64,000 nucleotides of DNA from Halobacillus shinanisalinarum (GTDB lineage: Bacteria; Bacillota; Bacilli; Bacillales; Halobacillaceae), in the NCBI RefSeq assembly GCF_022919835.1, contig NZ_CP095074.1, forward strand, positions 4,823,026-4,887,025. Direction: 5' to 3'. A program made the translations under genes and the position numbers. The notes below the pieces were generated by a model. The model did not search any database, was not told where the DNA came from, and saw only the letters and a program-made list of their open reading frames with translations. Below are positions 1-64,000 of this stretch, in pieces. The first letter of the stretch is position 1. Each line of letters begins with the position of its first letter.

Positions 1-434
1 CCAAGAAAAATGGTGTGAAGGTTTCGTTTGATCCTAATATTCGATTGAAATTATGGAATAAAACAAAGGCACGAGAAACGCTTGCCCCGCTGCTGGCCGA
101 AGTGGATATTCTTCTGGGAGAAAAGGAGCCGGAAAAAATAATCGCCCGGACACGTGCCTTAGGTATCCCCTTCGTTGCATTAAAACGTGGAGAGCTTGGT
201 TCCATCGGTTATGATCCTTTTGAAGAAGCAACGGCAGAACCTGTACCTGCAGCTAAAGTTGTAGATACCGTTGGAGCGGGCGATGGGTTTAACGCAGGAG
301 TGCTCTACGGGATTCTTCAAGGGTGGCCATTAAAGAAGGTGCTGCATTTTGGAAATAAGATCGGTTCCATGGTCGTCGGAGTTAAAGGTGATAGCGAAGG
401 GCTTCCTTATTATGAAGAAGTTCAGGAAGTGTAG
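1..434 (+). CDS. kdgK: 2-keto-3-deoxygluconate kinase, C-terminal part (PfkB family)
   Basis: C-terminal part of a PfkB-family sugar kinase that is open at the left window edge (frame 3). The sequence V-S-F-D-P-N-I-R near the start is the substrate/nucleotide lobe typical of KDG kinases, and DTVGAGDGFNAG near residue 90 is the PfkB signature 2 with the catalytic Asp. The enzyme phosphorylates 2-keto-3-deoxygluconate to KDPG in the cytoplasm. It is followed 39 bp later by a KDPG aldolase gene, the next step of the pathway, so an operon is likely. Family identity is seen from motifs; KDG rather than fructose specificity is inferred from the neighbour. Confidence 0.85.
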   Translation, partial: KKNGVKVSFDPNIRLKLWNKTKARETLAPLLAEVDILLGEKEPEKIIARTRALGIPFVALKRGELGSIGYDPFEEATAEPVPAAKVVDTVGAGDGFNAGVLYGILQGWPLKKVLHFGNKIGSMVVGVKGDSEGLPYYEEVQEV

Positions 435-473
435 GAGAAAAAAGTCATCGACCGATAGAAAGGAATGTGACGA

Positions 474-1085
474 ATGAATAAACTGCATACTTTACAGATG
501 ATTCATCAGGAAAAATTGATTGCGGTAATTCGAGGAGATACACAGGAAGAGGCTGAAATGATAACAGAAGGGTCCTATTCAGGCGGCATAACGATTATGG
601 AGCTTACCTATACCGTTCCTGGAGCTACGTAAGTAATTGAAAGGCTCTCCCAGCAAAAAGACAAAAGCTGGATCATTGGAGCTGGTACCGTCCTTGACGA
701 AGTTACAGCGCGAATGGCGATTGAAGCAGGAGCCCAATTTATTGTAGGTCCAAACTTCGTTCCTGAGGTAGCCAAACTGTGCAACCGATATCAGATTGTT
801 TATATACCTGGCTGCCAAACCGCTAAAGAAGTCATTGCGGCTATGGAGGCTGGCGCAGATATCGTTAAGTTATTTCCTGGAAATATCATCACACCAGGCG
901 GCCTAAAGGCAATGAAAGGACCGCTTCCTCAAGCAAATCTTATGCCTTCCGGCGGGGTAAGTGTAGCTAATGTACACGAATGGCTGGATAATGGAGCAGT
1001 TGCTATAAGTGTAGGCTGCAGCCTATATCAATCAAGTCAAAAAGAAGTGACCAGTGCTTCTAAAGAGATCACTCATCAGTTATAA
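474..1085 (+). pseudogene. kdgA: KDPG/KHG aldolase with in-frame nonsense codon
   Basis: Reads as a class I KDPG/KHG aldolase, which splits KDPG into pyruvate and glyceraldehyde-3-phosphate. The start ATG at 474 follows AAAGGAATGTGACGA. The active-site Glu lies in GGITIMELTYTVP and the Schiff-base Lys in ADIVKLFPGN, both intact, and the total length of about 203 codons is normal for the family. Codon 53 is TAA (630-632), where homologues usually have Glu or Gln (ATxVIERL), so the protein would stop after 52 residues. A substitution of GAA to TAA is the simplest explanation. Unlike most other breaks in this window it is not a frameshift. The coding frame downstream is well kept, suggesting a recent mutation. 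Confidence 0.8.
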
Positions 1086-1541
1086 TCATAACCCTTCCAG
1101 CTCGTTTCTTTAAATCCCGATAAGGCCAGTAATCATCTGGATTAAAACATTCTTCTATCCATTTGAAGCCTAATTCATCCGATTTTTGCATTAACTTTTG
1201 AGCATAGGGAAGGTCTAAAGACATCCAACAATCCCACATCAACCAATGATCTTCCCCTACAAGGTTACGCATTTTTTTACTTGCTCTATATTTTTCCTTA
1301 ATCCTTCTTCCCCATCAGCTGGACTATATTTCAAAGGCATTTTCCCTCCTATAAAACCCATTTCTTTTGCTAAATCAGGACGGGCGGCCTTCCTCAGTAA
1401 AGCGCTTGGGATAGGGTTAATTTGATCTGCTTCTATCACCCATAAATCCCCATAAACCCTATACATCATCTTTATATCCCTATGAAAATACCTTCCAATT
1501 ACTAGCTTCAAAGTCTGGGATTTGTTCATTAGGCTGATCAC
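1086..1541 (-). pseudogene. L-rhamnonate dehydratase fragment (middle part), inverted
   Basis: The minus strand encodes a middle segment of an enolase-superfamily dehydratase very like L-rhamnonate dehydratase: [17 protein letters not shown], then DHWLMWDCWMS with the metal-binding Asp, then KWIEECFNPDDYW with the next metal ligand region. The frame breaks at about 1263-1271, where a run of seven A on the coding strand should be eight. No start codon or N-terminal domain is found. The reading becomes unclear upstream of A-R-P-D-L. The piece stops at V-M-I just where the plus-strand fragment at 1592 begins with M-V-T-G-G-E, so the two look like one gene cut by an inversion. Confidence 0.7.
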
Positions 1542-1591
1542 TTTCTATTATCTCTCCTTCATATCTCCTAGCCCATTCTGCCATATAATAT

Positions 1592-1985
1592 CATGGTAAC
1601 GGGTGGAGAGCACGAGGCGACCCGATATGGATTTAAACTTTGTTGGAGATGTGTGATTTGGATATTATTCAACCAGACGTTGGCTGGTGTGGGGGATTGA
1701 CAGAACTCATTAAAATAGGGAATCTAGCAGAAAGCTTTGGAAAGCTAGTCATACCTCATGGAAGTGGAGTTTACAGCATCATTATGTAACTACCAAAATA
1801 AACAGCCCCTTTACTGAATACTTGTTATGAGCCCTGAGGCAGATCACCTAGCACCTCAGTTTTATCCATTAATAAAAGATGAACCTATACCGGAAAATGG
1901 TAAATTGAAGGTAGACGATACACCGGGATTTGGCGTAGAGCTTAATAAAGAATCGGGGTTGAAGGAAGTATTAAAAGAACAGTAA
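1592..1985 (+). pseudogene. L-rhamnonate dehydratase fragment (C-terminal part)
   Basis: Plus-strand C-terminal part of the same enolase-superfamily dehydratase: [59 protein letters not shown] and DTPGFGVELN are all recognisable. Three frame breaks interrupt it (near 1633, 1779 and 1825); each is repaired by adding one base to a short run. The gene ends at TAA 1983-1985. Its missing middle lies inverted at 1086-1541, and its N-terminal third is not seen. With the KDG kinase and KDPG aldolase it points to a sugar-acid degradation locus in decay. Confidence 0.75.
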
Positions 1986-3242
1986 TTTGATACTGCAAGG
2001 GTCATTAAATACCTCCAATCTATTAGTATCATCTCTAAAGACAGGCCTATATGTTTTAGTGGAATTCGCTTAAGTTAATGTTGATTAAAAATCCACTATT
2101 TATGACTTGATATTGACTGGATGTTGTTCATGAATTTTGATAACTTAATTAACCACAAACTAGTACCGTCACGTTGGGTATCCTACTATATAGAGTTTTT
2201 AACTCTTATCATTAAGTATTTATTAACTTCAGGGAATGGGCGGCATGATGTAAGTTGCCCCCCATAAACCTTGATATGACAGAGGCCGGTGATCACATGG
2301 TGTTGTGATCAAACGTTGTTTTCATATTTTAAATCATACCACAATCATGCGGATGCTCTTTTGAAGCTTTAATCACCCTTTTGCGTCAACTACAAAAAAC
2401 CCCTACTCTGTTATCGTAAGTGGGGGGAATTAGGTGACATAAATTATTAGATTGGTCACATGATCATATAAATGATCACGAATTGGGAAATAGACATCAA
2501 AAGAGACTATCATGATCACTTTGCTTAAAAAAGTAATTTAGGAGTTATGCGGTTCATAAAGAGTAAAAAAAGTGGATAAAAAAACTACCGTAGACGACGC
2601 ATATGAATGACACCAATATTAGTTTTTAGGCATATAACAAAGCGTTATTCGAAACAAAATAAGATTATTTTTCGTGGATTTATGAAAGTCACAGAATTCG
2701 TGCTGGTTTCATCATGTTGGATTTTTTTCATTTCAGTTTATCCATCCTTGATTATAAGGTTTCCTTCATAGATCACTTTAGGTAACCCTGTGATGTTCAA
2801 CAGCCTTTTAAAACATGGGTCAACCATCTGACCACAAAAAAGAGGGTGACCACATAATTGATCACGAATTGCCTAAAAGGTTATGAAAATGTGCGAAATT
2901 GCCATAGGTATTGAAAGGTGATTTATTGGTTTTGTCAGTAATATGAAAGAAAATGTACGTTCGTGAAGTAGTGTATTTAAACGAGTGATGTAAGAAACTT
3001 AAAGCGCCAATCCTTGATTTATTAGGGGTTGGCGCTTGTTTTGTATGTGACTATTTGGGATTTTCAGGTTTATTAGAACGGTTTGAACATCACAAAGCTA
3101 GCTCAATTATTTAAGAAGATTGCACAGTAGCGAGGTGGATGTTATATATTTTAAACTTCGTTACTACATAATTAGTTCCTTCTATAACCATACTAAGCGG
3201 GCTCAACACCTATTGAAAAATAGAACTTAAAGGATGTAACCC
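1986..3242. other. 1.26-kb stretch without a recognisable gene
   Basis: No open frame with a good ribosome site is found on either strand. The sequence TGATCACGAATTG occurs twice (2473-2485 and 2859-2871), each shortly after a GGTCAC or GGTGACCACAT stretch, and TGATCACATGG lies near 2290. These could be remnants of a repeat element but no transposase remains. A hairpin with a T-rich tail sits at 3002-3044. The region separates the decayed sugar-acid locus from the germination operon. Confidence 0.5.
3002..3044 (+). terminator. Rho-independent terminator
   Basis: Stem AAGCGCCAA ... TTGGCGCTT with an extra CC/GG inner pairing and a GTTTTG tail. It lies between the decayed region and gerXA and probably insulates the germination operon. 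Confidence 0.6.
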
Positions 3243-4697
3243 ATGGGAAATCGCGAAAACCAACAGAACGAAGAACTGAATAACTTCCTTGAGCAGCTCA
3301 AACAAAATGATGATTTTAAAAGCAGTCAGGTGAATAAGGAAGAGGCTTCTTTTTACATAGGATATTTTAACTCTATCATCGATAAAAAAGTTTTTCAGGA
3401 ATTGGTTATGTCCTATATGAAACAGGCTACCTTTACTGATCTTGAGGAATTGAGTTCCATTCTTCCTTCAAACCAGATTCAAATAACGGAGGATAAAAAA
3501 GAGATTGAACAAGAACTATTAAATGGGAAAATCGCCATCTTCATGGAAGAATCTACAGAATGTCTATTAGTTGCGACACCACTAAATGAGAAGCGCCAAG
3601 TATCAATTCCAGAAGTGGAGTTTAGCGTAGTCGGCCCCAAAGAAGCTTTTATTGAAGACATTGAAACCAATCTAAATTTAATACGAAAGAGAATCCCGGT
3701 TTCTCATTTAATGATAAAAGAGATGAATGTAGGCAGTGTAACAAAGACAACCGTTGCTGTGGCATACATTGAAGACTTTGCGGACGCCGAAAATGTAAAA
3801 ACTGTGATACAACGCATTAAAGATATAGATATTGATCAAATCGTTGATAGCTCATTTATTCAACAATTGATTTCCGATGATACGAATTCACCTTTCCCTC
3901 AGTTACTTGATACAGAGAGACCTGATCGTATTGCTTCTGTGCTGACAGAAGGAAAAGTAGCCATTTTGGTCGATGGTTCTCCACATGTTCTGATTGGGCC
4001 AACCACCCTGGTTGAATTCTTTTCGGCTTTTGAGGATTACTTTTTAAATTGGATAGTTGCATCGATCTTCAGGATGATTCGCCTATTTGCCGTCACCTTT
4101 TCTATTTTAGTTACTCCTTTTTATGTCGCTATTTTAACGCATCATTTTGATATCATTCCAGAGTCACTTTTGGCAACCTTAATCAGTTCACGAGCTCAGG
4201 TCCCATTTCCGCCGATTTTAGAAGCACTTATTTTAGAGCTAACGATTGAATTATTACGTGAGGCCGGGGCAAGACTGCCCACAAAAGTTGGGCAGACGAT
4301 CGGTATCGTTGGAGGTATTGTTATTGGAACAGCTTCTGTTGAAGCAGGATTAACCAGTAACGTGCTCTTAATCATTGTAGCACTTGGAGCATTGGGTTCA
4401 TTTACTACACCTGTTTACAAAATGAGTAATACGATTCGCCTCATGCGTTTTCCTTTTTTACTATTTGCTCACGTGTGGGGTTTAGTAGGAATAACGATCT
4501 GTATGTGCTATGTAATGGTCCATTTATTGCGGTTAACTTCTTTGGGAAGACCTTTTTTAGAACCTGTTTTTCCTTTCCGATTCAAAGATTTAAAAGATGC
4601 ATTTATCAGGCTCCCCTTCCGTTATCAGAAGAAGCGGCCGCTTGAAGTCAGGACTAATCAGCCTACACGTTTTGAGGAAGAAAACTCAAAGCGATGA
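3243..4697 (+). CDS. Spore germination protein, GerA subunit A
   Basis: A 484-residue GerA/GerBA/GerKA-type subunit of an inner-spore-membrane germinant receptor. It has a long hydrophilic N-terminal half (about 1-265) and then several membrane segments (about 268-300, 350-390, 400-435) with the family-typical LPTKVGQTIGIVGG and IGTASVEAGLTSN stretches around residue 350. Length is normal for the family. It starts at ATG 3243 after AAAGGATG. The stop overlaps an upstream ATG of gerXB, so the three genes form the usual gerABC operon. Such operons are normally transcribed by sigma-G in the forespore; no clear sigma-G promoter was identified. The germinant cannot be told from sequence. Confidence 0.93.
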   Translation: MGNRENQQNEELNNFLEQLKQNDDFKSSQVNKEEASFYIGYFNSIIDKKVFQELVMSYMKQATFTDLEELSSILPSNQIQITEDKKEIEQELLNGKIAIFMEESTECLLVATPLNEKRQVSIPEVEFSVVGPKEAFIEDIETNLNLIRKRIPVSHLMIKEMNVGSVTKTTVAVAYIEDFADAENVKTVIQRIKDIDIDQIVDSSFIQQLISDDTNSPFPQLLDTERPDRIASVLTEGKVAILVDGSPHVLIGPTTLVEFFSAFEDYFLNWIVASIFRMIRLFAVTFSILVTPFYVAILTHHFDIIPESLLATLISSRAQVPFPPILEALILELTIELLREAGARLPTKVGQTIGIVGGIVIGTASVEAGLTSNVLLIIVALGALGSFTTPVYKMSNTIRLMRFPFLLFAHVWGLVGITICMCYVMVHLLRLTSLGRPFLEPVFPFRFKDLKDAFIRLPFRYQKKRPLEVRTNQPTRFEEENSKR

Positions 4698-4717
4698 GTT
4701 CAACGAGGAGGCAATTC

Positions 4718-5805
4718 ATGATTAAAAAACAAGACCAGGTCTCCCCCTTCATGGTTTTCTTCATAGTTGTATCCGCTCAGCTCGGAGTGGGGGTTCTTAG
4801 TTTTCAGAGTGAAATTGCTAAATATGCCGGTCACGATGCATGGATGTCCATCATTCTGGCGGGAATTACCATGAATATTGTCATCTGGATGATGTATCAA
4901 ATAATGAATAAGGAAAAGACTGACCTTGTAGCTATCAATTGTAAAGTGTATGGAAAGTGGATAGGCAGTTTGTTAAGTATGGTGTTTTCCCTCTATTTAA
5001 TATTTTTAGCAGCTTTGATTCTGCGTATCTTTATTGAGGTCATTCAAGTGTGGATGTTCCCTTTTGTTAATATTTGGGGTTTGTTACTGGCTATTCTCCC
5101 ACTCGTTTATTACATTATCTCCGGAGGCTTTCGTACAATCGTCGGAGTGTGTTTCTTTGGTGTAGCTATTCCTTCTTTTCTTATATTCACTTTATTTTTT
5201 CCTTTACCTTACTCGCATGCGACAAAAATTTTACCAATATTTGATCATTCCTTAATGGAACTAATCTCTTCGGCGCCTATAGCAGTTTTTAATTTATTGG
5301 GTACGGGAGTATTATTGGTCTATTATCCATTTATAAGTGAAGCACGAAAGTCACAAGTATGGGCCCATCTTGGAAATGTATTCTCCACGGCAGTATACAC
5401 GGTTGTTAGTCTAGTAACGTTTGCATATTTTACACATGAGCAATTAAAGGAATTAATTTGGCCAACCCTTATGTTATGGAAAATCATTGAACTTCCTTTT
5501 ATGGATCGATTCGAATACATTGGAATTGCTACTTGGTTTTATATAATTTTACCGAATATTTCCTTATACCTTTGGGGTGGAAGCAGAATTGTAAAAAGGA
5601 TTACCACCATCTCTCAAGAGCGTATATCGATCTTTTTCCTTCTCGTTATTTTTGTCTTCTGTTTATTACTAGACACTTGGGAACAGATAATGAGCTTTTC
5701 CTCGGGATTTCCTATGTGGGGATCGGCATATTATACGTCTATGTTCCGATTTTGGTTTTGTCCTATTTTATTATGGAAAAGGTGAAAAAACATGCGACTA
5801 AATAA
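4718..5805 (+). pseudogene. Spore germination protein, GerB subunit (frameshifted near the C-terminus)
   Basis: Endospore germination permease of the APC superfamily with about ten membrane helices; it forms the receptor with subunits A and C. The start is ATG 4718, which has AGGAGG at 4706-4711; an ATG at 4694 overlapping the gerXA stop is in frame but lacks a ribosome site. The frame ends early at 5785 with an odd tail. The family-like ending (GISYVGIGILYVYVP ... KVKKHATK) continues in the -1 frame to 5805. The switch is at about 5687-5692 (ATAATGAG, expected ATAAATGAG), i.e. one A missing. With that base restored the protein is about 363 residues, normal for GerB. The corrected end overlaps gerXC by 14 bp. 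It may be a sequencing error. Confidence 0.85.
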
Positions 5806-6852
5806 AAGTGTCGTATTTTTGCTGCTCATTTCAATCGGATTACTAGTAAATTATACGATGCCTAAAAAAATTGTTGACCAGATTCAGCTCGTTACCGCTG
5901 CAGGCTATGATGCAATGGAAGACGAGCAAATCCGTGGTACCGTTCTCTCATCTAAATACTCTAAAGAGGGAAGGTCAATAATTTCCTCTATACGGGAACG
6001 GCGTCTATGATTTATGAAAACCTTGCCCAATTAAATACAGAGGCTTCTGGAGAATTATTTAATGGGAAATTGGAAGTTGTATTATTCAATGAAGAACTTG
6101 CACGTAGAGGGCTTGCTAAATATACGGATTATCTGTCACGTGAGCCGAATATAGGAGCTAAACTCCAGTTAGCTATCGTAGAAGGTTCTACTTTAGAATT
6201 TATGAAGATTATAAAAGAGAGAAAGAAAGAGTCCGGAGTTTTTATAACAGATTTGCTTGATCACATGGGAAATCTTCCGACAACGAATTTAAAAGAATTT
6301 GGCTTTCATTATTTAAATCAGACAAGTGACGCTTACTTACCTATGTTGAAACTAAAAAATGATAAAGCGAAAGTTAGTGGAATTGCATTTTTTAAGGAGG
6401 ATAAATATGTCTATAGAATCTCCTTAAAAGAGGGCCTAATTTTTAAAATGTTAACGGAGGATGTAGGAGAAGGGGAGTATATGCTTAAGACAGACGAGTT
6501 CAATGCTGCTATTCAAAATGTATCCTCTTCTAGAAAATATGAAGTAGATAAGTCAGGGGAGGATATTAAAATTTCGGTAGTTTTTGAAGGGGTAATAAAA
6601 GAATACACGGGCAATAATTTGGCTAATAACATGGATCAGGTAACCGAGCAATTAAAAGAGAAACTAGAACAAAAAGCTAACGAATTGGTTAAACGATTTC
6701 AGGAGGAAAATATTGACCCAATTGGACTTGGGGAGCAAGTGAGGAGTAGGCAAAGGGAATTTCGTTACAAGCAATGGGAGGAAAGTTATCCCTCTATCAA
6801 TATTACTGTTGAGGTAGAACCTGTTCTTACTCAAACAGGGGTAAAAAAATAA
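5792..6852 (+). pseudogene. Spore germination protein, GerC subunit (frameshifted)
   Basis: GerC-type subunit of the germinant receptor, normally a lipoprotein on the spore inner membrane. The start ATG 5792 follows AAGGTG. A hydrophobic segment covers residues 7-20, but no clear lipobox Cys is seen. The frame breaks at about 5971-5974: the first frame ends at 6009, while the -1 frame reads NNFLYTGTAS then MIYENLAQLNTEASGELF, the usual GerC sequence, and runs to 6852. One A is missing in GGAAGGTC (expected GGAAAGGTC). The corrected length of about 354 residues is close to the family's usual 370-400. The downstream part is well preserved, arguing for a recent mutation or base-calling error. 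Confidence 0.85.
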
Positions 6853-6996
6853 AAAGGCATTGATAAAGGACTCCCAGTTCTAGTTGAAATGGGAGTTCCA
6901 TGTCGAGAATCTAATGCAAATTAAAGGTACAATAATGTTTGATAGTATAATAATGGCTGTCACTTCCGGAACCCAAAGTGTTTAATCGTAAACGAT

Positions 6997-7041
6997 AAAA
7001 AGAAGCTGAAGTCCCTTCGTCGGGAAGTTCAGCTTCTTTTA
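6997..7041. terminator. Bidirectional terminator between gerXC and the XRE regulator
   Basis: Stem AAAAGAAGCTGAA / TTCAGCTTCTTTT with inner GTCCC/GGGAA pairing. A-rich and T-rich flanks would let it stop transcription from both sides. Confidence 0.8.
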
Positions 7042-7076
7042 ACACCGAATGGTTTACATAATACATTTCAAGGAAA

Positions 7077-7436
7077 TTATGATGGATGCTTTTGCTGTAG
7101 TAGAAAACGAAAGTAGTTCTCGATTTGATTTATTTCTTCAGGCTGCACATTGAGCCATGCCTCTTTATCAAAAATAACCGGCTTCTCATAGCCTTTATTC
7201 TGCAAAAATAGTTTGATTTCCCTCATTTCATCTTCCTTTTCATCACTTAGCCCTAATAGGTAATCAGCAGTTGTATTCAATGCATAAGCAATTTTCGAAA
7301 GATCATCAAGGTCTGGTGAGGTGTAATGACGTTCCCAATTCGATACAACTTGTGCGGAAACGCCTACCTTTTCTGCTAACATCGTTTGAGTTAAACGTCT
7401 CTCTTTTCTTAATGACCGAATACGTTGATAAACCAC
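7077..7436 (-). CDS. XRE-family transcriptional regulator
   Basis: A 119-residue protein with an N-terminal Cro/CI-type helix-turn-helix (RRLTQTMLAEKVGVSAQVVSNWE, residues about 13-35) and a C-terminal helix of about 45 residues, perhaps for dimerisation. The start is taken as GTG 7436 because AAGGAGGTG (7443-7451 on the minus strand) ends 6 bp before it. An upstream in-frame ATG at 7454 precedes this ribosome site and has none of its own. A TATAAT -10 element lies just upstream. Divergent to miaA; the shared region carries TAACGGA repeats that it may bind. Target genes are unknown. Confidence 0.85.
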   Translation of the reverse strand: MVYQRIRSLRKERRLTQTMLAEKVGVSAQVVSNWERHYTSPDLDDLSKIAYALNTTADYLLGLSDEKEDEMREIKLFLQNKGYEKPVIFDKEAWLNVQPEEINQIENYFRFLLQQKHPS

Positions 7437-7470
7437 GTCAGACACCTCCTTCACTTATTATACCACAAAA

Positions 7471-7552
7471 CTAACGAAAGTCGATAGGTTAAGTAACGGA
7501 ATCCTTTATTTGCGCTAAAGGAATGCGTTAATATAGGTAACGGATTCCGTTA
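7471..7552. promoter_or_regulatory. Candidate operator cluster (TAACGGA repeats)
   Basis: Contains the perfect 15-bp palindrome TAACGGATTCCGTTA (7538-7552), a TAACGGA at 7494-7500 facing a weaker half at 7524-7530, and TAACGAA at 7472-7478. It lies between the divergent XRE gene and miaA, so autoregulation by the XRE protein is the likeliest role. Confidence 0.5.
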
Positions 7553-7623
7553 TTTAGTTGAATTATATAGGAACCTAGAGCGATTCGTGTATAATAATTG
7601 ATGTAAGAAAGGAGGGTGATTTT

Positions 7624-8559
7624 TTGAAACCTAAGGTGATTAGTATTGTCGGCCCTACAGCGGTTGGTAAGTCAAAACTTGGTGTCGAAACTGCTAAACG
7701 CTTCAACGGGGAAGTTATCAGTGGAGATTCGATGCAGATTTATCGCGACATGAATATCGGGACGGCGAAAGTGACGACGAACGAGATGGAAGGCGTTGTT
7801 CACCATATGATTGATGTAAAGGATGCTGGTCAATCATTTTCTGTGGCTGAGTTTCAAAAAAAAGTGCAATCACTTATTGTCGCTATTTATGAGCGCGGGA
7901 AGGTACCTGTTTTAGTGGGAGGCACGGGGTTGTACATACAAGCGACACTATTTGATTACAATTTTTCATCAGAGGAAAAAGACGAACGGATTATGAAGGG
8001 TCTTGAACAGCAAGCGAGGGAGCAGGGGATTCAAGCGATGTATGATCGGTTGGTGCGTATTGACCCTGTTCAAGCAGAAAAGATTCATCCGAATAATGAA
8101 CGGCGGGTGCTAAGGGCCCTTGAAGTATATGAATCTACAGGACAAACGATGAGTGAGTATCAATCTCTGCAAAGTTCCGTTTCTCCTTTTCAGCCTATTT
8201 TTATTGGGCTTGAAATGGATAGGGAGCTGCTTTATATAAGGATTAATAGCCGCGTTGATCAAATGATCGAAGACGGTTTAGTAAGTGAAGTCCGAAGCTT
8301 ATATGAACGGGGGCTGGAAGGGTATCAATCGATGAGTGCGATTGGCTATAAAGAATTCATTCCTTACTTTAAGGGGGAATATGAGCTCGATCGTGCTGTT
8401 GAACTGTTAAAACGTAATTCTAGACGTTACGCTAAGCGACAATACACATATTTCAAGAATAAGCTGAATGTTCATTGGTACACTATTCATCCAGAGAACT
8501 ATGAGAATAAATTCGAAAAAATATTACATGATTTAGCAGGAATGCTGGAAAAAAGCTAG
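7624..8559 (+). CDS. miaA: tRNA dimethylallyltransferase
   Basis: Transfers a dimethylallyl group to the N6 of A37 in tRNAs reading UNN codons. The 311-residue length is normal. P-loop GPTAVGKS covers residues 10-17, and the family motifs SGDSMQIYRDMNIGTAK, GGTGLYIQA and the C-terminal SAIGYKEF and RRYAKRQYTYFK are present. The start is TTG 7624, chosen because AAAGGAGGGTGA stands 5 bp upstream; TTG MiaA starts are plausible in Bacillaceae. hfq follows after 38 bp, the usual miaA-hfq pair. Confidence 0.97.
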   Translation: MKPKVISIVGPTAVGKSKLGVETAKRFNGEVISGDSMQIYRDMNIGTAKVTTNEMEGVVHHMIDVKDAGQSFSVAEFQKKVQSLIVAIYERGKVPVLVGGTGLYIQATLFDYNFSSEEKDERIMKGLEQQAREQGIQAMYDRLVRIDPVQAEKIHPNNERRVLRALEVYESTGQTMSEYQSLQSSVSPFQPIFIGLEMDRELLYIRINSRVDQMIEDGLVSEVRSLYERGLEGYQSMSAIGYKEFIPYFKGEYELDRAVELLKRNSRRYAKRQYTYFKNKLNVHWYTIHPENYENKFEKILHDLAGMLEKS

Positions 8560-8597
8560 AATGATAATAATATAGATAGAAAAGAGGAGGAAGATTC

Positions 8598-8822
8598 ATG
8601 GCTCAGTCCGTAAACATTCAAGACAATTATTTAAATCAATTAAGAAAAGAACGTATGCAAATAACGGTCTTTTTACTAAATGGCTTTCAGTTGCGGGGCG
8701 TAGTAAAGGCCTTTGATAATTTTACTGTTCTATTTGAAACAGACGGTAAACAACAACTAATTTTCAAGCATGCAATTTCAACTTTCGCACCTGCGAAAAA
8801 TATTGCTCTTGATAAAGAATAG
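8598..8822 (+). CDS. hfq: RNA chaperone Hfq
   Basis: A 74-residue Sm-like protein that forms a hexameric ring binding U- and A-rich RNA. Sm1 ([23 protein letters not shown]) and Sm2 with the conserved FKHAISTF, containing the uridine-pocket K-H, are intact. ATG 8598 follows AGAGGAGGAAG. It is cotranscribed with miaA and ends at a strong terminator. Confidence 0.97.
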
Positions 8823-8831
8823 AGAGTGGTG

Positions 8832-8859
8832 ACGAGCGCGGGATTCGCGCTCGTTTTTT
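8832..8859 (+). terminator. Terminator of miaA-hfq
   Basis: Perfect stem ACGAGCGCG / CGCGCTCGT with a five-base loop followed by TTTTTT. Confidence 0.9.
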
Positions 8860-8956
8860 CATGGGGAAATACGGGCGCTTCTGTTTTTCTTTATAGGCGG
8901 ATGTCACAGATTCTTTTGTTTTCGCGTATGATACTTGGAAATGAGGAGGGATCGAT

Positions 8957-9898
8957 GTGTATCCACAAGCAAAAGCGGCGCGCCCAGGAACGATTAACAT
9001 TGTATTAAACGAAGCAAAAGGGAAGGCTGATGCCGTAAATTCTCCTTCTGCCAAAGGGAAGCATATGGCGCCTTTCCGTAAAATTGACCAATACTTTAAC
9101 CCGATTATAGGGATGCAGGAATTGAAAGTTCGTGTGAAAGAGATCTATGCTCAAGTACTCATTGCTCAAAAAAGAAAAGATTTAGGCTTGAAGTCAAATG
9201 GTCAAGTGTTACACATGATCTTTAAAGGTAACCCTGGTACGGGGAAGACGACGATTGCTCGAATGGTTGCTACTTTGTTTCAAGAAATGGAAGTATTAGA
9301 AAAAGGACATTTTATTGAGGCTGACCGGAGTGATCTCGTTGGCGAATATATCGGTCATACCGCTCAAAAAACAAAGGATTTAATAAAGAAGGCGATCGGT
9401 GGCGTATTGTTTATTGATGAGGCCTATTCTTTGGCGCGGGGCGGCGATAAAGACTTTGGTAAGGAAGCCATTGATACCATCGTCAAATGTATGGAGGATC
9501 ATCACGATGAACTGGTGATTATCCTGGCGGGCTACCCATATGAAATGGAAGATTTTCTAAATATTAATCCAGGGCTGGCTTCACGCTTCCCGATCCAACT
9601 TGAATTTGATGATTATTCGGCAATCGAGTTATCCGCCATTGCAGATGTTATGGTGCAGGATAGGGATTACGCCCTTTCCCCACAGGCAAGTAAGAAATTA
9701 TACGAACATTTAGTAGCTGTTTGTTACCAGTCCCAGCATAATTTTTCAAATGCGAGATATGTTAGAAATGTAATCGAAGAAGCGATACGAAAACACGCCT
9801 ATAGAGTGGCGGGGAGTTCGGACCATGCAAGAGCAACCTTGATTACACTTGAGGCAGAAGATTTTCAACAAATAAATGAAAAAACTAACTATCATTAA
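8957..9898 (+). CDS. spoVK: Stage V sporulation protein K, AAA ATPase
   Basis: A 313-residue CbxX/CfqX-type AAA ATPase needed for spore maturation in B. subtilis. Walker A GNPGTGKTT lies at residues 91-99, Walker B GGVLFIDEAYSL around 148-159 and sensor/Arg-finger region NPGLASRF near 215. The start GTG 8957 has AGGAGGG seven bases upstream. Its place between hfq and hflX is the same as in B. subtilis, supporting the assignment. Confidence 0.93.
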   Translation: MYPQAKAARPGTINIVLNEAKGKADAVNSPSAKGKHMAPFRKIDQYFNPIIGMQELKVRVKEIYAQVLIAQKRKDLGLKSNGQVLHMIFKGNPGTGKTTIARMVATLFQEMEVLEKGHFIEADRSDLVGEYIGHTAQKTKDLIKKAIGGVLFIDEAYSLARGGDKDFGKEAIDTIVKCMEDHHDELVIILAGYPYEMEDFLNINPGLASRFPIQLEFDDYSAIELSAIADVMVQDRDYALSPQASKKLYEHLVAVCYQSQHNFSNARYVRNVIEEAIRKHAYRVAGSSDHARATLITLEAEDFQQINEKTNYH

Positions 9899-9959
9899 AA
9901 GAGAGGAAATGTGCTCTCTTTATGCCTTTTTGGTATGATAGGGGCAAACGGTTTTCATA

Positions 9960-11216
9960 ATGAAAAGGATGAATCCAATAACAATGAAAGAACAAGTCGT
10001 ATTAGTCGCTAGAAGAGATCCTGCTCAGGAGGAAGAAAGGTTCACTTCCTCGCTTGAGGAGCTAAAATCGTTAACCGAAACAGCCGGGGGCGAAGTGTGT
10101 AAAGTGATGGTCCAAAAACGTGAGCGTGTTCACCCGGCTACGTATATTGGTGAAGGAAAACTGGCAGAAATTAAGGAAGAAATCGACAAAAGTGAAGCGG
10201 GGATCGTTGTGTTCAATGATGAGCTGTCGCCGGGACAGTTAAGGAATATCGCCGATCGTTTAGAGCGGCGGGTGATCGATCGAAGTCAGTTAATATTAGA
10301 TATCTTTGCCAGCCGAGCACGGACGAAGGAAGGAAAGCTTCAAGTAGAGCTTGCCCAGCTGCAATATTTATTACCAAGACTCGCTGGGCAAGGAACGGAG
10401 CTTTCACGGCTTGGTGGAGGGATCGGTACACGAGGTCCTGGGGAAACGAAGCTTGAGTCAGACCGTCGTCATATTCAGCGCCGGATCGATGACATTAAGC
10501 GTCGTTTGCAAACCGTTGTAAAACAGCGGAATCAGTATAGAAAAAGGCGTGAAGATAATTATGCGTTTCAAGTAGCGATCGTAGGTTATACGAATGCTGG
10601 GAAATCCACATTCTTCAACAAAGTAACAGATAGTAATTCGTTTGAAGAAGACTTGTTGTTTGCTACCCTCGATCCGTTAACGCGGCAAGTCAGCCTGCCT
10701 TCTGGTTTTAAGGCGTTAATTTCCGATACGGTTGGCTTTATTCAAGATTTGCCGACAACTTTAATTGCAGCTTTCCGTTCAACGTTAGAGGAGGTAACCG
10801 AGGCTGACTTTATCATCCATATGGTTGATGCTTCCCATCCTGATCACGAAGAACAGGAAAAAACAGTCCACAAATTACTCAGGGACTTACATGCAGATCA
10901 TTTGCCGACACTTACGGTTTATAATAAAAAAGATTTACTTCAGGATGATTTTATCCCGAGTACGTTTCCATCCCTTTCTGTTAGTGTTCATGACCGCATT
11001 GATATAAAGCGGGTCCTTGATAAAGTAGAAGAAGTGCTTAAGGAAGAATGGTATGAATATAGCTTATTCATTCCTGCTTCCCAAGGTAAACGTCTGCAAC
11101 AGTTCAAGAGTGAGAGTATTATAACAACGATAAAATTTCATGAAGATAGAGAAGGATATGCCTTACATGGGTATATCCATCCTGAACACCCTTTAAAAAA
11201 TAAGATATTACAATAA
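9960..11216 (+). CDS. hflX: GTPase HflX, ribosome-splitting factor
   Basis: A 418-residue HflX GTPase that binds and splits stalled or hibernating ribosomes. The N-terminal glycine-rich ATP-binding-like domain contains THxATYIGEGK-type and GGGIGTRGPGETKLE sequences (about 150-165). The G domain has G1 GYTNAGKS (209-216), G3 DTVGF (256-260) and G4 NKKD (322-325). No strong ribosome site marks the start; ATG 9960, 9969 or 9984 are all in frame. ynbB follows after 15 bp, so they are probably cotranscribed. Confidence 0.94.
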   Translation: MKRMNPITMKEQVVLVARRDPAQEEERFTSSLEELKSLTETAGGEVCKVMVQKRERVHPATYIGEGKLAEIKEEIDKSEAGIVVFNDELSPGQLRNIADRLERRVIDRSQLILDIFASRARTKEGKLQVELAQLQYLLPRLAGQGTELSRLGGGIGTRGPGETKLESDRRHIQRRIDDIKRRLQTVVKQRNQYRKRREDNYAFQVAIVGYTNAGKSTFFNKVTDSNSFEEDLLFATLDPLTRQVSLPSGFKALISDTVGFIQDLPTTLIAAFRSTLEEVTEADFIIHMVDASHPDHEEQEKTVHKLLRDLHADHLPTLTVYNKKDLLQDDFIPSTFPSLSVSVHDRIDIKRVLDKVEEVLKEEWYEYSLFIPASQGKRLQQFKSESIITTIKFHEDREGYALHGYIHPEHPLKNKILQ

Positions 11217-11231
11217 GTTAGGAAGAGGAAG

Positions 11232-12452
11232 ATGAATGATCTAGTGTTAGCTGTTGAAGAACAAATTCGCCCACAGCATGAAAATGTACAAGCCTTAGTA
11301 GAGAAAAACCAGCGGAAAGTACTAGATGCTTTTCAAAAGCTTAAAGTGTCAGACTCACATTTTAACCCTACCACAGGTTATGGATATGATGACTTTGGGA
11401 GAGACACTCTAGAAGAGCTATATGCTGAAATTTTCAAAGCGGAAGACGCTTTAGTCAGGCCTCAGCTAATTTCTGGAACTCACGCCATTACGACGGCGCT
11501 CTTTGGTGTCTTGCGTCCAGGGGATGAGCTGGTATACATGACCGGCGAGCCCTATGATACCCTTGAAGAAGTTATTGGGAAACAAGGTGGAGAGGATAAA
11601 GGTTCGTTAACGGACTTTGGTGTGACTTATCAAGCGATTTCTTTAAAAAACAATCAAGAAATTGATCAATCTAAAGTAGAGAAGGCTATTTCAAAACGAA
11701 CGAAAATAGTCGCTATCCAACGATCCAAAGGCTATGCGGATCGTCCTTCTTTTTCGATTGAAGAAATAGGACGGATGATCGCTTTTGTCAGGTCGATAAA
11801 AGAAGATGTTATTATTTTTGTTGATAACTGCTACGGCGAATTCGTTGAAGAGAATGAACCGACTGAAGTTGGAGCGGATCTAATTGCTGGATCGCTGATT
11901 AAGAATCCTGGCGGCGGGATTGCAAGGATAGGCGGGTATATCGCGGGTAGACGAGATTTGATTAGGCTTTGTGGCAATCGCTTAACTGCTCCGGGATTAG
12001 GAAAAGAAACCGGAGCCAGTTTGAATACTTTACAGGAGATGTACCAAGGTATTTTTCTAGCCCCAAATGTTGTCGGGGAAGCATTGAAGGGAGCTGTTTT
12101 CACTGCAAAATTGCTGGATTCACACGGTTTTAAAACGACGCCAAGCTATCAAGCTAAACGAACGGATTTGATTCAATCCGTAAATTTTGACACAAGTGAG
12201 CAGATGATTCGTTTTTGCCAAGCTATCCAAGCTGCATCGCCGATCAACTCCCATGTGAAGCCACATCCAAGCCCGATGCCTGGTTACGATAGTGATGTCA
12301 TTATGGCTGCGGGAACTTTTATTCAGGGGGCAAGTTTAGAATTGACGGCAGATGGCCCATTGCGCCCTCCTTATACAGCCTTTGTCCAAGGCGGCCTCAC
12401 GTATGCCCACGTTAAAATCGCTGTCTCTCGAGCAGTACAACAATTAAAGTAA
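11232..12452 (+). CDS. ynbB: PLP-dependent methionine gamma-lyase-like protein (aluminium-resistance family)
   Basis: A 406-residue fold-type I PLP enzyme of the YnbB/aluminium-resistance family. PLP-binding features include GTHAI near residue 83, DNCYGEFVE (Asp that holds the pyridine nitrogen) near 198 and the Schiff-base Lys in GSLIKNPGGG near 224. ATG 11232 follows AGGAAGAGGAAG. Its substrate in vivo is not established. The position between hflX and glnR matches B. subtilis. A terminator follows. Confidence 0.9.
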   Translation: MNDLVLAVEEQIRPQHENVQALVEKNQRKVLDAFQKLKVSDSHFNPTTGYGYDDFGRDTLEELYAEIFKAEDALVRPQLISGTHAITTALFGVLRPGDELVYMTGEPYDTLEEVIGKQGGEDKGSLTDFGVTYQAISLKNNQEIDQSKVEKAISKRTKIVAIQRSKGYADRPSFSIEEIGRMIAFVRSIKEDVIIFVDNCYGEFVEENEPTEVGADLIAGSLIKNPGGGIARIGGYIAGRRDLIRLCGNRLTAPGLGKETGASLNTLQEMYQGIFLAPNVVGEALKGAVFTAKLLDSHGFKTTPSYQAKRTDLIQSVNFDTSEQMIRFCQAIQAASPINSHVKPHPSPMPGYDSDVIMAAGTFIQGASLELTADGPLRPPYTAFVQGGLTYAHVKIAVSRAVQQLK

Positions 12453-12482
12453 AAAGGATTATCTAAGTGATAACACGTAGTA

Positions 12483-12512
12483 ACTGAAGAACATTCATTC
12501 TTCAGTTTTTTC
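12483..12512 (+). terminator. Terminator after ynbB
   Basis: Stem ACTGAAGAA / TTCTTCAGT with a six-base loop and a TTTTTT tail. Confidence 0.9.
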
Positions 12513-12524
12513 TGTGAATTTCCA

Positions 12525-12573
12525 TGTTAACTTACTTAACATCTCTTGACATCTATAATGACTGTCGTATAAT
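12525..12573 (+). promoter_or_regulatory. glnRA promoter with GlnR/TnrA box
   Basis: TGTTAACTTACTTAACA (12525-12541) matches the GlnR/TnrA consensus TGTNA-N7-TNACA exactly. It is followed by -35 TTGACA (12546-12551), a 16-bp spacer and -10 TATAAT (12568-12573). The layout is that of the B. subtilis glnRA promoter, which GlnR represses under nitrogen excess. Confidence 0.93.
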
Positions 12574-12606
12574 GTAATTAGAATTTCTTTTGGGGGTGGC
12601 AAATCG

Positions 12607-13011
12607 ATGAGTGATGAAGTTCGTCGTTCGATGCCGTTGTTCCCGATGGGGATTGTACAATCCTTGACTGATCTTTCAGCCCGGCAAATCAGGTATTACG
12701 AAAAGCATCAGTTAGTTAATCCAGTTAGATCAAATGGCAATCAACGACTTTTTTCCTTTAATGATGTCGATCGTTTGCTAGAGATTAAAGCGCTTATTGA
12801 AAAAGGCGTAAATATGGCTGGGATTAAACAGGTGCTTACGCTTACCCATCAGCCGGAGAACGAGCCATACAGCGAAGATCAAATGGAAGAAGTTCATAAT
12901 GAGCTTACTGATAAAGAGCTTCGCCGTATGTTACAGCAAGAACTATTCACCGCGGGAAGACAAGGGAAGGCAAGTATAAGACAGGGAGAATTATCACGAT
13001 TCTTCCACTAA
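12607..13011 (+). CDS. glnR: Nitrogen regulator GlnR (MerR family)
   Basis: A 134-residue repressor of glnRA and other nitrogen genes. The N-terminal MerR winged helix (MGIVQSLTDLSARQIRYYEK) is followed by a short dimer region and a C-terminal tail ending RQGELSRFFH, the segment through which feedback-inhibited glutamine synthetase controls GlnR. The ribosome site is GGGGGTGG. glnA follows after 20 bp in the same operon. Confidence 0.96.
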   Translation: MSDEVRRSMPLFPMGIVQSLTDLSARQIRYYEKHQLVNPVRSNGNQRLFSFNDVDRLLEIKALIEKGVNMAGIKQVLTLTHQPENEPYSEDQMEEVHNELTDKELRRMLQQELFTAGRQGKASIRQGELSRFFH

Positions 13012-13031
13012 AGTAGCATAGGAGGAGACAA

Positions 13032-14363
13032 ATGGGATTAACGAGAGAAGAAATTTTCAAGAAGATTGATGAAGAAAACGTAAAGTTTGTCCGTTTGCAA
13101 TTTACGGATATGCTGGGGACGATTAAAAATGTTGAAATTCCAGTAAGTCAAGTAGATAAAGCTCTTGATGGAATGATGATGTTTGATGGTTCATCCATCG
13201 AAGGATTTGTTCGTATCGAAGAATCAGACATGTACTTAGTACCAGACCTTGATACATTTGTTGTCTTCCCTTGGTCATCTGAAAAAGGGAAGGTAGCACG
13301 CTTCATTTGTGATATCTATAACCCTGATATGACACCATTTGAAGGATGTCCACGTTACAATCTTAAGCGTAATCTAAAGAAAATGGAAGAACTAGGTTTC
13401 TCCGCCTTTAATATCGGAACAGAGCCTGAATTTTTCCTTTTCAAGCTGGATGTAAATGGCGAACCAACGATGGAACTTAATGATAAAGGCGGCTATTTTG
13501 ATTTAGCACCAACAGACTTAGGTGAAAATTGCCGACGTGATATTGTGCTTGAGCTTGAAGAGATGGGCTTTGAAATCGAAGCTTCTCACCATGAAGTGGC
13601 TCCAGGACAACATGAGATCGATTTCAAGTATTCTGATGCAGTGAAGCATTGTGATGATATTCAAACATTTAAACTAGCGGTTAAGACGATTGCACGCCAG
13701 CATGGATTACATGCGACCTTTATGCCTAAACCATTGTTTGGTGTGAACGGATCTGGTATGCATGCCAACATGTCACTATTCACTGAGGATGGCAATGCCT
13801 TTTTTGATGAAAATGGAAAAGAGCAGTTATCTGATGTCGCTTATCAATTTACAGCCGGAATTATAAAGCATGCAACTAACTTCACAGCCGTAACCAACCC
13901 GACTATCAATTCCTATAAGCGTCTAGTACCTGGTTACGAAGCACCTTGTTATGTTGCTTGGTCAGGTCAAAACCGCAGTCCACTCGTTCGTGTTCCAACA
14001 TCTCGCGGTTTAAGCACACGTATTGAAGTTCGCAGTGTTGACCCGGCTGCAAACCCGTATATGGCAATGGCAGTACTCCTTGCTGCTGGTCTTGATGGTG
14101 TTGAGAACAAGCTTGAGGCACCAGCACCAGTTGATCGTAACATCTATGTAATGGACAAAAGAGAGCGTGAAGCCCACGGCGTTAAGGATCTGCCTGCAAC
14201 ACTTTCAGATGCACTTCTTGAGCTGCAATCTGATGAAGTCATGGTTAAAGCGCTTGGAGAACACTTGTTTGAACACTTTATTGAAGCAAAAGAAATAGAG
14301 TGGGATATGTTCCGTACACAAGTACATCCTTGGGAGCGCGAGCAGTACCTGCAAACTTATTAA
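13032..14363 (+). CDS. glnA: Glutamine synthetase, type I-alpha
   Basis: Makes glutamine from glutamate, ammonia and ATP as a dodecamer. The 443-residue length is that of the Gram-positive GSI-alpha form. Motifs seen are [17 protein letters not shown] (with the Arg used in feedback inhibition), [19 protein letters not shown] and [14 protein letters not shown] 13032 follows AGGAGGAG. The last 56 bp form the left prophage attachment repeat, so the present 3' end lies at the recombination site; the stop codon and protein C-terminus are intact. The original terminator now lies about 48 kb away at 62441. Confidence 0.98.
14308..14363 (+). repeat. attL: left prophage attachment repeat in glnA
   Basis: A 56-bp stretch ending exactly at the glnA stop codon recurs at 62377-62432 with two mismatches. 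The last 36 bp (14328-14363) are identical and are the candidate crossover core. The integrase gene lies 120 bp away, as expected for attL. Confidence 0.92.
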
Positions 14364-14370
14364 TGTATGT

Positions 14371-14405
14371 AACCCCTTGACATGACTGATGTTAAGGGGT
14401 TTTTA
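14371..14405 (+). terminator. Phage-supplied terminator behind glnA
   Basis: A 13-bp stem (AACCCCTTGACAT / ATGTTAAGGGGTT, one G-T pair) followed by TTTTT. It lies just inside the prophage, so after integration glnA uses this terminator instead of its own (now at 62441). Confidence 0.85.
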
Positions 14406-14410
14406 ATGTT

Positions 14411-14470
14411 TTGGTCATAAGGTTGCCATTCAAATGATATTTTCTACCGACCAAAACATGACCAAAAAAA
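14411..14470. promoter_or_regulatory. Candidate integrase arm-binding sites, left end
   Basis: Three copies of a GACCAAAA-like element: inverted TTTGGTCAT (14410-14418), CGACCAAAAC (14449-14458) and TGACCAAAAA (14459-14468). The same element appears three times at the right end (62244-62275) and is not obvious inside the phage, as expected for arm-type sites bound by the integrase N-terminal domain. Confidence 0.5.
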
Positions 14471-14482
14471 TAATCAAAAAAA

Positions 14483-15616
14483 TTATTCGAATATCCCTTT
14501 TGTATAGGATTCGAATTTATCCATAGTATCTTTTTCTATCTTTTTACTGATGTGTGCGTACACGTCTGAAGTAATTTGAATGCTACCGTGCCCCAAACGT
14601 TCTTGAACATATTTCATATCCGCTCCGGCTTCAAGCAATAAGACAGCATGAGTGTGTCTCAATGAGTGAATGGGGAGAGGTGGTATTTCTGTTCGTTTCA
14701 ATATTCTTGAGAAAGAATTGAAGAGACTGGATTTTGGCATGTAGTTGCCATCTTTACGACATAAGACTAGATTTAGATCGTGATGATACAGGTCATTTAA
14801 AGTTAGTTTGTCCTGGTTTTGTTGTTTCATATGAAAGTGAAGATCGTTTGTTAGCGATTGACTTATAGTGATTACCCTTGTAGAACTATACGTTTTCGGA
14901 TCACCTAAGAGCTCTTCTTTAGATTTTGCTTGAAAATCAAGAGTTTTAGAAATGCTGATAGTTTTATCTTTTAGATTAATATCAGTCCACTGAAGGGCAG
15001 CGGCTTCTCCCTTACGCATTCCTGTCTCGATGAGTACTTTGAAAAATAACCAATAAATATATCCATACTTATAAGCTTCTTGTAAAAAGGATGGAATATC
15101 TCCACTATCAATAAACTGTACATCCTTTTTCTTTTTATCGCCTTTGAGTGTAACACCTTCGCACGGGTTCTTTTGTAATTTGTGAATCGTGACGGCTTTT
15201 TGAAGTGAATTAAACATAGTATTATGAACAATTTCAATTGTGCGCCTGCTATACTCTTGATCAAATAGGTGATTGATGAATTTCTGGTACATCATCGGTT
15301 TGATCTGATCAATTTGGATATCTTTGAAATAAGGAAGAATGTGATTTTTAATATTCGCCTGGTGCAAGTTGTATGTGTTCTTTCTGATAGTGCCTTCTTT
15401 ATACTCGTGTAACCATTCATGTAGATAATGTTTAAGAGGTAGAGTCGTTTGTTCAAACCCTTCTTCTAATTGTCTTTCCATTTCGCGGGCTGCTAGTTGA
15501 GCTTCTTTCTTCCCTTGAAATCCTGATTTTGATTTAACCCTATGTTTAGCGGTGAAAGGGTCTTTGTACGATATCCTATACTCCCATTTGTTACCTCGTT
15601 TCCGAAAAGTAGCCAT
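14483..15616 (-). CDS. int: Phage integrase, tyrosine recombinase
   Basis: A 377-residue Tn916/lambda-type integrase that recombines attP with attB in glnA. Residues 1-55 form an arm-DNA-binding domain, about 60-160 a SAM-like core-binding domain, and 170-370 the catalytic domain with R201 (GMRKGEAAAL), H317-x-x-R320 (HSLRHTH), H343 (LGHGS) and nucleophile Y353 (DVYAHIS). All catalytic residues are present. It is transcribed leftward together with the repressor gene upstream (17-bp gap), toward attL. Confidence 0.96.
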   Translation of the reverse strand: MATFRKRGNKWEYRISYKDPFTAKHRVKSKSGFQGKKEAQLAAREMERQLEEGFEQTTLPLKHYLHEWLHEYKEGTIRKNTYNLHQANIKNHILPYFKDIQIDQIKPMMYQKFINHLFDQEYSRRTIEIVHNTMFNSLQKAVTIHKLQKNPCEGVTLKGDKKKKDVQFIDSGDIPSFLQEAYKYGYIYWLFFKVLIETGMRKGEAAALQWTDINLKDKTISISKTLDFQAKSKEELLGDPKTYSSTRVITISQSLTNDLHFHMKQQNQDKLTLNDLYHHDLNLVLCRKDGNYMPKSSLFNSFSRILKRTEIPPLPIHSLRHTHAVLLLEAGADMKYVQERLGHGSIQITSDVYAHISKKIEKDTMDKFESYTKGIFE

Positions 15617-15633
15617 AAAAATTCACTCCTCCC

Positions 15634-16296
15634 TTATTTAGGATCAAACATTACATGCAAAACTTTACCAACTATCCTAGCGTCTTCGTCATTTATAATG
15701 ATTGGATCATAAGCAGAATTCTCAGGTAACAAAATATGTTGACCACCATCGGTTATCTTGACCCTTTTCAAGGTCGCTTCATGTCCATTCACATTAACGA
15801 TTGCGATGTCTCCATTTTCCACTTGTGGTGTCAGTTTAACTACTACCCTATCTCCCTCGTGAATTCGGGCGCCTATCATGGAATCCCCTTTTACATTTAA
15901 AACAAAAAGTTCGTGTGGACTTTTATATTCCCATAAGTTAGGTAAGTCAATATAAGTCTCTATGTTCTCTTCAGCAAAAACCGGCTTTCCGGCAGCAATC
16001 GAACCTAATACTGGAACCCTTAAACTGGTAGGGGGTGTCTCACCATTAGACTTAGGTACTTCTGTTTCAGTCATTTCAGCGTTCTTTGATTCCTCCATAA
16101 TAATATGCAAAAACTCCATAACATCTATATCATATAAAGCGGCCATATCTTGTAACACTGGTATTGAAGGTTTTCTATCTCCGCGTTCCCACATATTATA
16201 AGCACTTCTTGATACACCTAATAAATCTGCTACTTCTTGTTGAGATCTTTTACTGTTAGTTTTTCTAAGACTTTTTATTTTTTCGTGTAATTTCAT
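15634..16296 (-). CDS. CI-like phage repressor with S24 (LexA-type) domain
   Basis: A 220-residue lysogeny repressor. An N-terminal XRE helix-turn-helix (about 15-50, SQQEVADLLGVSRSAYNMWE) is joined to a C-terminal peptidase S24 domain. Self-cleavage motif A-A-G-K, nucleophile Ser in KGDSMIGARI and Lys in ATLKRVK are all present, so RecA-stimulated cleavage and SOS induction are expected. Start taken as ATG 16296 with AGAGGA nine bases upstream; the longer frame would start at TTG 16305, which sits directly on this ribosome site. Divergent from the cro-like gene across an operator region with repeated GCAC-N5-GTGC sites. Confidence 0.93.
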   Translation of the reverse strand: MKLHEKIKSLRKTNSKRSQQEVADLLGVSRSAYNMWERGDRKPSIPVLQDMAALYDIDVMEFLHIIMEESKNAEMTETEVPKSNGETPPTSLRVPVLGSIAAGKPVFAEENIETYIDLPNLWEYKSPHELFVLNVKGDSMIGARIHEGDRVVVKLTPQVENGDIAIVNVNGHEATLKRVKITDGGQHILLPENSAYDPIIINDEDARIVGKVLHVMFDPK

Positions 16297-16340
16297 ATCA
16301 TTCAATCCTCTCTAAAACCTTCTGATATATGTATGAAAAT

Positions 16341-16444
16341 ATTATAGCACGTTTCGTGCCATTTGTGGCACATTTTGTGCAAAAAATGTTGACATTGTTT
16401 TTAACTAGGTTTATAGTTGAATTACAAATTGACACAAAACGTGC
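16341..16444. promoter_or_regulatory. Lysis/lysogeny switch: divergent promoters and repressor operators
   Basis: Three 13-bp operators of form GCACR-N3-YGTGC are seen: GCACGTTTCGTGC (16347-16359), GCACATTTTGTGC (16368-16380) and inverted GCACGTTTTGTGT (16432-16444). The rightward promoter has TTGACA (16389-16394), a 17-bp spacer and TATAGT (16412-16417). The leftward promoter has TATAAT on the minus strand (16341-16346) with operator 1 between its -10 and a weak -35. A fourth match, GCACTATTAGTGT, lies at 16669-16681 on the minus strand, right behind the cro-like gene. Confidence 0.8.
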
Positions 16445-16465
16445 CAAGAAAAAGGAGGGAACACG

Positions 16466-16669
16466 TTGGATAAGAAAAAAATCGGTCAAGGACTTCAGAA
16501 ACTTCGTGGAGAAACACCAAGGCAAGAAGTAGCGTACCATTTAGGTATTGCCCTTTCTACTCTACGTATGTATGAAAATGGTGAAAGAATTCCAAGGGAC
16601 GAGATTAAATTAAATATCGCCAATTATTATGGTGTTTCAGTTGAGGAACTTTTTTTTGCTCACCAATGA
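16466..16669 (+). CDS. Cro-like XRE regulator
   Basis: A 67-residue helix-turn-helix protein (VAYHLGIALSTLRMYENGER, residues about 22-41), the first gene rightward of the switch region and so a Cro analogue that favours lytic growth. The start is TTG 16466, preceded by AAAGGAGGGA at a 5-bp gap. A fourth operator-like site directly follows its stop codon. Confidence 0.85.
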   Translation: MDKKKIGQGLQKLRGETPRQEVAYHLGIALSTLRMYENGERIPRDEIKLNIANYYGVSVEELFFAHQ

Positions 16670-16699
16670 CACTAATAGTGCCAAAAGGGAGATGACACA

Positions 16700-16870
16700 T
16701 TGAGAGATTATCGCAACACACGATGGCATTGGTCGAAAGAAGATGACGAGTTGCTTCAGGAACTAATAGTGAAGAACGGGGGTGGGTTAGATGTTAGACA
16801 TCCAGATCAACGAGCAGCAAGCGAAAGCGATGTTAGTCCAGAAGATCGAGGAGACCATCAAGAATTTTGA
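16700..16870 (+). CDS. Small early phage protein, function unknown
   Basis: A 56-codon frame starting at TTG 16700 after AAAGGGAGATG. The N-terminal part, with W-H-W-S-K-E-D-D-E-L-L, looks like a real acidic/helical protein. The last 26 codons overlap the next gene in another frame, so the end of the natural product is uncertain. No function is recognised. Confidence 0.4.
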   Translation: MRDYRNTRWHWSKEDDELLQELIVKNGGGLDVRHPDQRAASESDVSPEDRGDHQEF

Positions 16871-17063
16871 TGCAGAGATGGTCTACTGGGATTCAAATGA
16901 GTTAAAAAGGCGTACATGTATGAGCTGGGGAACGATTCAAGATACATTCTTTTTCGACGAAAGATTCCCAAAAGTCAAACTAGGTGGCAAATGGTATTAC
17001 CCAGCCAAAGAGACTAAAGATTTCTTACTCATGTGGTTAGAGGAAAGGAGGGAGGTTTCTTGA
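16791..17063 (+). CDS. DUF771-like phage protein (excisionase-type fold likely)
   Basis: A 90-residue protein with MSWGTIQDTFFFDERFPKVK followed by GGKWYYPA, the pattern of DUF771 phage proteins and of small winged-helix excisionase/DNA-binding proteins. The ribosome site is GGGGGTGG. It is the second or third early gene. A role in excision or early regulation is an inference; no direct motif proves it. Confidence 0.65.
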   Translation: MLDIQINEQQAKAMLVQKIEETIKNFDAEMVYWDSNELKRRTCMSWGTIQDTFFFDERFPKVKLGGKWYYPAKETKDFLLMWLEERREVS

Positions 17064-17152
17064 TCGAAAAGATTCGTGAAAGTGACATTACTTATTATGT
17101 ACTGGGGTTCGCAGCTCTCGAGTTTCTAAGATGGACAATTACAAGCTTATAA
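17060..17152 (+). CDS. Small single-span membrane peptide
   Basis: A 30-codon frame from TTG 17060, overlapping the previous stop codon (TTGA) and preceded by GGAGG. It contains one hydrophobic stretch (YYVLGFAALEFLRW). The tight overlap and ribosome site support translation; function is unknown. Confidence 0.45.
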   Translation: MIEKIRESDITYYVLGFAALEFLRWTITSL

Positions 17153-17166
17153 GGAGGTAAAAGGAA

Positions 17167-17388
17167 ATGACATTCGGTGAAATGAAGGAATTTACAAGAC
17201 GGCTAAAAGATATCATGTCCATGCAAGATGGGCTAGGTAAAGATAACCGATTAGCTTTACTTATGACAGATCTGGAAGTGATGTATCAGATCCCTATGTA
17301 CGGCATCAATAAAAGAAATGAATTCATAAAGAAGCATCCACATGTCATGCAGTTATACAAGACGGTTTCACTTGAACGTAATCTATAA
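17167..17388 (+). CDS. Hypothetical early phage protein
   Basis: A 73-residue basic, mostly helical protein with no recognised domain. ATG 17167 follows AAGGAGGTAAAAGG. It lies in the early rightward operon between a membrane peptide and another small unknown protein. Confidence 0.7.
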   Translation: MTFGEMKEFTRRLKDIMSMQDGLGKDNRLALLMTDLEVMYQIPMYGINKRNEFIKKHPHVMQLYKTVSLERNL

Positions 17389-17409
17389 AACTATGAAAGG
17401 AAGATGTAA

Positions 17410-17649
17410 ATGAAAGTAGTTGAAGTTTCGATTGTAGCAGGTGCATCACTTGGAAAGTTTTCAATCATGGAAGCTCGTTTAATAGGTGTAGCGGGTGAAC
17501 GTTTAGGGGTTAAATATCTATCTTGTGATGAGTTAAAGGAAAAGGGCGTTATTAAACGCGCTAATTCCTTCAATAAAGCTGAAAAGTGGCTTAACACTAA
17601 AGAAGGCCTTGAATGGGCGAAAGACGCTAAGCATTATCAAATATTTTAA
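17410..17649 (+). CDS. Hypothetical early phage protein
   Basis: A 79-residue protein with good ribosome site GAAAGGAAG. Its mixed alpha/beta sequence has no motif I recognise. It is followed 14 bp later by the AbrB-like gene. Confidence 0.7.
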   Translation: MKVVEVSIVAGASLGKFSIMEARLIGVAGERLGVKYLSCDELKEKGVIKRANSFNKAEKWLNTKEGLEWAKDAKHYQIF

Positions 17650-17663
17650 AGGGGGACGAACCA

Positions 17664-17924
17664 ATGAAAAGTACAGGCATTGTTAGAAATTTGGACGATT
17701 TAGGAAGGATTGTTATCCCAATTGAATTGAGACGCACTTTAGATATAAGTGAAAGGGAACCGCTGGAGATCTTTATGGATGATGAAAAGATCATTCTTCG
17801 TAAGTACAAGCCTAGTGAAGAAAAGCAGGAAGTGCTCAAAGATTTACACACTTTATTGGAAACTGAAAAAGATCCAACAGTCAAAGACATGCTGCAAGAT
17901 GTGATCGCTTATGTGGGCAAATAA
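17664..17924 (+). CDS. AbrB/SpoVT-family transition-state regulator (phage copy)
   Basis: An 86-residue protein with an AbrB-type swapped-hairpin DNA-binding domain in residues 1-50 (GIVRNLDDLGRIVIPIELRR, then EPLEIFMDDEKIILRKY). The C-terminal 35 residues are helical and probably multimerise. AbrB proteins repress stationary-phase genes in the host, so the phage copy could control phage genes or interfere with host sporulation; neither is shown by sequence. ATG 17664 follows AAAGGGGGACG. Confidence 0.88.
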   Translation: MKSTGIVRNLDDLGRIVIPIELRRTLDISEREPLEIFMDDEKIILRKYKPSEEKQEVLKDLHTLLETEKDPTVKDMLQDVIAYVGK

Positions 17925-17931
17925 AAAGCTA

Positions 17932-17959
17932 CCTGGTCTCCACACCAGATAGCTACTGA
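17932..17959 (+). terminator. Hairpin behind the abrB-like gene
   Basis: AGCTA-CCTGGT / ACCAG-ATAGCT hairpin without a strong T tract; a weak terminator or RNA-stabilising stem. Confidence 0.4.
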
Positions 17960-18040
17960 CAAACTCACAATTATAATATCATGTTGTTCATGTTTTGGGC
18001 AAGGATGGTAGAAGTTGTTAGTTATTATCTACGGCAGGCG

Positions 18041-18130
18041 TGGTGAACCTGTCGTCGTGGGTAGGAGGCTCGTTTCATCCAAAACCTCTCTGCTCAGGGT
18101 TTCCTGCCTACGACGATGTGTTCCCACATC
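18041..18130 (+). ncRNA. Strongly structured RNA or leader element
   Basis: A continuous 15-bp stem pairs 18051-18065 with 18103-18117 (three G-U pairs). It encloses a second small stem AAACC/GGTTT (18082-18086 with 18098-18102). A third hairpin GATGTG/CACATC (18115-18120 with 18125-18130) overlaps the base of the first by 3 nt, so the two are mutually exclusive. It lies 19 nt before the next start codon and its GC content is higher than that of its surroundings. It could be a phage small RNA or a switch controlling the zinc-binding protein that follows. Confidence 0.5.
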
Positions 18131-18148
18131 AGAAAGAGGTGAAAACGA

Positions 18149-18370
18149 ATGAAATGTATAGGCTGTCAAAAACAACCGCACGAGCTTTCCGAATACGTGC
18201 AACAAGCTACAGTCCATGAAATGTCACCTGTTGAATATGTACGTATGGATGAAGGCACTTATGACATTAAAACGGACATGTTCTGCTGTACAGGTTGTTA
18301 CGTTCAGTTGGGGTTGCCGTTAAACACTCAGCTGATTGGAATGTATCAGCATGCAGCAGAAGCCCATTAA
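18149..18370 (+). CDS. Small Cys-rich (zinc-binding) phage protein
   Basis: A 73-residue protein with paired cysteines C-I-G-C at residues 3-6 and C-C-T-G-C near 49-53, which likely bind one zinc ion. Function is unknown. It is preceded by AGAGGTG and the structured element at 18041-18130. Confidence 0.7.
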   Translation: MKCIGCQKQPHELSEYVQQATVHEMSPVEYVRMDEGTYDIKTDMFCCTGCYVQLGLPLNTQLIGMYQHAAEAH

Positions 18371-18376
18371 AAAAGA

Positions 18377-18393
18377 ACCGCATGGCAGTGCGG
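18377..18393 (+). terminator. Small hairpin after the Cys-rich gene
   Basis: CCGCAT/GTGCGG hairpin with four-base loop; no T tract, so terminator function is doubtful. Confidence 0.35.
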
Positions 18394-18447
18394 CCCTTTA
18401 AAGAAACATATTTGAAACTATTGTAGCACATTAAAGGAGGAAGTTGA

Positions 18448-18843
18448 ATGCTGAATAACGCGTCCGAAGCAAATAGCGTATTCCGTGACATGTTGGGCTT
18501 AAAAAACCAACGTAAGTCTCTTACAGATAAGATCGATAGTCGTAAAGCTCACCTTATTATGTATCTGAAGCAAAATGGTCCGACTCTTGTTTATAACGGG
18601 GAGAAACCAACCATTATCGAGGTTGTTAAAAAATCCGTTAAACAAATTGATAAAGCAGCTCTTGCTTATGACCTTGGCATTCCTGCCAATAGCCTCACTC
18701 CCATTCGTATCGCAAAACTTGTAGAGGATGGCAAGCTAACCTATGCCAAAATCCTTGAGTACCAGTACGAAGAAGAGGACTACAGATTAAGACAGCACAA
18801 AGCCAAGAAAAAAGAAATTGAGAAATTCCGTAACCAAAAATAG
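18448..18843 (+). CDS. Hypothetical phage protein
   Basis: A 131-residue basic protein with helical ends and a central segment suggesting a substrate or nucleic-acid binding fold. No family is recognised. AAAGGAGG precedes ATG 18448. It begins the replication operon. Confidence 0.7.
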   Translation: MLNNASEANSVFRDMLGLKNQRKSLTDKIDSRKAHLIMYLKQNGPTLVYNGEKPTIIEVVKKSVKQIDKAALAYDLGIPANSLTPIRIAKLVEDGKLTYAKILEYQYEEEDYRLRQHKAKKKEIEKFRNQK

Positions 18844-18857
18844 GAGGATGATCATTC

Positions 18858-19247
18858 ATGGAAATTAAATTGACGATTGAAGCACCGGGGTTAGAAAAAG
18901 CCTTACTATCTTTATCCACTTCACTGGAAGGGACCACGTTAGGTCAAGTGGTGGATCCAGGCAGTAAAGCAGAAGATAAGCCATCACCTAAGAAAGAGAA
19001 AGCAAAGGAAGAGGACAAAAAAGAACCAAAAGAAGAACCTGCACCAGTGAAGGAAGAAGTACCAAAAGAAGAGAAGAGTGAGCCATCCATTTCCTTAGAG
19101 ATCGTCCGTGGCAAGTTGGCCAAGATTTCTCAAGCAGGAAAGCAAGCTGAGGTTAAGGCATTGATTCAAGAGTTTGGAGCCAAGAAGCTCACAGATATTG
19201 ATAAAAGTAAATATGCGGAACTACTTGAAGCTGCGGAGAAATTGTAA
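18858..19247 (+). CDS. Phage protein with Lys/Glu/Pro-rich linker
   Basis: A 129-residue protein with an N-terminal beta-rich part (1-45), a highly charged K/E/P linker (46-82) and a C-terminal helical domain (LAKISQAGKQAEVKALIQEF) often found upstream of DUF2800 genes in Gram-positive phages. Function is unknown; the context suggests a replication or recombination accessory factor. The stop overlaps the next ATG (TAATG). Confidence 0.7.
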   Translation: MEIKLTIEAPGLEKALLSLSTSLEGTTLGQVVDPGSKAEDKPSPKKEKAKEEDKKEPKEEPAPVKEEVPKEEKSEPSISLEIVRGKLAKISQAGKQAEVKALIQEFGAKKLTDIDKSKYAELLEAAEKL

Positions 19248-20422
19248 TGAGTGGTCACGCTACAAGAGATCACGCCATTCTTTCGGCTTCCGGTTCTAGT
19301 CGATGGTTGACTTGTACCCCAAGCGCTCAGCTGGAAGAACAGTATGAAAATACAACGAGTGTCTTTGCTGAAGAAGGAACGACAGCGCATGAACTAGCAG
19401 AGGATTTTCTTCGGAAAGAGTTAGGGTTAATCGCTAAAGGCACTTTCACACGTAGGCTAAACAAGATGAAAAAAGAAAATGAACATTACTCACAGTCCAT
19501 GCTCGACTACGTGGAGAATTACGCAACTATCGTCTTGGAACATATCAGTGAACTAAAGCAATATTCCTCTGATGTCCTTACATTGCTAGAAGAACGACTC
19601 GACTTTAGTCGGTGGGTTCCGCAAGGGTTCGGAACAGGTGACGTTGTTTTAGTCGCTGATCAGACGTTAGAAGTTATTGATTTGAAGTATGGTAAAGGCG
19701 TTCCTGTTAGTGCTGAAGGAAATACGCAAATGCGTTTATATGCATTAGGCGCCTTAAACCAATTTGAAATGTTGTATGACATTGAAAATGTCCGCATGAC
19801 CATTGTTCAGCCAAGGCTGGACAGTGTGTCTACGGACGAGATAGCAGCTAGTGATTTACTTGATTGGGCCGATGAGGTTGTCCAACCAAAAGCACACGAA
19901 GCTATCGAGGGAGAGGGAAACTTTGTCGCTGGTGAACATTGCCGGTTCTGTAAAGCCAGGAGCCAATGCAGGGCTCGGGCAGAAAAGAACTTAGAGCTTG
20001 CCCAACATGACTTTCAAGAACCTCCACTACTATCTTATGAAGAGATCGGTGAAATATTACCAAAAGCGGACGAGCTTCAAAAATGGGCAAAGGATGTTCA
20101 AAACTATGCCTTAGATCAGGCAGAGAAACACGGGGCGAAATTCCCGGGATACAAGCTCGTTGAAGGACGAAGCAACCGCAAGTACACGGATGAAGCAGCT
20201 GTGATTAAGCGTTTGAAAGATGAAGGATACAGTGAGGAAGACATTTATGACATGAAGGTAAACGGCATTACGAAGATGGAGAAGGCCATCGGGAAAAAGC
20301 CGTTTAAAGAATATCTATCTGAATACGTCATCAAGCCGGCCGGTAAACCGACGCTCGTTAAGGAATCGGATAAGCGTCCAGAGATCAACTCAACAGATTC
20401 AGCCGTAGAAGATTTTAGCTAA
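19247..20422 (+). CDS. DUF2800 protein, RecB/Cas4-like nuclease
   Basis: A 391-residue protein with PD-(D/E)xK nuclease features: EEGTTAHELAEDFL near residue 42, GTGDVVLV near 130, and E-V-I-D-L-K-Y-G near 141. A cysteine group CRFCKARSQC near 232 may hold an Fe-S cluster as in Cas4/AddB-type nucleases. It is paired with the DUF2815 ssDNA-binding protein, as in many Bacillota phages, implying a role in recombination or end processing during replication. Confidence 0.85.
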   Translation: MSGHATRDHAILSASGSSRWLTCTPSAQLEEQYENTTSVFAEEGTTAHELAEDFLRKELGLIAKGTFTRRLNKMKKENEHYSQSMLDYVENYATIVLEHISELKQYSSDVLTLLEERLDFSRWVPQGFGTGDVVLVADQTLEVIDLKYGKGVPVSAEGNTQMRLYALGALNQFEMLYDIENVRMTIVQPRLDSVSTDEIAASDLLDWADEVVQPKAHEAIEGEGNFVAGEHCRFCKARSQCRARAEKNLELAQHDFQEPPLLSYEEIGEILPKADELQKWAKDVQNYALDQAEKHGAKFPGYKLVEGRSNRKYTDEAAVIKRLKDEGYSEEDIYDMKVNGITKMEKAIGKKPFKEYLSEYVIKPAGKPTLVKESDKRPEINSTDSAVEDFS

Positions 20423-20449
20423 AAATAACCAAAAGGGAGAGATTCACAC

Positions 20450-21019
20450 ATGGCAAAACTAAATGAAACAAAAGTTGTAACAAACGAGGCACGCTTTTCC
20501 TACACACACGTATTCGAGCCGCATGCAATTGAGGGCAACGATCCAAAGTATAGCGTGGCCATCCTTATCCCTAAAAAGGATAAAGAAACAATTGAATGTG
20601 TAGAAAAGGCAATTGAAGCAGCGAAGCAAGCAGGGAAGTCGTCCAAGTTTAGTGGTAAGATCCCGCCTACTTTGAAAACCCCTTTACGTGATGGGGATGA
20701 AGAACGACCGGATGATGAAGCGTATCAAGGTCACTACTTCATGAATGCTACGTCGAAAACAAAGCCAGGTCTCGTGAAGAAAGGATCAGCTGGTTTACTG
20801 GAAATTACGGATGAAGCAGAACTTTATTCAGGGTGTTATGGAAAAGCTTCCGTCAATTTCTTCCCGTTCAACTCTAACGGAAATAAAGGGGTCGCTTGTG
20901 GACTGAATAACCTTCTTAAGACAAATGATGGTGAAGCCCTAGCAGGTAAGCCGAATGCTACTGATGACTTCGCTGACGAACTGGATGGAGACGACGATGA
21001 CGACGATTTCTTAGGTTAA
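20450..21019 (+). CDS. DUF2815 single-stranded DNA-binding protein
   Basis: A 189-residue DUF2815 protein; members are thought to be phage ssDNA-binding proteins. It has an OB-like beta-rich body (NEARFSYTHVFEP, KYSVAILIPKK) and ends in a strongly acidic tail (ELDGDDDDDDFLG), the typical SSB tail for partner binding. The ribosome site is AAGGGAGAG. A terminator follows, so this may be the end of one transcript. Confidence 0.85.
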   Translation: MAKLNETKVVTNEARFSYTHVFEPHAIEGNDPKYSVAILIPKKDKETIECVEKAIEAAKQAGKSSKFSGKIPPTLKTPLRDGDEERPDDEAYQGHYFMNATSKTKPGLVKKGSAGLLEITDEAELYSGCYGKASVNFFPFNSNGNKGVACGLNNLLKTNDGEALAGKPNATDDFADELDGDDDDDDFLG

Positions 21020-21032
21020 TAGACATGGCTAG

Positions 21033-21056
21033 GGGGAGTGCTATAGCTCCCCTTTT
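21033..21056 (+). terminator. Terminator after the ssDNA-binding gene
   Basis: Stem GGGGAG / CTCCCC with an eight-base loop and TTTT tail. Confidence 0.7.
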
Positions 21057-21082
21057 CTATACAAAGAAAGGGTGGGAAATAT

Positions 21083-21352
21083 ATGAAAGTCCCGGCAACG
21101 ATTGAAGTGTTGGACGATATCCGGAGAGAACGGATCAGGCAAGAAAAGAAGTGGGGAAAGCAAAGGCACGATTATCCTTTCTGGCTGACCATATTGACTG
21201 AGGAAGTAGGCGAAGTTGCTCAGGCCATGCAGCAAGGAAGCGTAGCTTATAAGCAGTCGGATTCGGATGATCTATATGAAGAGTTGATCCAAGTGGCAGC
21301 AGTGGCAACCGCAATCGCTGAACAAGTGAAAGAAGAGCGTGAACAATCATGA
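21083..21352 (+). CDS. MazG-like nucleotide pyrophosphohydrolase
   Basis: An 89-residue all-helical protein with the MazG-type metal-binding pattern L-T-E-E-V-G-E-V-A-Q-A near residues 37-47 and a second acidic cluster DDLYEELIQVAAV. Such enzymes hydrolyse (d)NTPs and may clean the nucleotide pool or lower ppGpp. ATGA overlap with the polymerase gene indicates translational coupling. Confidence 0.8.
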   Translation: MKVPATIEVLDDIRRERIRQEKKWGKQRHDYPFWLTILTEEVGEVAQAMQQGSVAYKQSDSDDLYEELIQVAAVATAIAEQVKEEREQS

Positions 21353-23292
21353 CCACACTCTCCATTGACATTGAAACTTATAGCTCTACCGACCTTAAAA
21401 AGACAGGCGTGTATCGCTACGTGGAAGCTGATGATTTTGAAATTCTACTCTTTGCTTATGCATTCGGTGACGATCCCGTGGAGGTCATCGATCTAGCTCA
21501 GGGCGAAAAGCTACCCGTTGTTGTGATCAAAGCACTTCAAGATCGAGAGATCATGAAAACAGCTTTTAATGCCAACTTTGAACGGGTTTGTATCTCCAAA
21601 CATTTTGACATTAAACAATACGAAACACAATGGCGCTGTACAGCCGTGAAATCTATGAATCTAGGCTTACCCGGTTATCTGGATGGGGTGGCCAAGGCCA
21701 TGAACTTAGACGTTCAAAAAGATTCAGCTGGTAAAGCCCTGATCCGTTACTTCTCCATGCCATGTAAACCAAACAAGAAGAATGAAGGGCGTACACGGAA
21801 CCTCCCTCACCATGATGAAGAGAAATGGCAGCAGTACAAAGATTATTGCGTGATGGACGTTGAGGTCGAACGTGGCATAAAAGAAAAGTTGGATAAGTTT
21901 CAGCTTCCAGACATGGAACACCGCATGTGGGAGTTAGATCAAAAGATCAATGATTTTGGAGTCGAAGTGGACCCGGACGTTGTTAAAAATGCCATTGAAA
22001 TCAATAGGGTGTATCAAAAGAAGCTCAAGGCAGAAGCAATTGAACTAACAGGCTTAGATAATCCAAACAGTACCGCCCAGCTAGGGGAGTGGCTGAAAAA
22101 CCAAGGTGTGCAGGCTCCTAACCTTCAAAAGGCAACAGTAGAAAAACTGCTTGAGGAAACTAGCGGAGACGTGAAACGGGTGCTTGAAATACGGCTTGAG
22201 TCTTCCAAGACATCCATTAAGAAGTATCAAGCTATGGAACGGGCCATGTGTGAAGATCATCGAGTAAGAGGGTTAATGCAGTTTTACGGTGCCGGTCGTA
22301 CTGGACGATGGGCAGGGCGCCTTGTCCAGGTGCAGAACCTTCCACGAAACTATTTAAACGATCTGGATCTGGCAAGAAATCTATTGAAGCAGGGTGAGTT
22401 TGAAACGCTTGAGCTGTTGTTCGGGGATGTACCGGACGTGCTGTCTCAGTTGATCCGGACAGCGTTTGTTCCTAAGAAGGGTTATCGCTTAACGGTGTCC
22501 GACTTCTCTGCCATTGAAGCTCGTGTTATTGCTTGGCTTGCGGATGAAACGTGGCGCTTGGATGTGTTCGATGGTCACGGAAAGATTTATGAAGCCTCAG
22601 CAGCTCAAATGTTTAATGTACCCGTTGAATCAATTTCGAAAGGCGATCCATTAAGGCAAAAAGGGAAGATTTCTGAATTGGCTCTCGGCTATCAAGGAAG
22701 TGTTGGCGCCTTGAAGCAAATGGGGGCGTTAGACATGGGGCTTGAAGAAGATGAACTGCCTGAACTTGTGAGCTCATGGCGTGAAGCGAACCCAAACATT
22801 AAGAAGTTTTGGTATGACGTGGAGAAGTCCGCTATTCAAGCTCTCCAGAACAAAACGACCGTAACGATGCCTCACGGTCTTAGCTTCTTCTATCAATCAG
22901 GCGTGTTGTTCATAGGGTTACCGTCTGGGCGAAAACTGGCCTATGCCAAACCCAAGTTAGAAAAAGATGAACGGTTTAACAAAGACAAGATCACCTATAT
23001 GGGCACAGAAGCCGGTGGCAAGTGGGCAAGACTTGACACCTACGGTGGGAAGCTCGTGGAGAACATTGTTCAGGCCGTAGCCAGAGATTGCTTGGCTCTT
23101 TCTATGATACGTCTGGACGATGCCGGTTATGACATTATTTTTCACGTCCATGATGAAGCAGTCATTGAAACGTTAGAAAATCAGGACGCACTTGAGGATA
23201 TAGAGGGCATTATGGGGCAACCGATTGAATGGGCAAAGGGCTTGCCATTAAATGCTGATGGGTTTGTCACTCATTACTACATGAAAGATTAG
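21349..23292 (+). CDS. Phage DNA polymerase, family A
   Basis: A 647-residue replicative polymerase of the PolA family. The N-terminal 3'-5' exonuclease domain starts with S-I-D-I-E-T-Y (ExoI). In the polymerase domain, motif A DFSAIEARVIAWL begins near residue 385, motif B with KGKISELALGYQG near 439 and motif C HVHDEAV at 599-605. All catalytic Asp are present. Phages with this gene copy their DNA with their own polymerase, here together with VapE and an SNF2-type helicase. Confidence 0.96.
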   Translation: MTTLSIDIETYSSTDLKKTGVYRYVEADDFEILLFAYAFGDDPVEVIDLAQGEKLPVVVIKALQDREIMKTAFNANFERVCISKHFDIKQYETQWRCTAVKSMNLGLPGYLDGVAKAMNLDVQKDSAGKALIRYFSMPCKPNKKNEGRTRNLPHHDEEKWQQYKDYCVMDVEVERGIKEKLDKFQLPDMEHRMWELDQKINDFGVEVDPDVVKNAIEINRVYQKKLKAEAIELTGLDNPNSTAQLGEWLKNQGVQAPNLQKATVEKLLEETSGDVKRVLEIRLESSKTSIKKYQAMERAMCEDHRVRGLMQFYGAGRTGRWAGRLVQVQNLPRNYLNDLDLARNLLKQGEFETLELLFGDVPDVLSQLIRTAFVPKKGYRLTVSDFSAIEARVIAWLADETWRLDVFDGHGKIYEASAAQMFNVPVESISKGDPLRQKGKISELALGYQGSVGALKQMGALDMGLEEDELPELVSSWREANPNIKKFWYDVEKSAIQALQNKTTVTMPHGLSFFYQSGVLFIGLPSGRKLAYAKPKLEKDERFNKDKITYMGTEAGGKWARLDTYGGKLVENIVQAVARDCLALSMIRLDDAGYDIIFHVHDEAVIETLENQDALEDIEGIMGQPIEWAKGLPLNADGFVTHYYMKD

Positions 23293-23305
23293 GGGGAATC
23301 TGATT

Positions 23306-23722
23306 ATGGATATTGTCGTGAACGGCTCTTTCCAGAACGTTAAAGAGGAAATGAAAGCTTTACGATCAGCTGCACTTGATGAAGCTAGGAACATTAAAAA
23401 GCAATATAAAAAAGATGATGAGATACCTCTTAAGGTGGAAAGAGAATATGACCGTTTATTGGAACAGGCTGAGCTCTTAAAGGTGTCAGCAATCAATCCA
23501 ATTCAGCTTGAGAGTGGGTTAATTATAAACTACGAGCTCGTTAAGCAGTTAATGAAGAAGCTAAAAGGCTTCAAGATTTCCATGGAGGAAAAGGATGGTC
23601 AGTTGATAATCAACTACTCTAAAGGTAGCACAAAAGGAACATTCACGCTTTATCACTTATACAAACTACCCTCACTTATACAGATGCCTAAAGGTCAGAT
23701 CATGGAGGAGTATCTTCTATGA
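23306..23722 (+). CDS. Hypothetical phage protein
   Basis: A 138-residue protein, helical in the first 60 residues and beta-rich after. AGGGGGAATC precedes ATG 23306. It overlaps the next gene by 4 bp. No family recognised. Confidence 0.7.
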   Translation: MDIVVNGSFQNVKEEMKALRSAALDEARNIKKQYKKDDEIPLKVEREYDRLLEQAELLKVSAINPIQLESGLIINYELVKQLMKKLKGFKISMEEKDGQLIINYSKGSTKGTFTLYHLYKLPSLIQMPKGQIMEEYLL

Positions 23723-24003
23723 GAGAAATTAAACGTCGCATAAACGTGCTGTTAGATGAACAGGAAGCCAAAGGCATCGAAACGTATGGCCAAAGTTTAG
23801 AGGATTGCCCGGAAAATGATTATGACTGGAATCGCATGACGATGGAGGAGCTGATCGACGCTCTCCAGTACCAGGTGAAAGAAAACATCCGTCTCCAGAA
23901 CAGTATCAAGATCATTAAGACGAAAAAGGGTGTACCTACTGTAATTCATGTGGACGGTAAACGGTTCGTCTATGATCCGAATACGAAGGATGTGAAGGCG
24001 TGA
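23719..24003 (+). CDS. Hypothetical phage protein, possibly MazG/DUF5664-like
   Basis: A 94-residue protein with K-G-I-E-T-Y-G-Q-S-L-E-D-C-P and M-E-E-L-I-D-A-L-Q-Y-Q, a pattern seen in phage nucleotide-pyrophosphohydrolase-like proteins, though catalytic acidic clusters are incomplete. ATGA overlap with the gene before. Function is tentative. Confidence 0.65.
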   Translation: MREIKRRINVLLDEQEAKGIETYGQSLEDCPENDYDWNRMTMEELIDALQYQVKENIRLQNSIKIIKTKKGVPTVIHVDGKRFVYDPNTKDVKA

Positions 24004-24083
24004 CTGATCTAATCGCCTATATGTTTCTGGATCCTATGCTATGTGGCCTTGTTACTGATTGATAAAGAATAGGAGGAGTTCGA

Positions 24084-24344
24084 ATGCCTTACAAAGACAA
24101 TGAACAGGTACAAATGACTCTGGAACGTTATGAAGATATGCAAAGTCAACTGCAAGCTTTTGAGGATTTGAAACAGCGCTTCTTTACAGTAACAGAAAAG
24201 GAAGATCATGTATCTGTGATTGTTCACTTAGATGAGATTGAGAAGTGGTCGAAAGAGAATCATCGAGGTGGGTTAAAGAGCTTCACTCTTAATCAAAGGA
24301 AAGAAGTTGAAGCCATTGCTTATGTGGGAGTGAAGCCAGAATGA
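24084..24344 (+). CDS. Hypothetical phage protein
   Basis: An 86-residue protein, helical N-terminus (ERYEDMQSQLQAFEDLKQRF) and a short C-terminal beta part. AGGAGGAG precedes ATG 24084. It overlaps the next gene by 4 bp. Unknown function. Confidence 0.7.
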   Translation: MPYKDNEQVQMTLERYEDMQSQLQAFEDLKQRFFTVTEKEDHVSVIVHLDEIEKWSKENHRGGLKSFTLNQRKEVEAIAYVGVKPE

Positions 24345-24604
24345 GTGAAGTTCAATACGACGATTACGGTCGGATGAAGTACCATCCCGACTTTCACCCA
24401 AACCATGGGAAGAAGATGACTAATGATGAAATCTCCTACATGTGCCGTTTTTGGGAAACTGATGGAGCAAAGAGCATCGCTGCGGCTCTCGGTAGAACTG
24501 AAAAGACATTGATGAGTAAAGTGTCAATGCTTCGAAAACAAGGGCGTTTTGATTATTATATGGAGCGCTGGAATCGGATGGAGGCGAAGGAAGCATGTAT
24601 CTGA
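24341..24604 (+). CDS. Small helix-turn-helix-like phage protein
   Basis: An 87-residue basic protein. Residues about 30-75 (DEISYMCRFWE, then SIAAALGRTEKTLMSKVSML) resemble a homeodomain-like helix-turn-helix. It may be a DNA-binding regulator. It overlaps its neighbours on both sides, so it is part of the replication operon. Confidence 0.65.
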   Translation: MSEVQYDDYGRMKYHPDFHPNHGKKMTNDEISYMCRFWETDGAKSIAAALGRTEKTLMSKVSMLRKQGRFDYYMERWNRMEAKEACI

Positions 24605-24834
24605 AATGTATTGAATCTGTTCATATGAATGTTGAAAAAATTTACCAAGCCTTTACAGAAGGTGAAAAGTATAGAGCACGGTGGGGAGTTGTAAAAGGGA
24701 GCAATGATGACCCTTATGCGTTCGAAAGGGTTCTAAAAGCTATAAATGATAAAGGTGAAAGCCATATCATAAAAAACCGTGAAAATGATGAACTGGATGC
24801 TTTCTTTTATAAACACTTTGAGGAGGATAACTAA
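24595..24834 (+). CDS. Hypothetical phage protein
   Basis: A 79-residue protein with no recognised motif; starts inside the end of the gene before (10-bp overlap) and its stop codon abuts the next ATG. ATG 24595 follows GGAGGCGAAGG. Confidence 0.65.
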   Translation: MYLKCIESVHMNVEKIYQAFTEGEKYRARWGVVKGSNDDPYAFERVLKAINDKGESHIIKNRENDELDAFFYKHFEEDN

Positions 24835-25608
24835 ATGAGTGATGTAAAAACCTATCAAATGCCCCAGTCCGATCAGGAACAACGGAAGAAGCGGTCTCCT
24901 AACTTCTATATCGAGTGTAAGGAGATAGGGATGCTTGATAAGGATGTTGCCAGTCGAATGGGTATTAGTCCTGCTAACCTAAGTATTTTAAAAGGTCGTT
25001 GGGACTTCGTCGGTAAGAGTCTGGAACAGATGAAAGCCAAATTGAAGCAAGAAACCAAGAAATCATACATCAAGAATAAAGGCACCATGAAAGATGACAT
25101 AAAAGAAGATGTGGAAAAAGCTCAGGAAGAAAAGGAAGCTGCTGCCCCTGTTCAACCGAAAGAGCAAGAGGATCCACACGCTGATTATGAAAAGTACATG
25201 AAAGAGTTAAAGCAGAAGCTGAATGATGAAACGGGAGCTAAGACAGCGCTTGAAGATAAAGTGAAGCAACTGGAAGAAGATAATCAAGAGGATAAAGAGA
25301 AAAGAAATTATTGGGAGAGAGAATACAAACGTGCGGATGCTGCAAGGGAAAGATGGAAGTCTGAACACGTTTCCTTGAAAGGAGAACTTGATCGTCTTCA
25401 AGCTGATCAGCAACCTAAGCAAACAGTAAGTGAGCTTAATGAGAAAATCGGAGATTTAAAAGAGTGGATTCAGTCACTTGAACAAGAAAATATGAGGTTG
25501 GAGAACGAAAAAGAAAATTATAAGCAATCGTTTAAAGTTGTAAGTGATCAGTTAGGGGAGAGTAAACAAAGATCCTATCACTTGTTTGAGCTCGTGAAAA
25601 TGGGATGA
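24835..25608 (+). CDS. Coiled-coil phage protein with N-terminal HTH
   Basis: A 257-residue protein. Residues about 30-60 (LDKDVASRMGISPANLSILKG) look like a helix-turn-helix. From about 90 to 250 it is a long charged coiled coil rich in E, K and Q. The layout suggests a dimeric DNA-binding or scaffold protein placed just before VapE. It overlaps vapE by 4 bp. Function unknown. Confidence 0.7.
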   Translation: MSDVKTYQMPQSDQEQRKKRSPNFYIECKEIGMLDKDVASRMGISPANLSILKGRWDFVGKSLEQMKAKLKQETKKSYIKNKGTMKDDIKEDVEKAQEEKEAAAPVQPKEQEDPHADYEKYMKELKQKLNDETGAKTALEDKVKQLEEDNQEDKEKRNYWEREYKRADAARERWKSEHVSLKGELDRLQADQQPKQTVSELNEKIGDLKEWIQSLEQENMRLENEKENYKQSFKVVSDQLGESKQRSYHLFELVKMG

Positions 25609-28049
25609 GAAAGGGGATGGATTCCGTGGCACCAGCAAAGAAACTGAATCTCACACATGACGGGTCCATAACGATCGCAACCGGGAAAAGCCGTAAGGAA
25701 ATGAAGTGGAAGAATCGGGAGATGCTGTGGTCGGAGTTATTGAAGCGTCTCTCTGAAACTACGAAAACCCGTGAAACGCATGCGGAATACATGAAGATGA
25801 CCAAGAGCCAGCAGGATGCAGTGAAAGATGTTGGTGGGTTTGTCGGTGGAACGTTGAAAGGTGGTCGGCGAAAAGCTGATACGGTGTCCTGGCGTCAGGT
25901 AGTGACGCTAGATGCCGACCATATTAAAGGCGACTTATGGGCATCGATTGAAATGCTTTTCGACTATGCCTGCTGCATCTATTCCACTCACAAGCACAAA
26001 GCCGAAAAGCCCCGGTTGCGTTTTGTTTTCCCCTTGTCTCGTGCTGTGACACCCGATGAATATCAAGCTGTATCCAGAAAGATTGCAGCTGATATCGGCA
26101 TTGACTTTTTCGACGATACAACGTATCAAGCTCACCGTTTGATGTATTGGCCATCGACGTCATCTGATGGAGCTTACGTGTTCGAAAAGCAGGATGCGGA
26201 TTGGCTGGATCCGGATGATGTGCTTAATCGTTACAATGATTGGACGGATCCACTTGAGTGGCCAGAATCATCTAGGCAGCAGAACGTTCGGAAAAAGGAA
26301 GCGGAAAAGCAAGGTGATCCATTAGAAAAACCAAGAATGGTCGGTGCTTTCTGCCGGACGTACTCGATTACCGAAGCGATTGAAACCTTTTTAGGTGATG
26401 TGTATGAAGAAGCTGGCGACGGTCGTTTCACCTATACAGATGGATCCACGAACGGCGGTCTTGTTCTTTACGATGATCGGTTTGCTTTCAGTCACCACGG
26501 CACGGATCCGGTTGGTGGCCAACTCACGAATGCGTTTGACTTGGTGCGGATTCATAAGTTTGGAATTCAAGATGAAGATATAAAGCCGGATACGCCGATG
26601 AATCGTCACCCCTCTTATAAAGCTATGGTGGACTTTGCAGCTAAAGATGAAAATGTTCGGATGCAACTAGGAGAGGAGCAATTAGCTGCAGCTGAAGAAG
26701 AGTTCGGAGAAGTGGCTGAAGGTGAATCCCATGAATGGTTAAAGAAGCTGGAACGGCACTCTAAAACGGGCGAGGTCCTTTCCACGAGAGGGAACATTGT
26801 AACGGTTTTAGAGAATGATCCCTCTCTTAAAGACCGCATTATGCTGAATGAGTTTTCATTTAGAGCGACCGTTCGTGAGAAGTTACCTTGGGCGAATGCA
26901 GACACCGGAGCTCTTTGGGAGGATCAAGATGAAGACGCTCTTTTTCACTACCTTGAAAGTGTTTATGGAATCGACGCCCCTGGTAAGGTCCGTAATGGAA
27001 TCGGAGTAATTTTAAAACGGCACCGTTTCCACCCTGTTCAGGAGTATTTAGAGAAACTGGAATGGGACGGCCAAGAACGGTTAGACACCTTATTCATTGA
27101 TTATCTAGGGGCTGATGATAGCGAGTATGTCCGTGCGGCCACCCGTAAAGCTATGGCAGCAGCTGTGAAGCGCGTCATGGATCCCGGTTGTAAGTTTGAT
27201 TACATGCCTGTGCTTGTAGGAAGCCAAGGGGTTGGGAAAAGCATGATCCTAAATAAACTTGGCCAACAGTGGTTTTCCGATTCTCTAACCACTGTCCACG
27301 GGAAAGATGCTTATGAACAACTTCAAGGTGTTTGGATCATGGAGATGGGAGAATTATCTGCCACTCGTAAAGCAGACGTGGAAGCGATCAAGCTTTTCTT
27401 ATCTAAGCAGACGGATATCTTTCGTGTAGCTTATGGCCGTCATACCTCCGTATTCCCAAGACAGTGCGTTTTCTTTGGAACCACGAATGATCGTGAGTTT
27501 TTAAAGGATAAAACGGGTAACCGTCGTTTTTGGCCGATTGTCGTTGGCGGTGAAACGCGAAAGGATCTATGGAAGGAATTCAGCAAAGAGGAAATTAACC
27601 AGATATGGGCGGAGGCCGTCGTTAGGTACAAGGAAGGCGAGAAACTTTATCTCGAAGGTGCTTTAGAAGAAGAAGCGCTGCAAGTACAGGAAATGCACAC
27701 AGAAGAGAGCAGTAAGGTTGGGTTGATTCGTGAATATCTTGAAATGCCTTTACCTGAAGAGTGGCCATCGATGGATATTGCATCAAGGAGACACCGTATC
27801 CACGGTTCCGATTTTGGAGAAATGGAAGAAGCTCCAGAAGGCAATGCGAGAGACAAGGTGTGTGCCATGGAGATATGGGTGGAACTCTTTGAGGGTGATC
27901 CTAAACAACTTAACCCCACACAGGCTAGGGAAATCAACGATATTTTAAGGAAAATGGATGGATGGGAATCCTATGAAAAGTCACGAGGTAGATTACGTTT
28001 TGGTAAATACTACGGAGTGCAAAAAGCTTTTGTGAAAAAAGAAAACTAA
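25605..28049 (+). CDS. VapE-family primase-helicase
   Basis: An 814-residue virulence-associated-E-type protein. The N-terminal half resembles primase/PriCT-type regions of phage replication proteins. The C-terminal VapE helicase domain has P-loop GSQGVGKS at 539-546 and a following acidic stretch (MEMGELS) as Walker B. ATG 25605 overlaps the previous stop; GTG 25626 is an alternative with AAAGGGG nine bases upstream, which would shorten the protein by 7 residues. It likely opens and primes the phage origin, and an array of nine GTATCCAT repeats follows immediately. Confidence 0.92.
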   Translation: MRKGMDSVAPAKKLNLTHDGSITIATGKSRKEMKWKNREMLWSELLKRLSETTKTRETHAEYMKMTKSQQDAVKDVGGFVGGTLKGGRRKADTVSWRQVVTLDADHIKGDLWASIEMLFDYACCIYSTHKHKAEKPRLRFVFPLSRAVTPDEYQAVSRKIAADIGIDFFDDTTYQAHRLMYWPSTSSDGAYVFEKQDADWLDPDDVLNRYNDWTDPLEWPESSRQQNVRKKEAEKQGDPLEKPRMVGAFCRTYSITEAIETFLGDVYEEAGDGRFTYTDGSTNGGLVLYDDRFAFSHHGTDPVGGQLTNAFDLVRIHKFGIQDEDIKPDTPMNRHPSYKAMVDFAAKDENVRMQLGEEQLAAAEEEFGEVAEGESHEWLKKLERHSKTGEVLSTRGNIVTVLENDPSLKDRIMLNEFSFRATVREKLPWANADTGALWEDQDEDALFHYLESVYGIDAPGKVRNGIGVILKRHRFHPVQEYLEKLEWDGQERLDTLFIDYLGADDSEYVRAATRKAMAAAVKRVMDPGCKFDYMPVLVGSQGVGKSMILNKLGQQWFSDSLTTVHGKDAYEQLQGVWIMEMGELSATRKADVEAIKLFLSKQTDIFRVAYGRHTSVFPRQCVFFGTTNDREFLKDKTGNRRFWPIVVGGETRKDLWKEFSKEEINQIWAEAVVRYKEGEKLYLEGALEEEALQVQEMHTEESSKVGLIREYLEMPLPEEWPSMDIASRRHRIHGSDFGEMEEAPEGNARDKVCAMEIWVELFEGDPKQLNPTQAREINDILRKMDGWESYEKSRGRLRFGKYYGVQKAFVKKEN

Positions 28050-28051
28050 GT

Positions 28052-28319
28052 GTATCCATTGGGTGTATCCATTGTATCCATGGGCGCCCCTTTGGACACA
28101 CCTAATAAATTCCAAATGATAAAAAAGTGTATCCATGTATCCATGAAGTATCCATAGCATGGATACGCCTACAACTCTTCTAGGGCAAGGGCTAAACCCC
28201 TAATGTATCCATAGTATCCATGTTTATATGGGGGAGAAGTAATATAGGGGATAACAACCATATACTCAACGCCTAATACGCAAGTGCACATACGCGTGCG
28301 CGCGCGAGAACGTGGATAC
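28052..28319. repeat. Iteron array (GTATCCAT), candidate phage replication origin
   Basis: The octamer GTATCCAT occurs at 28052, 28065, 28074, 28129, 28137, 28148, 28205 and 28214 on the plus strand and at 28159-28166 on the minus strand; a 7-bp partial copy is at 28313-28319. Copies at 28148 and 28159 make the palindrome GTATCCATAGCATGGATAC. The 297-bp gap has no gene, lies between the primase-helicase and nuclease genes and is followed by a GC-rich alternating stretch near 28290-28307. These are the usual traits of an iteron origin. Confidence 0.75.
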
Positions 28320-28346
28320 ACCTTATGAAACAGGGAGGTCTTAGAA

Positions 28347-28640
28347 ATGGAAGAATCACGATTAGAACGTAAACTAAAGCTTGAGATCGAGAAAAGAGAC
28401 GGCATGGCCTTGAAGTTCGTTTCCCCAGGTAAAGCAGGGGTGCCAGACCGAATACTAATGCTTCCAGAGGGAGTGGCTGTATTTGTAGAGGTGAAGGCAC
28501 CGGGAAAAAAACTTCGCCCACTTCAACAGAAAAGAGCAATAGAACTAGAACGGTTAGGGTTTCCGGTAGAAACAGTATCTTCTGATGCCGAGGTTGAGGG
28601 TTTACTAGAAAAACTGTTTCCTTTGGAATTTATAAAATGA
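28347..28640 (+). CDS. VRR-NUC domain nuclease
   Basis: A 97-residue stand-alone VRR-NUC protein of the PD-(D/E)xK superfamily. GVPDRI supplies the catalytic Asp, FVEVKAPG the E-x-K, and RPLQQ the downstream Gln. Such phage enzymes act as structure-specific (Holliday-junction-type) nucleases. It sits between vapE and the helicase, as in many phages with a PolA/VapE replication module. Confidence 0.9.
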   Translation: MEESRLERKLKLEIEKRDGMALKFVSPGKAGVPDRILMLPEGVAVFVEVKAPGKKLRPLQQKRAIELERLGFPVETVSSDAEVEGLLEKLFPLEFIK

Positions 28641-28686
28641 ACGATGGGTTGAGGTTTCAAACCACCCACCATAAAGGAGGCGCAGC

Positions 28687-30057
28687 GTGAAGTTCATTCC
28701 ACACGATTATCAAGAAATTGCGATTGATCACATTATGGAGAACGAAGCATCTGGATTATTTCTTGAGATGGGCTTGGGCAAAACCGTTAGTGCTTTAACA
28801 GCTGCAGCTGATCTCCTCCATAATTACTTTGAAGTATCCAAGGTGTTAGTGATCGCCCCTAAACGAGTGGCAGAGGATACCTGGAGCCGTGAAACGGAAA
28901 AGTGGGACCATACGGCTTATCTGAAGATATCCAAAGTCTTAGGGTCAAAGAGTAATAGATTACAAGCATTACTGGAACCAGCTGACATCTACGTGATTAA
29001 TCGGGAAAACCTTGAATGGTTAGTGAATCATTATAAAAAGGACTGGCCGTTTGACATGGTTGTGATCGACGAGCTTTCTAGTTTTAAATCATCGAAAGCT
29101 AAACGATTCAAAGCGTTACGAAAAGTACGGCCATTGATTAAACGAATTGTCGGTCTAACGGGTACGCCAGCACCCAACAGTTTAATCGATTTGTGGCCAC
29201 AGCTTTACCTGCTAGATAAAGGAGAGCGTTTAGGGAAAACGGTCACGTGGTATCGCGATACCTTTTTCAAACCCGGTCGTCGGGATCCAGCACGATACAT
29301 TGTGTATGAGTGGAATCTGAAGGATGGATCAGAGGAAGCGATATATGACCGGATCGGAGATATCTGTATCAGCATGAAGTCAAAGGATTGGCTGAAAAAG
29401 ATGCCTGAACGGATGGACAATGTGGTGAACGTGACGTTATCCCCTACAGCTAAGAAGAAGTACAAACAGCTTGAGAAGGATCTCCTGTTGCCTTTTGAAG
29501 ATAGCGATGTGGTAGCTGATACGGCTGCTGTTTTATCCAATAAGCTAATGCAGTTATCCAATGGAGCCATCTATGATGAGAATGAAGACGTGATGAAGGT
29601 CCACGACGCAAAACTTGATGCCTTAGAAGATATGATCGAAGCAGCCAACGGCAAGCCTCTTCTCGTGTTCTATTCGTACAAGCATGACCTTGAGAGGATT
29701 AAACAACGATTCCCGCAAGCAAAGAAGCTAGAAACGTCAGAGGATATCGAAAAGTGGAATCGTGGAGAAACGCCACTGTTTCTAGCCCATCCAGCGTCAG
29801 CAGGTCACGGACTCAACCTTCAAGATGGTGGGAACATCATCGTGTGGTTTGGGCTTACCTGGTCTCTCGAACTGTACCAGCAAGCAAATGCCAGGCTACA
29901 CCGCCAAGGACAAAAGGACAGCGTGATTGTTCACCACCTGGTATCTGAAGGCACAATCGATGAACAAGTTATGCAAGCTCTAAAAGATAAAAGCACCGGG
30001 CAGGACGCCTTACTGGAAGCTGTCAAAGCCCGGTTGGAAAAGGTGGGGGTATCATGA
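28687..30057 (+). CDS. SNF2-type DEAD/DEAH-box helicase
   Basis: A 456-residue superfamily 2 ATPase. Motif I MGLGKT is at residues 28-33, motif II VIDELS near 125-130, motif III GLTGTPAPN near 157, and the C-terminal motifs V/VI include GLTWSLELYQQANARLHRQGQ near 393. It is the usual phage helicase paired with VRR-NUC. AAAGGAGG precedes ATG 28687. It overlaps the next gene by 4 bp. Confidence 0.93.
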   Translation: MKFIPHDYQEIAIDHIMENEASGLFLEMGLGKTVSALTAAADLLHNYFEVSKVLVIAPKRVAEDTWSRETEKWDHTAYLKISKVLGSKSNRLQALLEPADIYVINRENLEWLVNHYKKDWPFDMVVIDELSSFKSSKAKRFKALRKVRPLIKRIVGLTGTPAPNSLIDLWPQLYLLDKGERLGKTVTWYRDTFFKPGRRDPARYIVYEWNLKDGSEEAIYDRIGDICISMKSKDWLKKMPERMDNVVNVTLSPTAKKKYKQLEKDLLLPFEDSDVVADTAAVLSNKLMQLSNGAIYDENEDVMKVHDAKLDALEDMIEAANGKPLLVFYSYKHDLERIKQRFPQAKKLETSEDIEKWNRGETPLFLAHPASAGHGLNLQDGGNIIVWFGLTWSLELYQQANARLHRQGQKDSVIVHHLVSEGTIDEQVMQALKDKSTGQDALLEAVKARLEKVGVS

Positions 30058-30494
30058 GCTATACAATCAAACCGAAAAAGATCACATTCAAAAAGACTGA
30101 ATATGAATGGTTTAATTACCATGAAACGTTGAGGGAAATATCGAGATTACGTGAACAGATTGAAACGCCTTTTGATGAGGATCCTGATGATCCAACAATT
30201 GTGAAGGGGGCTAACTCAGCTAGGAATCCAGGTGATCCGACTGGACGTATTGTGACTCGACTGTCTACGAATAAACAGCTGCAATACTTAACAGAAGTTG
30301 TTGATGCTATAGATCGCGTTTATAATGCGTTACCGGACAGCCATAAGAAATTAGTAAAGCTAAGATATTGGTCAAAAGGTAAAGATTTAAAGTGGGACGG
30401 CATAGCCAAAGAACTAAACGTAAGCCGCAGGCAAGCCTTTAATTGGAGAGATGAGATCGTCCAAACAACCATGGAGGTTTTAGGATGGAGATAA
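30054..30494 (+). CDS. RinA/ArpU-like late transcription regulator
   Basis: A 146-residue protein whose C-terminal part (HKKLVKLRYW, then WDGIAKELNVSRRQAFNWRDEI) is a sigma-region-4-like helix-turn-helix of the RinA/ArpU phage regulator group. It is the last gene before the packaging genes, where such activators of late transcription are placed. A pair of TTGCACT repeats 11 bp apart lies directly behind it. Confidence 0.8.
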   Translation: MSYTIKPKKITFKKTEYEWFNYHETLREISRLREQIETPFDEDPDDPTIVKGANSARNPGDPTGRIVTRLSTNKQLQYLTEVVDAIDRVYNALPDSHKKLVKLRYWSKGKDLKWDGIAKELNVSRRQAFNWRDEIVQTTMEVLGWR

Positions 30495-30498
30495 AAGA

Positions 30499-30550
30499 TT
30501 GCACTAACTTTGCACTTTTGGGGTGATAAAAAGTGATATTGTAGTAGTAT
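30499..30550 (+). promoter_or_regulatory. Candidate late-promoter/activator region
   Basis: TTGCACT at 30499-30505 and 30510-30516 are 11 bp apart, one helical turn, suggesting a dimeric activator site. Downstream are -10-like TATTGT (30537-30542) and TAGTAT (30545-30550), without a well-spaced consensus -35, as expected for an activator-dependent promoter. Confidence 0.45.
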
Positions 30551-30607
30551 GAAGTTTTAGCCATAAAAAAGGATATGACCTTGGAACAGTTATATCCACC
30601 AACCAAG

Positions 30608-30649
30608 AGTCATCTGATCACTTGCTACTTGTGATTAGGTGACTTTTTC
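30608..30649 (+). terminator. Terminator before the cargo cassette
   Basis: A 14-bp imperfect stem AGTCATCTGATCAC / GTGATTAGGTGACT with a nine-base loop and TTTTT. Together with the upstream promoter candidate it could delimit a short RNA of roughly 100 nt. Confidence 0.8.
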
Positions 30650-30730
30650 TATAAAAATAAATAATTTTATGCAGGAAAAAACTACCCCTTTATCGAAATT
30701 AGTCGGATGAAAGGGGAGTTTAGTTGAATC

Positions 30731-31633
30731 ATGGTAAAAAAGAGAAATGTAAAAATACACTTTGACTTTTATGAAATCAATGATGCATCATCGAAAGAGT
30801 CTTTTAAAGAGGTATTGGATAAACTTTCAACTATGAGAGACAATGAAAGAAATATTGAGATATTTGGTGAAGATATTAGAATAGAAGCATTTAGTGTGGA
30901 TGATGGCTCGAATCACTATAAAGCGAGCTTTGTAAAACTTAGACCACTTGAAAAGATAAGCACCTATAAACTTGATGGTAAGGGGAGGGAGATACCCCTT
31001 GAGGACGATGAGTTTGTCGGTGAAGAAGTTTCCTTTTATTATGATCCCTCTCTAAAAGTATTAGTCTTACAAAAAAACAAATATGGGGTATCTGCAGCTG
31101 GAGTTGAGGAATACTTTCAAAAATTTTTAAAAAATGACCATATAAAAATCCTGCCAATGTTTACTTTAGATACGTATAAGAAACTCCTAAATCAAAAAGA
31201 AATAACTTATGTAGAAACAGATGTGTCTATCCCATCTGAGAAGATTCTCGAGGAAGAAGTAGAAGGATGGGCTTTCGGAGATGTTAGGAAATTGAGAGAA
31301 GAACTTGGAGCGATGAAAATAGGATTGACTTTAACAGTAGAAGATTCAAGAAAGTCAAAACTCGATTTTAATATGGCCACAAGGTTAGTAAAAGGGTTGT
31401 TAAAACATACAGGAACCAACAGGTTAAAAACGAAAGCTCGTAAAGAAACGGGAGCAAGGTTAGAGGAGATTAACTTGTTTGAGGATCTTATTAGAATTAC
31501 TTATAACCGCACTTTACCTGTGGGGTCAAAATTCACAATAGAAACGATGCAATTACTTGCAGAGCAAGCATATGTTGATAAGAAGGGAGAAGTAGTCGAA
31601 CTATTACAGTCAAAAAGAAAACGTGAGGTTTAA
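30731..31633 (+). CDS. Uncharacterised cargo protein A (about 300 aa), defence candidate
   Basis: A 300-residue soluble protein with no signal peptide or membrane segment. The N-terminal half is beta-rich (KIHFDFYEI, then DDEFVGEEVSFYYDPSLKVLVLQKN); the C-terminal half is mixed and ends in a basic tail. I do not recognise the family with confidence; the architecture recalls uncharacterised phage/defence proteins such as DUF4868/KwaB or DUF6731, but I cannot verify this. The only ribosome site, AAGGGGAG, is 12 bp upstream and lies in a hairpin. Three bp separate it from the membrane-protein gene. The pair is visibly more A+T-rich than the replication genes, sits between two terminators and is not part of the standard phage gene set, so acquired cargo is likely. 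Confidence 0.75.
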   Translation: MVKKRNVKIHFDFYEINDASSKESFKEVLDKLSTMRDNERNIEIFGEDIRIEAFSVDDGSNHYKASFVKLRPLEKISTYKLDGKGREIPLEDDEFVGEEVSFYYDPSLKVLVLQKNKYGVSAAGVEEYFQKFLKNDHIKILPMFTLDTYKKLLNQKEITYVETDVSIPSEKILEEEVEGWAFGDVRKLREELGAMKIGLTLTVEDSRKSKLDFNMATRLVKGLLKHTGTNRLKTKARKETGARLEEINLFEDLIRITYNRTLPVGSKFTIETMQLLAEQAYVDKKGEVVELLQSKRKREV

Positions 31634-31636
31634 TAG

Positions 31637-32107
31637 ATGTATAAAAAATTTAAAGGTTCAATTGAAAGACATTCACCACTTTTGGTTGGAGCTTTGTCCT
31701 TGATATTAGTGTTTGTCTTAAATTTAGGAGCATGTTCTATACCTAACACTAAGGAGCTATTATCTTCAGGAGTAAATGTAGCTTCCATTTCTGTTGGGTT
31801 CCTAATTGCTTCAATATCTGTAATGGTGGGATTGAAGAATAACCCAAATTTAACTTATCTGCAAATTGAGTATAGGCCGGGCTTGAGTTATTTGGACCTT
31901 CTAAAATCGTACCTGAAATTTTCCGTTACAGTGTCCTTTATTTATGCGATTTCATCAGCAGGATTATTAATGTTTAATCAACAAGAAATCTCTTATGTTT
32001 TTGATCAACTATTTAAGCTATGGATAGTTCTATCCTTAACATTTCTAGTTTCACTGTTTAGAATTATTAAGGTCTTAGCTAATTTACTGGATGATGTTTT
32101 TAAATAA
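31637..32107 (+). CDS. Four-helix membrane protein, partner of cargo protein A
   Basis: A 156-residue protein with four predicted membrane helices at about 14-33, 46-66, 94-113 and 126-147, a short basic N-terminus and no enzymatic motif. Its start lies 3 bp behind the gene for protein A, whose GTGAGG end serves as ribosome site, so the two are translationally coupled. A terminator follows after 22 bp. A soluble protein plus a small four-helix membrane partner is the layout of Kiwa (KwaA/KwaB), though gene order is reversed; homology is not established. Confidence 0.75.
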   Translation: MYKKFKGSIERHSPLLVGALSLILVFVLNLGACSIPNTKELLSSGVNVASISVGFLIASISVMVGLKNNPNLTYLQIEYRPGLSYLDLLKSYLKFSVTVSFIYAISSAGLLMFNQQEISYVFDQLFKLWIVLSLTFLVSLFRIIKVLANLLDDVFK

Positions 32108-32129
32108 ATTTATGAAAGATTTAAAATGA

Positions 32130-32154
32130 GGCACTCCTAGGTGAGTGTCTTTTT
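32130..32154 (+). terminator. Terminator of the cargo cassette
   Basis: Stem GGCACTC / GAGTGTC followed by TTTTT; closes the two-gene unit. Confidence 0.8.
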
Positions 32155-32312
32155 CTTATGGATATTAAAGGGTATTGTATCTCCAATATGATTATGATGC
32201 CAGACTCACATTGAGTCTTGCCAGAAGGAGTAAGCACAGGGGTGGGAGTGCATGGAGATGAAAGAAGGATTAACACTCTTTTTGTCGAAATAGAATAGGC
32301 AGAAAGGGTTGG

Positions 32313-32434
32313 GTGAGCAACAGTAAAGATATAGGAGAGGGATTACAACAAGTGGGTAATTCCATGATGGATGCGGCTGTTTACTTACGTTATTTATTGC
32401 GATACCCATTATCATATTTGTGTTTTTACTATGA
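32313..32434 (+). pseudogene. Small phage membrane peptide, frameshifted
   Basis: GTG 32313 follows AAAGGG and reads S-N-S-K-D-I-G-E-G-L-Q-Q-V-G-N-S-M-M-D-A, an amphipathic helix. In that frame the rest is not hydrophobic, but the -1 frame gives GCLLTLFIAIPIIIFVFLL and a stop at 32432-32434, a perfect membrane span. One G missing in GCGGCTG (32365-32375 region) explains this. Similar helix-plus-span peptides are common in Bacillota phages. It may be a sequencing error. Confidence 0.5.
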
Positions 32435-32456
32435 CATCCGTACGGGTGTCTTTTTT
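32433..32456 (+). terminator. Terminator upstream of the packaging genes
   Basis: Stem GACATCC / GGGTGTC with GTAC loop and TTTTTT tail. Confidence 0.8.
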
Positions 32457-32481
32457 ATATTATAAAAGGAGAGTGTTGATC

Positions 32482-33114
32482 ATGGCGGACAATAAGTCGC
32501 GCGAAGAAAGTAGAAGAAGTATCGATAAACCTAGTATGACCAAAGAACCACCTCGACAACCTGTTACACCAAAAAAGAAAAGCGTTGATAAACTAACAGT
32601 TGATGTAGATTGTTCCGATGCATTGAAAGGTTTAAAGGCTGTCCAACGTGAGGCTAAGAAAGCTACTGCTGCATTGAAAGAGTTGGATAACTATAAGCCT
32701 ATTGGTCCTGGTGTAACGTGGATTCCTATGGGTGAACCTGAAGCAGTAATACCTACGAAGAATACACAAAGCTATCATTGCACGAAACAAGATTGTGACT
32801 GGGAGATCAAGGATACAAAGAAAACGTTAGATGGTATTAGTTGTCCCGAATGTGGCAGCCATACTGTTATGCCTTATCCCAAGCCTAAGTTATTAACTAT
32901 TGAATTGGATTCTATCGATAGTGTTCCAACAGTTATTTATAAAGGGGAAAAGATTGACAATAAAGTGTTTGTTGAATTCAATTGGGAAACACAAACAAAT
33001 CAACCTACTTCATCTCCTCTGATAGACATTCAGTATCACGAGATATCTGAAAATGGAGCACCTTCTCTTCGAACCATAGGACATAGCAGTTCGTGGGGGA
33101 GTGATGGCGGATAA
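32482..33114 (+). CDS. Phage zinc-ribbon protein, function unknown
   Basis: A 210-residue protein. The start is ATG 32482, which has AAAGGAGAG upstream; a longer open frame begins at 32371 inside the terminator region and has no ribosome site. Residues 1-40 are disordered and basic, 45-75 form a helix (DALKGLKAVQREAKKATAAL), and about 95-125 contain a zinc ribbon (C-T-K-Q-D-C ... C-P-E-C). The C-terminal part is beta-rich. Such proteins often precede HNH/terminase genes in Bacillota phages; function is unknown. Confidence 0.75.
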   Translation: MADNKSREESRRSIDKPSMTKEPPRQPVTPKKKSVDKLTVDVDCSDALKGLKAVQREAKKATAALKELDNYKPIGPGVTWIPMGEPEAVIPTKNTQSYHCTKQDCDWEIKDTKKTLDGISCPECGSHTVMPYPKPKLLTIELDSIDSVPTVIYKGEKIDNKVFVEFNWETQTNQPTSSPLIDIQYHEISENGAPSLRTIGHSSSWGSDGG

Positions 33115-33232
33115 ACCTAAACTAAGCGTAGTTATCTCTTCTGATAAAGATAAGTTAATTAAAAACTGGGAAGCTTACGAGAAACAAATACGTGAAGACT
33201 TTGACATACCTAAAGAGGATAGCAATGAATAA
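33104..33232 (+). CDS. Small hypothetical phage protein
   Basis: A 42-residue acidic protein, overlapping the gene before by 11 bp and the HNH gene by 8 bp. ATG 33104 (or GTG 33101) follows GGGGGAG. The tight overlaps on both sides argue that it is translated. No function recognised. Confidence 0.55.
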   Translation: MADKPKLSVVISSDKDKLIKNWEAYEKQIREDFDIPKEDSNE

Positions 33233-33566
33233 TCATCAACACTATGACAAGTATCGAAGGAATCCAGAAGCTAAAGCCTTTTATAAGAGCGCTGCTTGGC
33301 TTAAATGCAGAGAGGTTATTTTGATAAGGGATGATTACTTATGCCAAGAATGTTTGAAGGATAAACGATTGACTCCAGCTGATCTTGTTCACCACATCAT
33401 TGAGTATAAAGAAGATCAAAGCAAAGCCTTAGACGAGGATAACTTGGTTAGTATCTGTTTCACATGCCATAACAAGATACATGGTGGCAAAGGAAAGAGT
33501 AATGAGATGAAGGTAAGCAAGAAAATAAACGTTGTCCAAATGAGTGGGAATCCAGAGATTTTTTAG
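33225..33566 (+). CDS. HNH endonuclease
   Basis: A 113-residue HNH nuclease with C-Q-E-C ... C-F-T-C zinc ligands and the HNH core V-H-H-I-I-E ... D-N-L ... C-H-N-K-I-H. The start is ATG 33225 after AGAGGAT; an upstream frame from 33192 lacks a site. In HK97-like phages an HNH protein beside the terminase stimulates cos cleavage by the large terminase, which fits its place here. Confidence 0.93.
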   Translation: MNNHQHYDKYRRNPEAKAFYKSAAWLKCREVILIRDDYLCQECLKDKRLTPADLVHHIIEYKEDQSKALDEDNLVSICFTCHNKIHGGKGKSNEMKVSKKINVVQMSGNPEIF

Positions 33567-33569
33567 AAG

Positions 33570-33690
33570 GTATCCCCCCTACCCAAAATTCTACATCCCT
33601 TGAGTCTCTAGGACCGAAGGGGGACCTTCGCTTTCACCGCGGAAAAAATTTTCATGAAAGGGGGGTAAACGTAAAATAAAAATCGAGAGA
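33570..33690. other. Candidate cos (packaging) region
   Basis: A non-coding 136-bp gap between HNH and small terminase. It contains CCCCCCTACCC (33573-33583), a hairpin CGAAGG/CCTTCG (33615-33630), CGCGGAAAAAATTTTCATG (33638-33656) and GGGGGGT (33660-33666). C-tracts, G-tracts and the GCGG-A/T-rich block between HNH and terS are typical of cos sites in Gram-positive HK97-like phages. The cut position cannot be read from sequence. Confidence 0.45.
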
Positions 33691-33702
33691 GGAGGATGAA
33701 TT

Positions 33703-34017
33703 ATGGGTGCGCCAACCGCTAAAAAATTAAGAGAATATCTTGGGGATTCATATCAAGATTCTGACGAAGAGTTGATTAGTCTTTATGTCGAAACACATAA
33801 ATTTTACCGCAAACTCAAAAAAGAAGTTAGTAAAAAAGATCTTATGTATGAGTACACAAATAAGGCGGGAGCAACTAATTTAGTTAAGAATCCTCTTTCG
33901 ATTGAACTAACAAAGACTGTTCAGACATTGAATAATTTGTTGAAGTCGATGGGATTGACCCCTGCTCAGCGTAAGAAGGTAGTGAACGATGATGTCGACG
34001 ACTTTGACGACTTCTAA
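33703..34017 (+). CDS. terS: Terminase small subunit, P27 family
   Basis: A 104-residue small terminase that recognises phage DNA for packaging. It shows the P27-family helical pattern (SIELTKTVQTLNNLLKSMGLTPAQRKK) and an acidic C-terminus. AGAGGAGGATG precedes ATG 33703. It overlaps the large subunit gene by 29 bp. Confidence 0.9.
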   Translation: MGAPTAKKLREYLGDSYQDSDEELISLYVETHKFYRKLKKEVSKKDLMYEYTNKAGATNLVKNPLSIELTKTVQTLNNLLKSMGLTPAQRKKVVNDDVDDFDDF

Positions 34018-35734
34018 AACTACTGGAATCCTAAAAATATTAGCGGATCCATCACCTCAACTTTTAACTACTTGGTACGCAAAACAGGTGGTAAAAGGAA
34101 AGATAATCGCTAGTAAAAAGAACATTTTAGCTGCAAAAAGACACCTGAATGACCTTGAAAAGCAGGGAACAGATGAATTTCCATGGGTGTTTAAAGAGGA
34201 TAAGGGTCACCGGCCCATCCGATTTATCGAGAAATACTGCAAACCTTCTAAAGGGGATTTTAACAAACTCATACTCCAGCCATGGCAGCACTTCATTATA
34301 GGATCGCTTTACGGTTGGGTTCATAAAGATACTGAGATAAGGCGCTTTCGTGAGGGTCTTATTTTTATTGGTCGAAAAAACGGAAAATCGACCATGATCT
34401 CAGGCGTTTCTAACTATGCTGTGGCAAAGGATGGGGAAAACGGGGCAGATATCTACTTGCTTGCTAACAGTAAGCAGCAATCCGGTATCATCTTTGAAGA
34501 AGCTAAGGCGATGGTGAAAAAATCGCCGCAACTGCGTAAACATTACACCCCATTACGCTATGAGATTAAACATGAAAAATCCTTCTCTAAAATCGAAGCC
34601 AGGGCTTCCGATAGTGAAAAATTAGACGGTTTGAACACGCATTTAGGTGTTTTTGATGAAATTCACGAGTTTAAAGACTACAAATTAATCAATATTATCA
34701 AAAAATCACGTGGATCACGGAAGCAGCCTTTGATTTTATATATCACTACAGCTGGCTATCAGCTTGACGGTCCTCTTGTTAATTACTATGAACAAGGAGC
34801 GGATGTGCTCCAGGGAGCGATTAAAGATGATCGTACTTTCTATTTCCTAGCAGAGCTTGATAGCGAAGATGAATTTGATCAGCCTGAAATGTGGGTGAAA
34901 GCCAACCCAAATATGGGCGTTTCCCTGGATTTAGAGACCCTGAAAGAGGATTGGGAGAAAGATAAGCGTACTCCCCAAGAACGTAGCGACTTCATAACCA
35001 AGCAGTTCAACATCTTTGTCAATGCTAGCAAGATGCCTTTCATCGACTTTGAAGTACTGAAAAGAAACGACAAGCATTTAAATGATTTATCTGTTTTAGA
35101 TGGTGTTAGTGCGATTGGCGGGTACGATTTATCCGATACAGAAGACTTTACCAGCGCTTGTTTGAGTTTTCCTTTACTAGAAACGGGTGAAGTGTATGTG
35201 AAAACGCACTCCTGGATCCCAAGGAAGAAAGTCAAAGAAGGAAACGAGAAAATCCCCTACATGGAATGGGCCGAAAAAGGCTTGTTAACAATTGTCGATG
35301 AAGATTACATCGATAAAGAACACGTATTTGATTGGTTTGAAAAGCGAAGCCAGCAATTTAACATCGATCTGATCACTTATGATCCAGCAAAAGCCTTTCG
35401 ATTAAACACAGCTCTCATAGAAAATGGTTTCGAAACAGAAGTCGTTCGGCAAGGGTTCTTAACACTGGGGCCAGCGATGCAGGATTTAAAACACCTATTC
35501 TTGGATGGCAAAATGATATTCAATGAAAACGAGTTACTGCGTTGGTACATCAACAATGTGGAGCTTGTGACAGACCGAAACAACAATATGATGCCTACCA
35601 AATCCAATCGTTACCGTAAGATAGACGGGTTTGCCGCCTTGCTAAACGCCCATACACAAGTGATGGGGCGCTTGGTTATACCAGCTGGTGATGGTGACAT
35701 TGGGATTGTGTCTATGGCAGATTTAATGAAGTAA
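33989..35734 (+). CDS. terL: Terminase large subunit
   Basis: A 581-residue packaging ATPase-nuclease. Walker A-like GRKNGKST is at 128-135, Walker B F-D-E-I-H-E near 220, and the nuclease domain includes GGYDLSDTEDFTSA (catalytic Asp) near 373 and D-P-A-K-A near 463. Length and order (HNH-terS-terL-portal) are those of HK97-like siphoviruses. Confidence 0.96.
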   Translation: MMSTTLTTSKTTGILKILADPSPQLLTTWYAKQVVKGKIIASKKNILAAKRHLNDLEKQGTDEFPWVFKEDKGHRPIRFIEKYCKPSKGDFNKLILQPWQHFIIGSLYGWVHKDTEIRRFREGLIFIGRKNGKSTMISGVSNYAVAKDGENGADIYLLANSKQQSGIIFEEAKAMVKKSPQLRKHYTPLRYEIKHEKSFSKIEARASDSEKLDGLNTHLGVFDEIHEFKDYKLINIIKKSRGSRKQPLILYITTAGYQLDGPLVNYYEQGADVLQGAIKDDRTFYFLAELDSEDEFDQPEMWVKANPNMGVSLDLETLKEDWEKDKRTPQERSDFITKQFNIFVNASKMPFIDFEVLKRNDKHLNDLSVLDGVSAIGGYDLSDTEDFTSACLSFPLLETGEVYVKTHSWIPRKKVKEGNEKIPYMEWAEKGLLTIVDEDYIDKEHVFDWFEKRSQQFNIDLITYDPAKAFRLNTALIENGFETEVVRQGFLTLGPAMQDLKHLFLDGKMIFNENELLRWYINNVELVTDRNNNMMPTKSNRYRKIDGFAALLNAHTQVMGRLVIPAGDGDIGIVSMADLMK

Positions 35735-35747
35735 GGGAGGTGATACA

Positions 35748-36968
35748 TTGAAATTCTTTCAACGAGTTAAATACACAGCATATAGCGCTTATGCCGCATG
35801 GAAAGGAGCGACTTATGATTTTTCCTCATGGATGGGTAAGACGTTTTGGGGCATTGACAATTCCACCTTAGCTACGAATGAGACGATTTTCAGCGTGGTT
35901 ACGCGGTTATCAAATAGCATGGCCTCACTACCTTTAAAGCTTCATGAAAATTATGCTGTGGTGAACAATGAAGCATCTGACGTTTTAATAAATGAGCCGA
36001 ATCAAAACATGTCTTCCTTTGAGTTTATTCGGAACTTGGAAACGTCCCGTAATGAAACCGGGAATGGGTATGCTGTGATTGAAAGGGGTATCCGAAACCA
36101 GGTTTCTCGTTTAACCATCGTGGATGCTAACCACGTAAACCCTGTGATAGAAAGATACACACGTGATTTATGGTATGAGGTATTAGGAGAAGACGGGAAA
36201 CGTTATTACTTTCATAATGCTGACATGATACACGTTAAACATATCGTAGGAAACTTAGGGATAAAGGGCATTGATCCGATTAAAGTGTTATCGAATGCTA
36301 ATGAATTTGATAAAGCGGTTCGTGAATTTAGTTTGAAAGAAATGCAAAGCGCCCCTAACTCATTCATTTTAAAATACAACGCAAATGTGGATTCGGATAA
36401 AAGAAAGCGGATCATTGATGACTTTAAACGTTTTTATAAGGATAATGGCGGCATTTTATTCCAAGAACACGGAGTTGAGATCAATCAACTGGACAGGAAG
36501 TATGTGGCAGCTGATACTTTAGCGACCGAACGTATTACAAAATCACGAGTGGCCAACGTTTATAACATGCCAGTGATCATGTTGAATGATACAGAGGGTG
36601 CTAGCTATTCCAGCAATGAACAGCTCATGCGAATGTTTGTGCAGCTTACTCTAATGCCAATCGTAAGGCAGTACGAACAAGAATTTAATAGAAAACTCCT
36701 CACACCAGCCGAAAGAAATGCTGGTTTTTATTTTAAATTTAATATGAAAGCTATGTTACGCGCTGATACACAAACGCAAATGGATGCTTACTTTAAAGGG
36801 ATTCGCTCAGGCATTTATGAACCAGATGAAGTGCGGCAATGGGAAGAACTTCCCCCACGGGGAGGGAATGCAGGGAAACTATGGCTTAGTGGTGATCTTT
36901 ACCCTATGGATATGGATCCGAAAGAACGTAAATCATCATCGAAAGGTGGTGGTGCTGATGAAGATTAA
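35748..36968 (+). CDS. Portal protein, HK97 type
   Basis: A 406-residue portal subunit (forms the dodecameric DNA channel at one capsid vertex). The family pattern N-E-T-I-F-S-V-V-T-R-L-S-N-S-M-A-S-L-P and VKHIVGNLGIKGIDPI is clear. The start is TTG 35748 with GGGAGGTGAT seven bases upstream. It overlaps the next gene by 11 bp. Confidence 0.95.
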   Translation: MKFFQRVKYTAYSAYAAWKGATYDFSSWMGKTFWGIDNSTLATNETIFSVVTRLSNSMASLPLKLHENYAVVNNEASDVLINEPNQNMSSFEFIRNLETSRNETGNGYAVIERGIRNQVSRLTIVDANHVNPVIERYTRDLWYEVLGEDGKRYYFHNADMIHVKHIVGNLGIKGIDPIKVLSNANEFDKAVREFSLKEMQSAPNSFILKYNANVDSDKRKRIIDDFKRFYKDNGGILFQEHGVEINQLDRKYVAADTLATERITKSRVANVYNMPVIMLNDTEGASYSSNEQLMRMFVQLTLMPIVRQYEQEFNRKLLTPAERNAGFYFKFNMKAMLRADTQTQMDAYFKGIRSGIYEPDEVRQWEELPPRGGNAGKLWLSGDLYPMDMDPKERKSSSKGGGADED

Positions 36969-38160
36969 CGTGGTGTATGGGCCACCGGCAAGCGGTAAAA
37001 CGACATATGTACAAGAGAATAAAAATAATTACACATTAATTTATGACTTTGACAAATTAATGCGGGACTTAAGCGGATTAGATTTATATGATCGACACTT
37101 GAATGTCATTGATTATGTGGTGGCTTTTCGATCACAGATTATTGAAATGCTTAAGAGCGAAACGAGATTTGATGAAGCGTGGCTTATCATATCTTATCCC
37201 AAAATAGAGTTTATTCAGGAGTTAGAAGGGCTTGACGTTTCTTATCAATTGATGGAAACAGACAAGGAAACCTGTAAACAACGCATCGATGAAGATGAGG
37301 AGCGGAAGGATAAAGCCCTTTGGAAACAGCTTGTAGAGGAGTGGTTTAAAAAACATGATAATCAGGATATTAACCAACGAAAGGGGGTGAGTTCAAAAAT
37401 GAGCAAGCAACAAAAGAAAAAGTTCTGGGAAATGAAGATGTCTGCTGTAGGCAATAGCTCAGCGGATATTTTTATTTATGGTGATATTGAGCGCTATCAA
37501 TGGCTGGAAGAAGATACGACAGCATCTAGTTTCAAAGCGGACTTAGATGAATTAGGCGATGTATCAACGATTAATCTTTATATTAACTCACCCGGCGGAT
37601 CTGTTTTTGAGGGTGTAACGATTCACAACATGCTGAAACGGCACAACGCTCACATCAATGTCTATGTAGATGCCTTGGCCGCATCAATTGCCAGTGTTAT
37701 TGCCATGGCCGGCGATACCATTCACATGCCAAAAAACTCTATGCTTATGATTCATAATGCTTGGAATATTGCTATCGGCAATGCTGCTGAATTAAGAAAA
37801 GCAGCTGATGATCTGGACCGTATCAATAATTCTGCCGTACAATCCTATCTGCAAAAGTCAGGGGATAAGTTGGATGAATCTAAGTTGCAGGAAATGTTGG
37901 ATGCTGAAACTTGGTTATCAGCAGATGAAGCTTTCCAGTATGGCTTGTGTGATGTGGTCCTGGAAGAAAATCAAATGGCTGCATCTGTCAGCAAAGAACT
38001 ATTTGAGAAGTACAAGAATGTACCGGACTTCTTAAATAAGAAAGTGGAACCAAAAAAATCGGCTGCTATTTCAGAAAAAGAAATGGCAGAGCGGCAAAAG
38101 ATTGCGGAACAAGCAAGATCAAATTCAAATTATATCAATGATATTCTGGGAGGAATGTAA
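36958..38160 (+). CDS. P-loop kinase-like domain fused in frame to ClpP-type prohead protease
   Basis: A 400-residue frame from ATG 36958. Residues 1-140 form a P-loop NTPase with VVYGPPASGKTTYVQ at 4-18, similar to small AAA/kinase proteins placed between portal and protease in some phages. Residues 148-400 are an S14/ClpP-type prohead protease with YINSPGGSVFEG, catalytic Ser in DALAASIAS and His in MLMIHNAW. An internal start ATG 37399 has the strong site AAAGGGGGTGA, so the 253-residue protease is surely also made alone. The fused form may be a read-through product. The protease matures the capsid by removing the delta domain of the capsid protein. Confidence 0.9.
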   Translation: MKINVVYGPPASGKTTYVQENKNNYTLIYDFDKLMRDLSGLDLYDRHLNVIDYVVAFRSQIIEMLKSETRFDEAWLIISYPKIEFIQELEGLDVSYQLMETDKETCKQRIDEDEERKDKALWKQLVEEWFKKHDNQDINQRKGVSSKMSKQQKKKFWEMKMSAVGNSSADIFIYGDIERYQWLEEDTTASSFKADLDELGDVSTINLYINSPGGSVFEGVTIHNMLKRHNAHINVYVDALAASIASVIAMAGDTIHMPKNSMLMIHNAWNIAIGNAAELRKAADDLDRINNSAVQSYLQKSGDKLDESKLQEMLDAETWLSADEAFQYGLCDVVLEENQMAASVSKELFEKYKNVPDFLNKKVEPKKSAAISEKEMAERQKIAEQARSNSNYINDILGGM

Positions 38161-38161
38161 G

Positions 38162-39376
38162 ATGACGAAGCGCAAAGAACTATTTAAGACAGTAAAACAA
38201 AAGAATCTATTAAAATTAGATCTCCAACATTTTGGTGATAAGACGTTATATGAGTTAAAGCAAAACATGACCACGGTTGGTCAGCAATTGCAAAAGACAG
38301 AAGATGCACTGGCATCAGCTGCTATTGATACAGGCAAATCAACTGAGGACATTCAAGCCCTGCAAAAATCACGTGATGATTTAAAAATGCGGTTTGACGT
38401 AATCAAGAATCAGCACGATCAGCTTGAGGAAGAACAACGTGCAAAGTTCGCGAAACAGGATAACCTTCAAGCGATCGACGACCCAACTGAACAAAAAGTA
38501 AAAGCAAAAGCAGAACTAATTCGTGCGACGATGCGACAAAAGCCTATCTCAGGTGATGTAAAAGCGGCTCTAGGTGATGAGGGAACGACAAACGGAGATA
38601 AGTTCTTACCTAAAACAGTTTCTTCAGATATTCTTACTGAGCCTTATGTGAAGAACCAACTACGCGGGGTTTCAGACTTTACGCAAATCACAAACCTTGA
38701 GATTCCTAAACTGAATTTCTCTTTAGATGATGATGACTTTATCGCAGATAAGGAAACGGCGAAGGAGCTTAAAGCAACAGGGGATGTCGTAACGTTTGGT
38801 CGTCATAAGTTTAAAGTGTTTGCTGGTATTTCAGAAACCGTCCTAAACGGTACTCACACAAACCTAGTCTCACACGTGGATCGTGCCCTATCTTCTGGTG
38901 TAGCTGCTAAAGAAAAGAAAGTCGCTTTTGCTGCAACTCCTAAGGTTGGGGAAGAGCACATGTCTTTCTACTCTACGCAGAACGCCATTAAGAAAGTGGC
39001 AGGCGAAAATATGTACAAGGCGATTAAAAATGCTATTGCTGATCTTCATGAGGATTACCGTGAAACGGCGAAAATCGTTATGCGGTTCCAGGACTACTCA
39101 GACATGATTGAGGTCTTGGCCAACAATAACTCAACACTCTACACAGCTCAACCTGAGCAAGTATTAGGGAAGCCGGTTATTTTCTCTGATTCAGCTGTAA
39201 ATCCTGTTGTGGGTAGTTTCATGTATTCTCATTTTAACTATGATCTAGGTATGCTTTTCGATCGTGATAAAGATGTTAAAACAGGTATTGAGCAGTTTGT
39301 CATTACAGCATGGATGGATCACCAGATCAAACTCAAATCAGCCTTTCGTATTGCTGAAGTTACTGCGACACCCTAA
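38162..39376 (+). CDS. Major capsid protein, HK97 fold
   Basis: A 404-residue HK97-type major capsid protein. ATG 38162 with GGAGG eight bases upstream is preferred over an in-frame start at 38102 inside the protease gene. Residues about 15-125 are the helical delta (scaffold) domain removed by the protease; the mature part starts near GDEGTTNGDKFLPKTV. The zero-frame protein ends ...T-A-T-P at CCC-TAA (39371-39376). The +1 frame continues without stop into an Fn3 domain (to 39641), which strongly suggests a second, longer capsid protein made by frameshifting. Confidence 0.95.
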   Translation: MTKRKELFKTVKQKNLLKLDLQHFGDKTLYELKQNMTTVGQQLQKTEDALASAAIDTGKSTEDIQALQKSRDDLKMRFDVIKNQHDQLEEEQRAKFAKQDNLQAIDDPTEQKVKAKAELIRATMRQKPISGDVKAALGDEGTTNGDKFLPKTVSSDILTEPYVKNQLRGVSDFTQITNLEIPKLNFSLDDDDFIADKETAKELKATGDVVTFGRHKFKVFAGISETVLNGTHTNLVSHVDRALSSGVAAKEKKVAFAATPKVGEEHMSFYSTQNAIKKVAGENMYKAIKNAIADLHEDYRETAKIVMRFQDYSDMIEVLANNNSTLYTAQPEQVLGKPVIFSDSAVNPVVGSFMYSHFNYDLGMLFDRDKDVKTGIEQFVITAWMDHQIKLKSAFRIAEVTATP

Positions 39377-39641
39377 TGCGCCCTCTGGCTTAACAGCAAC
39401 CAATGTGACAGACACAAGTCTAACGCTTAATTGGGATGCTGTTTCGTACCCAGAGGGAATTCAACACTATGAAGTCTTCCGTGATGGGGAATTCTTAGAT
39501 ACAAGAGTAGGAACAAGTTTTGCGGATAGTGGATTGACTGCCTCCACTGATTATAGTTACCAGGTTAAAGCGGTAGCTAATAATGGAGCGGCGTCTGAAT
39601 TAAGTGAGCCACTAGTTGTTACAACTTCAGCAGCAGTATAA
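39372..39641 (+). CDS. Fn3 domain, +1 frameshift extension of the capsid protein
   Basis: About 90 codons encoding one fibronectin type III domain: APSGLTATNVTDTSLTLNWD, then HYEVFRDGEFLDT and TDYSYQVKAVANNGAASE. No start codon with a ribosome site exists at its beginning. Reading CCC-TAA with a +1 slip (CCC to CCT, then AAT) joins it to the capsid protein as V-T-A-T-P-N-A-P-S-G-L. Ig-like/Fn3 domains added to capsid proteins by frameshift are known in siphoviruses and decorate the capsid surface. Confidence 0.85.
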   Translation, partial: PNAPSGLTATNVTDTSLTLNWDAVSYPEGIQHYEVFRDGEFLDTRVGTSFADSGLTASTDYSYQVKAVANNGAASELSEPLVVTTSAAV

Positions 39642-39655
39642 GGAGGGATTGATTC

Positions 39656-39964
39656 ATGCTAACAGCAGAGCAGTTCCTACCAGAGATTAAAAACTGGCTA
39701 AGAATAGATGGAAGTGAGGATGATCAAATCCTCACTTCTTTATTCTTATCTGCGAAAGAATTTCTAAAAGGGGCGGGTATTCCTGAACCGGATCCTCCGT
39801 CTGAAAGGTATAAGATTGCTATCCTTCTGATGGTCTCAAATGGATATGAGAATCGATCACCTGTTGTAGTTGGAAGCAGTGCTTCAGATCTCCCATTTAG
39901 CTTACAAACCTTTATTTTGCAATTAAAAGCTGAGGCACTGCCAAGCGAGAGTGATGTAACGTGA
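39656..39964 (+). CDS. Head-tail connector protein (gp6-like)
   Basis: A 102-residue all-helical protein of the HK97 gp6-like connector family (LTAEQFLPEIKNWLRIDGSEDD, then F-L-S-A-K-E-F-L) that docks under the portal. AAGGAGGGATTG precedes ATG 39656. It overlaps the next gene by 4 bp. Confidence 0.88.
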   Translation: MLTAEQFLPEIKNWLRIDGSEDDQILTSLFLSAKEFLKGAGIPEPDPPSERYKIAILLMVSNGYENRSPVVVGSSASDLPFSLQTFILQLKAEALPSESDVT

Positions 39965-40293
39965 GGTTTTCAACCATGAATGAAAGAATAAAGATCATGA
40001 TTCCAGGTCCAGAGAAAGATCCGGATACAGGTTATCCAATTCCTGAAAAAGATCGAAAAGATGATCTCTTCTATGAGTGTTGGTCAGAGCCTTCTGCACC
40101 GAAAGGTAGAGAATTCTATGAAGCGGCAGCGGTTCAGGCCGAACAGCAAATCGATCATAAGATACGCTGGAAAACAGGAATTACAAATGATATGTATGTG
40201 CTCTGGCACGAAGTTAAGTACAACATCAAGGCTGTTTTGCCTGATTATGCGTATAAAAAATATGTCATCTTGAAATTGGAGGTGATCCAATGA
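39961..40293 (+). CDS. Head-tail adaptor/head closure protein
   Basis: A 110-residue beta-rich protein of the phage head-tail joining family (SPP1 gp16-like), with ERIKIMIPGPEKDPDTGYP and CWSEPSAPKGREFYEAAA. GTG 39961 overlaps the previous stop (GTGA); ATG 39976 is a possible alternative. It seals the connector after packaging. Confidence 0.85.
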   Translation: MRFSTMNERIKIMIPGPEKDPDTGYPIPEKDRKDDLFYECWSEPSAPKGREFYEAAAVQAEQQIDHKIRWKTGITNDMYVLWHEVKYNIKAVLPDYAYKKYVILKLEVIQ

Positions 40294-40679
40294 GCATGGA
40301 CATTAAGGGTATGAAACAAATTCAATCACGTATTGAAAGCATGGGGAAAAATGGTGTACGTGTGGAGAACAAAGCGATTCGCGCTGGAGGGGTACCTGTT
40401 GCGGAAGCCATGCGGGAGGAAGTAGCGGTTTCTGATGTTAATTCATCGGGCTATGTCCACATACGGGACGATATTCAAATCAGTGGTGTGAAAAACTTGG
40501 ACGGGATTAAATCTGTTGAAGTTGGTCCAGGTAAGAAAACGGCATGGAGAGCAAATTTCTTGGTTAACGGAACTATTAAAATGCCACCTGATGACTTCAT
40601 GGGACGAGCCTACGATCAATCAAAGGATGAAGCCCAGGAAAAAATTAAAGATGTCATCCGGTCGGAGCTAAAATTATGA
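40290..40679 (+). CDS. HK97 gp10-like tail completion protein
   Basis: A 129-residue protein of the HK97 gp10 family, which helps to finish the neck or tail. The typical start MDIKGMKQIQSRIESMG and GP-G-K-K-T-A-W-R-A-N-F-L are present. ATG 40290 overlaps the previous stop and has GGAGGTGAT upstream. Confidence 0.85.
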   Translation: MSMDIKGMKQIQSRIESMGKNGVRVENKAIRAGGVPVAEAMREEVAVSDVNSSGYVHIRDDIQISGVKNLDGIKSVEVGPGKKTAWRANFLVNGTIKMPPDDFMGRAYDQSKDEAQEKIKDVIRSELKL

Positions 40680-41032
40680 TAGATTTGACCATCCCTGTTT
40701 ATCAAGCATTAAAAGACAATGCTTACATCAAAGCTAATGTTACAGGCGGTGTCCATCAATACACTATAGCGTCTGGTAAGAGCCCTCCGTACATCCGGAT
40801 TGCTGAATTAAACAATTATGATTCTCAATTTCATGATAATAGTCCGTATGCAAGTGCATTGCGCTTTCAGATTGATATATGGACACCCTATAATCCCCAC
40901 CCCATTGCTGTAGAAGTGGATAAAACCATGAAAGCAATGGGTTTTTCGCGTACAAGTGCAAATCCTCAATGGGATGACACTTTGAAAGGTTTTAGAAAGA
41001 TTATGCGTTATCAAACAGTAAAAACATTTTAG
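40676..41032 (+). CDS. Tail terminator-like protein (DUF3168)
   Basis: A 118-residue DUF3168-type protein (LTIPVYQALKDNAYIKANVTGGVHQY, then RFQIDIWTPYNP) that caps the tail tube at the head side. ATGA overlap with the previous gene; the major tail protein follows. Confidence 0.85.
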   Translation: MIDLTIPVYQALKDNAYIKANVTGGVHQYTIASGKSPPYIRIAELNNYDSQFHDNSPYASALRFQIDIWTPYNPHPIAVEVDKTMKAMGFSRTSANPQWDDTLKGFRKIMRYQTVKTF

Positions 41033-41044
41033 GAGGAATTCTAC

Positions 41045-41632
41045 ATGGCATCATCAATCGTTGGTTTAAAAGATTTAGTTTATGCACCTTTACTCGATGA
41101 TTCAGCATCGGGCGCAACATACGGAGAAGTAAAACCTTTGGCGCCTGCAATCACAGCTTCTACGGAGACAGCGGAAGAAACAGCAACCCAGTACGCTGAT
41201 AACGGTCCTATTGAAGTTGTTTCGCAAATCGGCGAGACGACAATAACAATCACAGCTTCTGCACTTGAACAGGCCGTATTGGCTGAAATCCTCGGTCAAG
41301 AAGTTAGAAAAGGTGTCATTGTTTATAAACAGACGGCCACAGCACCTTATATCGCAATCGGTTTTAAAGGGACTAAAGCAAACGGTAAAAATCGTAATGT
41401 TTGGTTACTGAAAGGTCGTTTTGCCACACCGTCTGACGAGTGGAATACAAAAGCAGATTCCCCTGAGTTCTCAAACCAAGAAATTACAGCTACTTTCATT
41501 CGTCGCGATTTTGATGAAGCGTTCAAGATTACGGGGGATGAGGAAGTAACAGAATTTGATCAGTATAAAGGAACCTTCTTTGATCAAGTCTTTGATCCGG
41601 CTCAGCTTGATGTTGCGCCAACTACGCCCTAA
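41045..41632 (+). CDS. Major tail protein
   Basis: A 195-residue phi13/TP901-type tail tube subunit. It contains GLKDLVYAPLLDD at the start and the family's E-V-V-S-Q-I-G-E-T-T-I-T-I-T region. AGGAGGAATTC precedes ATG 41045. The gene ends ...ACG CCC TAA, the same CCC-TAA context as the capsid gene. Here the +1 frame has only 38 codons, without a recognisable domain, and passes through two hairpins. Confidence 0.9.
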   Translation: MASSIVGLKDLVYAPLLDDSASGATYGEVKPLAPAITASTETAEETATQYADNGPIEVVSQIGETTITITASALEQAVLAEILGQEVRKGVIVYKQTATAPYIAIGFKGTKANGKNRNVWLLKGRFATPSDEWNTKADSPEFSNQEITATFIRRDFDEAFKITGDEEVTEFDQYKGTFFDQVFDPAQLDVAPTTP

Positions 41633-41642
41633 GCTTGCGGTT

Positions 41643-41661
41643 GCGGGGTTTTTAACCCCGC
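41643..41661 (+). terminator. Perfect hairpin 10 bp after the major tail gene
   Basis: GCGGGGTT-TTT-AACCCCGC, an 8-bp perfect stem starting 11 nt behind the TAA. It could stabilise the mRNA, act as a weak terminator or serve as a frameshift-stimulating structure for the CCC-TAA site. Confidence 0.5.
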
Positions 41662-41683
41662 CCAGCCGTATTATGAATGACAT

Positions 41684-41714
41684 GCGCCCGTCTAATCGCG
41701 GGCGTTTATTTTTA
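41684..41714 (+). terminator. Terminator between tail tube and chaperone genes
   Basis: GCGCCCG / CGGGCGT stem followed by TTATTTTT. It probably lowers expression of downstream genes relative to the abundant tail-tube protein. Confidence 0.7.
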
Positions 41715-41728
41715 AGGAGGATTATACA

Positions 41729-42055
41729 TTGGAAATCGTACTAAAAATAAATGGTGAAGATAAAACATTTACTCAGTCGTTTGTATCTGGATACTGCTTT
41801 AAAAAAGCGTTGGAGCTGTCTACTGAGGAAGAGAAGAAGGGCTTTGACGTTAAAATACTTGAAAAAGAAATCGATTTTGTTTGCGAAGTGTTTAATAACC
41901 AGTTCACACGTGATGAATTCTACAAAGGCGTGGATGCGACAAAACTGATGAGTGAGATTCGTCGCATCATGGGAGAAGAGATCCTTGGATTGCCGTCTGA
42001 AGATGAGATTACGGATTTTTTGACACAACAGGCGGAGAACGAAAAAGGCGCGTAA
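41729..42055 (+). CDS. Tail assembly chaperone (gpG-like)
   Basis: A 108-residue acidic helical protein in the position of lambda gpG, between the tail-tube and tape-measure genes. The start is TTG 41729 with AAGGAGGATT upstream. It ends at TAA 42053-42055, but the -1 frame continues for about 60 codons (see next entry). Confidence 0.88.
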   Translation: MEIVLKINGEDKTFTQSFVSGYCFKKALELSTEEEKKGFDVKILEKEIDFVCEVFNNQFTRDEFYKGVDATKLMSEIRRIMGEEILGLPSEDEITDFLTQQAENEKGA

Positions 42056-42225
42056 CCTTCGCTGAACAGTATGACAATCTAAAAAAAATGTATCGTGAAT
42101 TGATGCAGAACGGATATAAGTTGCCAGAGATCGATGCAATGGATATCCGTTTTTTCTTTGAATTAATGGGAGCTGAAAGTGAACCACAACAGCCGAAACT
42201 AACGCCAATTGATCATGTTTTCTAA
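42043..42225 (+). CDS. -1 frameshift extension of the tail chaperone (gpGT-like)
   Basis: From the five-A run at 42042-42046 the -1 frame reads ...RRVTFAEQYDNLKKMYRELM and ends at TAA 42223-42225 just before the tape-measure gene. There is no ribosome site for separate initiation. A gpG/gpGT pair made by -1 frameshifting is conserved in most long-tailed phages. The slip site GAAAAAGG is not a classic heptamer, so the exact position is uncertain. Confidence 0.75.
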   Translation, partial: KRRVTFAEQYDNLKKMYRELMQNGYKLPEIDAMDIRFFFELMGAESEPQQPKLTPIDHVF

Positions 42226-42237
42226 GGGAGGTGCGCT

Positions 42238-45200
42238 ATGGCTGAAGAAATCGGAAATTTAGTTGTCCGCGTTGGTTTAAATGGTGCGGATTTTCAAAAA
42301 GGGATTAAGAACATTAACTCCCAGATGAACTTGGCAAGGAGTGAGCTTCGTGCTGCTTCTGGTGGGTTCAAGAAATTCGGGAATACAACAGAGGAATTAA
42401 AAGTCAAAGCTGCCTCTCTTGGAAAACAATACGAACTGCAAGGTCAACGCGTTAAACAGCTACGGGCACAATATGACAAGCTTGTGAAAACGCAAGGCGA
42501 AAATGCCGACGCTACCATACGAGCAGGGACGAAAGTTAATAATGCGATTGGTTCTTATAAGAAATTAGAAAACCAATTATCAGGTGTTAATAAGGCACTT
42601 AATACACAGACATCACGATGGCAAGCTGTCCAACAAAAGCTTAGCGGTGTAGGCGGCACCATGGTAGACGTAGGCAGAAACTTTAGAGAAGTGGGCCGAA
42701 ACTTAAGTATGTCCGTCACAGCTCCAGTAGGGATTGCTGGTGCCGCAGCTGTGCGAATGGCGTCTGATTTCCAACGGTCCCAAGGTCTAATTCAGAATCA
42801 GTTGGGTATTACGAAAGATGAAGCCAAAGATCTTAACAACGTTGTCACCGATGTTTGGAAACAAGGTTTTGGTACAAATCTTGATGAAGTGCGTACTTCC
42901 TTAACCACGGTTAAGCGGAACATGGACCTACTTAATGAACAAAACTTGAAAAAAGTGACCAAAGGTGCTCTTGGATTGAGTTCCGTGTTCCAAACAGATG
43001 TTAACGATGTAACTCGCACAGCTTCCGTTATTATGAAAAACTTTGAAACGACTGGAACACTTGCACTCGATTATATCACTGCCGGTTTTCAACAGGGTGG
43101 AGATTACGCCGGCGATTTACTTGATACAATGACGGAATACGCTCCGCAGTTTGGCGCAATGGGCTTTTCTGCTGGAGAAATGATGAACATCCTTATAGAG
43201 GGTGCTAAAAACGGTGCCTTTAACCTAGATAAAGTCGGCGACGCGGTTAAGGAGTTTTCTGTCCGTGCTGTCGATGGCTCTGAAACTACGAAAAAAGGTT
43301 TTGCCGCAATTGGCTTAACTGCTCAGAAAATGGGCACGGCTATAGCAAAAGGCGGTGACTCATCACAGCAGGCTTTTGCGGCTACAGTAGCAGGACTTGC
43401 GGCTATGGAAGATCCTCTTAAGCAGCAACAGGCTGGTGTAGCTCTCTTTGGTACCCAATGGGAAGATGTAAAAAAAGAAGTCGTTTTGGCCATGGACACC
43501 ACAACAAACAAACTCGGGAAAGTTGAAGGAGCCACACAAAAACTAAATGACACCATGCAACAAAACCCAGCGCAACAGTTTCAAGCAAAATGGCGTGAAT
43601 TCCAAAAAGCGCTTCTCCCTATCGCAAACGAGCTATTAAATTTAGGAATTGAAGTCTTGCCAACTGTGTCGGATGCTGTTGAAAAAATTGCGAGCGTTTT
43701 TGAGGATATGTCGCCAGCACAACGAAAATTACTACTTGGAGCCATTGGTCTGACGGCTGCATTAGGACCGTTAGCCTTTGCATTTGGTGCTATTACTAAT
43801 GCCGTTGGACATTCTATTCGTGGGATGGTTAGTCTTACAGGTTGGATGGGAAGGACCAATAAAAAGTTTAATGTGTTTGGTCGCTTTGCTAAGAAAACAA
43901 GCACCTCAACAAAGAACCTTGGAATAACGGCTGGTAAAACGGGTACACAAGTAAACACCATGGGAGGAACACTCCAAAAAACTTCTAAAAAGACAGATAA
44001 AATGGGTGCCTCGACTACAAAAGCGGGATCCAAACTAGGTGGCCTAGGTGGAAAGGTTGCTTCAGCCGTTGGTCGTTTCGGAAAATTTGGAAGGACTTTA
44101 GGTGTAGCACGTTTCGGACTGGCAGCTTTAGGTGGTCCGGTCGGACTAGCGATTACAGGGATTACCGCGATCGGGACAGCTGGATATAAGTTATATCAAC
44201 ATCTAAAAAATGAGACGATTCCACAGGTTGATTTGTTTGGATCGAAAGTATCTAAATCCACACAAAAAGCTGTTGGTGGATTTCTTAAACTAAACACGAA
44301 GGCAACAGAACAACTCAATCTATTAAATTGGTCTAGTAAAACCGTTTCCGAGAAAATGGCTACAAATCTGACGGGAACCTTTAATCGGATGGGGACTCAG
44401 ATATCAGAAGGGATTAAAACGAAATATAATCAAGCCTATGGGACAATGCAGTCTTTCTTTGAGCGAAGCAGCGCGTTAACGAAAGAAGAGGAAGCAAAAG
44501 CGCTTGAAAAGATGACAGCTAATCATAAGAAAGAACAAACAAAGGTCCAGCAAGCCCAGGATAGGATTCAAACAATTCTTGCGACAGCCAGTAAAGAAAA
44601 ACGTGAACTGACAGATTCAGAACGCAAAGAGATTAACCAAATCCAAAAAGAAATGGTTAATACAGGTATTAAAACTCTATCTAAAAATGAGGTAGAACAA
44701 AAATCTATTTTAGAACGTATGAAGGCCCAAGGTGAGAACATTACAGCTCGTCAGGCAGCTGCTGTTGTACAGAATTCTAAAAAGCAAACTAACGGTGCTA
44801 TCAAAGAAGCAAACAAGCAATATAAACAAACCGTAGCTGAAATCGTCCGCCAGCGGGATGAAACAGGTACAATTTCAGATAAACAGGCTCAGGAACTTAT
44901 TGCTGACGCTCAAAGACAACGTGATAAGACGGTGGAAAAAGCTACAAGTATGCAAGAGAACGTCGTTAAGCAGGCGAAAAAGCAAGCAAAAGGGCATGTG
45001 GATGAAGTAGATTGGGAGACTGGTCAAGTCCTGAGTAAATGGGATAAGTTTATCGCTGCTGTAGCCAAGCCGGTTAACTCCATGATCGACGGGATTAACT
45101 GGGTTTTAAGACATATAGGGCTTAAAGATAAGCAAATCGGTGAATGGACACCCCCAGGATACGCAAAAGGTACTGGATTCCACCCCGGTGGTTTGGCGGT

Positions 45201-46968
45201 TGTAGGAGAAAAAGGTCGAGAGCTTGCCCACGTCCCTGGTAAAGGGTTAGGTGTCGTCGGGCAGCGTGGATCGGAATTATTAAACCTCCCTCGAGGAACT
45301 TCTGTTTTACCAAACCGTCAAACAGAGGAAATATTTAAAACGCAGTACCCAGGCTATGAAGGTGGCGTTGGTAGTTTCTTTAAAAACCTATTAAAAGGAC
45401 CAAGTAAACTTTTTGATTTTGCACTTGATAAATTTGGTTTTGACATCCCTGACATTGGCGGCGCTTTTACAACAATGGGAAAAGGCATTTTCAGTTCCCT
45501 GAAAGATAACGCTCTTGATTTCGTTAAGGACAAACTGCCGAGTCTAGGTAGTTTATTCGGGTTTGGCGGCGGTTTTACGAAAACGTCCGGGTTTGGTCAG
45601 CGATGGGGAACCCTTCATAAAGGTAATGATTATGGAGCACCCATAGGAACACCTATACCGTCACAATCTGTTGGCAGGGTTATCTTCGCCGGTTATGGTC
45701 GTCGTGGGAGTGGGTATGGCGGATACGGTAACGTGGCTCATATCCAAGGTGCCGGTGGCTATTCGCATTTATATGCCCACCAAAATCAATTGTACGTCGG
45801 TACAGGGGATTCGGTAAGTAAAGGCCAAATAATAGGGACGGTAGGAAGCACCGGTGATTCGACAGGTCCGCACTTGCACTATGAGGTGAGGAAAAACGGC
45901 AGAGCTATCAACCCTGGTAGTTTAGGCGGTTTCGAAAGAGGCGGGATCATCAATCGAGAACATCTTGCTATGGTTGGTGAAGGGGATAAAGAGGAAGTAG
46001 TCATACCCCTAGAACAGCATAGAAGTCGTGCACTAGCGCTTTGGCAAGCAGCAGGGAACAAGCTAGGGGTCTCCGGTAAATCCATGGCTATCCTTTACAA
46101 CGAACAAGAAGCTGTCCTTGAACAATTGCGTTTAGCAACAGGATTAATAAAAGCCCAAACAACTCAGATCGTTAACCAGAGCCCACTATTACAACAGATA
46201 GTTGGTAGTATTCATTTAGGCGTGAATAAAGTAGCTACGCATCTAACTCAAGCAGAAGCTCGTTTTCGTAATCAACTTACTACTGTCTCAGGTGCTATAA
46301 AAAACAATATAAATGTAGGAAATAGTATGTTGGTCTCTACCATAAGCGCGGTAGGTACAAGCATTAAAAAAGCAACTGAACAAGCTATCCAGAATGTGGT
46401 TTCTCAAACGAAAGAAAGAGAATTACCTTTTGATCCAGCTGTTCTCCAGGAACGTATAACTAAAATATCAAAATTGGGTGGAAGGCACGCGCGTGAGTAC
46501 TTCCAGTTTGTTTTAGAAGAGGGAGACTGGTTAAACGATAGTGCTACGCATATTCCTAATAAAGCATTAGTTCGACAGCTACTCTTAGCGGGACGTGATC
46601 TATCTGTACAAATGGGAGAACCCCAAGGCGGATATGCACCTAAGCACTACAGGAATATACTTGAAGGAAATTTTCAACTTATCAGAGGTTATCAGAAAGA
46701 GACTAGAAAAGAAATTGAAGCTATTGCAAATCTAAGAACTTTGGGTATAGCATCTTTTGGGGCGCCAGCTGATTTAGTCCCTTCAAGACGATCATCACCA
46801 AGTCCACAACCATCGCAATTAAGTGCGAATGTATCAAGTGCCCATCAAACAGGTGGGGATATACACCAACACTTTTATTTCTATGGTAAGACAGATTCAC
46901 CGGCTGATACGGCTCGTAAAATGAAACAAGCATCGCAAAAGTTAGCGAAGGAATGGGGGATGAACTAA
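42238..46968 (+). CDS. Tape measure protein with M23 peptidase domain
   Basis: A 1576-residue tape measure protein that sets tail length. The N-terminus is a long coiled coil; about 160-420 is the TP901-type core (SMSVTAPVGIAGAAAVRMAS ...); a hydrophobic segment lies at 495-520; 540-600 is a T/K/G-rich repeat region. An M23 zinc peptidase (about 1115-1230) has HKGNDYG, SHLYAH and GPHLHYE with all metal ligands, so the tail tip can open peptidoglycan during DNA entry. GGGAGGTG precedes ATG 42238. Confidence 0.96.
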   Translation: MAEEIGNLVVRVGLNGADFQKGIKNINSQMNLARSELRAASGGFKKFGNTTEELKVKAASLGKQYELQGQRVKQLRAQYDKLVKTQGENADATIRAGTKVNNAIGSYKKLENQLSGVNKALNTQTSRWQAVQQKLSGVGGTMVDVGRNFREVGRNLSMSVTAPVGIAGAAAVRMASDFQRSQGLIQNQLGITKDEAKDLNNVVTDVWKQGFGTNLDEVRTSLTTVKRNMDLLNEQNLKKVTKGALGLSSVFQTDVNDVTRTASVIMKNFETTGTLALDYITAGFQQGGDYAGDLLDTMTEYAPQFGAMGFSAGEMMNILIEGAKNGAFNLDKVGDAVKEFSVRAVDGSETTKKGFAAIGLTAQKMGTAIAKGGDSSQQAFAATVAGLAAMEDPLKQQQAGVALFGTQWEDVKKEVVLAMDTTTNKLGKVEGATQKLNDTMQQNPAQQFQAKWREFQKALLPIANELLNLGIEVLPTVSDAVEKIASVFEDMSPAQRKLLLGAIGLTAALGPLAFAFGAITNAVGHSIRGMVSLTGWMGRTNKKFNVFGRFAKKTSTSTKNLGITAGKTGTQVNTMGGTLQKTSKKTDKMGASTTKAGSKLGGLGGKVASAVGRFGKFGRTLGVARFGLAALGGPVGLAITGITAIGTAGYKLYQHLKNETIPQVDLFGSKVSKSTQKAVGGFLKLNTKATEQLNLLNWSSKTVSEKMATNLTGTFNRMGTQISEGIKTKYNQAYGTMQSFFERSSALTKEEEAKALEKMTANHKKEQTKVQQAQDRIQTILATASKEKRELTDSERKEINQIQKEMVNTGIKTLSKNEVEQKSILERMKAQGENITARQAAAVVQNSKKQTNGAIKEANKQYKQTVAEIVRQRDETGTISDKQAQELIADAQRQRDKTVEKATSMQENVVKQAKKQAKGHVDEVDWETGQVLSKWDKFIAAVAKPVNSMIDGINWVLRHIGLKDKQIGEWTPPGYAKGTGFHPGGLAVVGEKGRELAHVPGKGLGVVGQRGSELLNLPRGTSVLPNRQTEEIFKTQYPGYEGGVGSFFKNLLKGPSKLFDFALDKFGFDIPDIGGAFTTMGKGIFSSLKDNALDFVKDKLPSLGSLFGFGGGFTKTSGFGQRWGTLHKGNDYGAPIGTPIPSQSVGRVIFAGYGRRGSGYGGYGNVAHIQGAGGYSHLYAHQNQLYVGTGDSVSKGQIIGTVGSTGDSTGPHLHYEVRKNGRAINPGSLGGFERGGIINREHLAMVGEGDKEEVVIPLEQHRSRALALWQAAGNKLGVSGKSMAILYNEQEAVLEQLRLATGLIKAQTTQIVNQSPLLQQIVGSIHLGVNKVATHLTQAEARFRNQLTTVSGAIKNNINVGNSMLVSTISAVGTSIKKATEQAIQNVVSQTKERELPFDPAVLQERITKISKLGGRHAREYFQFVLEEGDWLNDSATHIPNKALVRQLLLAGRDLSVQMGEPQGGYAPKHYRNILEGNFQLIRGYQKETRKEIEAIANLRTLGIASFGAPADLVPSRRSSPSPQPSQLSANVSSAHQTGGDIHQHFYFYGKTDSPADTARKMKQASQKLAKEWGMN

Positions 46969-47822
46969 TGAGAAGATTAACATTTACCAACGCAAAAGGC
47001 GAAGGTATCGTTTTTTATAAATCCCCCTATCTTATCACAAAGTTAGAAGGCATTGGAGAGGTCGAAGCAGACGCGCAGACTCAGTCAGCACCATATCAAG
47101 ATGGTGCTACTTATATAGACACGAGGTTACAGCCCCGGTCAATTTCCATGGAAGGTGAATTTACCAAATTATATAATTTGGAAGACATTAGAGAACATAG
47201 ATCACGTATGCAGCGTGTTCTTAGTCCTAAATTAGGTTTAGGAAGAATCACACTTGAGTTTGATGGGGCAGTTAAAGAGATTTTAGCTGTTGTGGATGGA
47301 ACTCCAGCTTTTCCGGACAAACAACGTTCACCTATCCAAAGTTTTTTAGTGAATTTCCTAGCACCTGATCCTTACTGGAAAGACCCAGAAGAAACAAGCC
47401 GAGCGTTACGTGCTTATCAAGGCGGACTCACCTTACCATTTACATTGCCCTTTGAACTATCAGTCACAGGGGACACCACTACTCTTGATAACCAAGGGGA
47501 CGAGCCTACACCGGTCCAAATTGATATACAGGGTCCTGTGACAAACCCAAGGATTACAAATAAAACCACAGGTCAATTCATTCAAATGAATCAGTCGATT
47601 AGTGCTGATGAAATCCTGCATCTAGATACGAGTCCACGTGCAATCCGTGCTGAACTCTATCGCGAAGGCTATGCAATACGGAAGGTTTTAGGGTGGCGTG
47701 ATCCGGAATCTGATTTCTGGTTGCTTGAACCCGGTGAAAATGAGATCCAGTTTATTGCTGATGCTGGCGGTAATAATGCGGCGGTGGCGGTGAGTTGGCA
47801 AAACAGATATTTAGGAATTTAA
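46968..47822 (+). CDS. Distal tail protein (Dit)
   Basis: A 284-residue Dit/siphovirus tail component that forms the hub ring at the tail tip. ATG 46968 overlaps the tape-measure stop (TAATG) and has GGGGGA seven bases upstream; an in-frame ATG at 46953 lies before that site. N-terminal R-R-L-T-F-T-N-A-K-G and the FLAPDPYWKDPEE region are typical. Confidence 0.9.
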   Translation: MRRLTFTNAKGEGIVFYKSPYLITKLEGIGEVEADAQTQSAPYQDGATYIDTRLQPRSISMEGEFTKLYNLEDIREHRSRMQRVLSPKLGLGRITLEFDGAVKEILAVVDGTPAFPDKQRSPIQSFLVNFLAPDPYWKDPEETSRALRAYQGGLTLPFTLPFELSVTGDTTTLDNQGDEPTPVQIDIQGPVTNPRITNKTTGQFIQMNQSISADEILHLDTSPRAIRAELYREGYAIRKVLGWRDPESDFWLLEPGENEIQFIADAGGNNAAVAVSWQNRYLGI

Positions 47823-47873
47823 AGGAAATTGTCTCTTACTGTCGAATATAATTTGGAAGGAGGAGGTGACAAA

Positions 47874-48290
47874 ATGAAAAGAGAAGATTTAGCAGGTAAG
47901 ATTAGGGAGAGAATTATCGATGCTGATAAAGAGTTAGCTATAGAAGCTTTTGAATCACTCAGGCGTAGTGTAGGTAACTTTTATCGTAATGAGATTGGCT
48001 TAGAAGGTGATTATGCAGACTTATCCTACGGAAGTACTCTTAGACAATATAGTGAATTAAAATTCAAGAAAAACATCTTAGACATCCGGTTAGACCAACA
48101 AAATAAGAAAATCGTTATTAGGAAGATTACTAATCCAAAACATGAACATCAAGAAAGAAAAGAAAAGGTATTGGATGAAATAGTAGCTAAAAAAGGTGAA
48201 CTCTCTTGTAAGGACGGAGAGTTCAAGATTGAAGAAGTTGATGAATATTTATCACAATCATTTGCTGAGTTAATTAAAGAGAATGATTAA
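47874..48290 (+). CDS. Inserted cargo gene, function unknown
   Basis: A 138-residue charged protein. The start is ATG 47874 with the very strong site AAGGAGGAGGTGA. The open frame begins at 47829 but has no site there. It sits between Dit and the next tail gene, has a TATAAT-like element 22 bp upstream and its own terminator, and is A+T-richer than the tail genes around it, all signs of a moron. I see no known domain. Confidence 0.75.
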   Translation: MKREDLAGKIRERIIDADKELAIEAFESLRRSVGNFYRNEIGLEGDYADLSYGSTLRQYSELKFKKNILDIRLDQQNKKIVIRKITNPKHEHQERKEKVLDEIVAKKGELSCKDGEFKIEEVDEYLSQSFAELIKEND

Positions 48291-48294
48291 GTTT

Positions 48295-48319
48295 AAAGCA
48301 TCCCAAAGGGGTGCTTTTT
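48295..48319 (+). terminator. Terminator of the inserted gene
   Basis: Stem AAAGCATCCC / GGGGTGCTTT with three-base loop and T tail. Confidence 0.85.
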
Positions 48320-48344
48320 AGTTTGCTCAAAAAGGAGTGATTCC

Positions 48345-49301
48345 ATGGAACGAAGTTATTTTTATGATAGCTACCCGGATGATCCAAGAGAGTATCAACA
48401 AGATGCTCTTGCGGCTTTTTTCGCACAGATTATCGGTAATGGTGTTTCAAACGCGCCTAACCTGTCTAATGGAGAGGTCACAGCTACTAATAGCATGACT
48501 GTCCAGCTTGGTCCTATGTGGGCGTTTGCTAATGGCTACGGTTATAACAATACAGCTGCCTTAAATCTGACACACGATACAGCAGACCCGTCTTATGATC
48601 GTATTGACCGTATTGTAACCCGTTATGATTCAAGTCCTCAAGTAAGATGGAATAAAGCTTATGTTAAGAAAGGCACGCCTAGTGATAACCCGGTGCCTCC
48701 TGACTTGCAGCGTGACACACTGGTTTATGAACTGAGTGTATCTCAAGTTAGGGTGACGGCTGGGAAATCTTTTATTGAACAATCTCAAATTACGGATGAG
48801 CGGGCCAATCCTAATGTATGTGGGTATATTCCACTTCACAATATCTATCGCGGCTTGACCATTGATGAAAATGGGATGGTCACTATGCCGCGTCAATCTT
48901 TTGTGAAAACAGAAAACCAAGCAAATATATCTTTTCCTGAAAATGTACGGACGGCACTGCCTTTTGGAGAGGTGCTAGAAGATAAACAAGGTGAGCTGAT
49001 CAGTGACACAATGTTTCGCCCTAAGGCAAACGGAGTATTCAACGTCTGGGCAGAAGTCGGCCTTCCTCAATCTTCATTCCCAAACGGCCTAGACGGTCAC
49101 ATATACGTCTATGTGAACGGGAAAGAAAGTTTCCCACTAGAAGCCAGAGTGTTAAACACGAGTAATGACAACTTTTTCATCGCTAGTGGCTTTGATAGTT
49201 TCAATCAAGGAGACGAAGTGGAGTTTAGATTTATTCATTACAACACTGGCGAATCTATTTCATCTAATCTACTGAGGGTACGTATTGCTAAAATGGCGTA
49301 A
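48345..49301 (+). CDS. Phage tail/baseplate structural protein
   Basis: A 318-residue beta-rich protein. The N-terminus FYDSYPDDPREYQQDALAAF belongs to a family of tail-tip proteins in Gram-positive siphophages. The C-terminal part (about 210-318) resembles a jelly-roll head domain, so a receptor-binding or upper-baseplate role is likely. AAAGGAGTG precedes ATG 48345. The fibre gene follows after 14 bp. Confidence 0.7.
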   Translation: MERSYFYDSYPDDPREYQQDALAAFFAQIIGNGVSNAPNLSNGEVTATNSMTVQLGPMWAFANGYGYNNTAALNLTHDTADPSYDRIDRIVTRYDSSPQVRWNKAYVKKGTPSDNPVPPDLQRDTLVYELSVSQVRVTAGKSFIEQSQITDERANPNVCGYIPLHNIYRGLTIDENGMVTMPRQSFVKTENQANISFPENVRTALPFGEVLEDKQGELISDTMFRPKANGVFNVWAEVGLPQSSFPNGLDGHIYVYVNGKESFPLEARVLNTSNDNFFIASGFDSFNQGDEVEFRFIHYNTGESISSNLLRVRIAKMA

Positions 49302-49315
49302 GGAGGTGACCCCTC

Positions 49316-52300
49316 TTGAAAACAGGCATCCGAGTCTATGACAAATATTTAACGGAACTAGATGAAGTCCATGATTATATCAGTCTTCAATTTCCCCGTA
49401 ATTATTACGAGATTGGTAACTTTGAGATTCATATCAACCGTTATGCGCACGGGGTAGAAAGCTTCCAAGAAGGAAACATTATCATCCTTGGAAAGCAAAC
49501 ACACAAAGCAGGGATCATCCTTAGTCGCGAAATTGCTCTCGATGAAAACGGGAAAGCAACCGAGAACTGGATATTTAAAGGAACAACGTTAAAGGGGCTT
49601 ATGAGGCGACGCGAAACCAAGCCTCCTGAACACACTGACCAGGATCGAAAATCGGGTGATGCAGAAACCGTCATGAAACATTATGTTGATCGACATTTTG
49701 TGAATCCGGATGACCGGGCACGGAAAATGCCACGCCTGGTCATTGCCCATAATCGTCATAGAGGCGACCACATCTCTTGGGAATCCCGATATAAAAAAGT
49801 ATCTGATGAGTTAACCACAATAGGCAAACTCACAGGTATTGGTTGGAAAGTTGACGTTGACCTTGTTAATAAGCAATTCATATTCGATGTTATGGATGGA
49901 CGAGATTTGACGGAAGGAAACAATGAGGGAAATGATCCAGTCTTCTTCAGTCCTGAATATGGAACAGTCGAAACACAACGGTTTTCAAGCTCTCGTATTG
50001 ATTCAGCCAACGTTGGATTTGTCGGTGGGCAGGGTGAAGGTGAGGACCGTGAAATCATCATTGTTGGGAATATCACTGGATGGGAGAGGGTTGAAACCTT
50101 TATCGATGCCCGTGATGTCGATGATGAAACAGGTGAAGGCGACAACGGTGAATCATTGAAAGAGCGTGGCCAACGAAAGCTTAATGATATGGCTCCGCAG
50201 TTTCACTTTGAGGCTCAACTTCTAACACCTACTTTCACCGAAGCAAGTAACCCTTTTGCGCTTAAAACGCCATTTGAGTATGAGAAGGACTTTGACTTGG
50301 GTGACCGAGTAAACGTAGACAATCGAGACTGGGGCATCACCATGAAAGCGCCTATTACGGCCTTTTTGGAGGTTCATGAAGTAGGTGGTTTTCGATTAGA
50401 AGCTACCTACGGTGAGTCGGTGCCGACATTGACTGATAAAATTCAGAAGAAGTTTAATGAGATCAGCGGCATTGAACAGCAAGAGTTGCCGGCTAAATAT
50501 ACTCAGATTCAGGTGGAAAAAGCTAAGAAATACAGTGACAAGCAATTAACTAAAGAGCAAGAAGCACGGATTGAACAAGCGAAAGCTAATCTCAAAGAGG
50601 CTAAGGAATATGCTGAACCAAAATTCCATGAAGGTCCTACTCCTCCTGAGGATAAAGCCAAGAAGTGGATCGACACATCTGATCTCGATAACATTGTATG
50701 GAGAACATGGGACGGATCTGAATGGGTAGCTGGTCCGGGTGGTCCGCAGGGTGTTCCTGGTCCTCCTGGCGAGGATGGCCAATCTCTTTACACATGGATT
50801 AAATACGCTGATGATGCCCAGGGAACTGGGATGGCAGAGCTACCTGACGGCAAAGAGTATTTAGGGATAGCCTATAACAAAACCATTCAAATAGAATCAT
50901 CGGATCCTAATGACTACACATGGTCTAAAATTGAAGGGCCCAAAGGGGATCAGGGAGTACCCGGTCCAACTGGTGAAAATGGCCAACCAACTTATACATG
51001 GATTAAGTATGCCGATGATGCTGTTGGGACAGGGCTTTCAGATAATCCGGTTGGTAAAGAGTATATAGGACTTGCGTATAATAAGAGCACTCAAACAGAG
51101 TCGTCAACCGCGAGTGATTATACTTTTTCTCTTATTAAAGGTCCTAAGGGTGATCAAGGAGAAAGAGGTCCACAAGGTTTGAGGGGCTTACAGGGTGAAG
51201 CAGGAAGCCAAGGTATCCAAGGGATTCCGGGTGAAGATGGCACCTCCAGCTACACGCATGTTGCCTATGCGACCAATTCAACAGGTACAACTGGTTTTTC
51301 GGTTAGTGACTCGACAAATAAAACGTATATCGGTATCTATGTGGATCCCAATCCAACTGACTCCACTGATCCTGCCAAATATAACTGGACGCTGATTAAA
51401 GGTGCAGATGGTAGCCAGGGGATACCAGGACCTGCTGGAGAAGACGGCAAGACACCTTACTTGCATATAGCTTATGCCACCAATAGCGCAGGAACGTCTG
51501 GATTTAGTACAACCGAGTCCACTGGAAAAACGTACATCGGACAATACACCGATTTCACTCAAGCCGACAGCACCACTCCTTCTGATTATCAGTGGTCATT
51601 GATTAAAGGGGATAAAGGCGATCGGGGTGAGCAAGGTCCTCAAGGTATTCGAGGTTTACAAGGTCCTCAAGGAGATCAGGGAATACGTGGCCAGACGGGA
51701 GCCGATGGATTAACAGCCTATACACACATTGCCTATGCCAACAACAGCACAGGCACAAGTGGTTTTAGCGTTAGTGACTCTACTGGCAAACTTTATATCG
51801 GTGTGTATGCAGACCATACCCCAAGCGACAGCACCGACCCTAGCAAGTATAACTGGACACTTATTAAAGGGGCAGACGGTGAACGCGGTATTCCAGGTCA
51901 ACCGGGAGAAGATGGAAGAACACCTTATCTTCATATTGCATATGCGACAAATAGTGATGGCTCAGCAGGATTTAGTACAACGGATGCAGCAGGAAAAACG
52001 TATATTGGTCAATATACAGACTTCAATGCTACTGATAGTAACAATCCTTCCAGTTATTCGTGGTCATTAATTAAGGGTCCAAAGGGAGAAATAGGCGATA
52101 CTGGACCTCAAGGACCTGAAGGACCACAGGGGCCAAAAGGTGCTACAGGTCCAGACGGACCCCAAGGTCCACAAGGTATTCAAGGTCCAGCAGGTGTAGA
52201 TGGAGAAACTTACTACACTTGGATTATGTATGCCGATGATGCAAACGGATCGGGAATCAGTAACTCACCTTCAGGTAAAGAGTATATAGGTATTGCTAAA

Positions 52301-54748
52301 AACAAAACTACAGGTACTGAATCAACGAATCCTGACGACTATTCATGGTCCTTAATAAAAGGTCCTAAGGGTGACGCAGGTGCAACAGGACCAAAAGGGG
52401 AAACGGGTGCTACTGGACCACAAGGTAATAACTATGAAATACGCTATAGGCGTACACAAGTGCGACCTCCTGCTCCATCAGGTAATGAACCTAGTGACTG
52501 GTATCTAACTGTTGAAGAAGTTGCACAGGGTTATGGTAACGTATGGTTTTCTGAGTGTATAAGAAATTCTAGCGGTAATATACTGGGGTCTTGGTCTATG
52601 CCCGCACTACATCAGTATTACAGCAGCAATCTTTTAGAAAATCAACCTTGGTCAATAGGTACGGGCAGTGATGGCAACTATTCTCAAAATGGAAAAACTG
52701 AAGAAAATTATCGTGAAATTGATGCAACTCCGTTTGGTGGAAGGGATATTATCTGGAAAGCACGTTCACAGGACGCCGATGATAGCAGTGAAGGTGGATG
52801 GAATCATGATGATATTCCAATAGACCATACACAAAGATACAGGTTGTCTGTGTGGGCTATGCAGCTAGACAGGGTACCAAGAATTTATTTAGGGTGCGAC
52901 AGCGGAATATTAAATCTTGATGGCTCAACAAATACAAACCCTTATTTTTGGAGTGGAGACCTGCCAGAGCTAGGGAGATGGTATTTAATAGTAGGGTACA
53001 TGTATGGTTCAGGCGAAACCCTCGACACTAGGCATGAATTAGGTGGCGTGTACGATGGCAAGACAGGTGAGCAAATTGACACAGCACTTACATTTAGGGT
53101 ACCTGTAGATAGGCTTACACAAGAACACAGAACGTACCTCTACTATTCAGATGACATTATTAGTGAAGCTGCACAAGCACATTATTACGCTCCAAGGTTT
53201 GATTTAGCTGACGGAAATGAGCCTAGTATAGAAGACTTGTTAAAGCAAGGACGTAGGGGTGCTCAAGGTCCTCAAGGAAATACAGGGCCTCAAGGACCAC
53301 AGGGAATTAAAGGCCCACCTGGACCGAATGGCGAAACTTATTATACATGGATAAAATATGCCGACACTGTTTCGGGTAGTGGTATGTCAGATGATCCAAC
53401 AAATAAAGAGTATATAGGGATCTCCTATAATAATCTTGATCAAACCGAATCAAGTAATGCAGCTGACTATACTTGGGCATTAGTAAAAGGACCGAAAGGC
53501 GACACAGGTAGTCAGGGGCCCCAAGGTCCTACAGGCGATCAGGGTCCGACCGGTCCGCAAGGCCCGAAAGGTCCCCAGGGTGTGGAAGGTCCACCGGGAG
53601 CAGATGGACAACCTAGATACACTTGGATTCGGTATGCAAATGACCAATACGGTAACGGTATGTCTAACTTTCCTGATGGAAAACGATATATTGGACTTGC
53701 TCAGAACAAAACAACGGCTACTGAGTCAACTTCACCTAGTGCATACACATGGGCTAAAATGGAAGGTGACAGAGGGCCAACAGGTCCTACCGGTCCCACA
53801 GGTGATCAGGGTCCGCAAGGGCCTACTGGACCAGAAGGTGAGAGAGGACCAAACATTGTTGACACCAACACGTCATTTGGCGTTAATTGGCTAGTTGCAG
53901 ACTATATTAAGTCTCTTAACGGACTAAATGTAGGAAATGGACAGTTTGTTGTTGATAACTATGGAAATGTTAAGTTTGCGGGTGACTTACAGGGTGCAAG
54001 TGGTTACTTCAAAGGATCAGTAACTACTGACGACGGTGCAGGAGATAAAGTAGAAATAGCAAATGGTCAGTGGCAAACCGTGCTAAACAATAGGCGTTCT
54101 ATTAGAAGCATTGGTAGAACCCTAGAATTTTACGATAGCGGTATTAATGATCCTAATCCCGATTACGGAAAGATAGGAGACATTACGTCAGCATGGGATA
54201 TAGATGAACCTGGCAAACGTGGACTTTCTATTCAGGGTAATAAGGATTATATATCACTATCTCGTGAAATAAGCAGTACAGTAGCAAGAAGGCAGTTTTT
54301 ACTAGATTGGACAGACCCTAACAAACAAAAAGCATTTTTAGCCGGTGGAGGTAGCTGGACTGATAACGGTTATTTAGACTTGCGTTCAACTTGGACAGGT
54401 GGATCAGCAGGCGGTAAAGTTCCTAAATTACTAATATCAAACTATACGGAAAACTATGGAGATCCTAGTCAAACACAGTGGTCAGCAGGCATAATGTTTA
54501 CAGGACGTGATAACCAAGCACCAGGCGGCAGTGATAATCGCTTTGGGTTTGAACACTGGCAATACCGAGGCGATTCAAAGGGTTCTGCAAAACTGATGTG
54601 GTCCTCGGACAGTCATCCAGTAGATAGCTACTATAAAGGTGACGGAACTTATTTCGAAGTTAACACCACAACCGCAATTTTACCTATAAACACGTGGATA
54701 CAAGCCGGTGACGTAAGCCCGAGTTCATATAAAGCTATGGGGCATTAG
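49316..54748 (+). CDS. Tail fibre/tail-tip protein with Gp37-like domain and collagen-like repeats
   Basis: An 1810-residue protein. Residues 1-370 match the siphovirus ReqiPepy6 Gp37-like (tail-associated) domain. A coiled coil follows (about 375-440). Residues about 475-1500 alternate collagen-like Gly-X-Y segments with nine copies of a 50-residue beta module starting Y-T-W-I-K-Y-A or Y-L-H-I-A-Y-A and ending near S-L-I-K-G. A non-repeated domain (about 1035-1315) interrupts the series and may bind carbohydrate. Residues 1510-1810 form the tip. TTG 49316 has AAGGAGGTGA upstream. It ends at TAG 54746, while a homologous-looking tip continues in the -1 frame (54743-55053). Confidence 0.9.
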
Positions 54749-55053
54749 TAAGTAACGATTACGGCGCATTAAACTATAATGGGGTTATGTATTTCGATGC
54801 TATGGACGTCTACGTCAGCGTAGGATCGGACGGATATGCCTACGGATCAATCGACTATAGTTTTAGCGGAGCCGAGAATATTTTTTCTGTACACGGGCAG
54901 GTGTCAGGCGCCTACTCTAGTTCAGCCGTGTGCGGCTTCGAGAACATAACTTCAACAGGGTTTACGTGCTATGTAACGGGTACAGGCCGAACGTCAGCCG
55001 TTGACGGACGTTCATTCCAAGTACGAATGATTATATTCTTTGAACCTGAATAA
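54743..55053 (+). pseudogene. Detached C-terminal tip of the fibre (-1 frame)
   Basis: From the G tract 54739-54742 the -1 frame reads [14 protein letters not shown] then MYFDAMDVYVSVGSDGYAYG and ends at TAA 55051-55053. There is no ribosome site. The ATG at 54787 lies inside this continuous frame, so it is the fibre's own C-terminus and not a separate gene. One missing G (GGGG for GGGGG), a programmed slip, or phase variation could explain the break. Confidence 0.7.
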
Positions 55054-55064
55054 GGAGGTAAAGC

Positions 55065-55607
55065 ATGGAACGTAGAGAGGTTACAAGTTTAACAAAATAT
55101 ATGGATGGTTTCGACGTGACTGTTACAGACGATCAGATTACGTTAGGTGAAGGCGTTCTTCACTATAAAGGCGAGGAATTCACATTCGAGGCGGCTTCGT
55201 TCATATTAAACCGCGAAGACCGATGCCAGTACGACTTGTATGTAGTCTCCGACAAAGAGAAAATGTTTTTCGATTATCACCTAGAAATGACGTATATTGG
55301 CGGGGGTTATATACCTGCCTACACCGGAGACTTACCGTTATTCCACAAGTTTATGAGTCTCGAAATAAATCCCGGTCAACAGGACGACGGGTACATTTGT
55401 CATATACGTAAAGGCGAAAAACAGGAGGTGAAGGCGGGGCCTCTCCGCCGCCGTCATATGCGGAAACTAACACCGAAAATTAAGAACCTCCCGGAGCAAG
55501 CGAACGACAACGCAGGGAAACCCGGGAATGGGCAACGAAAACCGACGATTGAGGAATTAGAAAAACGTATCGAGTATTTAGAAGAATTATTAGGAGTGGT
55601 GAAATGA
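55065..55607 (+). CDS. Phage minor structural protein with C-terminal coiled coil
   Basis: A 180-residue protein; beta-rich up to about 115, then a basic Pro/Gly/Asn linker and a short C-terminal coiled coil (TIEELEKRIEYLEELLGVV). It lies behind the fibre and likely binds or assists it. AAGGAGGTAAAG precedes ATG 55065. It overlaps the next small gene by 4 bp. Confidence 0.75.
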   Translation: MERREVTSLTKYMDGFDVTVTDDQITLGEGVLHYKGEEFTFEAASFILNREDRCQYDLYVVSDKEKMFFDYHLEMTYIGGGYIPAYTGDLPLFHKFMSLEINPGQQDDGYICHIRKGEKQEVKAGPLRRRHMRKLTPKIKNLPEQANDNAGKPGNGQRKPTIEELEKRIEYLEELLGVVK

Positions 55608-55777
55608 AAAAAGAAATTCAATATCAGTATCCCGAAGCAATGACGCACCTAGCCATGAGGATAGGCACCTTAGAAGGGGATTTAGCTGTAGAGCGTTCAC
55701 ATAAAAATGAGATTATAAAATATGCGGAAGAGTTAGAACAAGAGATTGAGGAATTGAAGATAGTCAGTAAACAATAA
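55604..55777 (+). CDS. Small coiled-coil phage protein
   Basis: A 57-residue helical protein ending in a coiled coil (EIIKYAEELEQEIEELKIV). ATG 55604 overlaps the previous stop (ATGA) and has GGAGTGGTG upstream. Unknown function; position resembles small XkdX/XhlA-type genes before the holin. Confidence 0.7.
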   Translation: MKKEIQYQYPEAMTHLAMRIGTLEGDLAVERSHKNEIIKYAEELEQEIEELKIVSKQ

Positions 55778-55836
55778 AGCGCCAAATAGGCGTTATTTTT
55801 ATGGATAAAAACAGGGGCTACCTTAGATAGCCCCTT
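55777..55836 (+). terminator. Two successive hairpins before the lysis genes
   Basis: AAGCGCC / GGCGTT with ATTTTT tail (55777-55800), then GGGGCTA / TAGCCCC (55814-55834). The first is a likely terminator of the tail operon. Confidence 0.7.
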
Positions 55837-55855
55837 CCCACCTCGGGAGTTAAGG

Positions 55856-55933
55856 GTGGTTATAGATATAAATTCGATTAAGGACTTTTTAAAAGGGGGT
55901 AATCCGAATGTCGAAGGAGGAGAGGGGACGTGA
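55856..55933 (+). CDS. Possible 25-residue peptide before the holin
   Basis: GTG 55856 with GGGAG upstream reads V-I-D-I-N-S-I-K-D-F-L-K-G-G-N-P-N and stops at TGA 55931-55933, overlapping the holin GTG (GTGA). The overlap suggests coupling; function unknown. Confidence 0.4.
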   Translation: MVIDINSIKDFLKGGNPNVEGGEGT

Positions 55934-56483
55934 GCAGATTGGAAGTAACGGCGTCGAAAGGAGTGCTAGCGGTATTTAGCAGCTTTATTATTTACATCGC
56001 TGGTGTTATAAACGAAGCCGTGGTCGTGCTTGTATTCTTCATGATTTTAGATGTCATCACAGGCTTAATGCGAGCCTACACCACCAAGTCAATGAATAGC
56101 ACGCTAGGAATAGCGGGGCCATTAAAAAGTTCGCCATATTTGTAATGGTTGCCATGGGGGCAGGAATTGAATATCTCATCTTGTCTACAGGACAAGAAAC
56201 GCATGGACTAGTGATCTTAGCCGTCACTAGTTTTTTTGTGGTCAATGAAGGGCTTAGTATCCTCGAAAATTGTGCTCAAATCGGCTTGCCGATCCCGCCA
56301 GTATTATTTAATGCTCTTGAGAAATTGAATAAGGAGCCTATGGGTAAAGAGCAATCGTTAGAACGCGATCAGCAACTTAAAAACTTGGATAAGCAAGAGC
56401 TTTTAAAAGAGTTAGAGCTTGAGCAAGAACAAACAAAAAAAGACGGAGATACGAAGGGAGGTGAGGAGAAATGGAACAAGTGA
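55930..56483 (+). pseudogene. Phage holin (toxin secretion/lysis holin family), frameshifted
   Basis: GTG 55930 follows AAGGAGGAGAGGGG. The first frame gives two hydrophobic stretches (VLAVFSSFIIYIAGV, VVVLVFFMILDVITGL) and stops at 56145. The -1 frame continues I-K-K-F-A-I-F-V-M-V-A-M-G, a further two spans and a charged tail to 56483. The change is at the GGGG of 56115-56118 (five G expected). The corrected holin has about 185 residues with an unusually long K/E/Q-rich C-terminus. It may be a sequencing error. Confidence 0.8.
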
Positions 56484-56737
56484 TGATTTTCGCAACGGTG
56501 CTCATTCCAGTGGTTTCAGGACTGATGGAATTATTTAAAAAAGCTGTGAACATGCCTAAGAACATCGTACCTGTAGTTAGTTTGGTTATCGGCTTAGCTA
56601 TTGGAGCAGCTGCTTATCCATTTACAGAAATGGAACTTGTATTGCGTCTATGGGCAGGTGGGTTTGCTGGATTAGCAGGAACAGGACTATTTGAATTGGT
56701 TAAAAAACGCGCAGGATATACGAAAGGGGATAAATAA
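56471..56737 (+). CDS. Holin, A118 type
   Basis: An 88-residue protein with two to three membrane segments (FATVLIPVVSGLMEL, VPVVSLVIGLAIGAAAY, WAGGFAGLAGTGLFEL) and a basic C-terminus, as in the Listeria A118 holin. GGGAGGTGAGG precedes ATG 56471. It overlaps the first holin gene by 13 bp and precedes the amidase by 2 bp. Holins time lysis by opening the membrane. Confidence 0.88.
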   Translation: MEQVMIFATVLIPVVSGLMELFKKAVNMPKNIVPVVSLVIGLAIGAAAYPFTEMELVLRLWAGGFAGLAGTGLFELVKKRAGYTKGDK

Positions 56738-56739
56738 TA

Positions 56740-57720
56740 ATGGCTTACTTAATTGCTTTAGATGACGGACATGGAGAAAACACACCGGGAAAACGCACGC
56801 CTTATATTTCTAGTTTGGGGCGAGCAATTCATGAAAATGAATTTAATAAACCGATGATTAATTTTCTTAATGAAGAGTTAAAACGGTGTGGATTTGATAC
56901 ACTTCTAGTCGCACCAGGTGACACTGATCATTCCTTAACATCAAGAACTAATCGTGCAAATAAGGCCGGGGCCGATGCTTATATCTCTGGTCATTTTAAT
57001 GCGTTTGATGGTAGCTTTGAAGGGTCTAACCCTAGCGGAATTTCGTTATTTGTTTACCCTGGTCACTTGAACAGAGATGCGGGAGAACTTGCTGGATGTA
57101 TTGCTAAATATCTAAGGCAAGGGACGCATCAAAACTATCGTGGTATTAAAGAAGCTAATTTCCACGTACTACGTGAAACCCACATGATTGCTGTACTAAC
57201 TGAAAATGGTTTTATGGATCATCCAGATGAAGCCTTTCTTATGTTGGATAGAGACTTCCAAAGGGAAGTTGCCATTGAGCACGCTAAAGGGATTTGTGAT
57301 TATTTCAATGTTCGTTATGTAGCAGACGATCCGGCGCCAACGTATAGCATGGATGCAGATGAACGACTAGGCGAAGTGGTCATTGGAGATAAACCAATGA
57401 ACTACCGTGAACGTCCTAGTCTTGATGCACCTGTAATCCGAGAGTTACCAGCAGGACACGGTAAAAACGGGGAACCTTATACTGTTCACCTGTATGAAGT
57501 TAAAGGCCATTGGCTACGGCTAGGTCAAGGTTGGATTAGTAACGCGGAAGGTGCATACGCCACCGTTAAGATGTACGATAAAAATCCTAACGGCTCCGTT
57601 TACCGAGTAATTATTAACGGTAAGCAGGTTGGTGCCTATGCTGATGATGACAACATTGCTGATCAAGTGCGAAAAGCCGTTGAGTCTGGCAAGGATAATG
57701 TGAAGATCGAACGAGTGTAA
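56740..57720 (+). CDS. Endolysin, N-acetylmuramoyl-L-alanine amidase (Amidase_3)
   Basis: A 326-residue lysin without signal peptide. Zinc ligands H11 (DDGHGE), E34 (HENEF) and H85 (SGHFNA) and catalytic E155 (LTENGFMD) are in place. After about residue 200 come an SH3-like segment and a C-terminal SPOR-like segment (VYRVIINGKQVGAYADD) for cell-wall binding. It cuts the stem peptide from the glycan once the holins open the membrane. Confidence 0.95.
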   Translation: MAYLIALDDGHGENTPGKRTPYISSLGRAIHENEFNKPMINFLNEELKRCGFDTLLVAPGDTDHSLTSRTNRANKAGADAYISGHFNAFDGSFEGSNPSGISLFVYPGHLNRDAGELAGCIAKYLRQGTHQNYRGIKEANFHVLRETHMIAVLTENGFMDHPDEAFLMLDRDFQREVAIEHAKGICDYFNVRYVADDPAPTYSMDADERLGEVVIGDKPMNYRERPSLDAPVIRELPAGHGKNGEPYTVHLYEVKGHWLRLGQGWISNAEGAYATVKMYDKNPNGSVYRVIINGKQVGAYADDDNIADQVRKAVESGKDNVKIERV

Positions 57721-57723
57721 AAT

Positions 57724-57750
57724 AATAAGCCCTCCATGCGAGGGCTTATT
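57724..57750. terminator. Bidirectional terminator after the lysin gene
   Basis: Perfect stem AATAAGCCCT / AGGGCTTATT with a seven-base loop. It serves the lysis operon and the opposing small gene. Confidence 0.8.
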
Positions 57751-57776
57751 ACATAACTTTTAAATAAGTAAAGAGT

Positions 57777-57896
57777 TTAATTATTTTCTTTTTTGATGGT
57801 ATGAATAATCCATTTTGTTTGGAAAAAAGCCGCAATCATCCCCAATACTGCAAAAATAATGGTTACGATCATACTGGTTCTAATGTCTATATGCAC
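57777..57896 (-). CDS. 39-residue membrane peptide on the opposite strand
   Basis: GTG 57896 (minus strand) with AAAGGGGAG about 12 bp upstream. It has one hydrophobic span (SMIVTIIFAVLGMIAAFF) and a basic C-terminus (KKENN). It faces the lysis operon. Size, topology and position resemble type I toxin peptides of Bacillus prophages (TxpA/BsrG), but no antisense RNA is proven. Confidence 0.6.
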   Translation of the reverse strand: MHIDIRTSMIVTIIFAVLGMIAAFFQTKWIIHTIKKENN

Positions 57897-58115
57897 TAGT
57901 AATCATTCTCCCCTTTCTTTGGCGAACACATTTATATTTAGTCTTATCTTTTCCGATAATTTAATACAATAAAGCAGGGGCTTCATACATATTTGTAGTA
58001 TTTTATAATTAGTTGTTGCTTTATTATGGAAAAAGATTATAATAAAAGAACCATCATACATTTTCTCTACTTTGCAATGGTTGTTCGCAGAAGCCGGTGG
58101 TCTTCGAAGTCCAAA

Positions 58116-58145
58116 ACCCTGCCGTGGAAAAGGTGGGGTCTTTTT
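58116..58145 (+). terminator. Terminator in the gap before yolD-like gene
   Basis: ACCC-TG-CC / GG-TG-GGGT stem followed by TTTTT, without a recognised gene upstream on this strand. Confidence 0.65.
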
Positions 58146-58164
58146 ATTTGTAAAAAACTTCATG

Positions 58165-58207
58165 TATACATAGAGCCCGACGCTAGATACAATAGGAACA
58201 AACGTTC
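58165..58207 (+). promoter_or_regulatory. SOS promoter with LexA box
   Basis: GAACAAACGTTC (58196-58207) matches the Gram-positive LexA box GAAC-N4-GTTC. A -10 TACAAT (58188-58193) and -35 TATACA (58165-58170) lie 17 bp apart just upstream, so bound LexA would block transcription start. Confidence 0.8.
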
Positions 58208-58226
58208 TTATTAAGGAGTGTAGAGA

Positions 58227-58568
58227 ATGAGTGATCACGTAAATGATCGGGGAACCGCAAAGTGGACTTCATTAATGATTCCGGAACACGTTGAAATGCT
58301 ACAGAAAATGCGGAAAGAAGAAAAGCGTGTAGAAAAAGGCATACTGGATGAGCAACAGATCGAGGAAAACAGTTTTGCGTTGCAACGTGCTATGAATGAT
58401 AACTTACTTGTTGAACTAAAACATCACAATGGTTTCGATTACAGTTATACCCCGGTTAAAGTTAAGGGAATAAATCCAAGTACAAAAAAGATTAGTTGCA
58501 TTGATCAAGTAAATAAAGAAGACATCACCATTAGTTTTGATAATGTCTTTGAGATAACCTTTTTATAA
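58227..58568 (+). CDS. YolD-like protein
   Basis: A 113-residue YolD-family protein (N-D-R-G-T-A-K-W-T-S-L-M-I-P-E-H-V-E-M-L is the family signature). In Bacillus, yolD is an SOS gene paired with a Y-family polymerase (uvrX/yqjW). Here the polymerase gene is absent. AAGGAGTG precedes ATG 58227; a LexA box lies 20 bp before the start. A terminator follows, so it is a single-gene SOS unit of the phage. Confidence 0.9.
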   Translation: MSDHVNDRGTAKWTSLMIPEHVEMLQKMRKEEKRVEKGILDEQQIEENSFALQRAMNDNLLVELKHHNGFDYSYTPVKVKGINPSTKKISCIDQVNKEDITISFDNVFEITFL

Positions 58569-58593
58569 AGCCCTCCACGTGAGGGCTTTTTTT
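58568..58593 (+). terminator. Terminator after the yolD-like gene
   Basis: AAGCCCTC / GAGGGCTT stem, five-base loop, TTTTTTT tail. Confidence 0.9.
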
Positions 58594-58631
58594 ATGTTTA
58601 GCTACCGACCGGATTTCCTGGATCGCTCATT

Positions 58632-58847
58632 TTATCCCTCTTTTCGTTCATCAACTATCTCATATAAGTCATTAACATCACAATTAAGTATATTCGCGAG
58701 CCTGACAGCATCTTCTAAGAAAATCCTCCTTTTTCCACTAATCCAACCGGATATCGTAGTTGGGTTTACATCTAATTTTTTAGCAATATGCTTTTTCCTC
58801 AAACCAGATTCCTCGATCATTTCATTTAATTTAACTTTTATTCTCAT
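58632..58847 (-). CDS. Small XRE regulator
   Basis: A 71-residue helix-turn-helix protein (HIAKKLDVNPTTISGWISGKR, residues about 20-40) almost without other domains. Divergent from the FtsK-like gene. Two identical-pattern palindromes GGAAYATTCC between them are likely its operators. The ribosome site is weak. Confidence 0.85.
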   Translation of the reverse strand: MRIKVKLNEMIEESGLRKKHIAKKLDVNPTTISGWISGKRRIFLEDAVRLANILNCDVNDLYEIVDERKEG

Positions 58848-58972
58848 AAGAAGATATTCTCCACACCATTCCTAATACCCTTCTCGATGCATCCAAATTT
58901 TTATTTGCATCTATACATAGGACGAGCAGATATGGAATATGCTTTATTAAATACAAACCTAGAAAGGGTGTG

Positions 58973-59025
58973 GGAATATTCCTAACTCCTTGATACCAAC
59001 GTTTATTAGTTGTCTGGAACATTCC
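58973..59025. promoter_or_regulatory. Candidate operators of the small XRE regulator
   Basis: GGAATATTCC (58973-58982) and GGAACATTCC (59016-59025), 43 bp centre to centre, about four helical turns, upstream of the FtsK-like gene. A looser GGAAC-N6-TTCC follows at 59034-59048. Confidence 0.55.
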
Positions 59026-59073
59026 ATTTAAGCGGAACTATTTATTCCATAAATATCTTTAGGAGGTGGTGTG

Positions 59074-60354
59074 ATGATCGTAGAGATCGGATCCACAATG
59101 ATCATGGCTGGAGTGGCTGGATATTCTTATTTGAAAACGAAAGGTCCAGCAACAAATGATGGAGAAAAAATTCAACGTATCTTCGCTAACTCAGGATGGA
59201 CGGTGCAGGAAGATGGAAAAATGAAAACGGTGAGGATGCGGAGAAAAAGGAAAATTGAGGGAGGGACGGAATATGTGTTGCAGCTCCCATTAGGGATGTC
59301 CTCTAAAGAAATTATCGATAAACAGAACGTGTTAGAGGATGGACTGAATAGGCGGTCTAAATATATAGAATTTGATCCACGGGACCTTTTACAAGTGAAG
59401 TGGGATAAAACGGCTTTAAAGCAGATACGAAAGATTGTCACAGATAAAAAGATTGCAAGAAAAGAGATTGAAATTGATTTTGACGGAATGTTACGTATCA
59501 GAGTCTACAACCAACCATTAGCAAAACAAATTGATTGGAAGGGTGATCTTCTGAGAAATGGTTGGAAGGTGCCTATTGGATTCAACCGAAAAGAGATGAT
59601 TTATCATGATTTCGATAAGTTGTATTCCCTTATTGTTGCCGGTACTCCTGGATATGGTAAATCTCAGTATTTAAACATGCTGATCACGACCTTAATCATA
59701 ATGCAGCCTCAGAATGTAAGTTTCTCACTGATCGACCTGAAGGAAGGAGCGGAATTTAACAAATTCAAGGATTTGAAACAAGTAAAGAGATATGCAACCG
59801 AACCTGAAGAGGCGAAAAATGTATTGGAAGCGGTCCAGGAAGATATGAAAAAGGTTTATCAAGACTTCATAAGTAAGGGATACAGTAACGTCAAAGAAGC
59901 TGGAATAAAAAAACGCCACTTTATAATTATTGATGAGGGGGCGGATATTGCAGGGGATCAAAGTTGCATTGATCTGTTAACCGAAATTGGAAGAAAAGGT
60001 CGAGCCGCCGGTTTTTACCCGGTTTATGCGACCCAATATCCGACCAGTCGATCTGTTCCCATCGATATGAAAAGAAATATTCCTACACGTTTAACCTTTG
60101 TGTTAGATAGCGGAACGGCATCAAGTAATGTTTTGGATCAAGCGGGTGCTGAGGATTTACCAATGATTCCTGGAAGGGCTATATATAAAAACGTCCGTTG
60201 TCAGACTGTACAAACGCCATATATGAGTGACGAACAGATCAAAGTATGTGTTAAACCTCACATCACCATTAAAGGGAAGGATGATCAGCGTGAACAACAC
60301 CTTGATAAAACAGAATCGAGTAGAAAACGTCCTCTTGAGTTTGAAAAGGTTTGA
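59074..60354 (+). CDS. FtsK/SpoIIIE-like DNA translocase
   Basis: A 426-residue protein with one N-terminal membrane segment (about 5-22) and an FtsK-type motor: Walker A GTPGYGKS at 190-197, Walker B FIIIDEGADIAG near 283, and RKGRAAGFYPVYATQYP after it. ATG 59074 is chosen because AGGAGG ends 7 bp upstream; GTG 59071 is adjacent. Similar genes occur in conjugative elements and some Bacillus phages. It is first in an operon with a replication-relaxation protein and a membrane protein, suggesting plasmid-like DNA handling or transfer. Confidence 0.9.
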   Translation: MIVEIGSTMIMAGVAGYSYLKTKGPATNDGEKIQRIFANSGWTVQEDGKMKTVRMRRKRKIEGGTEYVLQLPLGMSSKEIIDKQNVLEDGLNRRSKYIEFDPRDLLQVKWDKTALKQIRKIVTDKKIARKEIEIDFDGMLRIRVYNQPLAKQIDWKGDLLRNGWKVPIGFNRKEMIYHDFDKLYSLIVAGTPGYGKSQYLNMLITTLIIMQPQNVSFSLIDLKEGAEFNKFKDLKQVKRYATEPEEAKNVLEAVQEDMKKVYQDFISKGYSNVKEAGIKKRHFIIIDEGADIAGDQSCIDLLTEIGRKGRAAGFYPVYATQYPTSRSVPIDMKRNIPTRLTFVLDSGTASSNVLDQAGAEDLPMIPGRAIYKNVRCQTVQTPYMSDEQIKVCVKPHITIKGKDDQREQHLDKTESSRKRPLEFEKV

Positions 60355-60877
60355 TTATTTGACACGCTCCCAGCTGCAAACCATTCATGATTTAAAAGGG
60401 GTCCGTAACACCAATCGTTTTTTACAATCAATGGGTGACTATTTATCATGCTATCGACACGGTCTTGAAAACGTCTACTATCTAAACAAAGCTGGCCGTG
60501 ATCAAATAGGTAGTGATGTCATACGAAAGAAAACACTACAAGTGCAGCATTTCCTATTACGTAATCAATTATGGATCTATTTGAAGCGGCCAAAGACATG
60601 GGAAAATGAAGTCAAAATTAAAGCGGCTGCTGATCTGTCTATCATTTGTGATGCTAAGTTTGAACGTAAAGGGATGCCAATATTTGTTGAAGCGGACGTA
60701 AGCCAGCCGATGGCCGTTAATAAAAAGAAAATCGATAAGTATAGAAAGATTCAAGAGGTGACAGGGGTAGACTTTTATCTATTGTGGGTCACAGAGATTG
60801 AAGGCAGAAAACCACGCCTGGAAGCTCTCATGAACGGAATGAAGGGGCATGTGTACACCTTAAACGAAATTAAATAA
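60290..60877 (+). CDS. Replication-relaxation family protein
   Basis: A 195-residue protein of the family found beside FtsK-like genes in mobile elements: winged-helix N-terminus (RFDYLTRSQLQTIHDLKG) and C-terminal restriction-nuclease-like fold (PIFVEADVSQP, ... YLLWVTE). The start is GTG 60290 with GGGAAGG nine bases upstream; the longer frame from 60227 has no site. It overlaps the FtsK gene by 65 bp. Members are thought to act in plasmid replication or DNA relaxation. Confidence 0.8.
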   Translation: MNNTLIKQNRVENVLLSLKRFDYLTRSQLQTIHDLKGVRNTNRFLQSMGDYLSCYRHGLENVYYLNKAGRDQIGSDVIRKKTLQVQHFLLRNQLWIYLKRPKTWENEVKIKAAADLSIICDAKFERKGMPIFVEADVSQPMAVNKKKIDKYRKIQEVTGVDFYLLWVTEIEGRKPRLEALMNGMKGHVYTLNEIK

Positions 60878-60892
60878 AGGGAGATGGTCAAC

Positions 60893-61300
60893 ATGGCTAA
60901 AACAGAAGCTATTCCATTTGGGGATTTCATGAGTGGAGATTATAAAAGAAAGAAGAAGGATTTCAAGAAGGTGAGTAAGTACGGTTTAGTCCTTCCAGCT
61001 GCATTATTGCCTTTATCGAAAGTGTCTGCTGCACCAACAGGCGAAGTTGTTGCTGCTAATGCGGTTAGTGATGCGATTAAAGGCCAAATTGTAAATGCTT
61101 TTGATCCAGTTGTTGAATTAATGATCGCATTATCGTTGCCTATTGCTGGTGTGATGATTACAGGCGGAGCGCTGATGGTGATGATCGGTATGAACGATCG
61201 AGGTTATGGTCTATTGATGAAAGCTGGGATAGGATATGTGCTTGTACAAATGTCACCTTTGTTCATTGATTTATTGGCAGGTGTCGGTGCAGCTGTTTAA
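60893..61300 (+). CDS. Small membrane protein, VirB2/TrbC-like topology
   Basis: A 135-residue protein. A basic cytoplasmic N-terminus (about 1-35) precedes a segment like a signal sequence (YGLVLPAALLPLSKVSAAP) and two hydrophobic helices (about 78-100 and 108-132). This resembles pilin-like VirB2/TrbC proteins of transfer systems but there is no specific motif. ATG 60893 follows AAGGGAGATGG. The gene is third in the FtsK operon. Confidence 0.6.
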   Translation: MAKTEAIPFGDFMSGDYKRKKKDFKKVSKYGLVLPAALLPLSKVSAAPTGEVVAANAVSDAIKGQIVNAFDPVVELMIALSLPIAGVMITGGALMVMIGMNDRGYGLLMKAGIGYVLVQMSPLFIDLLAGVGAAV

Positions 61301-61374
61301 TAATCAATATTTCTTTTTTGTGGAAATCGTGTAGAATATAGGTAATATATAAGTGCGTAAGGGAGTGGATTCAA

Positions 61375-61608
61375 ATATCACAGTGGTTTCAGCTTATAGG
61401 TTTATGTATAGATCTTATAGGGGTAGTCTTAATGTCATGGCAGGTTATAGTATCGAAAGGAGATAAAGCTAAACCGAATACATGGGCGTCAATTTATGAA
61501 ATATCTTTAAGTGATTTTTTACAACATAAAAAAACTATAATAGGTCTAAGGCTTATAGCATTAGGATTTATATTTCAGATACTTGGGGTTATTATAGGCA
61601 TTTTATAA
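61375..61608 (+). CDS. Two-span membrane protein, start codon ATA or lost
   Basis: A 77-codon frame: S-Q-W-F-Q-L-I-G-L-C-I-D-L-I-G-V-V-L-M-S-W as first span, a charged loop, then a second span (LIALGFIFQILGVIIGIL). It is like small phage/Bacillus membrane proteins that begin M-S-Q-W. At the expected start there is ATA (61375) nine bases after AAGGGAG; the first in-frame ATG (61432) would remove the first span. It is either a rare start codon or an ATG-to-ATA mutation. Confidence 0.5.
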   Translation: MSQWFQLIGLCIDLIGVVLMSWQVIVSKGDKAKPNTWASIYEISLSDFLQHKKTIIGLRLIALGFIFQILGVIIGIL

Positions 61609-61621
61609 TAGGAGTGAGCAA

Positions 61622-62233
61622 ATGAAAAGAATACTTCTCACATTGTCAGCTATGGCATTATTAGGTGCATGTTCTGAAGCGGAGACTACTTTGTCCAAAG
61701 AAGAATTTGAACAACTGGAAGAAGGAATGACCCATGGGGAGGTTATTGAAGTAGCTGGTGGGCAGGCAGCTGATACAATAGATGACGGAGCGTTAGGAGG
61801 AAAAGAACTCACCTATAAGGGTGAAGGTGGTGTAGAGAAAGACTCAGAGGTTTATCTTTACTTCGAAGGTGAAAAACTCTCGATGATTGTAGACTCAGGG
61901 TTAATGGAAAAAGAACCAGAGGATGATAGGGAGCTCATTATGAGTATCGATTATGAAGTGGTAGAGGAAAAAGAAAACACGGATAATAATTCCCTTAACT
62001 TAAGAGTTAAACTCCCAAGCAAAGAAGAGTATTTGTATAATTTTAGTGCTGAAGATGTGGTTAACTACATTAAGGAAAGTCATAAAGAAGGCGGATATGA
62101 TGCCATATGGGTAAATGTTCATTCAGCTGGTGATCCGTTTGGTGATAACCTGGCTTCTGGTCGAATTGCATATACTCAAAAAGGAGCAGCGATGATTGGA
62201 GCAGACAAAGCAGGAGAAGTGATAATAGAATAA
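61622..62233 (+). CDS. Phage-encoded lipoprotein
   Basis: A 203-residue lipoprotein: basic start, hydrophobic stretch, lipobox L-G-A-C with Cys17. Residues about 25-95 (LSKEEFEQLEEGMTHGEVIEVAGG) have the look of the SmpA/BLIP-like fold. Residues 105-203 form a second alpha/beta domain. AGGAGTG precedes ATG 61622. It is the last gene before attR, where prophages often keep genes for lysogenic conversion or superinfection exclusion; the latter role is speculative. Confidence 0.8.
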   Translation: MKRILLTLSAMALLGACSEAETTLSKEEFEQLEEGMTHGEVIEVAGGQAADTIDDGALGGKELTYKGEGGVEKDSEVYLYFEGEKLSMIVDSGLMEKEPEDDRELIMSIDYEVVEEKENTDNNSLNLRVKLPSKEEYLYNFSAEDVVNYIKESHKEGGYDAIWVNVHSAGDPFGDNLASGRIAYTQKGAAMIGADKAGEVIIE

Positions 62234-62241
62234 TAGTCTAT

Positions 62242-62278
62242 CATGACCAAAATATTGACCAAAAAAAGACCAAAACAA
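62242..62278. promoter_or_regulatory. Candidate integrase arm-binding sites, right end
   Basis: Three direct copies of GACCAAAA (TGACCAAAAT, TGACCAAAAA, AGACCAAAAC) between 62243 and 62276. They match the elements near attL at 14410-14468. Confidence 0.5.
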
Positions 62279-62376
62279 AACAATAATATATGTAAACATT
62301 TAAAGAAGCCAAATCAATAAACCTTTAAATTAAGCGGTTTTGATAAGCATATATAATCGTTTGGAAGTATAGATTG

Positions 62377-62432
62377 TGTTCCGTACGCAAGTACACCCTT
62401 GGGAGCGCGAGCAGTACCTGCAAACTTATTAA
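62377..62432 (+). repeat. attR: right prophage attachment repeat
   Basis: A 56-bp near-copy of the glnA 3' end including its stop codon (54 of 56 identical to 14308-14363; last 36 bp identical). Both mismatches (62386 G for A, 62396 C for T) are synonymous in the glnA frame. Confidence 0.92.
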
Positions 62433-62440
62433 ACTTTAAA

Positions 62441-62474
62441 TGCCTTGGCGTTGCTTGCGTCAAGGTATTTTTTG
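62441..62474 (+). terminator. Original glnA terminator, separated by the prophage
   Basis: Stem TGCCTTGGCG / GCGTCAAGGTA with TTTTTT tail, directly behind the attR copy of the glnA end. Before integration it would have lain about 10 bp behind the glnA stop codon. Confidence 0.8.
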
Positions 62475-62479
62475 TGTTT

Positions 62480-62747
62480 GCTGGTGAATTATTAGCAAAG
62501 CATTAAAGGCATAATGCAGCCTTAGATTTTATGGGAAGGGATATAAGGCAATAATTACAATAGATGGTACAGAGGATGAGGGTTCTATAGCCCTTATCGT
62601 CTGCACCATCGTCAAGGTGAGAGAAGGTAAGCGTGTCAACGGAAATGTTCAAGCCAAGGTAGGGGTGTTAATCGTTACTTCGGATCGGCTAAATACTAGT
62701 TATGGGAAGGGTAATAGATTTACCCTCAAACTACTAGGGAGTTTTTA
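62480..62747. other. Non-coding stretch with a long hairpin
   Basis: Holds GCATTA/TAATGC, a 21-bp imperfect inverted repeat around 62560-62612 (arms start GATGGTACAGA and end TCTGCACCATC) and GGGTAA/TTTACCC near 62715. An open plus-strand frame of about 80 codons without a start codon runs to 62750. It may be a small RNA gene or a decayed gene; no known RNA family was recognised. Confidence 0.4.
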
Positions 62748-62867
62748 TTAATAACCTCCACCAAATCCACCGCCAAATCCACCGCGGTTAAAGCTAGTAC
62801 CTACGATGATCAAAAGAATGAAGAGAACAACGATCATAGCAAATCCTCCGTTATTGCCGTAACTCAT
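62748..62867 (-). CDS. YjcZ-family small sporulation protein
   Basis: A 39-residue peptide: M-S-Y-G-N-N-G-G-F, one membrane span (AMIVVLFILLIIVGTSF) and a Gly/Phe-rich tail. This is the YjcZ-type pattern of small spore or sporulation peptides of Bacillaceae. Start ATG 62867 with AAAGGAGG upstream; the longer frame to 62963 has no site. Confidence 0.88.
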   Translation of the reverse strand: MSYGNNGGFAMIVVLFILLIIVGTSFNRGGFGGGFGGGY

Positions 62868-63082
62868 ATTTATACCTCCTTTATTAGTTGATAGTTCATT
62901 ATATGTAATTACCGTAGCAATGTGGAGGGCATTCGTCAGACTTAACAAAATATGAGCAATCAAACCAAAGGCATAGAGCAGGTATCAATTTTAGCTACTA
63001 AGTTGATGTTTAAAATACTGTTAAAAACTGGTGGTTACTGGTATAGCGATTCTGAGGTCTCCACATTGATATGACAAATCTA

Positions 63083-63126
63083 AAAAAAGCCCGGGAGCAA
63101 AAATAATTTGTTCCCGGGCTTTTTTA
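63083..63126. terminator. Bidirectional terminator behind lexA
   Basis: AAAGCCCGGGAGCAAA / TTTGTTCCCGGGCTTT stem with A- and T-rich flanks. Confidence 0.9.
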
Positions 63127-63746
63127 ATGAACGGTACGGTAAAGACCGACTACCTTACCTAGTATCGAAACATCATTCAATATAATCGGCTCCATGGTTG
63201 CATTCTCAGGCTGCAGTCGAATGTGTCTCTTTTCTTTGAAAAAACGCTTCACTGTGGCTTCTTCATCCTCTGTCATAGCCACCACAATGTCCCCATTCTC
63301 AGCTGTCTGTTGATGGCGAACAATCACCATATCCCCATTCAGAATGCCTGCTTCAATCATACTATCACCTTGAACAACTAAAACAAACGTATTGTCATCT
63401 GACCCTGCTAATGAATCAGGGAGAGGTACATATTCCTCGATATTTTCTATGGCTGTAATAGGTGAGCCGGCCGTAACTTTACCTATTACCGGCGCATAGA
63501 ATGCTTCGCTGCGGGGTACGCTCTGGTTCTCTTCTAAATCAATCACTTCGATTGCTCGTGGCTTCGTTGGGTCGCGACGAAGATAGCCTTTTTTTTCTAA
63601 GCGGGAAAGGTGTCCGTGAACGGTTGAACTTGAAGCAAGCCCGACAGATTGTCCGATCTCTCTTACAGACGGGGGTACCCTTTTAGTAATACTTGCTCTT
63701 TAATAAAGTCTAGTATCGCTTGTTGACGTTTCGAAAGTTTATTCAT
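63124..63746 (-). pseudogene. lexA: SOS repressor LexA, frameshifted near the N-terminus
   Basis: LexA represses SOS genes and cleaves itself with RecA-ssDNA. ATG 63746 follows GAGGTGA and reads [20 protein letters not shown]; after L-L-K-G-Y-P the frame ends, whereas the -1 frame gives PSVREIG and the rest. Five C (63671-63675) stand where six are needed. The remainder is fully conserved: cleavage site T-A-G-S, Ser in QGDSMIEAG, Lys in EATVKRF. Corrected length is about 208 residues, normal. Loss of LexA would derepress SOS and should destabilise an SOS-inducible prophage, so a sequencing error is more likely than a real null. Confidence 0.9.
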
Positions 63747-63808
63747 AGATTGTCACCTCGTACATAGAATTATAATAACCACATTGTACCATGCGGTTTC
63801 AAAAAACA

Positions 63809-63904
63809 CAAACAAGCGTTCGAAAAAACAGTTGACAGGAACTTCTGTTCGTATATAATTAAAATTAACTAATACGAACAAATGTTTCTAAGAACGTTTG
63901 TTTC
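63809..63904. promoter_or_regulatory. lexA-yneA divergent region with four LexA boxes
   Basis: Boxes: minus-strand CGAACGCTTGTTTG (63809-63822, for lexA), GAACTTCTGTTC (63839-63850), CGAACAAATGTTTC (63875-63888) and AGAACGTTTGTTTC (63891-63904). The yneA promoter is TTGACA (63832-63837), 16 bp, TATAAT (63854-63859), with the second box exactly in the spacer. Confidence 0.9.
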
Positions 63905-63923
63905 TGACAAGGGGATGTATGAT

Positions 63924-64000
63924 ATGTTCAATAAACTTTCAAAACTTGATATCACGTATATTCTATTATTTGCTGCTAGTTTAGCTTTTTTATATTACTC
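63924..64000 (+). CDS. yneA: Cell division suppressor YneA, N-terminal part
   Basis: First 25 codons of a gene cut by the window edge: a short basic N-terminus and a membrane segment (YILLFAASLAFLYY), as in YneA, the SOS-induced inhibitor of septation. The assignment rests on its place divergent from lexA and the LexA-boxed promoter. ATG 63924 has AAGGGG nine bases upstream. Confidence 0.75.
   Translation, partial: MFNKLSKLDITYILLFAASLAFLYY

Follow-up and report, generated by a model that had tools for sequence, protein, structure and literature searches.

A proposed CCC-stop +1 slip site at the end of a phi12-like prophage capsid gene of Halobacillus shinanisalinarum, and relatives predicted to carry half-domain tags

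In this study, we analysed a window of 64,000 nucleotides at the end of the 4.89-Mb single-contig genome of Halobacillus shinanisalinarum. The window contains a prophage head module in the order portal, ClpP-type protease, capsid, connector and head completion (Table 1), and an ORF that looks terminase-like by eye precedes the portal. The capsid protein matches Phage_capsid in Pfam (E 1.2e-12), the major head protein in PHROG (E 7e-56) and the major capsid protein in chain B of PDB entry 7rwz (E 4.8e-103, residues 27-400 matched). It belongs to the phi12-like HK97 family, with homology over most of the protein.

Table 1. Features of the capsid region and of the tail gene, in positions of the window
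Feature	Position	Strand	Basis
ORF with head maturation ClpP-type protease	36784..38160	+	Pfam CLP_protease 9e-31
Gene of the 404-aa major capsid protein (HK97 type, phi12-like family), read in the zero frame	38162..39376	+	ORF, Pfam/PHROG
Candidate +1 slip site CCC_TAA	39371..39376	+	Sequence; conservation; hexamer is that of SPP1 17.1
+1-frame extension, 88 aa, complete Fn3	39375..39641	+	Pfam fn3; omega; no early start preceded by SD
Possible 3' stem, 39393-39398 paired with 39437-39442	39393..39442	+	Fold z -3.4
Head-tail connector (gp6-like)	39656..39964	+	Pfam Phage_connect_1 2.7e-8; PHROG head-tail adaptor
Major tail protein gene, ends CCC TAA	41045..41632		37-aa +1 frame

The capsid gene ends GCG ACA CCC TAA. 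CCC occupies positions 39371-39373 and TAA 39374-39376, and the overlapping CCT at 39372-39374 is available in the +1 frame. That frame is open for 88 codons, from AAT at 39375 to the stop TAA at 39639-39641. Its protein begins NAPSGLTATNVTDTSLTLNW, and the peptide predicted across the slip site contains VTATPNAPSGLTATNVTDTSLTLNWDAV and TATPNAPSG. A preliminary description of this DNA had claimed that the gene ends ACA CCC TAA and that a slip would lead into a complete Fn3 domain lacking a start site of its own. The arrangement is confirmed from the sequence and recurs in relatives. The extension matches Pfam fn3 with E 1.8e-12 over profile positions 2-83 of 84, and is thus a complete Fn3 domain. 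The lack of a usable start is likewise borne out, since its first 40 codons contain a single possible start, GTG at codon 11, which lacks an SD-like sequence. Of the 10 proline codons of the capsid gene, only the terminal one is CCC, and in 45 ORFs of the window CCC accounts for 61 of 625 proline codons (9.8%). The connector gene starts 14 bases beyond the stop of the Fn3 frame. Among phage records, the nearest relatives of the Fn3 domain are found in phage TS-12, in fragments of Listeria phages and in B. subtilis phages, where they belong to major tail proteins; one of these tail proteins, with its Fn3, is annotated as a gene joined from two pieces. The record of Stenotrophomonas phage TS-12 (MW302330; L116) has CCC TAA followed by Fn3, and its annotation there gives only a 36-aa hypothetical protein; its stated host looks doubtful because the capsid end resembles, by eye, those of Bacillota phages.

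Viral contigs, genome contigs and phage records supplied relatives of the capsid, and so did 19 of 398 genomes searched from the class. The searches were pattern-seeded around the window capsid family, and three of them took the best 80 of 140, 323 and 87 relatives. Phage records with a capsid match numbered 212; four were taken in by that match and one more via Fn3. The sample comprises 338 loci with a complete capsid C-terminus, including the window (given here by L numbers), among which many contigs are present more than once; 199 are distinct, and they form 130 clusters at 92% identity. A terminal CCC directly followed by a stop occurs in 42 clusters (TAA 36, TGA 3, TAG 3). The +1 frame is open for at least 15 codons in 40 of these 42 compared with 27 of the 88 others (Fisher p 6.4e-13), and for at least 40 codons in 21 of 42 compared with 7 of 83 (p 3.8e-7), the latter comparison setting aside five clusters whose CCC is the penultimate sense codon. 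Of the two CCC-stop clusters below 15 codons, L235 is a true exception, its +1 frame being closed after 5 codons, whereas L362 is cut by the contig end. The closest capsid relative among the matches listed, L002 (82% identical), lacks an extension, so an extension must be easily acquired or dropped.

Purifying selection acts on the +1 frame. In 15 of the 21 pairs formed by the window and six relatives, omega is 0.11-0.37, the pS of the other pairs being saturated and synonymous change being near saturation in many of the 21. For the window against five of the six relatives omega is 0.11-0.31, and the sixth pair is saturated. Differences over all pairs fall mostly at the third codon position (544/438/1039 by codon position). 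A +1 shift that adds the Fn3 domain to the capsid protein, as the preliminary description had it, is supported because the CCC-stop and an open, selected +1 frame are kept in many phages.

Three main solutions for the capsid end are distributed over the 130 clusters: no extension, +1 at CCC, and -1 at a slippery site. A -1 site (A_AAA_AAG, A_AAA_AAA, G_GGA_AAA, or A_AAA before the stop) was assigned to 33 clusters by a simple rule, namely X_XXY_YYZ close to the end or a run of four equal bases ahead of the stop. The -1 frame is open for at least 15 codons in each of the 33, compared with 18 of 97 without a site. One of the 33, L354, has a weak A_AAC_CCT. Seven non-CCC clusters have a +1 frame of at least 40 codons; in four of them (L115, L289, L355 and L356, one from a Clostridia assembly) the capsid gene ends AGT GTC TGA, with neither CCC nor a slippery heptamer at the end, and a +1 frame of 77-81 aa is conserved. 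In a quick tree of 125 capsids (five partial capsids left out), the states none, +1, -1 and GTC need 29 changes, with 46 of 122 inner branches weak and gain indistinguishable from loss; the well-supported branches alone force at least 13 changes for +1 and 4 for -1.

The modules reached by these shifts are also varied. Among 27 +1 or GTC extensions of at least 40 aa, Pfam recognises fn3 in 15, Rho_N in 9, SAP in 6 and Big_2 in 1, and among 29 -1 extensions of at least 40 aa it recognises HeH in 11, fn3 in 2 and Big_2 in 2, where one protein may match several families and 6 of 35 -1 frames were left out as next-gene-like. Fn3 domains 61-64% identical to that of the window are reached by -1 at A_AAA_AAG in L010 and L198. 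No in-frame domain follows the capsid in any of the 338 collected loci (199 distinct), and the longest in-frame tail is a T-rich stretch of 24 aa. In three Paenibacillus prophages (L106, L107 and L108), the capsid and a tail protein both appear by eye to have a similar -1-frame module of about 91-94 aa.

The window feature is real and of the +1 type known from phages SPP1 and PSA; it is a further case of an established kind of recoding, here in a capsid gene. According to the available text of PMC6316719, a +1 shift at CCCUAA adds an Fn3 domain to the tail tube protein gp17.1 of the B. subtilis phage SPP1 (giving gp17.1*), the short and long forms occur at 3:1 in virion tails, and the paused ribosome is described as moving from CCC to CCU at that hexamer. 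As described there, SPP1 shares with the window a CCCUAA overlapping the stop, the +1 direction, a single Fn3 domain (87 aa in SPP1) and a low-GC Bacillota host, but its Fn3 domain sits on the tail tube protein instead of the capsid. With the same site and domain type, SPP1 is a closer parallel than the Listeria phage PSA, which the preliminary description had named. The PSA parallel is itself correct: in the available part of PMC5009743, the capsid gene cps is extended by +1 at ACA_CCC, as predicted for the window, and the tail gene tsh at a CCC-stop, and the PSA record is annotated with 'ribosomal slippage'. Unlike in the window, the slip in cps is placed at CCC_UCC before a pseudoknot, and the cps extension is not Fn3-like by eye. 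Pairwise similarity of the window capsid to that of PSA was considered and rejected, as BLASTP gives none. PHROG 10 is common to the window capsid and to L398, a relative of the PSA capsid, and since only this profile links them, the two are at most very distant kin.

The same available text of PMC5009743 reports Ig-like extensions in the major coat protein of T3 and in Lactobacillus phage A2, among others; these resemble what is predicted for the window in placing a C-terminal Ig-like domain on some virion subunits by frameshifting, but the shift is -1. The phi12/SaPIbov5 capsid of 7rwz is of the same family as that of the window, as its E-value above indicates, but phi12 (L245) has a different, 19-aa +1-frame peptide after CCC AGC TAA. 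The word 'frameshift' is absent from the main text, as available, of the paper on this structure (PMC8569155), and a paper on P. larvae phages (PMC6070908) names, in its available part, the tail-assembly frameshift only. Our literature search, within the accessible text of its sources, found no report of a +1 extension in the capsid family of the window.

We propose, with a probability of roughly 90%, that most ribosomes stop at the TAA and that some slip by +1 to make an Fn3-tailed capsid protein, which would be co-assembled, exposed outside and weakly adhesive. The slip site, the open frame with its domain, the selection on that frame and the joint conservation of site and extension are read from the sequence, and from them we infer the slip itself and its efficiency: the majority of ribosomes would terminate to give the 404-aa protein, and a minority would pause with tRNA-Pro(UGG) on CCC and the stop codon in the A site. 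The peptidyl-tRNA-Pro would then re-pair from CCC to CCU, one base forward, and reading would resume at AAT 39375 for the 88 further codons. The longer protein would join some positions of the shell, with its Fn3 domain expected outside, sticking weakly to cell-surface glycans. The location and the adhesive role are suggested here from the accounts of the SPP1 Fn3 domain in the available texts of PMC6316719 and PMC8718954. One host tRNA-Pro gene was found, with anticodon UGG; 150 of 306 candidates were scored at first, so the tRNA list of the host may be incomplete. The fold z-score downstream of the site is -3.4 in the window, -0.1 in L019 and -0.2 in L022; for the possible 3' stem, a candidate stimulator of the slip comparable to the structure behind PSA cps, 28 of 500 shuffles were as high for pairing and 29 of 500 for the covariation score, so that neither stands clearly above shuffling.

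Other accounts of the locus can be weighed against these data. A single-base difference would be enough for a sequencing or assembly error to have broken one true in-frame fusion, but the CCC-stop and open +1 frame recur in many separately sequenced phages, which argues against an error, and the 338 collected loci (199 distinct) include no in-frame domain fusion; this account is barely conceivable. It is very improbable that the Fn3 domain is made separately, by re-initiation or an internal start, as a free decoration protein. In six related clusters (see below) the second part of the domain is indeed an ORF of its own with a ribosome-binding site and ATG, and in L017 a start with an SD-like sequence lies near codon 41 of the Fn3 frame. 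However, in 16 picked clusters with a complete +1 Fn3 or Ig-like domain, including the window, no start preceded by an SD occurs within the first 40 codons of the extension, a late start would drop strands A and B, and the conservation of CCC would be left unexplained. An unexpressed remnant of recombination would fit the 29 state changes on the capsid tree, which are frequent, but the +1 frame is under purifying selection and CCC is retained together with the Fn3 frame, so that we give this account hardly any credence.

The family also bears on whether Ig-like domains are frameshifted by chance or because only some subunits may carry them. The chance view, reported in the available part of PMC5009743, is a rival to selected recoding and not to the frameshift itself: recombination would insert the domains without regard to frame, and frameshifting would then express the ones that do not fit. 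Both +1 and -1 are used and presence is patchy, as this view would expect. Random frames, however, predict that about a third of the domains share the capsid frame (with the caution that some gains may have a common origin and that sampling is uneven), and 0 of 199 distinct loci has one, while +1 and -1 sites replace each other and several kinds of shift site and module occur. With the same caution about independence and sampling, this absence makes the chance view hard to square with the collection, and we regard it as unlikely.

In six clusters (L007, L081, L103, L175, L185 and L207), the +1 extension is only 20-23 aa long and then meets a stop. Their matches run from positions 1-2 to 21-22 in an Fn3 profile of 90 positions, made from the complete extensions of the same family and used with E-values for a search of size 1. 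The next ORF in each is equipped with a ribosome-binding site and ATG of its own; it covers profile positions 30-32 to 85-88 and continues into Big_2 domains. Isolates with the split domain include Virgibacillus sp. AGTR 5 and Paenibacillus ihumii AT5. Pfam fn3 gives E 0.0057 and 0.027 with two of the first halves (21-23 aa), below its cut-off. The cut lies 1-3 residues past the conserved Trp, and because this Trp ends strand B in Fn3, the split falls in the B-C loop. Differences in the half-Fn3 tags are biased to the third codon position (62/48/112).

As a check, viral contigs were searched with the Fn3 second half (A7) alone; 69 stretches matched the pattern, of which 8 encoded a relative. 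A first half lies directly upstream at all 8 loci, with a weak match in one. Four of these (L393, L395 and L396, judged by contig name, and L397) are query sequences or identical to them in the part read. The four new loci are L394, behind a head structural protein (PHROG 2729) ending CCC TAA; L398, behind a relative of the PSA capsid (45% identical to PSA Cps) with CCC TAA; L399, behind another HK97 capsid with CCC TAA; and L400, a high-GC locus with an in-frame first half that matches weakly (E 0.02). When 398 genomes of the phylum were searched for second halves, 16 genomes matched, mostly with long proteins as judged by open-frame length, and no case was added; L407, the sole locus of this search inspected, showed no split. 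The literature found, including PMC8008677 and PMC8718954 as far as their text is available and with subscription journals poorly covered, contains no report of a split-domain capsid tag. We propose that these relatives are the new part of the system and that they carry frameshift-encoded half-domain docking tags.

Recoded peptides of about 20 aa, similar to one another, occur on the capsids of L245 (phi12), L380 and L383-L385, and in L292, L101, L299 and L300; the Staphylococcal type is reached via +1 and the Enterococcus type via -1, and no partner ORF was seen adjoining either. They were tried as Fn3 halves but went unrecognised by the Fn3 profile (best E 0.012, search size 1), so they are not counted as such.

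The predicted half-domain tags are not confined to Fn3 or to capsids. In L024, CCC TAA closes both the capsid gene and the tail tube gene, and the +1 frame behind each encodes a Big_2 first half (profile positions 3-30, E 8e-5, and 4-32, E 0.06, of 79). The ORF after its tail gene opens with a Big_2 second half (35-67), and a further first half is recognisable by eye at its end. The partner protein of L399 likewise ends in a new first half (Fn3 profile 2-21, E 1.5e-4). These two proteins, in which a second half-domain is followed by a first (L399:2492-2755, Fn3; L024:6578-6835, Big_2), might conceivably form a head-to-tail polymer or be circular permutants.

Of 55 distinct tail-protein ends examined, five have a CCC-stop, and all five, from four distinct phages, carry by eye a +1 tag of the same kind as the capsid of their own phage. 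The tags are half Fn3 in L007 and L084, which are near copies, half Big_2 in L024, and an 18-aa IGxAxIGxxFII-like peptide in L020 and L044. An 18-aa +1 peptide of this kind is also found on the capsids of L011, L015, L033, L099, L261 and L282. The ORF next after capsids with this peptide is collagen-like in two cases by Pfam and in the others by eye (ORFs were listed for seven of the eight loci, and L044 was read from its frames). Differences in the IG peptide are also third-biased (86/76/141). No second partner ORF was seen after the tail gene within 680 bases in L020, 663 bases in L044 and 219 bases in L007. One partner docking on the same tag at both head and tail would account for this pattern.

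From these patterns in the sequences, we put forward, at even odds, a broader proposal: the C-terminus that frameshifting adds to the capsid would be an exchangeable socket under selection, which recoding keeps substoichiometric. In some phages this socket would be half an Ig fold, either strands A-B of Fn3 or a Big_2 first half, and a separately encoded docking protein starting with the other half would complete the fold in trans, on capsid and tail tube alike. The two partners ending in a first half (L399 and L024) could then chain into a fibre. If real, the split-domain relatives would represent a new docking of virion decoration proteins, with half an Ig fold per partner, and the split fold would be usable as a protein-coupling tool.

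The major tail protein of the window itself has a CCC-stop and does not carry its capsid's kind of tag. Use of the same device there is not supported: the 37-aa +1 frame has, by eye, no recognised likeness and runs through strong hairpins, and the relatives in L017 and L095 (61-65% identity) end otherwise. Two strong hairpins follow the tail gene at 41630-41720 (z -3.9), and at 41729-42208, before the tape measure gene, lie two small ORFs that resemble by position a G/GT pair of tail assembly chaperones.
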